Shown in pieces: positions 1-41,126 of a stretch of DNA of 41,126 bases. Each line of letters begins with the position of its first letter. The first letter of the stretch is position 1. The DNA is taken from assembly GCA_029101305.1 (NCBI GenBank), contig JAQXQS010000122.1, positions 1 to 41,126 on the forward strand, given 5' to 3'. Source of the stretch: Clostridia bacterium. GTDB taxonomy: Bacteria; Bacillota; Clostridia; Lachnospirales; Lachnospiraceae. Position numbers and translations under genes: made by a program. Below the pieces are notes generated by a model. That model ran no database searches. It was not told where the DNA came from and worked only from the letters and a program-made list of their open reading frames with translations.

Positions 1-821
1 GATGTGCAGATTGTAACAAGCCGCTTCCGCCACTGTGCCGGAGAGTATCCTGTCTGTTTTTTAAAATACCTGCTGAAATGTGATAAATCCGAAAATCCGC
101 ACGCCCGCGCGATATGCTGTACGGTGAGCGCCTGGTTGGTCAGCAGGTTTTTTGCCTTATCCATCCGAATCTGTAAAAGGTCCGCATGTGGGGTACTCTG
201 GAAAAACTTCTGATAGCAGGAGTAGAATTGGCTTTTTTCCAGATTAACAGAAGTACAAAGCTCCTGCGTGTCCCATGGCCTGGCGTAATTCGTCAGCATT
301 TCCAGCCGGAGCTTCCGGAAGGCTGAATAAAGTTCCTCCCCCTCTGTTCCATTTCCCCGTATCTGATGTGACTCAAGTCCTCTTGCAATCGTGATCATAA
401 GCTGCCTGAAAAGAGTGTATTCATACTCATCGGAAAATAAATCATTTGCTACATGCTCTTTGTGCAGAAGACGGATGCAATTATCAATGTCTTCCGGGTT
501 CCCGGGATAAAAAATAGTATTCAAAGGAATCCCAAAACGTTCCCCTGGATTTTCCCTACATGAAAAATGAAGATAACTGTTCCGGAATTTCTGTACTGCC
601 TTATAATGCTGCTCATATCCGGGAGCATAAAGAATACAGGCATTTTCCCTGGAAATGCAAAGCTTCTGGTCCAGATAAACCTTCATAGGTGTTTTAAAAA
701 GCAGAAACAGATAATCACCGCTTCCACTAGGGCGGTAGATCTGGTCATAATCCGGGTTGGAATAATTATACTCGCAGAACTGGATGGAAAAATCCATATC
801 TGAAGCATTCGGATCACTCAT
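1..821 (-). CDS. AraC-family transcriptional regulator (partial, C-terminus off window)
   Basis: Read on the minus strand, an open frame of 273 codons starts at the ATG at 821-819 behind a GGGAGG ribosome site and runs off the left edge without a stop. The last ~100 residues carry the two helix-turn-helix units of the AraC family: LEKSQFYSCYQKFFQSTP, then the hallmark IARACGFSDLSHFSRYFKK followed by TGYSPAQWR. The N-terminal ~160 residues (MSDPNASDMDFSIQ...) look like a sugar-sensing cupin arm, as is usual for AraC-type activators of carbohydrate genes. It is divergent from the GH51 arabinofuranosidase gene, so it is probably the local activator for arabinoside use. Only the end of the protein is missing, because the second HTH is already complete. 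Family assignment is secure; ligand and target are inferred from the neighbour. Confidence 0.9.
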   Translation of the reverse strand, partial: MSDPNASDMDFSIQFCEYNYSNPDYDQIYRPSGSGDYLFLLFKTPMKVYLDQKLCISRENACILYAPGYEQHYKAVQKFRNSYLHFSCRENPGERFGIPLNTIFYPGNPEDIDNCIRLLHKEHVANDLFSDEYEYTLFRQLMITIARGLESHQIRGNGTEGEELYSAFRKLRLEMLTNYARPWDTQELCTSVNLEKSQFYSCYQKFFQSTPHADLLQIRMDKAKNLLTNQALTVQHIARACGFSDLSHFSRYFKKQTGYSPAQWRKRLVTICT

Positions 822-850
822 TATATAACCTCCCTTCGGGTCTTTCCTTC

Positions 851-890
851 ACTGTAGTGATTATCGGAAAAAAAGTCAACTATATCGGAA
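851..890 (-). promoter_or_regulatory. Promoter of the AraC-family gene with two TATCGGAA boxes
   Basis: On the minus strand, TTGACT (879-874), a 17-bp spacer and TACAGT (856-851) form a plausible sigma-A promoter 30 bp upstream of the regulator's start codon. Two exact TATCGGAA copies (plus strand 862-869 and 883-890) lie 21 bp apart, two helical turns. One is in the spacer and one is just upstream of the -35. This is the geometry expected of an autoregulatory AraC site, but binding is inferred. Confidence 0.45.
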
Positions 891-940
891 GAAAAAAACT
901 GGAAAAATAGCTGGTTTTTATTAAAATAAGAAATAGAAAC

Positions 941-996
941 ATATAGAAAATAAGAACAAACAGAAACGAGAAGATATAGAAAACAAGAGCATACAG
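941..996 (+). repeat. 33-bp-phased direct repeat upstream of GH51 gene (candidate activator operator)
   Basis: Two 23-bp copies beginning ATATAGAAAA and ending ACAG lie at 941-963 and 974-996. They differ at three positions and their starts are 33 bp apart, three helical turns. The second copy ends 4 bp before the -35 box of the GH51 gene. Paired, phased direct repeats abutting a -35 are typical of AraC activator sites. A weaker related purine-rich run precedes them at about 922-940. Confidence 0.5.
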
Positions 997-1000
997 CAAA

Positions 1001-1030
1001 TTGAGCTGTAAACGAAAAGTCAGATATTAT
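1001..1030 (+). promoter_or_regulatory. Promoter of the GH51 gene
   Basis: TTGAGC (1001-1006), an 18-bp spacer and TATTAT (1025-1030) sit about 50 bp upstream of the start codon. A perfect 8-bp hairpin (TTCAGCTA at 1041-1048, TAGCTGAA at 1054-1061) follows at the start of the predicted transcript, just before the ribosome site AAAGGAGG. Confidence 0.5.
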
Positions 1031-1060
1031 TATAGAAGTGTTCAGCTACTAAATAGCTGA

Positions 1061-2578
<1,518 letters not shown>

Positions 2579-2581
2579 AAT

Positions 2582-2650
2582 TGGGAGTGTTACCAGAACT
2601 TAAAATAAAATGGAGTGTATCCACAAGACTTAAAATAAAACAGGAGTGTA
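2582..2650. repeat. Three decaying tandem copies of a ~30-bp unit
   Basis: Starting at the GH51 stop codon, the motif GGAGTGT followed by CTTAAAATAAAA is repeated. The copies begin at about 2583, 2612 and 2643, and the third keeps only the GGAGTGTACC part, which doubles as one arm of the hairpin at 2643-2680. The first two units share the exact 12-mer CTTAAAATAAAA. This looks like slippage duplication of a terminator arm plus its T-rich tail. Confidence 0.5.
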
Positions 2651-2680
2651 CCTACAGGATTATCTCTGCGGGTACACTCC
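2643..2680 (-). terminator. Intrinsic terminator of the tagD-like gene
   Basis: A perfect 10-bp stem (GGAGTGTACC at 2643-2652, GGTACACTCC at 2671-2680) with an 18-nt loop lies 16 bp past the tagD stop. On the minus strand it is followed by TGTTTTATTTT, a usable U-tract. It could also stop plus-strand transcription from the GH51 gene, though the plus-strand tail is poorer in T. Confidence 0.65.
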
Positions 2681-2696
2681 ATATGATTTACATTAT

Positions 2697-3086
2697 TTAT
2701 TTCTGCAGATCTGCCTTGATCTGCGTAGTGGAGATTTCAGGTGTTCGCGGCAGATATACCACGTCGCAATAAGGCTTCAGGAAATCGAATTTCCCTTCCC
2801 AGTCATCTCCCATGACAAAAGTATCTACGTGATATTCCTTAATGTCACTGACTTTCTGCTCCCAGTTTTCCTCTGGAATGACCAGATCCACATAACGGAT
2901 GGCTTCCAGCAGGGATTTCCTCTTTTCATAAGAGAAATAGCATTTTTTATGCTTCTCATTCCAGTTAAATTCATCTGTAGACAAAGCTACGATCAGATAG
3001 TCTCCATAAGCCTTGGCTCTGCGGAGCAGATTAATATGTCCGTAATGTAGCAGATCAAAAGTGCCGTAAGTGATTACTCGTTTCAT
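2697..3086 (-). CDS. tagD: Glycerol-3-phosphate cytidylyltransferase (TagD/TarD family)
   Basis: This 129-residue protein matches the family length and makes CDP-glycerol from CTP and sn-glycerol 3-phosphate for teichoic-acid-like wall polymers. The opening [20 protein letters not shown] contains the nucleotidyltransferase HxxH/HxGH motif (H14, H17). The C-terminal [11 protein letters not shown] is the RTxGISTT-type signature with Glu replacing Gly. The central segment [14 protein letters not shown] is also characteristic. It is transcribed toward its own terminator and is monocistronic here. The wall-polymer genes it could serve are elsewhere, although a related domain occurs fused in the gene at 22321. 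Substrate choice between glycerol phosphate and another polyol phosphate cannot be settled by eye. Confidence 0.92.
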
Positions 3087-3133
3087 GAATTGCCTGCCTT
3101 TCCCGAATTTGTATTTCTATAATGCGAGAGCAT

Positions 3134-3204
3134 GTTTGAAAAATCATTCCTGCAATCTGGACACCTCACTTTGCGGTGTATTTTGCAGAAAGCCTTTTTC
3201 AAAC
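3134..3204. repeat. 71-bp nested palindrome upstream of tagD
   Basis: A perfect 10-bp outer pairing (GTTTGAAAAA at 3134-3143, TTTTTCAAAC at 3195-3204) encloses two inner pairings: CTGCAA/TTGCAG (3150-3155, 3183-3188) and ACACC/GGTGT (3161-3165, 3175-3179). The whole segment can fold into one long hairpin on either strand. It may be a dispersed intergenic palindrome or part of the tagD leader. No U-tract defines it as a terminator. The rest of the 270-bp gap shows nothing clear beyond AT-rich sequence. Confidence 0.55.
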
Positions 3205-3356
3205 AAGCTTTAGAATAATATAGCTTTTGAATTTAATTCTAATCATATCTATGTGGTTATTCTACCACAGGAACCAGGCAAAATAAACGGAAAATTATAA
3301 GACAAAGATTTTACACAAGCTTTTCACCCAGGTATAGCAGCAACCATCACCTTTCT

Positions 3357-5063
3357 CTATTCAAATTTCTCATGCAGATATTCCGACAATTTCGTGTTTT
3401 CGCTGTAGTCTACCGGGCAGTCAATGATACAGGGAACGGTCTGTTTAAAGGCATCCTCCAGGATGGGAATCAGATCTTCTGCCTTTTCCACCCGGTATCC
3501 TTTGGCATGCATGCTCTCGGCATATTTCACAAAATCCGGGTTGGTGAAATCTACAAAACAATTTTTTCCAAAATGATCCATCTGTTTCCATTTGATCAGT
3601 CCATAGCTTGCATCAGAAAAGATCAGGGTTACAATAGGGGCACCTTCCCTAAGGGCTGTTTCGTATTCCTGGCTGTTCATCATGAACCCGCCATCCCCTG
3701 ATATTGCAAGCACCTTTTTATTTGGATTGACCAGCTTGGCAGCTACAGCCCCGGGAACAGCGATTCCCATGGTCGCGAAACCGTTTGAGATAATGCAGGT
3801 ATTTGGTTTATAGCAGTTGTATTCACGGGCAATCCACATTTTGTGAGCGCCTACATCGGAAATCACGATGTCGTCTTCTCCCATGAATTTCCGCACATCA
3901 TATAAGATTTTCTGGGGCTTCATTGGAAATGAGGTATCTTCAGCGTAGCTTTCGTATTCCGCTACCATTTCTTTTTTCAGATCGAGGATTTCAGTAGGTT
4001 CCTCCTTGGCGTCACTGCGGTACTGGATCTGCTGCAGGGAATAGGAGATATCGCCGATAACCTGTACCTGGGGTTGATAGAGCATGTTGATATGGGCAGG
4101 GCGCTGGTCAATATGGATGATCTTATGCTTATCGTTATCATTCCATTTGCCCGGGGCAAACTCCACAATGTCATATCCCACGGCGATTACCAGATCTGCC
4201 ATGTCCAGGATTTCATTCTGGTAGTCTTTTTGGGGGATTCCGATGGTCCACATGGAATATTTGTTTTTGTAGGGGATGATACCTTTTGCCATCATTGTAT
4301 TGACTACTGGTATTTTCAGCTCATCTGCAAAGCTGGTAAGTGCCTCTCCCGCATGATTTCTGACAGCACTGTGTCCCGCAAGGATAACAGGATGCTTGGC
4401 CTTATAGATCAGAGCTGCGGCCTGGTCGATGCTGCTGAAAGATGCATATTCCTTGGAGTATATCTGCTTATCAATGGGGATTTCTGCAAGTCCCGGTGTT
4501 ACTTTCATTTTCGCTACGTTGGTAGGCAAGTCCACGTGACATGCGCCTGGTTTTTCGCTTTCGGCATATTTAAAAGCAATCCGCATGATCTCATTTACGG
4601 AATCAGGATTGACAATCTGCTTACTGCGCTTGGTGATGGGCGCGAATAATTCCACCAGATCCAGGTACTGATGGGAAGTCAGATGCATTCTTTCGGTTCC
4701 CACCTGGCCGGTGATGGCAATTACCGGTGCACCATCGGAATTGGCGTCTGCTGTTCCTGTGATCAGATTGGCTGCTCCAGGTCCCAGGGTGGAAAAACAT
4801 ACGCCTGCTTTTCCGGTAAGTCTGCCATACATGTCTGCCATAAATGCGGCACCCTGTTCATGACGTACAACGATAACACGGATACTGGATTTTTCCAATG
4901 CATTCATCATATCCAGGTTTTCTTCGCCTGGAATGCCGAAAACATATTCCACGCCTTCTTTTTCCAGGCATTTTACTAACACCTCTGCCGCAGTACAGCT
5001 TTCCTGTTTTTTCTGAGGCTCCGTTACTTCTTCCCTGATGTGTTTTTCTGCTCTGTCGTTCAT
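3357..5063 (-). CDS. Acetolactate-synthase-type ThDP enzyme, standalone large subunit
   Basis: This 568-residue protein has the three-domain layout of ThDP enzymes of the acetohydroxyacid synthase group, which condense two pyruvates to 2-acetolactate. Visible landmarks are FGIPGEENLDMMNAL, the cofactor-activating Glu in RHEQGAAFMAD (Glu69), and STLGPGAANLITGTADAN. The C-terminal diphosphate site is GDGGFMMNSQEYETA, about two-thirds to four-fifths along, where the usual closing NN is replaced by SD. It has an unusual charged extension of ~22 residues before the core. No small regulatory (ACT) subunit gene is adjacent, so it may be the catabolic, feedback-insensitive type rather than biosynthetic IlvB. 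Its leader contains a terminator, which suggests regulated read-through. Pyruvate from serine deamination encoded by the divergent sda genes could be its substrate; this link is inference. Confidence 0.85.
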   Translation of the reverse strand: MNDRAEKHIREEVTEPQKKQESCTAAEVLVKCLEKEGVEYVFGIPGEENLDMMNALEKSSIRVIVVRHEQGAAFMADMYGRLTGKAGVCFSTLGPGAANLITGTADANSDGAPVIAITGQVGTERMHLTSHQYLDLVELFAPITKRSKQIVNPDSVNEIMRIAFKYAESEKPGACHVDLPTNVAKMKVTPGLAEIPIDKQIYSKEYASFSSIDQAAALIYKAKHPVILAGHSAVRNHAGEALTSFADELKIPVVNTMMAKGIIPYKNKYSMWTIGIPQKDYQNEILDMADLVIAVGYDIVEFAPGKWNDNDKHKIIHIDQRPAHINMLYQPQVQVIGDISYSLQQIQYRSDAKEEPTEILDLKKEMVAEYESYAEDTSFPMKPQKILYDVRKFMGEDDIVISDVGAHKMWIAREYNCYKPNTCIISNGFATMGIAVPGAVAAKLVNPNKKVLAISGDGGFMMNSQEYETALREGAPIVTLIFSDASYGLIKWKQMDHFGKNCFVDFTNPDFVKYAESMHAKGYRVEKAEDLIPILEDAFKQTVPCIIDCPVDYSENTKLSEYLHEKFE

Positions 5064-5086
5064 TTCTTACCCCTCTTTGTGCTATG

Positions 5087-5128
5087 AAAAAAGCCGCTTC
5101 CATGGCGTATTACCACGAAAACGGCTTT
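5087..5128 (-). terminator. Leader terminator (attenuator) of the acetolactate-synthase-like gene
   Basis: Minus-strand AAAGCCG (5128-5122) and CGGCTTT (5096-5090) pair around an inner partial stem, and six T residues follow (5092-5087). The hairpin lies inside the leader, 25 nt before the start codon and after the predicted transcription start, so it would block the gene unless antitermination occurs. A short frame opening at ATG 5103 overlaps the descending arm and could be a leader peptide, but it has no clear ribosome site. Confidence 0.6.
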
Positions 5129-5158
5129 GTTTTCACTCTCTTTTATGTTGATGACCGC

Positions 5159-5187
5159 ATTCTAGCACATCATTTTATTGCTGTAAA
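5159..5187 (-). promoter_or_regulatory. Promoter of the acetolactate-synthase-like gene
   Basis: On the minus strand TTTACA (5187-5182), a 17-bp spacer and TAGAAT (5164-5159) make a good sigma-A promoter. A start near 5152 gives a leader of about 90 nt that contains the attenuator hairpin. Confidence 0.6.
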
Positions 5188-5256
5188 GATATTTTTGGTA
5201 TTTGCGATGTGTTTTTTGTGACCAAAGGTTACAGGAAATCCGGGAAATGCGGCGCG

Positions 5257-5371
5257 AAATCATGGGAATGCATGATTTCTGTGCATCGCGAAACGGTTAC
5301 TGTACGCGGAGTGAACAGTAAACTGATTATGGTTCAGGCAACCAACAGGAAACCAATACAGGCAACCAACA
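5257..5371. repeat. Palindromes and a 13-bp direct repeat between divergent operons
   Basis: Three structures lie in the gene-free stretch between the minus-strand enzyme and sdaAB. AAATCATG/CATGATTT pair at 5257-5264 and 5271-5278. TTACTGT/ACAGTAA pair at 5297-5303 and 5315-5321. CAGGCAACCAACA occurs twice exactly, at 5335-5347 and 5359-5371, 24 bp apart, ending 13 bp upstream of the sdaAB -35. The direct repeat is the better operator candidate; the palindromes could be either DNA sites or RNA hairpins. Confidence 0.4.
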
Positions 5372-5384
5372 CGCTGTAATCATG

Positions 5385-5413
5385 TTGTAAATCGTATGTT
5401 TTAATGTTAAGAT
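5385..5413 (+). promoter_or_regulatory. Promoter of sdaAB-sdaAA
   Basis: TTGTAA (5385-5390), a 17-bp spacer and TAAGAT (5408-5413) precede sdaAB by about 65 bp. The duplicated 13-mer lies just upstream. Confidence 0.45.
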
Positions 5414-5479
5414 GGGATAATAACAGAGCAGATGCAGACGCATCTGATGGCTGTCAGTAAAAAGGAAGAGGAAAATGAT

Positions 5480-6136
5480 ATGAATGTATTTGACATTCTG
5501 GGGCCTGTTATGATCGGTCCATCCAGTTCCCATACAGCGGGAGCGGCGAGGATTGGTCTGGTGACCCGGGCACTTCTTGGGGAAAAACCGGTACAGGCAC
5601 ATATTTTTTTACATGGATCTTTTGCAAAAACCTATAAGGGACATGGCACAGACAAGGCTTTGGTAGCCGGAATCCTTGGCATGAAAACAGACGATGAGCG
5701 TATTCGCTTTTCCCTTGATGTTGCCAAAAAAGAGGGGCTGAAGATTCAGATTGAAACAGGAGAGCTGGAGGACGCCCATCCGAATACAGCAGAGATTACT
5801 CTTGTGGGGGCAGGCGGGGAGAAAGTATCCCTTCGGGGCAGCAGTATTGGCGGCGGCAATATTCTGATCACCCGTGTGAATGGAATGGAGGTTTCTCTTA
5901 CCGGGCAGAATCCGGCCTTGATCGTACTTCATAAAGATGCGCCGGGAACCATTGCAGCAGTTACGGAACTGATGGCTGAGTCTGGTGTGAATATCTGTAA
6001 TTTTCATCTGGCCCGTAAGGAAAAAGGTGGTCTGGCTGTTATGACCATTGAAAGTGACAGCCATTTTGGTCCGGAGTTAAATGAGCGGATCAATTGCCTG
6101 GAGAACATTTATTCAAGTACGAGGCTGGCGTTATAG
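5480..6136 (+). CDS. sdaAB: L-serine ammonia-lyase, beta subunit (iron-sulfur dependent)
   Basis: This is the small subunit of the two-part Firmicute L-serine dehydratase, which with the alpha subunit converts L-serine to pyruvate and ammonia. From ATG 5480 the protein is 218 residues and opens MNVFDILGPVMIGPSSSHTA, the canonical beta-subunit start with the SSSHT substrate-site loop. The C-terminal ~70 residues (from about LIVLHKDAPGTIAAVTE) form an ACT-like domain. A longer frame from 5432 adds 16 residues without family similarity. The AGGAAGAGGA ribosome site sits just before 5480, so the shorter start is chosen. The alpha-subunit gene follows after 12 bp. Confidence 0.95.
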   Translation: MNVFDILGPVMIGPSSSHTAGAARIGLVTRALLGEKPVQAHIFLHGSFAKTYKGHGTDKALVAGILGMKTDDERIRFSLDVAKKEGLKIQIETGELEDAHPNTAEITLVGAGGEKVSLRGSSIGGGNILITRVNGMEVSLTGQNPALIVLHKDAPGTIAAVTELMAESGVNICNFHLARKEKGGLAVMTIESDSHFGPELNERINCLENIYSSTRLAL

Positions 6137-6148
6137 AAAGGAAAAGTT

Positions 6149-7039
6149 ATGGTGGAATTAAACTATCATTCAATAGAGTCCCTGTTAAAGGCGGCGAAGG
6201 ACAATGACTGCCGCTTATCAGATCTGGTTCTTGCACAGCAGGCAGAGCAGATGGAGCTGCCAGAGCAGGAAATATATGAAAAAATGCAGGAAAACTATCA
6301 GGTTATGGCATCCTGTATCCAGCCTGGAAGTGCCCCGGGTCTGAAAAGCACCAGTGGCCTTACGGGAGGGGATGCCTACCGGATGCGCACTGCTGTAGAA
6401 CAGGGAAGGAATCTTACCGGTCCCCTTCTTGGAGGCGCTCTTTACCGCGCTCTTGCGGTATCCGAGTTAAACGCTTCCATGGGAAGAATCGTGGCAGCTC
6501 CTACAGCCGGAAGCTGCGGCATTGTTCCAGCAGCGGTGCTGACCATGCAGGAGCAGTATAAGCTTACAGAAAAGGAATGCGTGATGTCCCTTTTTACAGC
6601 TTCGGCGGTGGGAATGGTGATCGCCAATAATGCTTCCCTTGCAGGAGCCCAGGGCGGGTGTCAGGCGGAGTGCGGTTCCGCATCTGCCATGGCGGCTGCG
6701 GCAATTGTGGAGCTGGCTGGCGGGACGCCTGACATGATTGCTTCTGCGGTGGCAACTGCGCTGAAAAATATTCTCGGTCTTGTCTGTGACCCGGTTGCCG
6801 GTCTGGTGGAGATTCCCTGCATCAAGCGGAATGCCTCTGGCGTCGCAGGTGCATTTGTGGCTGCAGAGCTTGCCCTTGCCGGGATCCGAAGTGCAATTCC
6901 GGCTGACGAAGTTATCTGGTCCATGAAGAAAGTGGGAGATGCCATGCCAGCTGCATTGAAAGAAACGGCGGAGGGTGGACTGGCCGCGACACCAACAGGA
7001 CGAAAGCTGCACCAGCAGGTGTTTGGAATAGACAGTTGA
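6149..7039 (+). CDS. sdaAA: L-serine ammonia-lyase, alpha subunit (iron-sulfur dependent)
   Basis: This 296-residue subunit carries the oxygen-sensitive [4Fe-4S] site that dehydrates L-serine. Typical segments are LKSTSGLTGGDAYRM, VAAPTAGSCGIVPAAVLTMQ, GGCQAECGSASAMAAAAIVE and VCDPVAGLVEIPCIKRNASG, which hold the conserved cysteines. The start ATG at 6149 follows GAAAGGAAAAG and leaves a 12-bp gap to sdaAB, so the two are co-translated. An RpiR-type regulator gene follows within 30 bp. Together they would feed serine carbon into pyruvate and release ammonia, which fits the nitrogen-oriented genes downstream. Confidence 0.95.
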   Translation: MVELNYHSIESLLKAAKDNDCRLSDLVLAQQAEQMELPEQEIYEKMQENYQVMASCIQPGSAPGLKSTSGLTGGDAYRMRTAVEQGRNLTGPLLGGALYRALAVSELNASMGRIVAAPTAGSCGIVPAAVLTMQEQYKLTEKECVMSLFTASAVGMVIANNASLAGAQGGCQAECGSASAMAAAAIVELAGGTPDMIASAVATALKNILGLVCDPVAGLVEIPCIKRNASGVAGAFVAAELALAGIRSAIPADEVIWSMKKVGDAMPAALKETAEGGLAATPTGRKLHQQVFGIDS

Positions 7040-7067
7040 AGCCATTACGGCAGACAGGTGAGGGCTT

Positions 7068-7979
7068 ATGAAGGAAAAAGAAATGGAAATTACCGCAAAG
7101 GAAGAACTGGAAATCACGAAAGAACTGGAAATCACCACAATGGAAGAATTAGTAAAACGGATGCTGGAGGTTTCAGCGGATTCTGTGGTATATCAGAAAA
7201 TAGCTGCCTTTGTAGAAAATCATCATATGGAGCTGATCTTTATGACAGCAGGGGAATTGGCAGGGAAGCTGTCGGTGAGCCAGGCAAGCGTATCCAAGTT
7301 TTTTATTGCTCTTGGGTACAAGGGCTACGCTGATTTTCTCCGCTGCCTTCAAAAAATGGTGGGTAAAGAGATAACTGCACCTCAGCGTTATTATTACACA
7401 TCCAACAGCTCGCATCATACAGATGATGTGATTGAGAAAGAGGTGGAGAATCTTCGGCTTCTCAAGGAAATTGTACAGGAAGATGCTTATACCAGTGTGG
7501 TTGAAAAGCTGGCTGCGCAAAAAAACATCATATTGTTATCGGCGCGCATGTCGGCAACCTTACTCCCATATATGAAATATACCATGGACAAGCTGCGTGA
7601 TGGTGTGGAGATGATTACCCCAGGCCAGGAAAGCTGGGATTACCTTTCACTGAATAAGAAAAAAGAGGATACCCTGATCCTGATCGTGGGCTTTCCAAGA
7701 TATCCACAGGTATTGGTAGATAAGGCAAGAGAATTAAAAGAAGCCGGTTTTGAACTGGCTGTGATAACGGATAGCCGGTTTTCCCCGTTATGCCGCTTTT
7801 CTTCTTTAAATCTGCTGGTGCCAACAACGGTTTCCTCTATTTTTGACCTTTACAGTACGCCCATGGCACTGATGAATTTGCTGATCACAGATGTTTCCAA
7901 AAAAATTCCGGATGTGCAGGCACGTCTGGATCAGATTGAGAAACAGGATGTCTTGTGCCATAATTTTTTCGGAAAATAA
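7068..7979 (+). CDS. RpiR/MurR-family transcriptional regulator (HTH + SIS domain)
   Basis: This 303-residue protein has the two parts of the family. The first is an N-terminal helix-turn-helix with MTAGELAGKLSVSQASVSKF and FFIALGYKGYADFLRCLQ around residues 60-100. The second is a C-terminal sugar-isomerase (SIS) sensor domain from about residue 130 (KNIILLSARMSATLLPYM, DTLILIVGFPRYPQVL). The extreme N-terminus is repetitive and acidic: ELEIT occurs twice, with a related MEIT just before. It follows sdaAA by 28 bp, probably in the same transcript. A strong promoter with three near-identical 9-mers lies immediately downstream, so it is a natural candidate to control the acnX operon. SIS domains usually bind phosphosugars, but the effector here is unknown. 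Confidence 0.88.
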   Translation: MKEKEMEITAKEELEITKELEITTMEELVKRMLEVSADSVVYQKIAAFVENHHMELIFMTAGELAGKLSVSQASVSKFFIALGYKGYADFLRCLQKMVGKEITAPQRYYYTSNSSHHTDDVIEKEVENLRLLKEIVQEDAYTSVVEKLAAQKNIILLSARMSATLLPYMKYTMDKLRDGVEMITPGQESWDYLSLNKKKEDTLILIVGFPRYPQVLVDKARELKEAGFELAVITDSRFSPLCRFSSLNLLVPTTVSSIFDLYSTPMALMNLLITDVSKKIPDVQARLDQIEKQDVLCHNFFGK

Positions 7980-8021
7980 CTTTTTAAAAAATAATTTTTT
8001 TGAAAAATAATAAAATTATTC

Positions 8022-8050
8022 TTGACAAAAAACAGGAATAGCATTATTAT
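8022..8050 (+). promoter_or_regulatory. Strong promoter of the acnX operon
   Basis: A consensus TTGACA (8022-8027), an exact 17-bp spacer and TATTAT (8045-8050) lie in very AT-rich DNA just after the RpiR gene. It is the best-scoring promoter by eye in the window and would start transcription near 8057. Confidence 0.8.
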
Positions 8051-8065
8051 TCACCTAAACTTAAT

Positions 8066-8100
8066 AACGCAAAGTGAACGTAAAGTAAATTAACGTGAAG
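8066..8100 (+). repeat. Three 9-bp repeats, candidate operator of the acnX operon
   Basis: AACGCAAAG (8066-8074), AACGTAAAG (8077-8085) and AACGTGAAG (8092-8100) are near-identical direct repeats starting about 10 nt after the predicted transcription start. A related AAAAGTAAA follows. Their position suits a roadblock repressor site, with the adjacent RpiR protein the obvious candidate. An RNA-level role in the leader is also possible. Confidence 0.5.
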
Positions 8101-8118
8101 CAAAAGTAAACTGAGAAC

Positions 8119-8149
8119 AAAGGCGCTCTTCATAAGAAGGGCGCCTTTT
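8119..8149 (+). terminator. Leader terminator (attenuator) upstream of acnX
   Basis: AAAGGCGCTCTTC (8119-8131) pairs with GAAGGGCGCCTTTT (8136-8149) across an ATAA loop, with one G-U pair and a short T tail. It stands between the strong promoter and the acnX ribosome site, so transcription of the operon probably depends on read-through. No known riboswitch or T-box signature is visible in the preceding 60 nt. Confidence 0.65.
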
Positions 8150-8174
8150 GCTATCTGAAAGGAGCGGATCATAT

Positions 8175-9380
8175 ATGAAGCTGACACAGGAACAGCAGGA
8201 CATGCTGGATGGAAAATACGGAGAGGGAACAGCTTACGCCATGAAAATCCAGGTGGCCATCGGGGAATCCTTTGATGCACCGAGAATGGTTCCCATTACC
8301 AGGGCACATGTGGCACTGAGCAACCAGGATGCAGACCTCTGGTTTGCGGAAAAGCTGCTGGCAGCAGGAGCCCACTGTAGGGTTGCACCAACTGTAAATC
8401 CAGGTTTTTGCGTATCCTTTTTTAAAGAACATAACATGGTATCCGAGGAAGATGCGGCCATGATGATGCGGACACACAATGCTTACAAAGGGCTTGGTGC
8501 GATCCTTACTTATAACTGTACTCCATATGTAGCAACAAACGTGCCAAACTTCGGCGAGATCTGTGCATTTTCTGAATCCAGTGCCACTCCTTATATCAAT
8601 TCCGTGTGGGGGGCGCGAAGCAACCGTGAAGGAGCCAACAGTGCCCTGTGCGCAGCAATCACCGGATATGTTCCGGAATATGGCCTGCTTCTGGATGAAA
8701 ACAGAAAAGGAAATATCCTGGTAGAAGTGAAAGCGGATATGAAATCTGATTTCCAGTATCATCTCCTGGGGTATTGCGGAAAGAAAATTGGCCAGGGAAT
8801 TCCGGTATTTACCGGCCTTCCAAAACATATCGGGAAAGAGGCACTTACCAACCTGGGTGCACAGCTGAACACCTCAGGAGCCTATGGAATGTATCACATT
8901 GAAGGATTTACACCTGAGGCGCAGACACTGGAACAGGCTTTCGGCGGAAAAGAACCAGAACGTGTGGTAACCATTACCAATGAGGATCTGGACGAGATAC
9001 TGGAAGAGATTTCTAACACCGGAAACCGTAAAATTGATTTCGCAATGTTCGGATGTCCACATTTTACACTGGAACAGTGCATGCACATTGCAGGGAAGCT
9101 GGATGGAAAAACCTTGAAGGTTCCAATGTGGATCCTTACTTCCTATCACGTAAAAGAGCTTGCAGACAGAATGGGAATATCTGAAACAATTGAAAAAGCC
9201 GGCGGTTACATTGTTCCCGATACCTGTCCGGATCAGCCCTGCTGGCATGGTTTAAGCGGAAAATTCGGTGTTACGGAATCTCCAAAATGTGCATATTATC
9301 CGAAACGCCGGGGAATTGAATTTGTGATCCGTGATCTGGATACCTGTATTGAGGCTGCACTTACAGGAACTGTTGTATGA
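8175..9380 (+). CDS. Aconitase X catalytic (large) subunit, AcnX/DUF521
   Basis: This 401-residue protein matches the AcnX large subunit, a hydro-lyase distantly related to aconitase. Known members include bacterial cis-3-hydroxy-L-proline dehydratase and archaeal phosphomevalonate dehydratase. Recognisable segments are the opening LTQEQQDMLDGKYGEGTAYA, LTYNCTPYVATNVPNFGE with a likely metal-cluster cysteine, FSESSATPYINSVWGARSN, and VPDTCPDQPCW near the C-terminus. The ATG at 8175 follows AAAGGAG; a longer frame from 8148 would start inside the terminator hairpin and is rejected. The small (swivelling) subunit gene comes next. Hydroxyproline-pathway partners such as proline racemase and D-amino-acid oxidase genes are absent, so the substrate is open. 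The amidohydrolase-rich surroundings suggest a hydroxylated or unsaturated acid from a nitrogen compound. Confidence 0.88.
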   Translation: MKLTQEQQDMLDGKYGEGTAYAMKIQVAIGESFDAPRMVPITRAHVALSNQDADLWFAEKLLAAGAHCRVAPTVNPGFCVSFFKEHNMVSEEDAAMMMRTHNAYKGLGAILTYNCTPYVATNVPNFGEICAFSESSATPYINSVWGARSNREGANSALCAAITGYVPEYGLLLDENRKGNILVEVKADMKSDFQYHLLGYCGKKIGQGIPVFTGLPKHIGKEALTNLGAQLNTSGAYGMYHIEGFTPEAQTLEQAFGGKEPERVVTITNEDLDEILEEISNTGNRKIDFAMFGCPHFTLEQCMHIAGKLDGKTLKVPMWILTSYHVKELADRMGISETIEKAGGYIVPDTCPDQPCWHGLSGKFGVTESPKCAYYPKRRGIEFVIRDLDTCIEAALTGTVV

Positions 9381-9447
9381 AAATTTGAACAGCTGCAAAT
9401 AGAAAAAGAAAATTCAGGCTTAAAAATACAGCCGGAAAGGACGATAT

Positions 9448-9852
9448 ATGGGACAGAAATTTACATGCCACAAAATTTCAGAAGGAAAAGCAACCGCGGA
9501 AGCGATTGTGTCAGAAGATGACATTATGTTTTACCTGATCCGGCCGGAAACCGGAGTTGTCATAGAACCGGCACATGCTTTATATGGAAAATCCATGGCC
9601 GGAAAAATCCTGATTTTCCCAAGCGGAAAGGGGAGCTCAGTAGTACAGGCGGATGGATTGTTCCAGTTGAATAAAAACGGGAATATGCCAAAAGCTATGA
9701 TCATCCAGTATCCGGAAACCGTACTTGTTTCCAGCGCGATCATCATGGACATCCCAATGGTTGATAAAGTGGATCCTGAATTTTATAAAACGGTGAAAGA
9801 TGGGGACTCAGTATTGGTAAATGCAGATGAAGGCTATGTGGAAATTCTATAA
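9448..9852 (+). CDS. Aconitase X swivel-domain (small) subunit, DUF126
   Basis: This 134-residue protein is the small subunit of two-part AcnX enzymes and closes over the large subunit's active site. Characteristic stretches are ISEGKATAEAIVSEDDIMFY near the start, HALYGKSMAGKILIFPSGKG with the SGKG loop, and AIIMDIPMVDKVDP. The start ATG lies behind GGAAAGGA, 67 bp after the large subunit. Fused forms exist in other organisms; here the two are separate, as in many Firmicutes and archaea. Confidence 0.87.
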   Translation: MGQKFTCHKISEGKATAEAIVSEDDIMFYLIRPETGVVIEPAHALYGKSMAGKILIFPSGKGSSVVQADGLFQLNKNGNMPKAMIIQYPETVLVSSAIIMDIPMVDKVDPEFYKTVKDGDSVLVNADEGYVEIL

Positions 9853-9978
9853 AGGTTAGAAAGCTGTTCGTGCTTGCACAATAAAGCTTTTGATCTTGGA
9901 ACTCATTCGTGGCATTTTGGAACTGACATCCAAAATAATTCGCATGGAGAAAAAGTTGTAAAGCAGGGAGGTGACCAC
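9853..9978 (+). other. Structured gap between AcnX small subunit and M20 gene
   Basis: Two hairpins can form: AAAGCT/AGCTTT with an inner GTGC/GCAC near 9860-9892, and TTTTGGA/TCCAAAA at 9915-9921 and 9929-9935. Neither has a clear U-tract, so read-through into the M20 gene is expected. They may set relative expression by pausing or RNA processing. Confidence 0.35.
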
Positions 9979-11232
9979 ATGGGATATCAGATCAACGGAG
10001 AACGTCTTCTCCAGAATTTGACCCGGATGGCCCAGTTTGGACTTAACGAAAAAGGTGGAATTGATAGAAGCCTCGGTTCCCAGGCTGATTATGATACCCG
10101 TGAATGGCTGAAAAGTTACTGGCAGGAGCACCTGGAAGCAGAACCGGAAACAGATCCCATCGCAAATCTCTGGGTCAGACACCAGGGGCTTGAAAACAGG
10201 AAACCCCTGGTAATCGGATCCCATCACGATGCCGTGCCAGATGGAGGGAAATACGATGGGGCGATGGGAGTGCTGATCGCCACCGAAGTACTGGAAACAA
10301 TCGTGGAACAGGGAATTCCATTGAAGCATCCCCTATATGCCATTTCTTTCACAGGAGAGGAACCCAATCCCTATAATTTATCTACACTTGGAAGCAAAGT
10401 GATCAGCGGAAGACTCCGGAAGGACGATCTTACCCATATATATAACCGGGAAACAGGGAAAAGCCTGGAAGATACTATCAAATGGCTGGGCGGCAATATT
10501 TCAGAGCTGGAGAAGGCAAGAATCCAGCCAGGAGAGCTTGCTGGGTTCCTGGAAGTGCACAATGAGCTTGGCAGACACCTGGAAGCCCAGGGACTTCATC
10601 TTAGCGGGGTAAGCACCATTACAGGAATCTACCGGGAAGAAATCCGAATCAGCGGGGAAAATAATCATGCGGGAACCACCATGATGCCTGACCGGAAAGA
10701 TGCTTTCCTGGCATTGGCTGATTTCGCAACAGGACTTAACGAAATTGTGGCAGCCTATGAAGATCCGGATGTGGTAGGTACGATGGGATATGTGAAGGTA
10801 AATCCCAATGAAGCCAACATCATTCCTGGAAGTGCAGTTGGAATCATAGATATCCGTACCTGTGAACGGAAAATCATAACAGAAATTGTAAAACAGCTGG
10901 ATGCACTGACAAAGAAAATAGAAGACTCCCGAAACGTAAAGCTTCAGCGTTCTGTCCTTCTGGACCAGCCGGCACGTTTTATGGATGAAGACATCCAGCG
11001 GATCGTAAAAGAAAATCTGGTGAAGATGAAGGAACCGGAAAATGTAATGGTCAGCATGGCAGGACATGATGCCGCAAATATGCAGCTGGTTACAAAAGCC
11101 GGAATGATTTTCACAAGAAGCGTAGGCGGCAAGGGACATTGCAGGGAAGAATTTACAGAAGATGCAGATGTGATAAAAGCAGGCCAGCTTGCTCTTGATA
11201 CAATCTTAAAAATGGACGAGGAATTGCCATGA
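9979..11232 (+). CDS. M20-family amidohydrolase, N-carbamoyl-amino-acid hydrolase/allantoate amidohydrolase type
   Basis: From ATG 9979, behind a strong GGGAGGTGA site, the protein is 417 residues, the usual length for the Zn/Mn carbamoylase branch of M20. Metal and catalytic positions are visible in GSHHDAVPDGGKYDGAMGV (His, Asp), FTGEEPN (Glu-Glu), LEVHNELGRHLE (His and Glu, matching HxEQG of the family), GENNHAGTTMMPDRKDAF and MAGHDAANM (His). Members hydrolyse N-carbamoyl, ureido or N-formyl amino acids. Its stop overlaps the next start by 4 bp (ATGA), so it is tightly coupled to the deaminase-like gene. In this cluster it could remove a formyl, formimino or carbamoyl group from the ring-opening product of HutI. 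A longer frame from 9874 lacks family similarity. Exact substrate unknown. Confidence 0.85.
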   Translation: MGYQINGERLLQNLTRMAQFGLNEKGGIDRSLGSQADYDTREWLKSYWQEHLEAEPETDPIANLWVRHQGLENRKPLVIGSHHDAVPDGGKYDGAMGVLIATEVLETIVEQGIPLKHPLYAISFTGEEPNPYNLSTLGSKVISGRLRKDDLTHIYNRETGKSLEDTIKWLGGNISELEKARIQPGELAGFLEVHNELGRHLEAQGLHLSGVSTITGIYREEIRISGENNHAGTTMMPDRKDAFLALADFATGLNEIVAAYEDPDVVGTMGYVKVNPNEANIIPGSAVGIIDIRTCERKIITEIVKQLDALTKKIEDSRNVKLQRSVLLDQPARFMDEDIQRIVKENLVKMKEPENVMVSMAGHDAANMQLVTKAGMIFTRSVGGKGHCREEFTEDADVIKAGQLALDTILKMDEELP

Positions 11233-12557
11233 AACTAATATTTCCAAAATATCTTTATTATAAGAATAAATTTTACCCGGATTACGGAGTGCTCACAGAA
11301 GGGGATTCCATTATAAGCGTGGAACCTAAGAAACAGCTTCTGGAAAAATATCCCCAGGCCAAGCAGCTCCATCTCAGTGAGCAGGTGCTTCTGCCAGGAA
11401 CGGTTAATGCCCACAATCACTGTTTCCAGAGTCTTCTCCGTGGAATTGCAGCAGACCGGCCGTTCCTGGAATGGAGAGACCGATCCCTGTATTATTATTC
11501 TCCGAAAATGAGCAAAGAGGATATTTATAACGGTGCGTTGTTCGCTTTTGGGGAAATGATGAAGCGTGGCGTAACCACAGTGGGGGATTTCTTTTACCTC
11601 CATAATTATGGAAGGGAAAGCGACCTTGCGATCATACAGGCTGCAAAGGATCTGGGGATCCGGCTTTCCCTGAACCGAACCATGTATGACTGGGACGGGG
11701 CTCCGGCAGGATATGTAGAAACGGTTCCGCAGGCTGTGGAAAATACCTTATATCTGGCAGAGGAATACAAGGACGATCCCATGGTAAATATTCTTCCGGC
11801 ACCGCACAGTCTTCATGCTGCTACGCCGGAGATGATCCAGAGGGGCCATGAAATTGCCAGAAAACTGAATGTGAAATTTCATATTCATGTGGCAGAAGAG
11901 CCTTTCGAAGTGGAACAGGTGAAAAAAGAACATGATGGACTTGGAACTCTGGAATATCTGGACCGGCTGGGCGTTGTGGATGACTCCATGGTTATCATCC
12001 ACGGTGTATGGCTTTCCCCAGAGGAAATCGCTCTTCTGGGTGAGAAAAAAGGAGGCCTGGTCTATTGTCCTTCCAGTAACATGTTTCTGGCAGATGGAAT
12101 TACAGATATTCCGGGAATGTTGAAAGCCGGAGTGACCGTTGCACTTGGAAGTGACGGAGGCTGCAGCAACAACCGGATCAGTGTTTTTGAGGAAATGCGG
12201 ATGGTTTCTCTTCTGCAGAAAGCGAAAACCTGTGATGCTCTTTGTGTCAATTATGAACAGGCGTTCCAGATGGGAACAGAAAATGGCGGCCTGCTTCTGA
12301 ACTTTAAGATTGGAAAAATTGAAGAGGGTTATAAAGCGGACTTTGTAGGAATCGATCTGGAAGATCTTTCGATGATGCCTCTTAGTGATTCTCTGGAGCA
12401 GATGCTTCCTAATATTGTGTACTCCATGGAACCAACTGCGGTACGCACCGTGATCGTAGCCGGAAAGCCCACTGTAAAAGACGGGCAGCTGACGACAGTA
12501 AGTGAACGGGAGATTTCCAGAAGAGTGAAAGAAACCATGGAACGGTTAAACCGTTAA
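11229..12557 (+). CDS. Amidohydrolase-superfamily deaminase (TrzA/SsnA/HutF-like)
   Basis: This 442-residue enzyme belongs to the metal-dependent amidohydrolases that deaminate or deiminate heterocycles and amidines. Metal ligands are visible: the HxH pair in TVNAHNHCFQSLLRG, PAPHSLHAATPE, a barrel His in FHIHVAEEPFEVEQ, another in VIIHGVWLSPEE, and the Asp in LGSDGGCSNNRISVFEEMRM. The segment PFLEWRDRSLYYY resembles the region of formimino-glutamate deiminase (HutF), whereas SNNRISVFEEMR resembles 8-oxoguanine and adenosyl-deaminase relatives, so the subfamily is ambiguous. Coupling to the M20 gene by a 4-bp overlap and the nearby HutI suggest a HutF-like deiminase step. A purine- or imidazole-deaminase is the main alternative. 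Confidence 0.82.
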   Translation: MKLIFPKYLYYKNKFYPDYGVLTEGDSIISVEPKKQLLEKYPQAKQLHLSEQVLLPGTVNAHNHCFQSLLRGIAADRPFLEWRDRSLYYYSPKMSKEDIYNGALFAFGEMMKRGVTTVGDFFYLHNYGRESDLAIIQAAKDLGIRLSLNRTMYDWDGAPAGYVETVPQAVENTLYLAEEYKDDPMVNILPAPHSLHAATPEMIQRGHEIARKLNVKFHIHVAEEPFEVEQVKKEHDGLGTLEYLDRLGVVDDSMVIIHGVWLSPEEIALLGEKKGGLVYCPSSNMFLADGITDIPGMLKAGVTVALGSDGGCSNNRISVFEEMRMVSLLQKAKTCDALCVNYEQAFQMGTENGGLLLNFKIGKIEEGYKADFVGIDLEDLSMMPLSDSLEQMLPNIVYSMEPTAVRTVIVAGKPTVKDGQLTTVSEREISRRVKETMERLNR

Positions 12558-12634
12558 ATAAAACTGTTAAATGAAAAAAGCCAAACGCAAAGTAGTTGAA
12601 AATCCCTCAGGGAACTGGTTCCCCAGAGGTTTTC
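12541..12634 (+). other. Palindrome and stem-loop before the binding-protein gene
   Basis: A perfect palindrome, AACGGTT-A-AACCGTT (12541-12555), spans the end of the deaminase gene. A long imperfect hairpin follows at 12598-12634, whose arms begin GAAAATCCC and end GAGGTTTTC around a 2-nt loop. It lacks a U-tract. It could protect or separate the downstream binding-protein message, or the palindrome could be an operator for internal initiation. Confidence 0.4.
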
Positions 12635-12729
12635 ATAAAAGCAAGTAAATTAATGCGGTGTTCACTGTAGAGCAGCTTTTGCCTGAAGGGAACAACAGCA
12701 GCCACATCTAAGAACGAGGAGGAAAAACT

Positions 12730-13788
12730 ATGAAGAAAAGAATCGTAGCAACACTGTTAACTACAGTTATGGCAGTAATGGGGATTGCCGGAAGCAGCGT
12801 CTGTGTATTTGCAGAAACAGAAAGCACTGAAGAAACAGAAACTACCGATGAAGCAGAAGATGCCGGGGAGACCACCGGTGATGCAATGTATGATGGCAAG
12901 GTCCTTCTCGGACAGGCATCCTGGATCGGTTATGCGCCTCTTTATCTGGCAGATAAAAAAGGATTTTTCGATGATCATGGCGCTGATGTGGATGTACAGT
13001 TTTTTGAATCAAAAACAGATTCCAAATCTGCTCTGGCAGCAGGAAGAATTCAGGGAATGTCTACAACGGTAGATACCCATGTTATGAGTGCTGCATCCGG
13101 CATGGACATTTCTATTGTTCTGGCACTGGACACCTCTGATGGCGGCGATGGATTAAGTGCCCTGAAAGATATCCCGGATATCAAATCCCTGAAGGGTCAT
13201 ACAGTAGCCCTTGATACTTCCGGTGGAGCTTCTTATTTCTGGTTCCAGTATCTGTTACAGCAGGAAGGAATGACCTTAGATGATGTGCAGGCTGTGAATA
13301 TGAGCTCCGGAGATGCAGGAGCAGCCTTTGTGGCCGGTGAAGTGGATGCGGCGGTAACCTGGGAGCCATGGCTTTCCAAGGCAAAAGAAACAGATAATGG
13401 GTCCGTTCTCATTGATAGCAGCGAAACTCCTGGTATTATCGTAGATGCCCTTGCAATGGATAAGGATTTCGCAGCCCAGTATCCGGGAACTGTAAAAGCA
13501 ATTGTAGAAGGCTGGTATGACGCTCTTGCCTACATGGAATCTGATCCGGATGATGCATACAAGATCATGATGGAGTACACAGGTGATGAGACTCCGGAAG
13601 ACCTTCAGGCGTCTATGGCAGAGGTTAAATTCTATGACAAAGACGGAAATGCTGATTACTATGATGGTGACATTCAGGATGTTGCAAAAATGGCAGCAGA
13701 TCTGTGGCTGGATATGGGACTGATTGATGCAGAACCAGATCTGGATTCCTTGATCGATGGATCTTTTATCGGTGGAACTGAAGAATAA
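12730..13788 (+). CDS. ABC transporter substrate-binding protein, NMT1/TauA/SsuA type
   Basis: This 352-residue exported protein belongs to the binding proteins that serve SsuBC/TauBC-like importers for sulfonates, nitrate, pyrimidine precursors and related small compounds. Residues 1-28 form a signal peptide (MKKRIVATLLTTVMAV...) with a likely type I cut after VFA. The expected Gram-positive lipobox is absent, since the only early Cys is preceded by SSV. An acidic Thr/Glu linker follows. The core shows GYAPLYLADKKGFFDDHGAD, LDTSGGASYFWFQYLLQ, VNMSSGDAGAAFVAGEVDAA and VTWEPWLSKAKE, all typical. A hairpin follows the gene, and HutI, the permease and the ATPase come after. Ligand unknown; the context suggests an imidazole or ureido compound. 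Confidence 0.88.
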   Translation: MKKRIVATLLTTVMAVMGIAGSSVCVFAETESTEETETTDEAEDAGETTGDAMYDGKVLLGQASWIGYAPLYLADKKGFFDDHGADVDVQFFESKTDSKSALAAGRIQGMSTTVDTHVMSAASGMDISIVLALDTSDGGDGLSALKDIPDIKSLKGHTVALDTSGGASYFWFQYLLQQEGMTLDDVQAVNMSSGDAGAAFVAGEVDAAVTWEPWLSKAKETDNGSVLIDSSETPGIIVDALAMDKDFAAQYPGTVKAIVEGWYDALAYMESDPDDAYKIMMEYTGDETPEDLQASMAEVKFYDKDGNADYYDGDIQDVAKMAADLWLDMGLIDAEPDLDSLIDGSFIGGTEE

Positions 13789-13796
13789 AAATAAGA

Positions 13797-13832
13797 ACGG
13801 TTCCTTTCTCCATTCATAGAGAGAGGAACCGT
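13797..13832 (+). other. Stem-loop between binding protein and hutI
   Basis: A 14-bp stem with one mismatch, ACGGTTCCTTTCTC (13797-13810) and GAGAGAGGAACCGT (13819-13832), with an 8-nt loop. There is no U-tract. Stem-loops after binding-protein genes commonly stabilise that message and lower expression of the following genes. Confidence 0.6.
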
Positions 13833-13845
13833 AAATGAGGTGCCT

Positions 13846-15096
13846 ATGAAACGTACAATTTTAACTCATATTTCAGAAGTGGTTACTCCACAAGGGAGCA
13901 AGGCGCTTCATGGAAAAGATATGGGAAAGGTAAAACGCCTGAAGAATGCTGCGATTGTAATAGAAGATGGAAAAATTCTTGCTGTTGGTCCAAATGAGGA
14001 AACAGTGGAAAAATATCATATAACAAATATAATTCTGAAGGACATGACAGGAAAATGCATTCTTCCAGGCTTTGTAGATTCCCATACCCATTTTATTTTC
14101 GGAGGATACCGGCCTGATGAGTTTATGATGCGGCTTAATGGCGCCTCTTATCTGGAAATCCATAAAGCCGGCGGCGGAATCTGGAACACGGTGCAGGCTA
14201 CCAGAAGCATGAGCCTGGATGAAATGGTGCAGACCGGAAAAGAACGTCTATCAGATATGCTTTCCATGGGCGTTACAACAGTGGAGGGAAAAAGCGGATA
14301 CGGTCTTGACAGAGAGTGCGAGCTACGCCAGCTGGAAGCACTGGAAATCCTGAAAAAGGAACAGCCGGTTTCCCTGGTAAATACATTTCTTGGCGCACAT
14401 TCTATTCCGGAAGAGTATAAAGGCAGGTCAGATGAGTATATTGATTTTCTGATCCGCGAAATGCTTCCGGTAGTAAAAGAAAAGAATCTGGCAGAGTATG
14501 TGGATATTTTCTGTGAAAACAGTGTGTTTGACTGTGAGCAGTCCAGACGGTATCTTCTGGCAGCAAAAGAAATGGGATTCGGCGTGAAAATACATGCGGA
14601 TGAAATTGAAGCATTAGGCGGAAGCGGCGTAGCGGCCGAGGTCGGGGCTGTTTCTGCAGATCATCTGCTGATGATACGAAAAGCAGACTGTGAGAAACTT
14701 GCAGCTTCGGATACGGTTGCCACATTGCTTCCGGCTACAGCTTTTTGTCTCCATAAGCCTTATGCTCCGGCCAGGGAGATGATCGACAGCGGATGTGCGG
14801 TGGCACTGGCAAGTGACTATAATCCAGGAAGCTGTTTTACCAACAGTATCCCTCTTTTATTTGCCCTTGCAGTGATCCATATGAAAATGAGTCTGGAAGA
14901 AGCTTTGTGTGCACTTACCCTGAATGGGGCAGCTGCTGTTGGAAAAGCAGATCAGATCGGCAGTATTGAACCTGGCAAGGCAGCAGATCTGGTGGTGCTT
15001 GAGAAACCGCAGTATGAGTTTCTTGTGTATCACACAGCGAAAAACATTGTCGGGGAAGTCTATAAAGATGGAAATATGGTGTACAGCAAAAGGTAA
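13846..15096 (+). CDS. hutI: Imidazolonepropionase (HutI) or close imidazolonase
   Basis: This 416-residue protein follows the HutI pattern throughout. The metal HxH is in LPGFVDSHTHFIFGGYRPDE. Further matches are YLEIHKAGGGIWNTVQATR, GVTTVEGKSGYGLD, NTFLGAHSIPEEYKG, KIHADEIEALGGSGVAAEVG, SADHLLM and ALASDYNPGSC. HutI opens 4-imidazolone-5-propionate to N-formimino-L-glutamate. The ATG at 13846 is preferred because TGAGGTG just upstream is the ribosome site; a GTG at 13840 lies inside that site. It sits between the binding protein and the permease, so transport and ring opening are co-expressed. No histidase or urocanase gene is in the window, so it may instead open another imidazolone. Confidence 0.9.
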   Translation: MKRTILTHISEVVTPQGSKALHGKDMGKVKRLKNAAIVIEDGKILAVGPNEETVEKYHITNIILKDMTGKCILPGFVDSHTHFIFGGYRPDEFMMRLNGASYLEIHKAGGGIWNTVQATRSMSLDEMVQTGKERLSDMLSMGVTTVEGKSGYGLDRECELRQLEALEILKKEQPVSLVNTFLGAHSIPEEYKGRSDEYIDFLIREMLPVVKEKNLAEYVDIFCENSVFDCEQSRRYLLAAKEMGFGVKIHADEIEALGGSGVAAEVGAVSADHLLMIRKADCEKLAASDTVATLLPATAFCLHKPYAPAREMIDSGCAVALASDYNPGSCFTNSIPLLFALAVIHMKMSLEEALCALTLNGAAAVGKADQIGSIEPGKAADLVVLEKPQYEFLVYHTAKNIVGEVYKDGNMVYSKR

Positions 15097-15114
15097 AGAA
15101 GGGGTGATAAGCTT

Positions 15115-15921
15115 ATGAAAAAACTGAAACGGAAAATTTCTGATGCGTTTATACCTAAGGGGTCCATATCAAAAGCAGCATATATTATTCTGGCGGTACT
15201 GTCTTTTGCACTGATATTTGCAATCTGGATGTACGCAGCATATGTAAAAGGGGTGGATAGTATGTTCCTTCCATCACCGGAAAAAACTCTGGAATCTGCG
15301 AAGAATATGTTCGCTGTCGGCGGTTATCTTACAGACATCCGGATGTCTGTACAGCGTGTTCTTATCGGATTTCTGATCTCGGCAGTTGTGGGAATTCCAT
15401 TGGGCCTTCTGATTGGAACTTATGCTCCTGTGGCGGCATTTTTTGAGCCCTTCTTTTCTTTCTTCCGTTATCTGCCGGCATCTGCATTTATCCAGCTGTT
15501 CATTCTCTGGATCGGTATCGGTGAAAGTGCAAAGATTGCCATTATCATAGTAGGAAGTGTAGCGCAGATTATTCTGATGGTTGCTACCAATGTGCGTAAT
15601 GTAAGTGTTTCCCTGATCGAAGTTTCCTATACTCTTGGTGTTTCCAAGTTTGGTGTATTCTGGAAAATCATTCTTCCAAAGAGCATGCCGGATATTGTAG
15701 ATACCTTGCGAATCGTTCTTGGATGGGCATGGACTTATATTATTGTAGCAGAGATGATCGGTGCTTCCGAGGGTGTTGGCTTTATGATCACCCAGGCAGG
15801 ACGCCAGTTTATGATCTCCAAGATCTTTGTGGGAATCATTACCATTGGAATTATCGGTCTGGCACTTGATATGCTCTGCATGTTTTTACGAAAAGTATTG
15901 TTCCCTTGGAATGAGAAATAA
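15115..15921 (+). CDS. ABC transporter permease, SsuC/TauC family
   Basis: This 268-residue integral membrane protein has about six hydrophobic segments. The cytoplasmic coupling loop near residues 180-200 reads SYTLGVSKFGVFWKIILPKS, the EAA-type motif that contacts the ATPase. The N-terminal part (MFLPSPEKTLESAKNMFAVG) and RYLPASAFIQLFILWIGIGE are typical of the SsuC/TauC branch. Together with the binding protein at 12730 and the ATPase at 15973 it would make one importer. It starts 18 bp after hutI behind GGGGTGAT. Substrate not determined by sequence. Confidence 0.9.
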   Translation: MKKLKRKISDAFIPKGSISKAAYIILAVLSFALIFAIWMYAAYVKGVDSMFLPSPEKTLESAKNMFAVGGYLTDIRMSVQRVLIGFLISAVVGIPLGLLIGTYAPVAAFFEPFFSFFRYLPASAFIQLFILWIGIGESAKIAIIIVGSVAQIILMVATNVRNVSVSLIEVSYTLGVSKFGVFWKIILPKSMPDIVDTLRIVLGWAWTYIIVAEMIGASEGVGFMITQAGRQFMISKIFVGIITIGIIGLALDMLCMFLRKVLFPWNEK

Positions 15922-15972
15922 AACGGGAAAGAAAAGGAAAAATCCGGAATCAGAAAAAAGGAGGCGCTGGTT

Positions 15973-16803
15973 ATGGAATATTATGAACAGCCTAACGGAA
16001 ATGTTGTGAAGCTGCACAACGGTCTTGATATTATCGGTGTGACAAAAGCGTTTGATACGAAAAAAGGAAGGGTACAGGCACTGGAAGAAATCAATCTTCA
16101 TATCCGCAGTAAGGAATTCGTTTCCCTTCTTGGCACCAGCGGCTGTGGAAAATCTACATTACTCCGCATGATCGGAGGTCTGGATCATCCCAGCACAGGC
16201 AAGATCATGTTCAAGAAAGAGGAAATCACAGGACCTGGCGCCCATATTGGAATGGTATTCCAGGCTTATACCCTTTTTCCATGGCTGACTGTGGAAGAAA
16301 ATATTGCCTTTGGCCTGAAACAGAGAAAGACCAAAACAAATGCGGAAATCAAAGAAATTGTAGACTCTTATATTGATCTGGTAGGCCTTCGGAAGTTTGA
16401 AAAGCTGTATCCATAGTCTCTTTCAGGAGGTCTGAAACAGAGGGTTGCCATTGACCGTGCCCTTGCCAATGACCCGGATGTACTGCTTCTGGATGAGCCT
16501 TTTGGAGCTCTTGATATGCAGACAAGGACAGTTATGCAGGAGCTGCTTCTGGATGTATGGCAGAAATCCCCGAAAACTATCGTGATGGTAACTCATGATA
16601 TTGAGGAAGCTGTTTTCCTGGCAGACCGGGTTGTGGTCATGAGCTCAAGACCGGGATCTGTAAAAGAAATTATTGATATCGACCTGGAACGTCCAAGGGA
16701 TTACCGGGTAAAAAATACAGAGAAATTCATGGAATATAAGGTGCGCTGCTCCGATATCATCCGCGAGGAAAGTATGAAGCTGATCTCAGCAGTGAATGAG
16801 TGA
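15973..16803 (+). pseudogene. ABC transporter ATPase (SsuB/TauB type) with in-frame TAG at codon 148
   Basis: The frame encodes a complete 276-codon SsuB/TauB-like ATPase except that codon 148 (16414-16416) is TAG. Before it lie the Walker A GTSGCGKSTLL and the Q-loop VFQAYTLFPWLTVE. Directly after it, in the same frame, come the signature LSGGLKQRVAIDRALAND, Walker B VLLLDEPFGALD and the switch VTHDIEEAVFLADRV. The stop replaces the variable residue that normally follows YP and precedes the signature LSGG, so a one-base change (for example from CAG or TAC/TAT) would explain it. Both halves are otherwise undamaged, as are the permease and binding protein. It may be a fresh loss-of-function mutation, a sequencing error or a read-through case. 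A truncated protein lacking the signature could not work. Start: ATG behind AAAGGAGG. Confidence 0.85.
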
Positions 16804-16873
16804 ATAAGCAGCATAGCGAGCAGAAGAAAGAACTGCGTTTTAGCTGGCTGTATTATTTGAAAAATATAGTGAT

Positions 16874-16927
16874 GGAATACAGCAGTCGAAAAAGAATGCA
16901 GTGTTGACGGAATGCAGCTGTCGAAAT
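16874..16927 (+). repeat. Three imperfect ~18-bp repeats before hutD
   Basis: GGAATACAGCAGTCGAAA (from 16874), AGAATGCAGTGTTGACGG (from 16893) and GGAATGCAGCTGTCGAAA (from 16909) form a small tandem array in the 143-bp gap between the ATPase and hutD. Copies 1 and 3 are most alike. No promoter is evident, and the array could be slippage or a protein site. Confidence 0.4.
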
Positions 16928-16946
16928 AGAAAGGCAGGTGGCCAGG

Positions 16947-17564
16947 ATGCCGGAAATCATCCGGAAACAGAACCAGAAAACAAGTCAGTGGTCCGGCGGA
17001 ACCACAACAGAATTGTTTTTATACCCGCCAGATGGCAGTTATGCCGATCGGAATTTCCAGTTCCGGCTAAGCAGTGCCGATTGCGAGGATGCAGAATCGG
17101 TTTTTACCAGTCTTCCCGGAGTAAGGAGAATCCTTATGGTTCTGGATGGAAAAATCACTCTTTGTCATGATGGAAAAAGAAAAGTTACCCTGGAGCCTGG
17201 TGATCAGGACCATTTCACCGGGGATGAAACCACCAGAAGCACAGGTGGCTGTGTGGATTTCAATCTGATGATGAAGGGAAATACAGAGGGAAATCTGCTT
17301 TACAGGAAACTACAGCCAGGGAAAAAAGTCCAGCTGGAGGATTTTTCTGTGAAGAGAAAGCCGGATCTGCCAGATGGATGTTACTTCGCAGTCTATGTGG
17401 TAAAAGGAAAAATGACTCTGTCAAAGAGTCATAAAGTGGACAAGACGATTGTAAAGGCGAATGATTTCTGTATGTTCCGCGAGGGTGAAAACCTTGGAAA
17501 TTGGGAAATGAAAAGTGAAGAAGACAGTGAAGTTGTGCTTGCGCAGATTATATGTAAAGGATAA
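16947..17564 (+). CDS. hutD: HutD/Ves family protein
   Basis: This 205-residue cupin-type protein has the family hallmarks QWSGGTTTELFLYPP near the start, FQFRLSSADCEDAESVFTSL, PGVRRILMVLDGKITL, the FTGDETTRSTGGCVDFNLMM region, and a second cupin half. HutD proteins occur with histidine-utilisation genes and are thought to tune the pathway, possibly by binding a pathway metabolite; the biochemical role is not settled. Its presence supports a histidine- or imidazole-related role for the operon. ATG 16947 is chosen over an upstream GTG at 16938 because AAGGCAGG gives better spacing, but the choice is not firm. Confidence 0.87.
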   Translation: MPEIIRKQNQKTSQWSGGTTTELFLYPPDGSYADRNFQFRLSSADCEDAESVFTSLPGVRRILMVLDGKITLCHDGKRKVTLEPGDQDHFTGDETTRSTGGCVDFNLMMKGNTEGNLLYRKLQPGKKVQLEDFSVKRKPDLPDGCYFAVYVVKGKMTLSKSHKVDKTIVKANDFCMFREGENLGNWEMKSEEDSEVVLAQIICKG

Positions 17565-17606
17565 GTAATACACAGTGCTATAAATAGTACTTGTGAAAAC
17601 GCAAAT

Positions 17607-17679
17607 AGGCCTTTACAGAAATGCAAAAAGGTCTTTACAAGTCCCGAAACAGGCTGAGGACAGAAAAGAGGTGTTTACA
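17607..17679 (+). repeat. Three AGG-N2-TTTACA repeats ending at the LarA-like start codon
   Basis: AGGCCTTTACA (17607-17617), AGGTCTTTACA (17629-17639) and AGGTGTTTACA (17669-17679) recur in the 114-bp gap. The third contains the ribosome site and the A of the start codon of the next gene; the first two are decoy-like copies with no useful frame. They may arise from local duplication or may bind a regulator. Confidence 0.45.
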
Positions 17680-18911
17680 TGCCAGTTTTACTCCCAGAAG
17701 ATTATGAATATAAACTACCCAGAATGTACACCATACACCAGCATTTTCCGGATGCACATCTGGATGAACCCGAAACCGTGTTAAAAGAGTCCCTTTCCCG
17801 CGAAGAAATCCGCGTCCTGGTAAAATCAGGGATGAAAGTGGCTGTGGCTGTGGGAAGCCGTGGGATTACCGGAATTTCCCAAATTGTGAAAATAACCATA
17901 GATTATCTGAAAGAACTGGGCGCCAGCCCTTTTATTGTTTCTGCTATGGGAAGTCACGGAGGTGGAACAAAGGAGGGACAAAGAGAGGTGCTTGCCAGCT
18001 ATGGCATTACGGAAGAGAACATGGGTGTGCCTGTGGTGACGGATACGGATACGGTAGATCTTGGTGCAAGGAAAAACGGGCAGCATGTATGGTTTGACCG
18101 TGCTGCTTATCAGGCAGACCTGATCGTTCCCATTAACCGGATCAAGCTGCATACGGATTTTGTAGGCGAACTGCAAAGCGGACTTTGTAAAATGCTGGTG
18201 ATTGGCCTGGGAAACCAGAAAGGGTGCTCCGCTGCACATGAAACGGATTTTGAAGAATTTTCCGATATGCTGGAAGAAAGCGCAGCGCTTATTATTAAGA
18301 AAGCACCTGTTGGCTTCGGAGTGGCGATCATGGAAAATGCTTTCGATGAGACCTGTCTTCTGGAAGCGGTTCCAGCCGGGCAGATGATCGCCAGGGAAAA
18401 AGAGCTGGTGAAGCTGTGCGTGGAAAAAATGCCTTATATACAGGTGAAAAAAGCAGATATTATAATCGTGGAAGAGATTGGGAAAGATATTTCAGGCGCG
18501 GGCTTTGACCCAAATATCCTGGGGAGGAGTACAGTGCGGAGCAAATATCTGCTTCCTATACCAGAGTTTCAGAAGCTGGTACTACTGGATGTAACAGAAG
18601 CTTCCCACGGGAATGCCATTGGGGTAGGCTTGTTTGATGTGATCACGGAAAAGGTTTTTTCAAAAATGGACAGGGAAGCAACGTATGCCAATGCAATTGC
18701 CTGTAAGTGTATTCTGGATGCAAGAATTCCTATGATCGCAAAAGATGAGGACGAAGCTGTCCGGATCGCAGTAAAATCCTGCCGTAGTCTGGATATGGAA
18801 AATCTGCGTATCATCCGGATCAAAAATACACTGAATCTGGAGAAAATACAGGTATCAGAAGCAATTTATCGGGAGGAGAAATCATTACAGATACAATTTT
18901 ACAAATGGTAA
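17679..18911 (+). CDS. LarA-like / DUF2088 protein (nickel-dependent racemase family relative)
   Basis: This 410-residue protein matches the DUF2088 family that includes the lactate racemase LarA, an enzyme using a nickel-pincer nucleotide to move hydride on 2-hydroxy acids. Key stretches are AVAVGSRGITG, ISAMGSHGG-like VSAMGSHGGGTKEGQREVL, NRIKLHTDFVGELQSGLCKM with a His and Lys in the places expected of cofactor-binding residues, IGLGNQKGCSAAHETDF, and IGKDISGAGFDPNILGRS. Spacing between His and Lys differs from classical LarA, so racemase activity on lactate is doubtful. No larBCE cofactor genes are in the window. It overlaps the ammonium transporter gene at its 3' end. With AcnX in the same operon it suggests handling of a hydroxy-acid intermediate. 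Family secure, reaction unknown. Confidence 0.82.
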   Translation: MPVLLPEDYEYKLPRMYTIHQHFPDAHLDEPETVLKESLSREEIRVLVKSGMKVAVAVGSRGITGISQIVKITIDYLKELGASPFIVSAMGSHGGGTKEGQREVLASYGITEENMGVPVVTDTDTVDLGARKNGQHVWFDRAAYQADLIVPINRIKLHTDFVGELQSGLCKMLVIGLGNQKGCSAAHETDFEEFSDMLEESAALIIKKAPVGFGVAIMENAFDETCLLEAVPAGQMIAREKELVKLCVEKMPYIQVKKADIIIVEEIGKDISGAGFDPNILGRSTVRSKYLLPIPEFQKLVLLDVTEASHGNAIGVGLFDVITEKVFSKMDREATYANAIACKCILDARIPMIAKDEDEAVRIAVKSCRSLDMENLRIIRIKNTLNLEKIQVSEAIYREEKSLQIQFYKW

Positions 18912-20716
18912 AAGAAAATATATTTGGTGTCTGGTTCCTGGCAGGTGCCGTGCTTGTTTTCTGGATGCAGGCTGGATTTGCCATGGTTGAGACTGGATTT
19001 ACAAGAGCGAAAAATGCAGGAAATATCCTGATGAAAAATCTGATGGATTTCTGCATTGGAACTATCTTGTTTATTTTTATTGGATATTCACTGCTTTCCG
19101 GCACGGATCTTGCAGGATTCCTTGGAAAACCACAGCTGGCTATTTTTACTTCTTATTCCAGTTTTAACTGGTCGGATTTTGTATTTAATCTGGTTTTTTG
19201 TGCTACAACTGCCACGATCGTGTCGGGGGCTATGGCAGAAAGAACCAGATTTTTGTCTTACTGCATTTATTCCGCTGTAATTTCCGGGCTGATCTACCCC
19301 ATAGAAGCCCATTGGATCTGGGGCGGAGGCTGGCTGGCACAGCAGGGCTTCCATGATTTCGCAGGCTCCTGCGCCATCCATATGGTTGGCGGGATCTGCG
19401 CTTTTATCGGTGCGGCTATGCTGGGCCCCCGTATTGGAAAATATCCGAAAAACAAGTGGGGAAAAATTGTGCGTGTCAATGCATTTCCAGGACACAATCT
19501 TCCAATTGGATGTCTGGGGGTGTTTATTCTGTGGATGGGCTGGTATGGCTTCAACGGTGCGGCAGCAGGAAGTGTGGAGCAGCTGGGGTCTATTTTCCTT
19601 ACCACTACAGTGGCACCAGCGGTGGCAACGGTAGTGTGTATGCTCTTTACCTGGGTACGCTATGGGAAACCGGATGTTACCATGTGTCTGAACGGGGCAT
19701 TGGCAGGTCTTGTGGGTATTACAGCCCCCTGCGATTCGGTTGACTGTCTTGGGGCACTGGTGATCGGGGCAGTTTCCGGTCTTCTGGTAGTCTGGGGAGT
19801 GTGGTTCCTGGATCATAAGCTGCGTGTGGACGATCCGGTTGGAGCGGTAGCCGTACATATGTTAAATGGTGCCTGGGGAACACTGGCAGTTGGATTGTTT
19901 GCCACAGATCAGGTCCCTGGCTATTCCATTGCCGATTCTGCTGGAAACGTGATGACCGGGCTGTTTTATGGCGGGGGACTAAAGCTGTTTGGAATCCAGT
20001 TCCTTGGATTTATCAGCGTTGCAGCGTACACAGCTGTGGCGATTTTCATAACCTTCTTTCTTATAAAAAAGACCGTTGGCTTGCGTGTTACAGCAAAAGA
20101 AGAAATAGTGGGTCTTGACCAGGCAGAACATGGTCTGGCAACAGCCTATGCTGGTTTTTCAGTTATGGATATTGACAATACCATGGAAATGTCAATCAAT
20201 GAACATACAGTTCTAAGCGTGGAGGATAAAGCAGACCACAGGAATATAATGGGAAAAACTGCAGAGGGTCGGGAAAACAGACCGGCGGCTTCAGGAGAGG
20301 AAGACCAGGAAATCAAAGCTGCGGCAATTCCGGCTGTGCAGGTTTCCGGTGGAAAAGGTACCGGAATCCATGAAGTGATCATCATTGCCCGACTGGTGAA
20401 ATTCGAAGAATTGAAAAAGGCCCTGAACGATCTGGGTGTCACCGGAATGACCGTTACCCAGGTAATGGGCTGTGGAATCCAGAAGGGCGCCAATGCGTAT
20501 TACAGAGGTGTGGAAATGGATGCCTCTCTTCTTCCGAAAGTGAAAGTAGATGTAGTGGTAGGTGCGATTCCGGTAGACAAGGTGATACAGGTAGTAAGGG
20601 ATACTTTATATACCGGAAACATTGGTGATGGAAAGATTTTTGTATATGAAGTGGAAAAAGTGGTAAAAGTAAGAACAGGTGAGGTGAATATGGCAGCTCT
20701 GCAGGATGTAGAGTAA
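18905..20716 (+). CDS. amt: Ammonium transporter (Amt) fused to a C-terminal PII (GlnB-like) domain
   Basis: Residues 1 to about 400 are an Amt/Rh-type channel with ~11 membrane helices. Landmarks are FWMQAGFAMVETGFTRAKNA, ATIVSGAMAERTRF, EAHWIWGGGWL, DFAGSCAIHMVGGICAFIGA, LGWYGFN-like WMGWYGFNGAAAG, and VHMLNGAWGTLAVGLFA. A polar linker of ~80 residues follows. Then the last ~120 residues are a PII fold: HEVIIIARLVKFEELKKAL, GMTVTQVMGCGIQKGANAYY with a T-loop-like Tyr, and TGNIGDGKIFVYEVEK. Known Amt-PII fusions self-gate transport by nitrogen status. The listed ATG overlaps the upstream gene by 7 bp and lies 26 bp from its GGGAGGAG site. An in-frame ATT at 18884, 5 bp from that site, would give MTDTILQ before the listed start and is a serious alternative. 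It is last in the operon and fits an ammonia-releasing pathway. Confidence 0.93.
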   Translation: MVKENIFGVWFLAGAVLVFWMQAGFAMVETGFTRAKNAGNILMKNLMDFCIGTILFIFIGYSLLSGTDLAGFLGKPQLAIFTSYSSFNWSDFVFNLVFCATTATIVSGAMAERTRFLSYCIYSAVISGLIYPIEAHWIWGGGWLAQQGFHDFAGSCAIHMVGGICAFIGAAMLGPRIGKYPKNKWGKIVRVNAFPGHNLPIGCLGVFILWMGWYGFNGAAAGSVEQLGSIFLTTTVAPAVATVVCMLFTWVRYGKPDVTMCLNGALAGLVGITAPCDSVDCLGALVIGAVSGLLVVWGVWFLDHKLRVDDPVGAVAVHMLNGAWGTLAVGLFATDQVPGYSIADSAGNVMTGLFYGGGLKLFGIQFLGFISVAAYTAVAIFITFFLIKKTVGLRVTAKEEIVGLDQAEHGLATAYAGFSVMDIDNTMEMSINEHTVLSVEDKADHRNIMGKTAEGRENRPAASGEEDQEIKAAAIPAVQVSGGKGTGIHEVIIIARLVKFEELKKALNDLGVTGMTVTQVMGCGIQKGANAYYRGVEMDASLLPKVKVDVVVGAIPVDKVIQVVRDTLYTGNIGDGKIFVYEVEKVVKVRTGEVNMAALQDVE

Positions 20717-20815
20717 AGAAATAATAAGGAAAAGATAAGGGAAATATTTCAAAATATTAAAAAGTTGTTTCCAAAAAAGCAAAAGTATGTTATCCTTTAT
20801 TCATAAAATTGACGC

Positions 20816-20862
20816 AACTGTTAAGAGCCAGACGGATTTCTAATCCTTGGCTCTGAACGGTT
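20816..20862 (+). other. Long interrupted hairpin before the acyltransferase gene
   Basis: AGAGCCA/TGGCTCT (20824-20830, 20848-20854) and inner GGATT/AATCC (20834-20838, 20842-20846) stack, and the pairing extends outward through AACTGTT with AACGGTT, with single mismatches. There is no U-tract after it. It could end the amt operon inefficiently or be a leader structure of the acyltransferase gene, about 53 bp downstream. Confidence 0.5.
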
Positions 20863-20914
20863 ACAAATCGGCATGTCTGCCGTTTGGGATGTGTCTGTTG
20901 TAAAGGTGACGAAG

Positions 20915-22072
20915 ATGAGCAAGAAGACGAAGGAACAGGAAATTCCATATTCCTATCTTGTGGATAACATAAAGATACTTTTGATTTTCCTGGTTGTTTT
21001 TAACCATATTATTGCATTTCAGCTGGTTAAGGTGGATCAGGTGGTGCGTTTTATCTGGTATGGGATCACCATATTTCATATGCCGGCATTTATCTTTATT
21101 TCCGGTTATCTGTCCAAGAAGCCACAGGATGTGTTAAAAAATGTTAAGAATTTATTGATCCCGTATATTCTGGGATATACACTTACCTGGGCATCCCAGA
21201 TCTGGCTTGGAAATAATATGGATTACGAACTGTTGCGCCCGTCAGGGACGGTTATGTGGTATGTGCTTGCGCTGTTTGCATACCGTCTGACCATTGAAGC
21301 GTTTGGAAAGATCCGGTTCATAGTGCCCCTTAGCATTATTTTTGCATTGTGGGCAGGAACCAGGATGGAGTTCAGCACATTTTTATCAGCCTCCAGAATC
21401 GTGGTATTTTTTCCGTTTTTTGTGGCAGGCTATCTGTGGAAGAGCGAATATACAAAGGTGATCCGTAAATTTAAAGGTAAGATCGTAGTAGCCCTGTTCG
21501 TGGTCATACTACTGTTTGTGGCCACCAATTATATGATCGGTAATAACATCCCGGTAGATCTTTTCCGTGGCAATCATTCGTATCTGGCCAGCGGGATGGA
21601 TAACGTCCAGGGAATGGTAGTCAGGGCAATGATGTATTTGATTTCCTTTACCATTATTTTTGCATTGCTTATGCTGATGCCAGACCGGCGTCACGCGTTC
21701 ATTTTCCTGGGTAGGAATACGATGGGAGTTTATTTTTTCCATTATCCCATCATGATCCTGATGAATGGACTTCTGATCCTGAATATTCCACAGCTGCTGA
21801 ATGTATGGGCGCTGTTCGGGGTGTCGGTGCTGTTTGTGCTGATACTTGGAAGCCTTCCGGTAGACTGGATCTACACGAACATTCTTGGGTTTATCACATT
21901 TATTCTTTTCAAGAGAGAGAAGAAGGTGGAGGATGAAGGCCTGGAAGACGAATACGATGACGAGGAAGAAGACAGATTTGCAGTATTAACCCAGCGACGG
22001 ATGGCAATCGATGAGCTTGCCGCCATGCTGGATACGGAAGAGAAGGAAACGCATGAAGAAGGACAGTCCTAA
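20915..22072 (+). CDS. Acyltransferase-3 family membrane protein (O-acetyltransferase)
   Basis: This 385-residue protein has about ten hydrophobic helices and the family start: a first helix with LLIFLVVFNHIIAF carrying the typical His, then FHMPAFIFISGYLSKK with the FxxSGY-like motif. Such proteins O-acetylate sugars of surface polysaccharides, using an acyl donor from the cytoplasm; it is closest in style to the fucose 4-O-acetylase branch. The C-terminal ~45 residues are a highly acidic cytoplasmic tail (DEYDDEEEDRFAVL...), which is unusual. ATG 20915 follows AAAGGTGA; the longer frame from 20873 starts inside the leader. It precedes wall-polymer genes in the same orientation but has its own terminator. 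Substrate unknown. Confidence 0.85.
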   Translation: MSKKTKEQEIPYSYLVDNIKILLIFLVVFNHIIAFQLVKVDQVVRFIWYGITIFHMPAFIFISGYLSKKPQDVLKNVKNLLIPYILGYTLTWASQIWLGNNMDYELLRPSGTVMWYVLALFAYRLTIEAFGKIRFIVPLSIIFALWAGTRMEFSTFLSASRIVVFFPFFVAGYLWKSEYTKVIRKFKGKIVVALFVVILLFVATNYMIGNNIPVDLFRGNHSYLASGMDNVQGMVVRAMMYLISFTIIFALLMLMPDRRHAFIFLGRNTMGVYFFHYPIMILMNGLLILNIPQLLNVWALFGVSVLFVLILGSLPVDWIYTNILGFITFILFKREKKVEDEGLEDEYDDEEEDRFAVLTQRRMAIDELAAMLDTEEKETHEEGQS

Positions 22073-22088
22073 GGGATTGTCTTTCTTT
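22062..22088 (+). terminator. Intrinsic terminator overlapping the acyltransferase stop codon
   Basis: GACAGTCC pairs with GGGATTGTC through one G-U pair around a TAA-containing loop (22062-22081), followed by TTTCTTT. The last codons of the gene form the ascending arm. Confidence 0.6.
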
Positions 22089-22148
22089 GGTTAAAAAGTG
22101 GAATTGTATAAAAGCGGCACTGCATAGATCGTGGAAGTGCAGGAATGC

Positions 22149-22213
22149 TTTTTAACAGTTTTTTTTAACAGTTATTCTTTCATAATGACTTAATAGGTAA
22201 AATGTGTTATACT
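22149..22213 (+). promoter_or_regulatory. Repeat and promoter of the wall-polymer operon
   Basis: TTTTTAACAGTT occurs twice (22149-22160, 22163-22174). It is followed by ATGACT (22185-22190), a 17-bp spacer and a near-consensus TATACT (22208-22213). This is the best promoter for the genes from 22321 to 28934, leaving a leader of about 100 nt in which no clear structure is seen. Confidence 0.5.
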
Positions 22214-22320
22214 AAAACTATTTAAGACTGCCATTTAAGAAGAAGTATCTTGGGAGTTTTTGATGGGGCGTATTTAACTGCTGCAACAGGAAACTACAGT
22301 ATTTTACAGGGGACAACAAC

Positions 22321-23652
22321 ATGAAAAAAGTAATCACTTACGGGACATTTGACCTGTTCCATGAGGGGCATTATAATATCTTGAAGCGCGCGAAAGCACT
22401 GGGCGATTATCTGATCGTAGGTGTGACCAGTGAGAGCTACGACATTGAGCGTGGCAAACTGAATGTACGGGACAGCCTTTTGAAGAGGATTGAGAATGTG
22501 CGCCGTACCGGTTTTGCAGATGAGATCATTATTGAGGAATACCAGGGCCAGAAGCTTAGTGATATTATCAAGTACAAGGTGGATCTTCTTGTACTGGGTT
22601 CGGACTGGCGAGGTAAATTTGACTATCTGAAGAATTACTGTGATGTGGTGTATCTGGAGCGAACCAAGAATATTTCCAGTACCAAGCTGCGCGGTGAGGG
22701 TACGACCTATACGGTAGGCGTGGTTACAGATGACGACGAGGATAATGGAATTGTCTGGGAGACGAAATACGTCAGCGGTCTTCATGTGGAATGCGTTTTT
22801 TCCGAAAATGAAGATTCGGCCCGGTCATTTTGCGACAAGTATGAGCTGGACTCCTATTATTGTGTGGGAGCGGATACCAGCGAATGGGAACAAGGCTTTG
22901 ACTGCTTTTTGTCCCAGGTAGATATGGTTTATATTAAGACGTCCCAGGAGAAGCGGGAGAAATACATCCGCCGGTCACTGGAGCGCGGTAAATATGTGAT
23001 CAGTGATGCGCCTATGACGGATAATAAAGACAAGCTGAAGGAGCTGTTTGCGCTGGCAGCTGCACATCATGTACTTCTTGTGGAGAAGATCAATCTGGTG
23101 TATCTGCGGGCCTTTAACCAGCTGGTATGGCAGACACACAGTGCACTTGTAGGGGATATCGTCAGTGTGAAATGTTCCATTTCCCAGGATCACTTCGAGG
23201 GTGGGCGGAGCTTTTCCGAGACTGCAGTTCTGCCCTTATGTGCCATTATTAAGATCCTTGGCAGGAATTACCAGGAAGTTAAATCAAATGTAGTGAAGGA
23301 TCGGTCCGGGAACTGCATTTACGATATGATCACCATGAAATACCAGGATGCCCTTGCCACGGTTGAAATCGGAACCACGGTGGATGTGGAGGATGAATTT
23401 GTGGTGATCGGTACGAAGGGACGTGTGACTATCCCGGGAGACTGGTGGAATACCGGATATTTTGAGGCGAAGATTGACGATAGTAAAGGTCTGAAGCGTT
23501 TCTGCTTTAACTTTGAAGGTAACGGATTACGTTATCTTTTGCAGGAGCTGCTAATTATGATCAGTGACGACAGAACGGAATGTACCAGACTTTTCAATGA
23601 GGAATCAGAGACCCTGGCAGACATTCTGGAAATCATAAACCAGAGAGGATAA
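22321..23652 (+). CDS. Cytidylyltransferase (TagD-like) fused to a degenerate Gfo/Idh/MocA domain
   Basis: Residues 1-130 are a complete TagD-type nucleotidyltransferase: [15 protein letters not shown] with His14 and His17, LVLGSDWRGKFDYL, and the RTKNISSTKLR signature. This half would activate a polyol or amino-alcohol phosphate with CTP. Residues ~131-443 resemble a Gfo/Idh/MocA oxidoreductase in order of elements: VDMVYIKTSQEKREKYIRRS, LERGKYVISDAPMTDNKDKL, an alpha/beta C-terminal domain. But the glycine-rich NAD loop is replaced by VVTDDDEDNG, and the catalytic EKP is replaced by DAP. The second half is therefore probably non-catalytic or acts on another ligand. It heads an operon with two LicD-type genes, consistent with supplying a CDP-activated substituent for a surface polymer. 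Confidence 0.85.
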   Translation: MKKVITYGTFDLFHEGHYNILKRAKALGDYLIVGVTSESYDIERGKLNVRDSLLKRIENVRRTGFADEIIIEEYQGQKLSDIIKYKVDLLVLGSDWRGKFDYLKNYCDVVYLERTKNISSTKLRGEGTTYTVGVVTDDDEDNGIVWETKYVSGLHVECVFSENEDSARSFCDKYELDSYYCVGADTSEWEQGFDCFLSQVDMVYIKTSQEKREKYIRRSLERGKYVISDAPMTDNKDKLKELFALAAAHHVLLVEKINLVYLRAFNQLVWQTHSALVGDIVSVKCSISQDHFEGGRSFSETAVLPLCAIIKILGRNYQEVKSNVVKDRSGNCIYDMITMKYQDALATVEIGTTVDVEDEFVVIGTKGRVTIPGDWWNTGYFEAKIDDSKGLKRFCFNFEGNGLRYLLQELLIMISDDRTECTRLFNEESETLADILEIINQRG

Positions 23653-23655
23653 CCA

Positions 23656-25935
23656 ATGACAGAGAAACAGGAACATCTGCTGCAGCTTTTTCGTGAGCTG
23701 GATGAGATCTGTAAAGAGAATAATCTGAGATATGTAATGGCTGGAGGCACAGCCATTGGAGTTGTGAGAAATGAGGGATTTATTCCCTGGGATGATGATG
23801 TGGATATCTATATGCCAAGGGATGACTGGAATAAGCTGGTGGAGATCTCAGATTCTGTACTTCCGGAGCACCGCGCCCTTCAGTGTGTGGATGTGGACAG
23901 GAACTATACCAATACATTTCCGCGGTATGTTGCCACAGACAGCTGTGCGCTGCATAAGCATCAGATCATAGGAAGGGACAGTGCAGGAGAGATTATCGAT
24001 GTGCTGACTCTGGATCCGATTCCGGCAGATGATAGGGAATACGAGAAATACCGTACCCATATGATGATCTATTCCGAGCTGGTAAATATGGTGGTGGTAT
24101 ATGGTGCACGCTGGGAAATTCCGGTGACAACTTATCTTCGCTGGCTGTTTTCCTATACATTTCTCGGGAAAGACCGTACTCTGAAGAAGCTGGAGAAGAT
24201 CATGTTCTCCTACGAGGAAGCTGACTGTCCACGTTATGCCATGCGCTGGGGCGGCTGTCCGTTCCTTTTTGACAAGGATATGATGTTCCCTGTGAAATAT
24301 ATGAATTTTGAGGATACCAAGGTAATGGTGCCCAACCGGATGAGTGATTATCTGATCTGGCATTATGGAGATGAGTGGTCCTACATTCCGCCTCACGGGG
24401 AAAGAGAATCCCATGATGCGGTTACAGTGGAGGGAATTACTTATAAAGAGCTCCGGGATGATTATCTGCCTGGTATCCGGAAGGGCAAGCTGCGCAGGGA
24501 TTCCGTATGGCGCAAGATTTATTCACTTGCAGGAGCCAAGCGTAATCACCGTATGCAGAAGAAGCGTAATCTTCTGCTTGCCAAGAGTACTGTGATGGAT
24601 CTGGAAGCCCGTATTTCGGAGCATTCCAAAGGAATCAAGGGGCTTCTGGAAGAACGTGATTTTAAAGAATTAAACGAAATTTTTACCAGATATTACCAGA
24701 TACAGCTAAGTGCACCGTTTATCGGCAGGGAGGATTTCGGCGGTATCTACGCCTTTTATCATCCTACATTGCTGGAAATCAGTGATGAGACTTTTTATGC
24801 GGCAATGCTGACCCTGGTTTATACAGAAAGAATCGGCAAGGCATGGCGCATGCTGGTGGTGAAGGAACAGACAGGAACTTTGCCGTCCGATATGGCCCAG
24901 CTGAAATCAGACATTGAGCTTTTCAGAAGGGCAGTCTGTGATTATGAGTTTAAGCGTTATCAGGAGGCAGAGGACACTCTGGCGCCGTTGATGGAGCGTT
25001 ATCCGGAAGTGCCGGGATTTGTGAAATTTAAGAGCCGTTTTCTCATGGAGCGTGCCCGCAATGGAATTGATGTGGTGGAAGCAGAAATTTATATGGATGA
25101 GGCACTTCGTGTTTTCCCGGAGGATGGCTATTTCCTGAAATACAAAGGGGAACTTTTATGGATGAAAGGCAGATGCGCAGATGCGTTGGAGCTTTTTGCC
25201 CAGGCCCGTGAGAAGACGAATAATGGTATTACCCAGCTTGAGCTGGATAAGTTCCTGAATCCTTACGGAAAAGAGACTGTGAAAACCTGCCAGATGCTTC
25301 TGGACTATGGACAGAAAGATGGAGCCATGAAGCTGATGGAACTCTGGCACCGGCTTCTGCCTGAAAATCTGCCAGTACGGGAATACTATTATCTGTGCCG
25401 TGCCAACATGGCGAAGACACGGCAGGAGATGGAAGAACTTATTGAAGAAATCCTGAAACGGATCGATACAGAGAATGCAGAAAGTCCTGCCCAGAACAAT
25501 GATACGCAGATTTATAAGAAGGCGCTGACAAGAGCGTGGGAGCGTCTGGGATACCCGGGAGAACTGGCACAGGTGCGTACAGACCTGGTTTATGCAACTG
25601 AGATGGATGATCTGGAATGGCTTGCGGAGCGGGCGAAGGATTGTCAGATCCGCAAAGAAAAAAGGGCGCAGGTATACAAGGTAATCGGGGATGTGAAGAA
25701 AAAACAGGGACAGACAGAGGAAGCTTTCCGGAATTACAGGGAAGCTGTCCGTCATATGGGAAATGGCTTTGTCCGCACAGAGCTTGCGAGAATCTTTCTT
25801 ACAGACCTTTATGAGGGGAGCAGACGGGCGGCTGTTTATGCAAAATCCGGGGATGCGTCTGATTTCCTGGACCAGTGGCTTGGACGATATGGAAGTACAG
25901 AGGAATTGCAGCAGTTTGTAGGGGATTTGATATGA
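23656..25935 (+). CDS. LicD-family transferase with C-terminal TPR-like repeats
   Basis: This 759-residue protein begins with a LicD domain, which transfers phosphocholine or similar groups from CDP carriers to wall or capsule glycans. The signature is intact: MAGGTAIGVVRNEGF followed by IPWDDDVDIYMPRDDW at residues 28-58, and further down MRWGGCPFLFDKDMMFPV and the YGDEW motif (WHYGDEWSYIPPHG). From about residue 310 the protein is helical and repetitive, with TPR-like pairs such as CDYEFKRYQEAEDTLAPLME and DALELFAQAREKTNN, probably a protein-interaction scaffold. It starts 4 bp after the fusion gene and overlaps the next by 4 bp, so the three are translationally coupled. The donor is probably the CDP product of the upstream gene. 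Confidence 0.87.
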   Translation: MTEKQEHLLQLFRELDEICKENNLRYVMAGGTAIGVVRNEGFIPWDDDVDIYMPRDDWNKLVEISDSVLPEHRALQCVDVDRNYTNTFPRYVATDSCALHKHQIIGRDSAGEIIDVLTLDPIPADDREYEKYRTHMMIYSELVNMVVVYGARWEIPVTTYLRWLFSYTFLGKDRTLKKLEKIMFSYEEADCPRYAMRWGGCPFLFDKDMMFPVKYMNFEDTKVMVPNRMSDYLIWHYGDEWSYIPPHGERESHDAVTVEGITYKELRDDYLPGIRKGKLRRDSVWRKIYSLAGAKRNHRMQKKRNLLLAKSTVMDLEARISEHSKGIKGLLEERDFKELNEIFTRYYQIQLSAPFIGREDFGGIYAFYHPTLLEISDETFYAAMLTLVYTERIGKAWRMLVVKEQTGTLPSDMAQLKSDIELFRRAVCDYEFKRYQEAEDTLAPLMERYPEVPGFVKFKSRFLMERARNGIDVVEAEIYMDEALRVFPEDGYFLKYKGELLWMKGRCADALELFAQAREKTNNGITQLELDKFLNPYGKETVKTCQMLLDYGQKDGAMKLMELWHRLLPENLPVREYYYLCRANMAKTRQEMEELIEEILKRIDTENAESPAQNNDTQIYKKALTRAWERLGYPGELAQVRTDLVYATEMDDLEWLAERAKDCQIRKEKRAQVYKVIGDVKKKQGQTEEAFRNYREAVRHMGNGFVRTELARIFLTDLYEGSRRAAVYAKSGDASDFLDQWLGRYGSTEELQQFVGDLI

Positions 25936-27089
25936 ACAGAGAAATTAACGAAGTTGTAAAGCTTCTGACCGAAATAGACAAAATATGTAAAAGAGAAGGA
26001 ATCCCTTATTACCTGGGACCGCAGCTTACTTTGTGCTGTGTTACCGGACAGGAGATCACCAGTCCTCATGCCGGAGTGGTTTATATGCGTGTTGCGGATA
26101 TGGAGCGGTTCCGCCTGGCTGTGGAAAGAGAGCCCGTAGACGGAAGAATTGTGGAATCCATGAATAATAATAAGAGATTTTATGGATTTTTCCTTCGTTA
26201 TACAGATCTTGACACCTTGTGTTTCCGGCTGAATGAGGGAAGGAATTACAAATATCCGGGTATGGGTGTGGATATCCTTCCTTTGCGTGGAAAACAGCAT
26301 TTCCGCCTGGCCCATCTGTGGACAAGAGCCCAGGAAGTGGGTTGGAACGAGCTGGCGGATTATTATGGTGACCGGTGGGGCAAGAAGAAAGCCGTGTGCC
26401 GTCTGGCAATGCGGCTGCGTCTGATCACAGGCCGTGGCCGTCTGGCGAAAGGCTTATACCGTATGCTTTGCAGACGGATGGATGTGGAGGACACCCAGGA
26501 ATATGTAGTCCGTTTGAAGAAAAAGGCGGTTTATTTTCCAAGGGAGACCTTTGATGAAACCGGAACTGTGGAGATTGAAGGGAAGAAATTCCCGGTTCCA
26601 GCAGACACGGACATGTATTTAAGGAAATATTACGGGGCAGACTATCAGCAGAAGATCCTGCCTGTTTATACGCCGAAGATGTCGGAGATGGTAAGCGCCC
26701 GCATCCGTTATGAAGATTATTTCCAGGAAGTGGGAAGCCAGAAAGGTTTTATTAAGAAGCGTATCCGTGTAAGAAGGAAATCCGGCCGAGCAAACAGAAA
26801 AAAGAAGTATCTGAACTGGAGCTGGAATTATGTAAAATTCTGCGCTTACAAGATTGAGCTTGAGAAATATTATCTGGACAATAAGGATTATATTATAAAT
26901 CTGTATAAGAATAAGGATTATCCGGCTTTGGAAAAGATTTTCAAGGCTTATGCCAAGGCTACGGTGAAGAGCCTTAAAAATGATGAGATTTTTATCCCAG
27001 ATGAAGAAATCCTGCATATTTATCTGGATGTGCTGGAAAAAGCCGGACGCACCAAGCTGAAAAAGAAGATTGAGAAGTTCTGGAAGTAG
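25932..27089 (+). CDS. LicD-like protein lacking the acidic active-site motif
   Basis: From ATG 25932, overlapping the previous stop by 4 bp, this is a 385-residue protein. Its first 60 residues align in layout with the upstream LicD: helix EVVKLLTEIDKICKREGIPY, then YYLGPQLTLCCVTG in place of the GGTAIGVVRNEG loop. SPHAGVVYMRVADMERF stands in place of the WDDDVDIYM acidic cluster. The later YYGDRWG corresponds to the LicD YGDEW motif. Loss of the Asp triad suggests a pseudoenzyme or regulatory partner of the preceding LicD. The C-terminal ~130 residues are very basic (KKRIRVRRKSGRANRKKKY) and helical. A longer frame from 25875 lies inside the preceding gene. LicD relationship is inferred from pattern and context. 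Confidence 0.75.
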   Translation: MNREINEVVKLLTEIDKICKREGIPYYLGPQLTLCCVTGQEITSPHAGVVYMRVADMERFRLAVEREPVDGRIVESMNNNKRFYGFFLRYTDLDTLCFRLNEGRNYKYPGMGVDILPLRGKQHFRLAHLWTRAQEVGWNELADYYGDRWGKKKAVCRLAMRLRLITGRGRLAKGLYRMLCRRMDVEDTQEYVVRLKKKAVYFPRETFDETGTVEIEGKKFPVPADTDMYLRKYYGADYQQKILPVYTPKMSEMVSARIRYEDYFQEVGSQKGFIKKRIRVRRKSGRANRKKKYLNWSWNYVKFCAYKIELEKYYLDNKDYIINLYKNKDYPALEKIFKAYAKATVKSLKNDEIFIPDEEILHIYLDVLEKAGRTKLKKKIEKFWK

Positions 27090-27104
27090 AAAGGCCGATT
27101 ATAT

Positions 27105-28934
27105 ATGAAAGTAACTGATTACATTGTTGAGTTTTTACAGAGAAAGGGAATCCATGATTTCTTTGGCTACCAGGGAACCATGATCGCCCATCTGGTTGAT
27201 TCCATAGAGAAAAATCCCCATACCAGAAGCCATTCCAGCTATCATGAGCAGGGAGCGGCTTTTGCAGCCTGCGGCTATGCCCAGGCCGGTGAACGGTGCG
27301 CCTGTGCCTATGCTACAAGCGGTCCGGGAGCTGCCAATCTGATCTCGGGAATCGCGGATGCATATTTTGATTCGCTGCCGGTGGTTTTTCTTACCGGCCA
27401 GCTGAATACCTACGAATATTCCGGAATTCCGGGATTGAGACAGCAGGGCTTCCAGGAGATTGATATTGTAGCCATGGCGAAGCCTGTGACCAAATATGCG
27501 GTGCAGATCCGGGAAGAGGAAGATATTGTAAAAGAGCTGAATAAAGCCTATCATATTGCGAATTCCGGCCGGAAGGGCCCGGTGCTTATCGACCTTCCTA
27601 TGAATATCCAGCGGGGAGATGTGAAGAACCCGGTATATGACATGAAACCAGAAGAGATGGGGCTTGTAAGTGAGAAACATCCGGTAGGTGTTGCAGAGGC
27701 CGCATCCCAGGCTGCGGGAGCAATTCGCGAGGCGCTTGCTCATTCCAGCCGTCCGGTGATCATGCTGGGTCATGGCGTCAGCGACAAAGCGGTACGTGAG
27801 AGCCTGTTTACTCTTGCCCGCCAGTGGAAGATTCCGATGATCACAAGCGTCCTGGAAATGTCTGCGCTTCCCTGGGATGATCCGCTGAACTTTGGTTGTA
27901 TCGGAGGCGCATATGGACACCGTTATGCCAATATGATCGCTAATGCAAAAAGTGACCTTCTAATCTGCCTTGGTATTTCCCTTTGCACCCGTCAGATCGG
28001 TACGAAAGTCCATGAATTTGCGAAAAATGCGAAAATTATCCGGGTAGATATTGATAACTATAATTTGCAGCGAAACATACACGAAAACGGTACGGATGAA
28101 CGGAATTTCTGTACAGACGCCGCCCTGGTAATCCGGAAACTTGCAGAGGATGCGCAGCTTATACAAAATGCGAAGAACGTACAGACGGAGCAGACGATAG
28201 AGACATCACAGGATGCTGTGCGGGAGTATGATTTTAGCAGCTGGCTGGATATATGTACGGATATACGGACCTCTTTACGGGAAGTGGACGATGCCACCCC
28301 AGAGCGCTATCCGAACCGTATGATCGCCGCTTTAAGTGATGCCCTTGCAGACACATCTGCAGTGGCAGTAGATGTAGGCCAGCATATGGTATGGAGTTAT
28401 CAGTCATTCCACAACCAGAAAGACCAGAAGCTTCTTTTCTCTGGTGGGCATGGCGCTATGGGATATGCACTTCCGGCCGCGATTGGAGCTTACTATGCGA
28501 CTGGCAAACCGGTTGCCTGTATTTGCGGGGACGGAGCTTTCCAGATGAATATCCAGGAGCTGGAATGGGTAAAAAGAGAGAATCTTCCTATTACAATGAT
28601 GGTAATGAACAATCATGCCCTTGGAATGATTCGCCATCTCCAGAGAGATTACTTCGAACAGGTTTATGCAGATACCTCAGAGGGAAGCGGATTTTCATCC
28701 TGTGATTTCGCAGAGGTTGCCAGGGCCTATGGAATCAGCAGTATCTGTATGGAAGCCGATCAGGTGAAGGAGAAAGCGCCGGGCTTTTTGCAGGAGACCA
28801 GTGTACCGAAGCTGCTTGAGATCCGTATGGAGCCGGGGACTTTCGCGTATCCCAAGACCTGTCTTGGTGAGCCGATCCATAACCAGCAGCCATATATTCC
28901 GAAGGATGTTTACGAAAGACTGATGAGTTTGTAG
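27105..28934 (+). CDS. ThDP-dependent acetolactate-synthase-like enzyme in the polymer operon
   Basis: This 609-residue protein has the full ThDP-enzyme layout: an N-terminal pyrimidine-binding domain with catalytic Glu48 in SSYHEQGAAFAACGYA and TSGPGAANLISGIADAYF, a central domain, and a diphosphate site GDGAFQMNIQELEWVKRENL followed ~24 residues later by NN. It differs clearly from the enzyme at 3357 (GYQGTMIAHLVDSI instead of GIPGEENLDMMNAL). It lies 15 bp after the LicD-like gene, so it belongs to a surface-polymer operon, not to branched-chain amino acid genes. Related enzymes build branched-chain sugars (YerE-type) or make aldehyde precursors for polymer substituents. An ordinary acetolactate synthase remains possible. 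The ribosome site before the ATG at 27105 is weak (AAAGG). Confidence 0.83.
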   Translation: MKVTDYIVEFLQRKGIHDFFGYQGTMIAHLVDSIEKNPHTRSHSSYHEQGAAFAACGYAQAGERCACAYATSGPGAANLISGIADAYFDSLPVVFLTGQLNTYEYSGIPGLRQQGFQEIDIVAMAKPVTKYAVQIREEEDIVKELNKAYHIANSGRKGPVLIDLPMNIQRGDVKNPVYDMKPEEMGLVSEKHPVGVAEAASQAAGAIREALAHSSRPVIMLGHGVSDKAVRESLFTLARQWKIPMITSVLEMSALPWDDPLNFGCIGGAYGHRYANMIANAKSDLLICLGISLCTRQIGTKVHEFAKNAKIIRVDIDNYNLQRNIHENGTDERNFCTDAALVIRKLAEDAQLIQNAKNVQTEQTIETSQDAVREYDFSSWLDICTDIRTSLREVDDATPERYPNRMIAALSDALADTSAVAVDVGQHMVWSYQSFHNQKDQKLLFSGGHGAMGYALPAAIGAYYATGKPVACICGDGAFQMNIQELEWVKRENLPITMMVMNNHALGMIRHLQRDYFEQVYADTSEGSGFSSCDFAEVARAYGISSICMEADQVKEKAPGFLQETSVPKLLEIRMEPGTFAYPKTCLGEPIHNQQPYIPKDVYERLMSL

Positions 28935-28984
28935 AGAATCCACGCGACGGAATTCAGAGGATTTTCAATAGAGTATATTGCAGG

Positions 28985-29029
28985 AACCAGGGGACTTTTC
29001 AATTACCATATTGGGGAAGTTTCCTGGTT
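28985..29029 (+). terminator. Probable terminator of the polymer operon
   Basis: AACCAGG (28985-28991) pairs with CCTGGTT (29023-29029), supported by inner ACTT/AAGT (28994-28997, 29017-29020). The tail TTCTGCTGTAGTTT is only moderately T-rich, so efficiency is uncertain. Confidence 0.5.
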
Positions 29030-29055
29030 TCTGCTGTAGTTTATCGAAGCCGGAC

Positions 29056-29232
29056 GCAGTTGGACAATTGTTATTACCGCGGGCCGGTGCAACGCTACGG
29101 TGAACTAGCTGCTAACTTCGACTAAGACGCTCGGGAGAGCCCTCGCGCCAAGTCTACGTAAGCATCGGATTTCACCTTCGCTAAGAGCGCACCTGAAATG
29201 GCCCGCTAGGCAATAACAGTTGTCCAACTGCT
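29056..29232 (-). ncRNA. Structured noncoding RNA candidate, copy 1
   Basis: This ~177-nt element is closed by a long terminal pairing: CAGTTGGACAATTGTTATT (29057 on) with AATAACAGTTGTCCAACTG (to 29231), continued inward by GCGGGCC/GGCCCGC. The interior aligns with the reverse complement of copy 2 (29371-29549) through conserved blocks such as CGACTAAGACGCTC, GGAGAGCC, TCGCGCC, AAGTCT and CTGAAATG. Stems differ in sequence between copies but stay paired: GGTGC/GCACC here against GGAGC/GCTCC in copy 2, and GGG/CCC against AGG/CCT. That is covariation, expected of a functional RNA fold. Strand is inferred from where G-U pairs fall and is not firm. The family is not recognised; large Firmicute RNAs such as the raiA motif should be tested. 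Confidence 0.6.
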
Positions 29233-29370
29233 GTGAACTGGCTGGAACTAATTGTTTTCAGTTGTGGGTAACTGGTAACTGAAAGTTCCCCCACTACAAT
29301 CAATAGCTGTGAGATACTTGTGTTCTAGCCGATAAACTCCTGTTTGGTTAGTTGCAGTTGTCAATAACCA

Positions 29371-29549
29371 GCGGTTTGGCAATGTATATTCACGTAGCCG
29401 TGCATTTCAGGAGCGGTTTTAGTGGAGGCGAGATCCATGACTTACGGAGACTTAGGCGCGAAGGCTCTCCTGAGCGTCTTAGTCGTAGTTAGTCATTAGC
29501 TTGCCGGAACGTTGCTCCGCACGGCGGTGAATATACATTGTCAGACCGC
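29371..29549 (+). ncRNA. Structured noncoding RNA candidate, copy 2 (inverted relative to copy 1)
   Basis: Arms GCGGTTTGGCAATGTATATT (29371 on) and AATATACATTGTCAGACCGC (to 29549) pair with two positions that are G-U only if the plus strand is transcribed. Inner stems include GCCGTGC/GCACGGC, GGAGC/GCTCC, ATGACT/AGTCAT and the hairpin core GCGCGAAGG-CTCT-CCTGAGCGT. The conserved blocks match copy 1 on the opposite strand. It ends 69 bp before the SDR gene, so a leader role is possible. The presence of an unlinked second copy and a promoter-like site after the element argue for a free RNA. The 138 bp between the two copies contains several AACTG repeats and small hairpins (for example GTGGG/CCCAC near 29262-29294) but no open frame. 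Confidence 0.6.
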
Positions 29550-29567
29550 GTATGGGAAACCAATAAT
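29538..29567 (+). promoter_or_regulatory. Possible promoter of the SDR gene
   Basis: TTGTCA (29538-29543), an 18-bp spacer and AATAAT (29562-29567) lie about 50 bp before the SDR start codon. The -35 falls in the closing arm of RNA copy 2, so the two functions would overlap. Confidence 0.4.
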
Positions 29568-29618
29568 TAGCACATTAAATAGCAAGATCACGAGAACAAT
29601 GTAAGAGAGGATGAAAAC

Positions 29619-30356
29619 ATGAGCAAAGTTACCATAATCACCGGTGGAACCTCCGGGATCGGAAGAGGGATTGCAGAAAAAATTCTGGCGAATTCTAGGC
29701 CTGGGGATATTTTATATGTAAGTTACGGACACAACAAAGAGCAGGCAGAAAAATTTCTCCAGGAGCAGACCACAGAAAATCAGCAGAAAATACGTCTGCT
29801 CCAGGCAGACATGTCCTCCTACGAAGAGATGATGAACTTTGTCACCAGGATCAAAGTGGAGACAGACCATGTAGACTGGCTGGTAAACAACGTGGGAATC
29901 AGCACCTACGCCAAATATGAAGATTATACATTCGAAGAATGGAGCAAAATCGTAAACACCAATCTGTCCGTCCCGGTATTTCTGGTAAAAGAACTCCGCC
30001 CGGTTATGAGCGAAGGTGGAAGCATTCTTTTCACAGGCTCCTATGCAGGACAGCAGGCATATTCCTCCTCCCTGGTCTATGGTGTAACCAAGTCAGCCAT
30101 CCATTTCCTTACTAAATCCCTGGTGAAAGAACTGGAGCCGAAGCAGATCCGGGTAAATGCCATTGCTCCTGGATTTATTGAAACCAGCTGGCATAAGAAC
30201 CGCACCCCGGAAAGCTATGAGCGGATCAACCGCAAGATCGCGCTGCACAGATTCGGCGAGATTTCCGAGGTGGCAGACATGGCTTATGAGATTCTGAAAA
30301 ATGGATATATGAATGGAAGTATCGTGGATATCCACGGAGGGTATGATTATTTTTAA
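29619..30356 (+). CDS. Short-chain dehydrogenase/reductase (FabG-like SDR)
   Basis: This 245-residue protein is a classical SDR: the nucleotide motif TGGTSGIG at residues 8-15, LVNNVGIST (NNAG variant), and the catalytic Ser141 with Tyr154 and Lys158 in YGVTK. The C-terminal VNAIAPGFIETSWHKNR and INGxxxDIHGG-like SIVDIHGGYDYF are typical. It reduces a carbonyl with NAD(P)H, but the substrate is not readable. It stands alone between the RNA elements and the cysteine desulfidase promoter. It could act with the upstream ThDP enzyme as a ketol-reducing partner, but the RNA region separates them and they may be unrelated. Ribosome site: AGAGAGGATG spacing suits ATG 29619. Confidence 0.9.
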   Translation: MSKVTIITGGTSGIGRGIAEKILANSRPGDILYVSYGHNKEQAEKFLQEQTTENQQKIRLLQADMSSYEEMMNFVTRIKVETDHVDWLVNNVGISTYAKYEDYTFEEWSKIVNTNLSVPVFLVKELRPVMSEGGSILFTGSYAGQQAYSSSLVYGVTKSAIHFLTKSLVKELEPKQIRVNAIAPGFIETSWHKNRTPESYERINRKIALHRFGEISEVADMAYEILKNGYMNGSIVDIHGGYDYF

Positions 30357-30382
30357 CTATTATATTTTGTTTCCAGATTCAA

Positions 30383-30411
30383 TTGATTTTAGAGGAACAG
30401 TGTGATAAAAT
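30383..30411 (+). promoter_or_regulatory. Promoter of the cysteine desulfidase-dpp operon
   Basis: TTGATT (30383-30388), an exact 17-bp spacer and TAAAAT (30406-30411) give a strong promoter 35 bp upstream of the proposed TTG start. The -35 box itself is the upstream in-frame TTG that a naive gene call would take as the start. Confidence 0.7.
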
Positions 30412-30445
30412 ATTTATATTGCTGTGCGAAAGTGAGGATAAAACA

Positions 30446-31744
30446 TTGCACAAAAGTGATGAAAAATACCAGAGCTATGTGAAGATTCTGGAGGAAGAGC
30501 TGATTCCGGCAATGGGGTGCACAGAGCCGATTGCCATTGCCTATGCAGGCGCCGTGGCAAGGAAAACCCTTGGCTGTTTGCCAGAGACTCTGGATATTAA
30601 AGTAAGCGGGAACATTATCAAGAATGTAAAAAGCGTTATTGTTCCAAACACAGGAGGAATGCGGGGAATTGCAGCAGCCCTGTGCGCAGGTGTGATCGCC
30701 GGAGATGCGGAAGCACTTCTGGAAGTGATCGCAGGTGTGACCCCTGGACAGAAAGAAGAAATCAAGGCTTATATGGAACAGGTGAAGCCAAAGATTACAC
30801 CGGCATCTAATGGCTATGTGTTTGAAATTGATGTGACAGTGGGGAAAGGGAATGAGAATGCCCGTGTCCGCATTGTAGACACCCATACCAATATTATCCT
30901 GGTTGAGAAAAACGGCCAGCCTGTTTTCCAGAAGACAGACTGTTCCGACAGGAAAGAGACGAAGACCGATCATTCTATATTAAATATAGAAGATATTATT
31001 GATTTTGCCAATTCTGTGGATGTGGAAGATGTGAAAGAGGTTCTGGAGCGTCAGATCCGCTATAATATGGCTATCTCAGAAGAAGGCCTTCGGGGAAATT
31101 ATGGGGCAAACATTGGAAAAGTGCTCCTTCATACCTATGGAGATAACATTAAGATCCGTGCCAGGGCAAAGGCTGCGGCTGGTTCTGACGCTAGAATGAA
31201 CGGCTGTGAGCTTCCGGTTGTGATCAATTCCGGCAGTGGCAACCAGGGCATGACGGCCAGCATTCCGGTCATTGAATTTGCTAAGGAATTACAGGTTTCC
31301 CATGAGAAAATGCTTCGGGCACTGGTCATTTCCAATCTTGTGACCATTCATCTGAAAACCGGTATCGGAACCCTTTCCGCTTATTGCGGCGCTGTCAGTG
31401 CAGGCTGTGGAAGTGGCGCCGGAATCGCTTACCTTTATGGAGGCGATTATGAGGTAATTGCACATACAGTCGTGAATTCTTTGGCAATTGTTTCCGGAAT
31501 CATCTGTGATGGGGCGAAAGCTTCCTGTGCAGCCAAGATTTCTGCTGCAGTTGACGCTGGAATCATGGGCTACGAGATGTATATACAGGGGCAGCAGTTC
31601 TATGGAGGAGACGGAATCGTTACCCGTGGAGTAGAGAATACCATCCGTAACGTAGGCCAGCTGGCGAAAGACGGCATGTGCGAGACGGATAAGGAAATCA
31701 TCCGGATTATGGTTGGAAAAGGAGATGAAGAGAAAACATTATGA
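30446..31744 (+). CDS. L-cysteine desulfidase / serine dehydratase alpha-like family (CdsB, UPF0597)
   Basis: This 432-residue protein fits the family that cleaves L-cysteine to pyruvate, ammonia and sulfide with a [4Fe-4S] cluster. Signatures are LEEELIPAMGCTEPIAIAYA with Cys25, IVPNTGGMRGIAAALCAG, the GSGNQGMTASIPVIEFA loop, YCGAVSAGCGSGAGIAYLYG, and GIICDGAKASCAAKISAAVD. The longest frame starts at 30383, but that TTG is the -35 box. The in-frame TTG at 30446 follows GTGAGGAT and gives the normal family start, so TTG is the likely initiator. It overlaps dppB by 4 bp. Coupling to a peptide importer suggests it degrades cysteine or a related amino acid released from imported peptides. A different deaminase substrate is possible. 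Confidence 0.85.
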   Translation: MHKSDEKYQSYVKILEEELIPAMGCTEPIAIAYAGAVARKTLGCLPETLDIKVSGNIIKNVKSVIVPNTGGMRGIAAALCAGVIAGDAEALLEVIAGVTPGQKEEIKAYMEQVKPKITPASNGYVFEIDVTVGKGNENARVRIVDTHTNIILVEKNGQPVFQKTDCSDRKETKTDHSILNIEDIIDFANSVDVEDVKEVLERQIRYNMAISEEGLRGNYGANIGKVLLHTYGDNIKIRARAKAAAGSDARMNGCELPVVINSGSGNQGMTASIPVIEFAKELQVSHEKMLRALVISNLVTIHLKTGIGTLSAYCGAVSAGCGSGAGIAYLYGGDYEVIAHTVVNSLAIVSGIICDGAKASCAAKISAAVDAGIMGYEMYIQGQQFYGGDGIVTRGVENTIRNVGQLAKDGMCETDKEIIRIMVGKGDEEKTL

Positions 31745-32697
31745 AGTGGAAATACATATTAAAAAGAATACTGATCGCCATTCCCACTTTTTTCGGAATC
31801 ACCATACTTGCATATTTTATTCTGAATCTGGCACCCGGCTCCCCGCTGGATGCACTTCTGGCTGATCCGGGAATTACCCCGGCAGAGCTGGAGCGTAAGA
31901 GAGTGGCGTTGGGACTGGATCGGCCGGTGATCGTCCAGTATTTTACCTGGCTGAAGCGGCTGCTTACGGGAAATCTGGGATTTTCCTATAGTACCCAGCG
32001 TCCGGTGGCGGCTATGATATTGGAGAGACTTCCTGCAACTGCGATCCTGGCAGCAAGCTCCATTGTACTGTCATTGATCGTTTCCATTCCTCTTGGAATT
32101 TTTGCAGCATCCAAGCCAAACTCCAAGAGAGATTATTTCTCCGGTGGACTTTCCATGCTGATGATGGCTACGCCAAACTTCTTTGTTGGTCTGGTATTTA
32201 TTTACCTGTTTGCCATCGTGTTCAATATTCTGCCATCTGGCGGAATGTACAGCTCCAGCGGAGTCCATACCTTCGGGGATCTGATGAAACACATAATCTT
32301 ACCTTGTCTGGTTCTTTCTTTCCAGCAGATCGGTGGCTGGGTGAGACATATGCGAAGCAGTATGCTTGAGGTCATGCAGGACGATTATATCCGTACCGCC
32401 AAGTCCAAAGGTCTTGGCAAATGGAAGGTGATCATGAAACATGCTCTGAAAAACGCTCTTACGCCTGTTGTTACGGTAGTGGGAATGTCCATTCCGTCCA
32501 TCGTAGGTGGAGCGGTAGTAACAGAGCAGGTTTTCGGATGGCCGGGAATCGGTTCCCTTATGGTAACCGCCATTAATGGCAGGGATTATCCGGTTATCAT
32601 GGGAATTACGGTTATGATCGCAGCCGCAGTACTGATTGCCAATATTCTTACGGATGTGGCATACGGAATCCTGGATCCGAGAATCAGCTATAAATAA
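31741..32697 (+). CDS. dppB: Peptide ABC transporter permease, DppB/OppB family
   Basis: This 318-residue protein has the DppB topology: an N-terminal helix (ILKRILIAIPTFFGITILAY), the extracytoplasmic LNLAPGSPLDALLADPG and GLDRPVIVQYFTWLKRLLTG segments, then five more helices. The coupling loop is YIRTAKSKGLGKWKVIMKHA followed by LKNALTPVVT. It forms the channel with DppC. The ATG overlaps the desulfidase stop (ATGA), indicating translational coupling. The order B-C-A-D-F, with the binding protein in the middle, is common in Clostridia. Likely substrates are di- or oligopeptides. Confidence 0.93.
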   Translation: MKWKYILKRILIAIPTFFGITILAYFILNLAPGSPLDALLADPGITPAELERKRVALGLDRPVIVQYFTWLKRLLTGNLGFSYSTQRPVAAMILERLPATAILAASSIVLSLIVSIPLGIFAASKPNSKRDYFSGGLSMLMMATPNFFVGLVFIYLFAIVFNILPSGGMYSSSGVHTFGDLMKHIILPCLVLSFQQIGGWVRHMRSSMLEVMQDDYIRTAKSKGLGKWKVIMKHALKNALTPVVTVVGMSIPSIVGGAVVTEQVFGWPGIGSLMVTAINGRDYPVIMGITVMIAAAVLIANILTDVAYGILDPRISYK

Positions 32698-32716
32698 GGG
32701 AGGATAGAAGACAGAA

Positions 32717-33586
32717 ATGAAAAAACAGAAAAATGAAAACGTAAGCTATCTTTCCGAGGTACTTGATAAACTGAAAGAACATAAAATGGCTATGGCAGGT
32801 CTGGTAGTCCTGATCGTAGAAATCCTGATGGTGGTTTTTCTTCCGATCATACTGAACCTGGATCCTTATACCTCTGATTACACGGCTTTCTCAGTAGCAC
32901 CGGGCGGCGCACATATCCTTGGAACAGATGCCATCGGACGTGATGTTTTTGCCCGCCTGATGTATGGTGGAAGAACCTCCCTGCTGGTTGGATTTGTTTC
33001 CACACTGATCAGCTGTGCCATCGGTGTACCCCTTGGATTGGTTGCTGGTTATGCCAGAGGAAAGGCAGAAGCAATCATTATGCGAATTGCAGATATTTTC
33101 ATGTCTTTCCCGTCAATTGTATTGATCCTGGTACTGGTTGCAGTTCTCGGACCGTCCGTCTGGTCGGTAACCTGTGTGATCGGTGTGCTCGGCTGGACCC
33201 AGTTCGCCAGACTGATCTATGCAAATGTACTTTCTGTATCGGAGAAAGAGTATGTAGAATCTGCGAGAGCAATCGGAACCTCCAATTTCAAAATCGTGAC
33301 AAAATATGTACTTCCAAACTCTTTTGCCCCGATTCTGATCGCAATTACATTCCAGATGGCAAGTGCCATCCTTTCCGAATCTTCCTTAAGCTTCCTTGGC
33401 ATGGGTGTACAGCCGCCGGGAGCAAGCTGGGGAAATATGCTCTATGATGCACAGTCCATCACTGTGCTTTCCCAGAAGTTATGGATCTGGCTCCCGCCGG
33501 GACTTGCACTTCTGATCACTGTGTTAAGTATTAATTTCCTGGGCGACGGTATCCGCGATGCCTTAGACCCGAAAATTAAGATTTAA
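32717..33586 (+). CDS. dppC: Peptide ABC transporter permease, DppC/OppC family
   Basis: This 289-residue partner of DppB has the cytoplasmic N-terminal lead (YLSEVLDKLKEHKMAMAGLV), the family segment HILGTDAIGRDVFARLMYGG, and the coupling loop YVESARAIGTSNFKIVTKYV. SSLSFLGMGVQPPGASWGNM lies near the C-terminus. It starts 19 bp after dppB with an AAGGGAGGA site. About six membrane helices are evident. Confidence 0.93.
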   Translation: MKKQKNENVSYLSEVLDKLKEHKMAMAGLVVLIVEILMVVFLPIILNLDPYTSDYTAFSVAPGGAHILGTDAIGRDVFARLMYGGRTSLLVGFVSTLISCAIGVPLGLVAGYARGKAEAIIMRIADIFMSFPSIVLILVLVAVLGPSVWSVTCVIGVLGWTQFARLIYANVLSVSEKEYVESARAIGTSNFKIVTKYVLPNSFAPILIAITFQMASAILSESSLSFLGMGVQPPGASWGNMLYDAQSITVLSQKLWIWLPPGLALLITVLSINFLGDGIRDALDPKIKI

Positions 33587-33652
33587 AGTTACGGTTCATG
33601 GTGTGAGCTGTAACGGTAAAAAAATATGCCTACGGGCAAAAAGGAGGAACCT

Positions 33653-35233
33653 ATGAAATTCAACATGAAAAAAGCAGCAGCACTTCTGCTTGCCGGAAGC
33701 ATGGTGGCAGCTTCTGCTGTACCTGCAGCCGCTGAGGCAGAAGAAAAAGTGGTAACTGCAGCTATGGACCAGGCATGGGATACCATGATGCCGCTGAACA
33801 CCACCAGCAACTACACCCGTTTTATCTGTGACCAGATCTATGACCGTCTGACACAGACAAACGCAGACGGAACCATCGAGGGACGTCTTGCAGAATCCTG
33901 GACAGTAAACGATGCCAGTGATGCAGTAACCTTCAAGCTCCATGAGGACGCAGTATGGTCTGATGGCGAGCCTGTAACAGCAGACGATGTTGTATTCAGC
34001 TATCAGATGTATTCTGATCCTTCTGTAGACGCAAAGAGCCGTTACCACCTGGAGTATATCGCAGGTGTTGATGATTCCGGTGCAGAGCTTTCCGAGGATT
34101 CCATCGAAGTAACAGCAGACAGCGAATACGAAGTAACCTTCAAATTAAAAGAAGCTATGTATCCGGACACATTCCTTCAGGATATCGACACTGTTTTCAT
34201 TATCCCGAAGCATGTGTTTGAGGGAAAAACAGCAGAAGAGATCAACGCCCCTGACCTTTGGGCAAATCCGGTTGGTTCCGGCCCATTCATCTATGACAGC
34301 GAGATCAACGGCGAGCGTATGGAGTTCACAAAGAACGAAAACTATTATCTTGGCGCTCCGAAGATCGACCGTCTTATCATCCGTGTAGTACCGCCTGCAA
34401 ACGTTCTTTCCGGTCTTATGAACGGCGAGCTTGACATGATCGGATTCGGTTCCGTACTTACCGATGACTGGGAAACAGCGAAATCCCAGGACAACCTGGT
34501 AACAGAGTCTGTTCCTACAACTTCCTATTCTACTCTGATCTTCAATACCCAGAAGGAGTATCTTACACAGGAAGTCCGTCAGGCACTGAACATGGCAATC
34601 AACCGTGACGTACTGATAAATGGTCTTCTCATGGGAGAAGGAACTCCTATCATGACCCCGATCGCACCGGTAAGTCCATATTACAATGACAAAGTACAGG
34701 TTCAGTACGATCCTGAAAAGGCAAAAGAGATGCTTGCAGAAGCTGGATTCCCGGCTGACCAGACACTGAAATTCTTCATTTCTTCCGGAAGCAGCATTAC
34801 AGAGAGATGTGCAGCCCTGATCGTACAGGATCTTGCAAATGTTGGCGTAAAGGTAGAAATCGAGCAGATGGACTTTGCGACACTGATGAGCCGTATGCTT
34901 GACGGTGAGCATGACCTTGGAATCATTGGTTCCGGCGGAACTCTGGATCCAAGTGAGAGCCGTGAGATGATCTATCCAGGAAGCTCCTGCAACTTCTGCC
35001 AGCTTCAGGATACAGAGCTTTCAGATCTGATCGACAAAGGAAATGCAGAGCTGACCTTTGAGGCAAGAAAACCATACTTTGATGAGTATCAGGAAAAAGT
35101 TGTAGAAAAAGCTGCTATGGGATACTTATACACAAAGAACCTTCTCACTGCTTACAACAAGAGCATGAAGAACCTGAACGTTGCAGACTTCAATGGTCTG
35201 AACTGGTCTTCCTGGGAGTGGGATAAAGAGTAA
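33653..35233 (+). CDS. dppA: Peptide ABC transporter substrate-binding protein (DppA/OppA family)
   Basis: This 526-residue exported protein captures peptides for the DppBCDF importer. The N-terminus MKFNMKKAAALLLAGSMVAA is a signal peptide with a likely type I cut after PAAAEA. There is no lipobox cysteine, which is unusual for a Gram-positive binding protein. SBP family 5 features are DRLTQTNADGTIEGRLAESW, FKLHEDAVWSDGEPVTADDV, QALNMAINRDVLINGLLMGE and the long C-terminal lobe. Start ATG 33653 lies behind AAAGGAGG; a longer frame from 33626 covers the ribosome site and is rejected. Two stem-loops follow before dppD. A noncanonical ligand cannot be excluded. Confidence 0.92.
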   Translation: MKFNMKKAAALLLAGSMVAASAVPAAAEAEEKVVTAAMDQAWDTMMPLNTTSNYTRFICDQIYDRLTQTNADGTIEGRLAESWTVNDASDAVTFKLHEDAVWSDGEPVTADDVVFSYQMYSDPSVDAKSRYHLEYIAGVDDSGAELSEDSIEVTADSEYEVTFKLKEAMYPDTFLQDIDTVFIIPKHVFEGKTAEEINAPDLWANPVGSGPFIYDSEINGERMEFTKNENYYLGAPKIDRLIIRVVPPANVLSGLMNGELDMIGFGSVLTDDWETAKSQDNLVTESVPTTSYSTLIFNTQKEYLTQEVRQALNMAINRDVLINGLLMGEGTPIMTPIAPVSPYYNDKVQVQYDPEKAKEMLAEAGFPADQTLKFFISSGSSITERCAALIVQDLANVGVKVEIEQMDFATLMSRMLDGEHDLGIIGSGGTLDPSESREMIYPGSSCNFCQLQDTELSDLIDKGNAELTFEARKPYFDEYQEKVVEKAAMGYLYTKNLLTAYNKSMKNLNVADFNGLNWSSWEWDKE

Positions 35234-35244
35234 TAAAGCGTGTT

Positions 35245-35330
35245 ATATTGGTCTTCGGACAAATATACCGTAAAGTGGGACATGCTTCCTGGCGGGCACA
35301 GGCAGTGCCGGCCGGAAGCATGATATGTCC
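35245..35330 (+). other. Two stem-loops after dppA
   Basis: ATATTGGTC/GACAAATAT (35245-35266) closes on a TTCG tetraloop with one mismatched pair. A larger GC-rich hairpin spans 35278-35330, with outer GGACAT/ATGTCC and inner GCTTCC/GGAAGC and GGCAC/GTGCC pairings. No U-tract follows, so they probably raise dppA message stability or reduce dppDF expression. The rest of the 335-bp gap holds a 68-codon frame (35335-35541) without a ribosome site, not called as a gene. Confidence 0.6.
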
Positions 35331-35568
35331 ATGAATGAAAGAAATCAGAAAAATCCTGGAACGCGCCAAACATGAGAGAATACAGAAACTTTTCCGTTTT
35401 TGTGAACAGTGGCACCTTTCCCATGCTTGGCGGATTGCGGGATTTGTCTGGAACCAAGGATTCCAGACCATTTACTTGTCTGCGAAGCTTATCGCAGAGA
35501 CGCAGTTTATAGTTATTTATTTTGTAGCTGGATTTGAATAGTTACAGCTTAGAAAAAGGAGTGCAGTT

Positions 35569-36540
35569 ATGGCATCTTTGCTTTCAGTAGAGAATTTACA
35601 GGTACAGTTTCAGACAAAAAAAGGAATCAATACAGCTGTTGACGGCGTAAGCTTTTCCGTGGAAAAAGGCAGGATCCTTGGAATCGTAGGAGAGTCCGGA
35701 TGTGGAAAGAGTGTTACCTCCATGTCTATCCTTCAGCTTCTTAGCAGCAATGCCCGGATTTCCGGCGGCAGCATCAAGCTGGACGGAAAAGAACTGGTAG
35801 GACTTCTGGAGAAGGAGATGTGCAAGATCAGAGGAAATGATATTGCCATGATCTTCCAGGACCCCATGACTGCCCTGAACCCCACGCTGACCATTGGAAA
35901 CCAGCTGATGGAGCCGATCATGCTTCACCAGAATTGCAATAAGAAGGAAGCCTGGACGAGAGCTGTGGATGTGCTGAAGCGTGTGGGAATCGCAGCACCG
36001 GAGAAAAGAATGAAGGAATATCCCCACCAACTTTCCGGTGGTATGCGCCAGAGAGTTATGATTGCTATGGCGGTTTCCTGCGAACCAAGGCTTCTTATCG
36101 CAGATGAGCCCACCACTGCCCTGGATGTAACCATTCAGGCACAGATTCTGGAGCTGATGTGTGAACTCCGGGAAAAAATGGGAACTGCTATCATGCTGAT
36201 TACCCATGACATGGGCGTGGTCGCGGAGACTGCGGATGATGTTCTTGTTCTCTATGCAGGAAAAGCAGTGGAATACGGCAGTATCGAGGATATTTTCGAA
36301 AGACCGAAGCACCCATACACACAGGGACTTCTGAATTCAATCCCAAGGCTGGATGAGGATGTGGAAATGCTGAATACCATTGAGGGAACCGTCCCTGCGC
36401 CGGATGCAATGCCGGCAGGCTGCCGCTTTGCCCCCAGATGTCCATATCACAAGGATCGTTGTATGAAAGAAAAACCAGGCGTTTACCATGCTGGAAATTC
36501 ACTGGTAAGCTGCTTCAGATACGAGGGTGAGAAAGAATGA
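35569..36540 (+). CDS. dppD: Peptide ABC transporter ATPase, DppD/OppD family
   Basis: This 323-residue ATPase has Walker A GESGCGKSVTSMSIL, the Q-loop FQDPMTALNPTLTIGNQLME, signature LSGGMRQRVMIAMAVS, Walker B LLIADEPTTALDVTIQAQIL and switch ITHDMGVVAETADDV. The C-terminal extension has the CRFAPRCPYHKDRCMKEKPG cysteine motif, typical of oligopeptide transporters and able to bind an iron-sulfur cluster. It overlaps dppF by 4 bp (ATGA). It powers uptake with DppF. Confidence 0.94.
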   Translation: MASLLSVENLQVQFQTKKGINTAVDGVSFSVEKGRILGIVGESGCGKSVTSMSILQLLSSNARISGGSIKLDGKELVGLLEKEMCKIRGNDIAMIFQDPMTALNPTLTIGNQLMEPIMLHQNCNKKEAWTRAVDVLKRVGIAAPEKRMKEYPHQLSGGMRQRVMIAMAVSCEPRLLIADEPTTALDVTIQAQILELMCELREKMGTAIMLITHDMGVVAETADDVLVLYAGKAVEYGSIEDIFERPKHPYTQGLLNSIPRLDEDVEMLNTIEGTVPAPDAMPAGCRFAPRCPYHKDRCMKEKPGVYHAGNSLVSCFRYEGEKE

Positions 36541-37523
36541 GTGAGAATACGAATATTTTGTTGGAAACGAAAGATTTATCCAAATATTTTACGGCAAAAA
36601 AAGGTCTTCTGAACCGTCAGCCATCCGTAGTAAAAGCAGTTGACCATGTCAGTCTTTCTGTAAAGAAAGGGGAGACTCTGGGACTGGTAGGAGAGTCCGG
36701 TTGTGGAAAATCCACTCTGGGAAGAACGATCCTCCGTCTGATTCCGGCAACAGAAGGACAGGTGCTGTACAATGGAGAGGATCTTCTTACATATGACAAA
36801 AAGAAAATGTGGGAAATGCGCCGGAAGCTGCAGATTATTTTCCAGGATCCGTACAGCTCCCTGAATCCCAGAATGACAGTTTACGATCTGATCAGTGCAC
36901 CTCTTGAGGTGTACAAGGTTGGTACCAAGGCAGAGCGCCGGGAAATGGTGGAAGAGATCCTTCAGGAGGTTGGTCTTGATAAACAGTATCTGAACCGTTT
37001 TCCCCATGAGTTTTCCGGTGGACAGAGACAGCGAATCGGAATCGCCAGGGCACTGATCCTGAATCCGGAATTTGTTGTCTGTGATGAGGCTGTTTCCGCC
37101 CTGGATGTATCAGTTCGTGCCCAGGTTCTGAACCTTATGAGAAATATGCAGCAGAAGAAAAATCTGACTTATCTGTTCATTTCCCATGACCTGAGCGTGG
37201 TCCGCCATATCAGTGACCGGATCGCAGTTATGTATCTTGGAAGTGTGGCAGAGGTTGCCGAAAAAGCCCAGCTTTATTCCAACCCGATGCATCCCTATAC
37301 AAAGGCTCTTCTTTCCGCGATTCCTCTTCCGGATGTGAAGAAGAAGCGCCAGAGGATCATTCTGGAAGGGGATGTGCCAAGTGCCTATAATCCGCCAAGC
37401 GGATGTAAATTCCATACCCGTTGTCCTTATGCCACAGACCGGTGCAAGCAGGAAATTCCGGCAATGCATGAGGTGGAAAAAGGACATCAGGTAGCCTGTC
37501 ACAGGGCAGAAGAGCTTGCCTGA
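36537..37523 (+). CDS. dppF: Peptide ABC transporter ATPase, DppF/OppF family
   Basis: This 328-residue second ATPase of the importer has Walker A GESGCGKSTLGRTIL, FQDPYSSLNPRMTVYDLISA, signature FSGGQRQRIGIARALILNPE, Walker B VVCDEAVSALDVSVRAQVL and switch ISHDLSVVRHISDRI. The C-terminal CKFHTRCPYATDRCKQEIPA is the second cysteine-rich OppF-type motif. The start overlaps the dppD stop, and the operon ends about 100 bp later at a strong terminator. Confidence 0.94.
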   Translation: MSENTNILLETKDLSKYFTAKKGLLNRQPSVVKAVDHVSLSVKKGETLGLVGESGCGKSTLGRTILRLIPATEGQVLYNGEDLLTYDKKKMWEMRRKLQIIFQDPYSSLNPRMTVYDLISAPLEVYKVGTKAERREMVEEILQEVGLDKQYLNRFPHEFSGGQRQRIGIARALILNPEFVVCDEAVSALDVSVRAQVLNLMRNMQQKKNLTYLFISHDLSVVRHISDRIAVMYLGSVAEVAEKAQLYSNPMHPYTKALLSAIPLPDVKKKRQRIILEGDVPSAYNPPSGCKFHTRCPYATDRCKQEIPAMHEVEKGHQVACHRAEELA

Positions 37524-37598
37524 AAAAATATTCTGATATATTTCGTTCCCTAAGCTCTCGATTCGTTCCCTGCATCAGAAAAAAGACTTATTTATTGC

Positions 37599-37648
37599 TA
37601 TAATTACTCCATAACATATGGGGGCTGCCATATTGGCAGCCCCTTTTT
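37599..37648 (+). terminator. Intrinsic terminator of the dpp operon, with an extended -10 just before it
   Basis: GGGGCTGCC (37621-37629) and GGCAGCCCC (37635-37643) form a perfect 9-bp stem with a 5-nt loop followed by TTTTT. An extended -10 promoter element, TGCTATAAT, ends at 37604, so a very short transcript could begin and end here. A 10-bp direct repeat (TTCGTTCCCT at 37542-37551 and 37562-37571) lies upstream. The 100 bp after the terminator show no further structure before the ribosome site of the MATE gene. Confidence 0.85.
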
Positions 37649-37753
37649 CCTTATGAGGATTAAAATACAAAATGCTTTTGGCTAAGTATAAATGATAAGG
37701 GAAGCCTTGGTTTCATTTCGTTATATTTTGCAAAGGCGAAAGGAGATGCAGCA

Positions 37754-39499
37754 GTGGAAAAAAGAAACAACAGATTGCTGAATGCAAAGCTGAACAAGTA
37801 TATCATTCCAGGGATTATGATGTCGCTGGCACTTCAGCTGGGAAACATTGTGGACACGATTCTGGTAAGTAATTTGATTGGCGTAGAGGCCATGTCGGCA
37901 GTTACAATGAGCCTTCCTGTTGAGACCATAGTCCAGCTCACAGGTTACTGTCTTGGTGTAGGAGGTTCCATAGCAGTTGGAAATATGCTGGGAAAACGTG
38001 ATAAGGAAAGTGCTTCGAAGCTGTTCACAGCCACTTTCTTAGTGACACTTGTGGTCGGCATTCTTTTTTCCATCTGTGCATTTTCCGCGGCAGCCCCTGT
38101 TTCCAGACTTCTGGTACCAGGGGATGGAATTCTGACAACTTACACAAGAGATTATATCCGCATTAGTATGTTTGGTGCTCCGGTAATTGGAATTGGTCTG
38201 TTGATGGTAAACTACCTTGGGGTGGAAAATCATCCGGAGCTTGCATCTGTATATCTGATCGCAGCAAATGTGCTGAATCTTATATTAGATTACATATTCC
38301 TCAGATTTACTCCTCTTGGAATCTCAGGTGCGTCCTTATCAACGGTACTTGGTTTTCTGCTTGCCATGGTGGTGTTCCTGTTTTACGTTCGCTCTGAGAA
38401 ACGGAATCTATGCTTTGTCCGGCTGCAGGCAAAGGATTTCGTGATAATCAAAGAAGCAGTGGTAACAGGAGTTCCCATGCTGGTTTTTATGGCTGCCAAT
38501 TTTATAAAAGCCTTTGGTCTGAATACGATCATTATGAATCAGATCGGGGAAGATGGTATGGCAGTATTCACAGTCTGTGACAATGTTCTGCTGATCGTGG
38601 AAATGCTTACAGGCGGAATCATTGGCGTGATTCCCAATGTTGCAGGGATTCTTTTTGGAGAGAAGGATTACGTGGGAATCCGTGTCCTCTGTAAAAAGAT
38701 GCTGGAATACAGTTATATTGTGCTGGCCGTTATCTTTGTGCTTATCATGCTGTTTACCGAACAGATCACTGTTCTCTTTGGAAGCGGCGGCGGAGAACTG
38801 GGCAGACAGATGGTTCATGCGCTGCGTATTTTTGCTTTCTGTGTAATTCCTTATCTCTGGAATAAATTCATAGTAAGTTACTACGAATCTATTGAAGAAA
38901 CAGCAATCGCAAGCTTTGTTACATTTCTTGAAAATGCAGTGGCAGTTTTACCGGCTACATTTGTGGGAATTTATCTTTGGAAGCAGATTGACGGAATCGG
39001 CATCAATGGAATTGCGGTAGGATTTGTTGCTACTGAGCTGATAACCGTGATCGCAGCCTTGATTTTCCGAAGATTGAAACATAAAAATTCCACCTTTTAT
39101 ATTGTTCCGGACAAAAATCCTGGAATCAATCTGGATTTTTCCATTAAAAGCACCATGGAAGAAGCTGGGGCAGTTAATAGAAAGATTATGGATTTCTGTA
39201 AAGAAAATGGGGTATCCGGAAAACGTGCAAATCTTGCTGCTGTATGTGCAGAAGAGATGACCGTGAATATTATTAAATTTGGTGGAAAAACCTCCAACTG
39301 GATCGACATTAATCTTTGTCTGGAGGATGATATCTGCCGCTTAAGAATCAGAGATAACGGAATTAATTTTAATCCGCTGGAATACAGCTATGACCATCAG
39401 GATTTTGATATCCACGGAATCGAGCTGGTGAAAAAGATTTCCAAATCCATGGATTATATCCGTGCAATTGATATGAACAATACCATAATATCGTTTTAG
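37754..39499 (+). CDS. MATE-family efflux transporter fused to an RsbW-like ATPase domain
   Basis: Residues 1 to about 445 are a MATE transporter with ~12 helices (NKYIIPGIMMSLALQLGNIV, IVDTILVSNLIGVEAMSAV, then the repeated half). Residues ~455-581 are a GHKL-type ATPase of the anti-sigma-factor kinase group. The N box is AAVCAEEMTVNIIKFGG, the G1 box is LRIRDNGINFNPLEY, and the later box is IHGIELVKKISKSMDYI. This joins a drug or metabolite exporter to a switch module that in RsbW and SpoIIAB binds ATP and partner proteins. GTG 37754 is the start, behind AAAGGAG. An NRPS-like gene begins 13 bp after its stop, so the exporter probably serves that product, with the ATPase domain sensing or gating it. 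Confidence 0.88.
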   Translation: MEKRNNRLLNAKLNKYIIPGIMMSLALQLGNIVDTILVSNLIGVEAMSAVTMSLPVETIVQLTGYCLGVGGSIAVGNMLGKRDKESASKLFTATFLVTLVVGILFSICAFSAAAPVSRLLVPGDGILTTYTRDYIRISMFGAPVIGIGLLMVNYLGVENHPELASVYLIAANVLNLILDYIFLRFTPLGISGASLSTVLGFLLAMVVFLFYVRSEKRNLCFVRLQAKDFVIIKEAVVTGVPMLVFMAANFIKAFGLNTIIMNQIGEDGMAVFTVCDNVLLIVEMLTGGIIGVIPNVAGILFGEKDYVGIRVLCKKMLEYSYIVLAVIFVLIMLFTEQITVLFGSGGGELGRQMVHALRIFAFCVIPYLWNKFIVSYYESIEETAIASFVTFLENAVAVLPATFVGIYLWKQIDGIGINGIAVGFVATELITVIAALIFRRLKHKNSTFYIVPDKNPGINLDFSIKSTMEEAGAVNRKIMDFCKENGVSGKRANLAAVCAEEMTVNIIKFGGKTSNWIDINLCLEDDICRLRIRDNGINFNPLEYSYDHQDFDIHGIELVKKISKSMDYIRAIDMNNTIISF

Positions 39500-39512
39500 G
39501 AGGTGCAGGAAA

Positions 39513-41126
39513 ATGTCTGTGATCAACGAAAGAAGCAATTTTGATTTTGCGTTTCAACCTGTAACGAGACTGTTTGAAGAGCAGGTGCGGCTTCATCCTG
39601 ACAAATGTGCTGTGGTTTCTGGTAAGGAAAGCCTTACTTATGCCCAGCTAAATGAAAGAGCAAACAAAATTGCCAATTCACTTATTGAAAAAGGTGTTGG
39701 CCGCGAGAAAATCGTGGGTGTGGTACTTGAACGCTGCTGTGATTTCTATGCGGTACGGCAGGGCATTTTAAAATCCGGAGGTGCGTTTGCTGTTGCAGCT
39801 CCTGACTATCCGGACGACAGAATCCAGTTTATTTTCGAAGATGCCGGTGTGCCTTTTATTATCACAACCAAGGAAATCGCGGAGGAACGAGGGGAATTAT
39901 TTTCCAGGCTTTCCGGCACCGTACTCTTGCTTTCGGAACTGCTTGAAAACGAAAATACCGGAAACCCGGATACCGAAATTAAAGAACATGACCTTTGCTA
40001 TTGTATCTATACCTCCGGCTCCACTGGCAAACCCAAAGGGGTTATGATCGAGCATATTAATCTTGCGAACTTCGTAAATCCAGATCCAAGGAATGGAGAA
40101 ACCTATGGCTATGTAAGCCGAGGCAGTGTTTCTCTTTCCATGGCTGCTATGACATTTGACGTATCTGTACTGGAGGAATTTATTCCTCTCACAAACGGGC
40201 TTACTGCGGTGATCGCAAGTGACGAAGAGATTCTGAATCCAGTCATGCTTGGTGATTTAATTGTAAAAAACAATGTGGATATTATGACCACAACACCGAC
40301 CTATCTGTCCAATATGATCGACCTGCCGCAGCTGCGGGAAGCTGCTTCCAGAATTAAGGTTTTTGATGTAGGGGCAGAGGCTTTTCCACCTGCTCTCTAT
40401 GATAAAATCCGTCTGGTGAATCCGGATGCCTATATTATGAATGGCTATGGACCGACGGAGACAACCATAAGCTGTACCATGAAGGTAATTACCGAAGGCA
40501 AAAATATTACCATTGGTGCGCCAAATGGGAATGTTAAGGTCTACGTGGTGGACAAAGAGAATAAAGTCCTTCCGGACGGGGAAACAGGAGAGCTTGTAGT
40601 TGCCGGTCTGGGAGTCGGCAGGGGCTATATTAATCTGCCTGAAAAAACAGCCCAGGTTTTTATTGAACTGAATGGAGAACGGGCATACAAAACAGGCGAC
40701 CTTGCAAAGATCAACCAGGATGGCGAGATTGAATTTTTCGGAAGAATTGATAATCAGATCAAGCTTCGCGGCCTGCGAATCGAGCTTGGAGAAATTGAAG
40801 AAGTAATAAACAGTTTCCCTGGAATTGTCACCAGTATTACCGTACCGGTTGATAATAAATATCTCTGCTGCTATTTTATGGCAGACCGTACCATTGATTC
40901 TGAGGAGCTTGGTTCCTATGCGTCAGAATCCCTGGCCCATTATATGGTGCCGGATGTTTTTGTCCAGCTGGACAAAATGCCGCTGACCCAGAATGGCAAA
41001 ATCGATAAAAAAGCATTGCCTAAACCAGTGGCACAGCCGAAGAACCTGAAAGAGCCGGAAACACCGATGCAGAAAAAGATTTTTGAAATCGTTGCCAGGG
41101 TTGTGGAAAATGACTTTTTCGGAATC
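39513..41126 (+). CDS. Amino-acid adenylation (NRPS-like) protein, C-terminus off window
   Basis: An open frame of 538 codons runs from ATG 39513, behind AGGAGGTGCAGG, to the window edge with no stop. It starts directly with an adenylation domain. The core motifs are CIYTSGSTGKPKGVMIEH (A3), MTFDVSVLEEF (A4), NGYGPTETTISC (A5), YKTGDLAKINQDG (A7), GRIDNQIKLRGLRIELGEIE (A8) and NGKIDKKALPK (A10). The last ~25 codons (ETPMQKKIFEIVARVVENDF) look like the start of a carrier (T) domain. By eye alignment with GrsA the first eight pocket residues read roughly D-V-L-T-F-V-G-I, which I cannot assign to a substrate. The module would load an amino or related acid onto a phosphopantetheine arm. The upstream MATE-ATPase gene is 13 bp away, so they form one operon. 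Confidence 0.92.
   Translation, partial: MSVINERSNFDFAFQPVTRLFEEQVRLHPDKCAVVSGKESLTYAQLNERANKIANSLIEKGVGREKIVGVVLERCCDFYAVRQGILKSGGAFAVAAPDYPDDRIQFIFEDAGVPFIITTKEIAEERGELFSRLSGTVLLLSELLENENTGNPDTEIKEHDLCYCIYTSGSTGKPKGVMIEHINLANFVNPDPRNGETYGYVSRGSVSLSMAAMTFDVSVLEEFIPLTNGLTAVIASDEEILNPVMLGDLIVKNNVDIMTTTPTYLSNMIDLPQLREAASRIKVFDVGAEAFPPALYDKIRLVNPDAYIMNGYGPTETTISCTMKVITEGKNITIGAPNGNVKVYVVDKENKVLPDGETGELVVAGLGVGRGYINLPEKTAQVFIELNGERAYKTGDLAKINQDGEIEFFGRIDNQIKLRGLRIELGEIEEVINSFPGIVTSITVPVDNKYLCCYFMADRTIDSEELGSYASESLAHYMVPDVFVQLDKMPLTQNGKIDKKALPKPVAQPKNLKEPETPMQKKIFEIVARVVENDFFGI

Follow-up and report, generated by a model that had tools for sequence, protein, structure and literature searches.

Lachnospiraceae belong to the dominant bacteria of the gut. 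The best descriptions of dispersed structured repeats come from groups other than this family. In the Bacillus cereus group, the bcr1 elements are non-coding structured repeats that behave as mobile elements and have a conserved fold. In the REP/RAYT system, the repeat is defined by a GT[AG]G tetranucleotide at the foot of a hairpin and by a length of 21-65 nt, as given in the accessible part of the source (PMC6006769). Here, a pair of inverted hairpins is described from the genome of a Clostridia bacterium of the Lachnospiraceae (assembly GCA_029101305.1, contig JAQXQS010000122.1), and the window refers throughout to the whole stretch analysed, 41,126 nt in length. It is close to certain that the pair belongs to a dispersed structured repeat of Lachnospiraceae. 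Our main reading, to which a probability of about 0.6 is given, is that it is a member of a non-autonomous, intergenic, nested-palindrome repeat family, in which the arms would stay complementary by template switching, the core would spread between sites, and the loops would be read by a putative protein.

The hairpin pair in the window

The pair lies in an ORF-free gap (28935-29618), in agreement with the gene-free stretch of the original prediction; a gene for a thiamine-pyrophosphate enzyme (27105-28934) borders the gap on one side and one for a short-chain dehydrogenase (29619-30356) on the other. Two inverted copies of a structured element had been proposed there, with stems that differ in sequence and still pair; both copies were recovered, at 29056-29231 and 29371-29549, and the differing stems are real in each of them. 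The copies are mutual inverted repeats (74 nt at 78%, 59 nt at 75%), and the arms show 91% complementarity over 23 nt in each. Every copy forms a rod-like hairpin about 180 nt in length, in which short conserved feet and long arms accompany a conserved core of some 120 nt.

Copy 1 (29056-29231) has its core strand on the minus strand and copy 2 (29371-29549) on the plus strand, based on the arms, the strand folding and the model match. The arms of copy 1, found as an inverted-repeat match at 29056-29078 and 29209-29231 (given on the plus strand), enclose a conserved core at 29080-29198 on the minus strand (model R1, 128.0 bits). On the same strand, the foot motif GTCC (GGAC on the plus strand) follows the 3' arm immediately at 29052-29055, and the foot motif GCCAGTTCACA immediately precedes the 5' arm at 29232-29242. 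The features of copy 2 are all on the plus strand: its 5' arm (29371-29393) pairs with its 3' arm (29527-29549) around a core at 29405-29524 (model R1, 136.7 bits), with the foot motif CAATAACCA ahead of the 5' arm at 29362-29370 and GTAT, in place of the GTCC or GTAC of the family, past the 3' arm at 29550-29553. The feet were assigned from the sequence and from a consensus of 112 copies, kept out of 116 found by an apex pattern, in which the stem is preceded by ..ACA and followed by GTCC or GTAC, and the commonest letters on the 5' side are GCCAATAAACA. A spacer (29243-29361) separates the divergent hairpins, and similar spacers between the same hairpin types were found elsewhere in the genome at C219 (90%) and C136 (84%).

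The covariance models of Rfam 15 gave no match at gathering level over the window, and at E<=5 only two chance-like miRNA matches, both outside the hairpins; the family search proposed together with the prediction thus returned no family for either copy. A long stem-loop at 28975-29035, 3' of the thiamine-pyrophosphate enzyme gene, is perhaps a terminator and had a chance-like miRNA match only.

Spread, placement and the search for a partner

The hairpin occurs at about 30 places in the window's own genome, as revealed by blast of both copies against the assembly (25 matches with one copy, and 57 at E<=1 with the other, stem self-matches included). Many of these copies are at contig ends, as is usual for repeats. 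The prediction had called a locus of two adjacent inverted copies unusual; the inverted pair stands, whereas the idea of a two-copy element does not.

Beyond copy 2, the window contains one half of an 18-bp outer inverted repeat, TTGCTATTTAATGTGCTG, at 29568-29585 on the minus strand, which was found by pattern search with 1 mismatch. The left half was looked for on the copy-1 side of the pair and was not found there, so that the window pair retains the right-hand end alone; at C136 and C219 the left half is kept next to a copy-1-type hairpin, and the second hairpin at C136 is a recombinant. In the own genome this end pattern has 35 matches at <=3 mismatches, against 0 for a reversed-pattern control, and it bounds, together with its complement, complete units of 265-266 bp at C50, C112, C157 and C198 as well as shortened units of 49 and 62 bp. 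These units raise the question of a MITE, in which the outer repeats would be transposon ends, the hairpin would be cargo and a transposase would act in trans. The ends account for part of the copies in one genome only, however, and the flanks differ at the copies that were read from other species. Inspection by eye of these six units, four complete and two shortened, revealed no target duplication, and no transposase-like gene was recognised by reading at the two stray end matches inspected, and a MITE origin is considered unlikely. Homology to a transposon terminal repeat had been named beforehand as an observation that would count against a selected RNA fold, and the situation comes close to it, since several copies lie within units with 18-bp inverted ends.

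Across the genus, blast matches were obtained in 9 of 41 genomes, the window's own being one of them. The check that had been proposed with the prediction, a new model run on Lachnospiraceae genomes, gave matches in 26 of 299 genomes (own included), that is, in 26 of 298 sampled genera of the family; in a class-wide sample 2 of 291 genomes matched, both of them Lachnospiraceae and one of them the window's own. These searches used strict filters and 12 scored candidates per genome, so the repeat may be missed in some genomes. The related, near-complete chromosome G142 carries at least 41 copies on the main contig, a figure based on the scoring of 150 out of 419 candidates, and the number of matches varies widely among species of one genus. 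A pattern scan of named genomes yielded at least 110 stretches, 80 of which were then searched with the model; these came mostly from Blautia, Hominisplanchenecus, Lachnotalea, Eubacterium and uncultured Lachnospiraceae or Clostridia, and among the eight unrelated genomes in this set Agromyces alone gave a marginal model match (E 0.0045). Blautia schinkii and Hominisplanchenecus murintestinalis, both cultured, are among the species with matching genomes. No match was found in phages (distant blastn with each copy), in plasmids (blast with copy 1 only) or in viral contigs (four exact patterns).

The repeat is intergenic, with 5 of 153 model matches (which include a few doubles) overlapping an open frame. 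The orientation of the adjacent genes is mixed (31, 23, 21 and 19 for the four arrangements in which both neighbours were seen). Of the 20 distinct pairs made up of neighbouring matches at most 1.5 kb apart, 19 are divergent, 1 is direct and none is convergent; L125, which is the window again, was left out of this count, and two of its 21 rows, L225 and L088, were taken as a single locus because their gap and scores are identical. Gene clusters found at four or more hairpin loci comprised three, of ABC-ATPase, Mur-ligase and transporter-permease genes, with no transposase among them. A cis-regulator of one fixed gene was rejected on account of the mixed orientation and of these common neighbours. 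At four loci (L087 1466-1583, L156 3384-3504, L172 5675-5804 and L201 6697-6814) the core strand is directed at a gene 93-169 nt downstream that belongs, at all four, to one cluster of related genes, two members of which are Mur ligases by Pfam (L156, L172); this arrangement may be a shared old site. Two further pairs enclose other DNA: at L214 (589-1362) the hairpins flank a methyltransferase gene, and at L149 (482-1450) about 1.1 kb with small open frames.

Very stable stems located between genes could also be terminators or stabilisers of mRNA 3' ends, kept for ending or protecting transcripts. A copy shared by G142 and G339 lies between two genes that we take to be infA and rpmJ, at a place where G340 and G338 have terminator-like hairpins by eye; in G341 a hairpin occurs in a longer infA-rpmJ interval, and the flanks at this site are too diverged for the target to be read. 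Against this role, 19 model matches lie between two genes that both start away from them, and a T-tract is not enriched after the 112 copies (T5 in 6, against A5 in 3). Such a role needs no conserved internal loops either, and it is regarded as very improbable for the family.

A possible partner for intergenic, multicopy palindromes with inverted pairs and a short conserved foot is a Y1 (HUH) transposase, which would mobilise a REP/REPIN-like element in trans by reading the foot as single-stranded DNA. The strand opposite to the core reads 5'-GGAC-hairpin, which may be compared with the foot tetranucleotide of REP as described in the accessible part of PMC6006769, but the foot differs from GT[AG]G. 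The Y1 family PF01797 had no match in 8 of the 26 distinct hairpin-bearing genomes (G340 and G369, which give identical rows, being counted once), three of these eight being 81-84% complete and one of unknown completeness. The hairpin was present at 1 of 60 Y1 loci, many of which came from hairpin-less genomes or from gene fragments. In G142 the GC skew points to an origin near 0 and a terminus at about 1.66-1.82 Mb, and the core strand is plus in 30 copies and minus in 11; a hand count of the two halves (14 plus and 8 minus; 16 plus and 3 minus, the right half being plus in 16 of 19) reveals no leading/lagging-strand rule in this genome (17 versus 24 of 41). The RAYT partner was rejected on the genomes without PF01797 and the single Y1 locus with a hairpin, and mobilisation of this kind is rated as highly unlikely; no other partner protein was identified among the genomes and loci examined. 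RAYT-like Y1 genes in G040 (L103, 277 aa) and G027 (L112, 266 aa) have short inverted repeats of their own nearby, GGGGACAGGTCC-like and GGGGACGT-like, which are unrelated to the hairpin.

Fold, arms and exchange of the core

To investigate the fold, 22 cores from 7 genomes within the genus were aligned by sequence only; they were taken from 28, with three own-genome near-duplicates and three divergent L075/L088 cores left out. The structure consists of the RNAalifold pairs and 7 pairs added by hand, and forms a rod of six helices, in which 93.7% of the cells are paired and changes on both sides occur in 22 of 34 pairs. The covariation score was 0.444, compared with 0.162 +/- 0.013 in 500 shuffles and with at most 0.105 for slid partners, so the wider alignment confirmed the covarying stems that had been predicted from two copies. 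The invariant blocks are located in the internal loops, including a GA/GA loop beneath the CUCU apex. In all 26 copies compared, the better-folding strand was the one with the CTCT apex, which is minus for copy 1 and plus for copy 2. At L134 in G337, terminator-like hairpins replace the core apex in both copies of a pair (519-663 and 1501-1644), with an A-tract ahead and a T-tract behind, and short tandem repeats are found between the two copies.

The covariation, the better folding of one strand and the conserved loops would fit a multi-copy structured ncRNA. Each copy would then be transcribed from the core strand, and the RNA, acting in cis or in trans, would bind a protein by way of its invariant internal loops, with their tandem G-A and CUCU apex. 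Base-pair composition of the core points in the same direction. In a model-fitted alignment (the top 50 of 86 and 42 of 67 matches, reduced to 71 by dropping those more than 90% identical), 72 G-U pairs were counted versus 22 A-C, or 37 versus 17 when the commonest pair was omitted; in the sequence-only alignment the numbers were 29 versus 10, and 19 versus 10 after the same omission, so the excess leans on one pair. The excess of G-U over A-C on one strand indicates that the core is likely under selection on a single strand, as RNA or as ssDNA. The signals of transcription are not clear: hexamers resembling TTGACA at one mismatch are somewhat commoner upstream (49 of 112, versus 34, 44 and 38 in controls), but TATAAT at one mismatch is not enriched upstream of the 112 copies (50, versus 60 in the control), and the T-tract count given above shows no enrichment. 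The mixed gene orientation, the widely differing number of matches within one genus and a site in G339 (L356) where 76 nt of the core are lost and the arms retained also argue against it, as does the composition of the arms, and an ncRNA is held to be a possible but doubtful explanation of the family.

Selection on an RNA stem is expected to favour G-U clearly. The arms were analysed as 105 distinct arms out of the 112 copies, with a length of 17-99 bp (32-33 bp in 28 of the 105); in a few of the 112 copies the helix picked is not the outer arm (at L011, for example, it is the 18-bp outer repeat). Their 3845 pairs comprise 3621 Watson-Crick, 85 G-T, 66 A-C and 73 other pairs, and the excess of G-T over A-C is not significant (p=0.14). 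The compensatory changes of the arms therefore agree better with DNA template switching than with selection on an RNA stem. The original prediction took compensatory change as evidence of selection on the RNA; for the core, the G-U pairs make selection on one strand likely, as RNA or as ssDNA, and for the arms such change is no proof of it by itself. By eye, the orthologous arms of L346 and L342 differ at two transversion pairs that are compensated and in two changes that are not. Template switching is reported to produce simultaneous compensatory changes (PMC8794818), and to homogenise the arms of a repeat while flipping the spacer (PMC8604942), in the accessible parts of these sources.

Comparison of hairpins within and between genomes revealed that near-identical cores are combined with unrelated or barely related self-complementary arms in some genomes. 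For the 22 hairpins of G142 and G339, the best 22 of 231 pairs were considered: paralogues have a core identity of 0.93-0.99 and an arm identity of 0.47-0.67, against a chance arm identity with a mean of 0.52 and a 95th percentile of 0.63, whereas three orthologous pairs have arms at 0.89-1.00. The arms of five paralogous pairs are at 0.67, slightly above the 95th percentile, so some relation of the arms is possible there. For G341, with 12 hairpins and a chance arm identity of 0.58 on average (95th percentile 0.71), most of the 22 best pairs are at chance, one is clearly related in its arms (0.89) and three are at 0.71-0.75. In G014 (18 hairpins) the arms are mostly inherited together with the core (0.52-0.95), and the uncoupling of arms and cores is thus not universal.

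Exchange of the core was detected at several sites. At the orthologous site L267 (G142) and L355 (G339), the arms are nearly equal and the apex is of a different type. In the own genome, C222 and C9 are copy-2-like on the outside and copy-1-like at the apex over 18 consecutive diagnostic sites, and C50 combines a copy-2-like outside with an apex that is copy-1-like at 16 of 17 diagnostic sites; C112 is of plain copy-2 type without a copy-1-like apex. Such swapped cores are the expected trace of gene conversion and of core transfer alike. In the strain comparisons no true pre-insertion site was found; an apparent empty site (L349 versus L341) is probably a deletion in G339 between CCC repeats, with part of an arm left, so that transposition itself was not observed. 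The proposal that the arms derive from the target, by inverted duplication of the flank on insertion, is unsupported, given this probable deletion and the orthologous sites that keep their arms as the core changes. C89 and C222 (L013 1829-1908, L018 1796-1893) share a flank and an arm and have cores in opposite directions; this is what a template-switch inversion would give, and it may be an assembly error because both contigs end within the hairpin.

Upkeep of the arms at the DNA level, together with exchange of the cores, is likely. Under our main reading, the complementarity of the arms would be maintained by DNA template switching at replication, acting on long inverted repeats, and the core would spread from site to site by gene conversion or by a putative core-directed transfer. 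The invariant loops, on one strand only, would be bound by a putative host or element protein, either as ssDNA or as RNA within read-through transcripts, and the core is probably recognised by a protein in trans. A stronger version treats the core as a structured, transferable cassette of 75-120 nt, copied between resident hairpins whose arms stay in place, with the paired feet and arm bases as a landing platform and a putative dedicated protein or RNA-templated step reading the loops. The swapped cores would fit such a cassette, which we judge improbable; if true, it would be a mobile element that moves among pre-existing palindromes and not into fresh target DNA.

A near-invariant core with site-specific arms, as found in some genomes, is a natural experiment on DNA template switching versus RNA selection, which bears on claims that covariation is proof of an RNA. 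A protein that reads the core, if found, would represent a new hairpin-recognition system.

Comparison with described repeats

The repeat is comparable with elements of the REP, bcr1 and MITE kinds; among the matches listed from the open-licence PMC text searched, it was not recognised in any title or abstract, and its combination of features was not found described. Its likeness to REP/REPIN (BIME) sequences lies in the intergenic position, the multiple palindromic copies, the inverted pairs and the short conserved foot beside the stem. Nevertheless, it is not a member of the REP family: it is about 180 nt long with an invariant looped core, compared with 21-65 nt in REP, the strand opposite to its core has GGAC/GTAC and TGT.. 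at the feet, where REP has GT[AG]G, its arms vary by site in some genomes, and no Y1 partner was found for it among the 26 genomes and 60 Y1 loci. With MITEs it shares the inverted-repeat-ended units of about 265 bp that enclose some own-genome copies, but the copies read in other genomes are without these ends, and neither target duplication nor a parent transposon was found.

With the structured RNAs of Rfam the repeat has in common the covarying helices, the conserved loops and a preference for the core strand; it differs in having no Rfam match and no clear promoter signal, and in arms that evolve as DNA palindromes. The bcr1 elements, compared here by description only, are similar in length, are non-coding and also behave as mobile elements, as far as the accessible part of PMC2267715 and general knowledge of these elements go. 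They are confined to one species group, whereas the repeat described here occurs in 26 of 298 sampled genera of a family and shows exchange of its core between unrelated arms.
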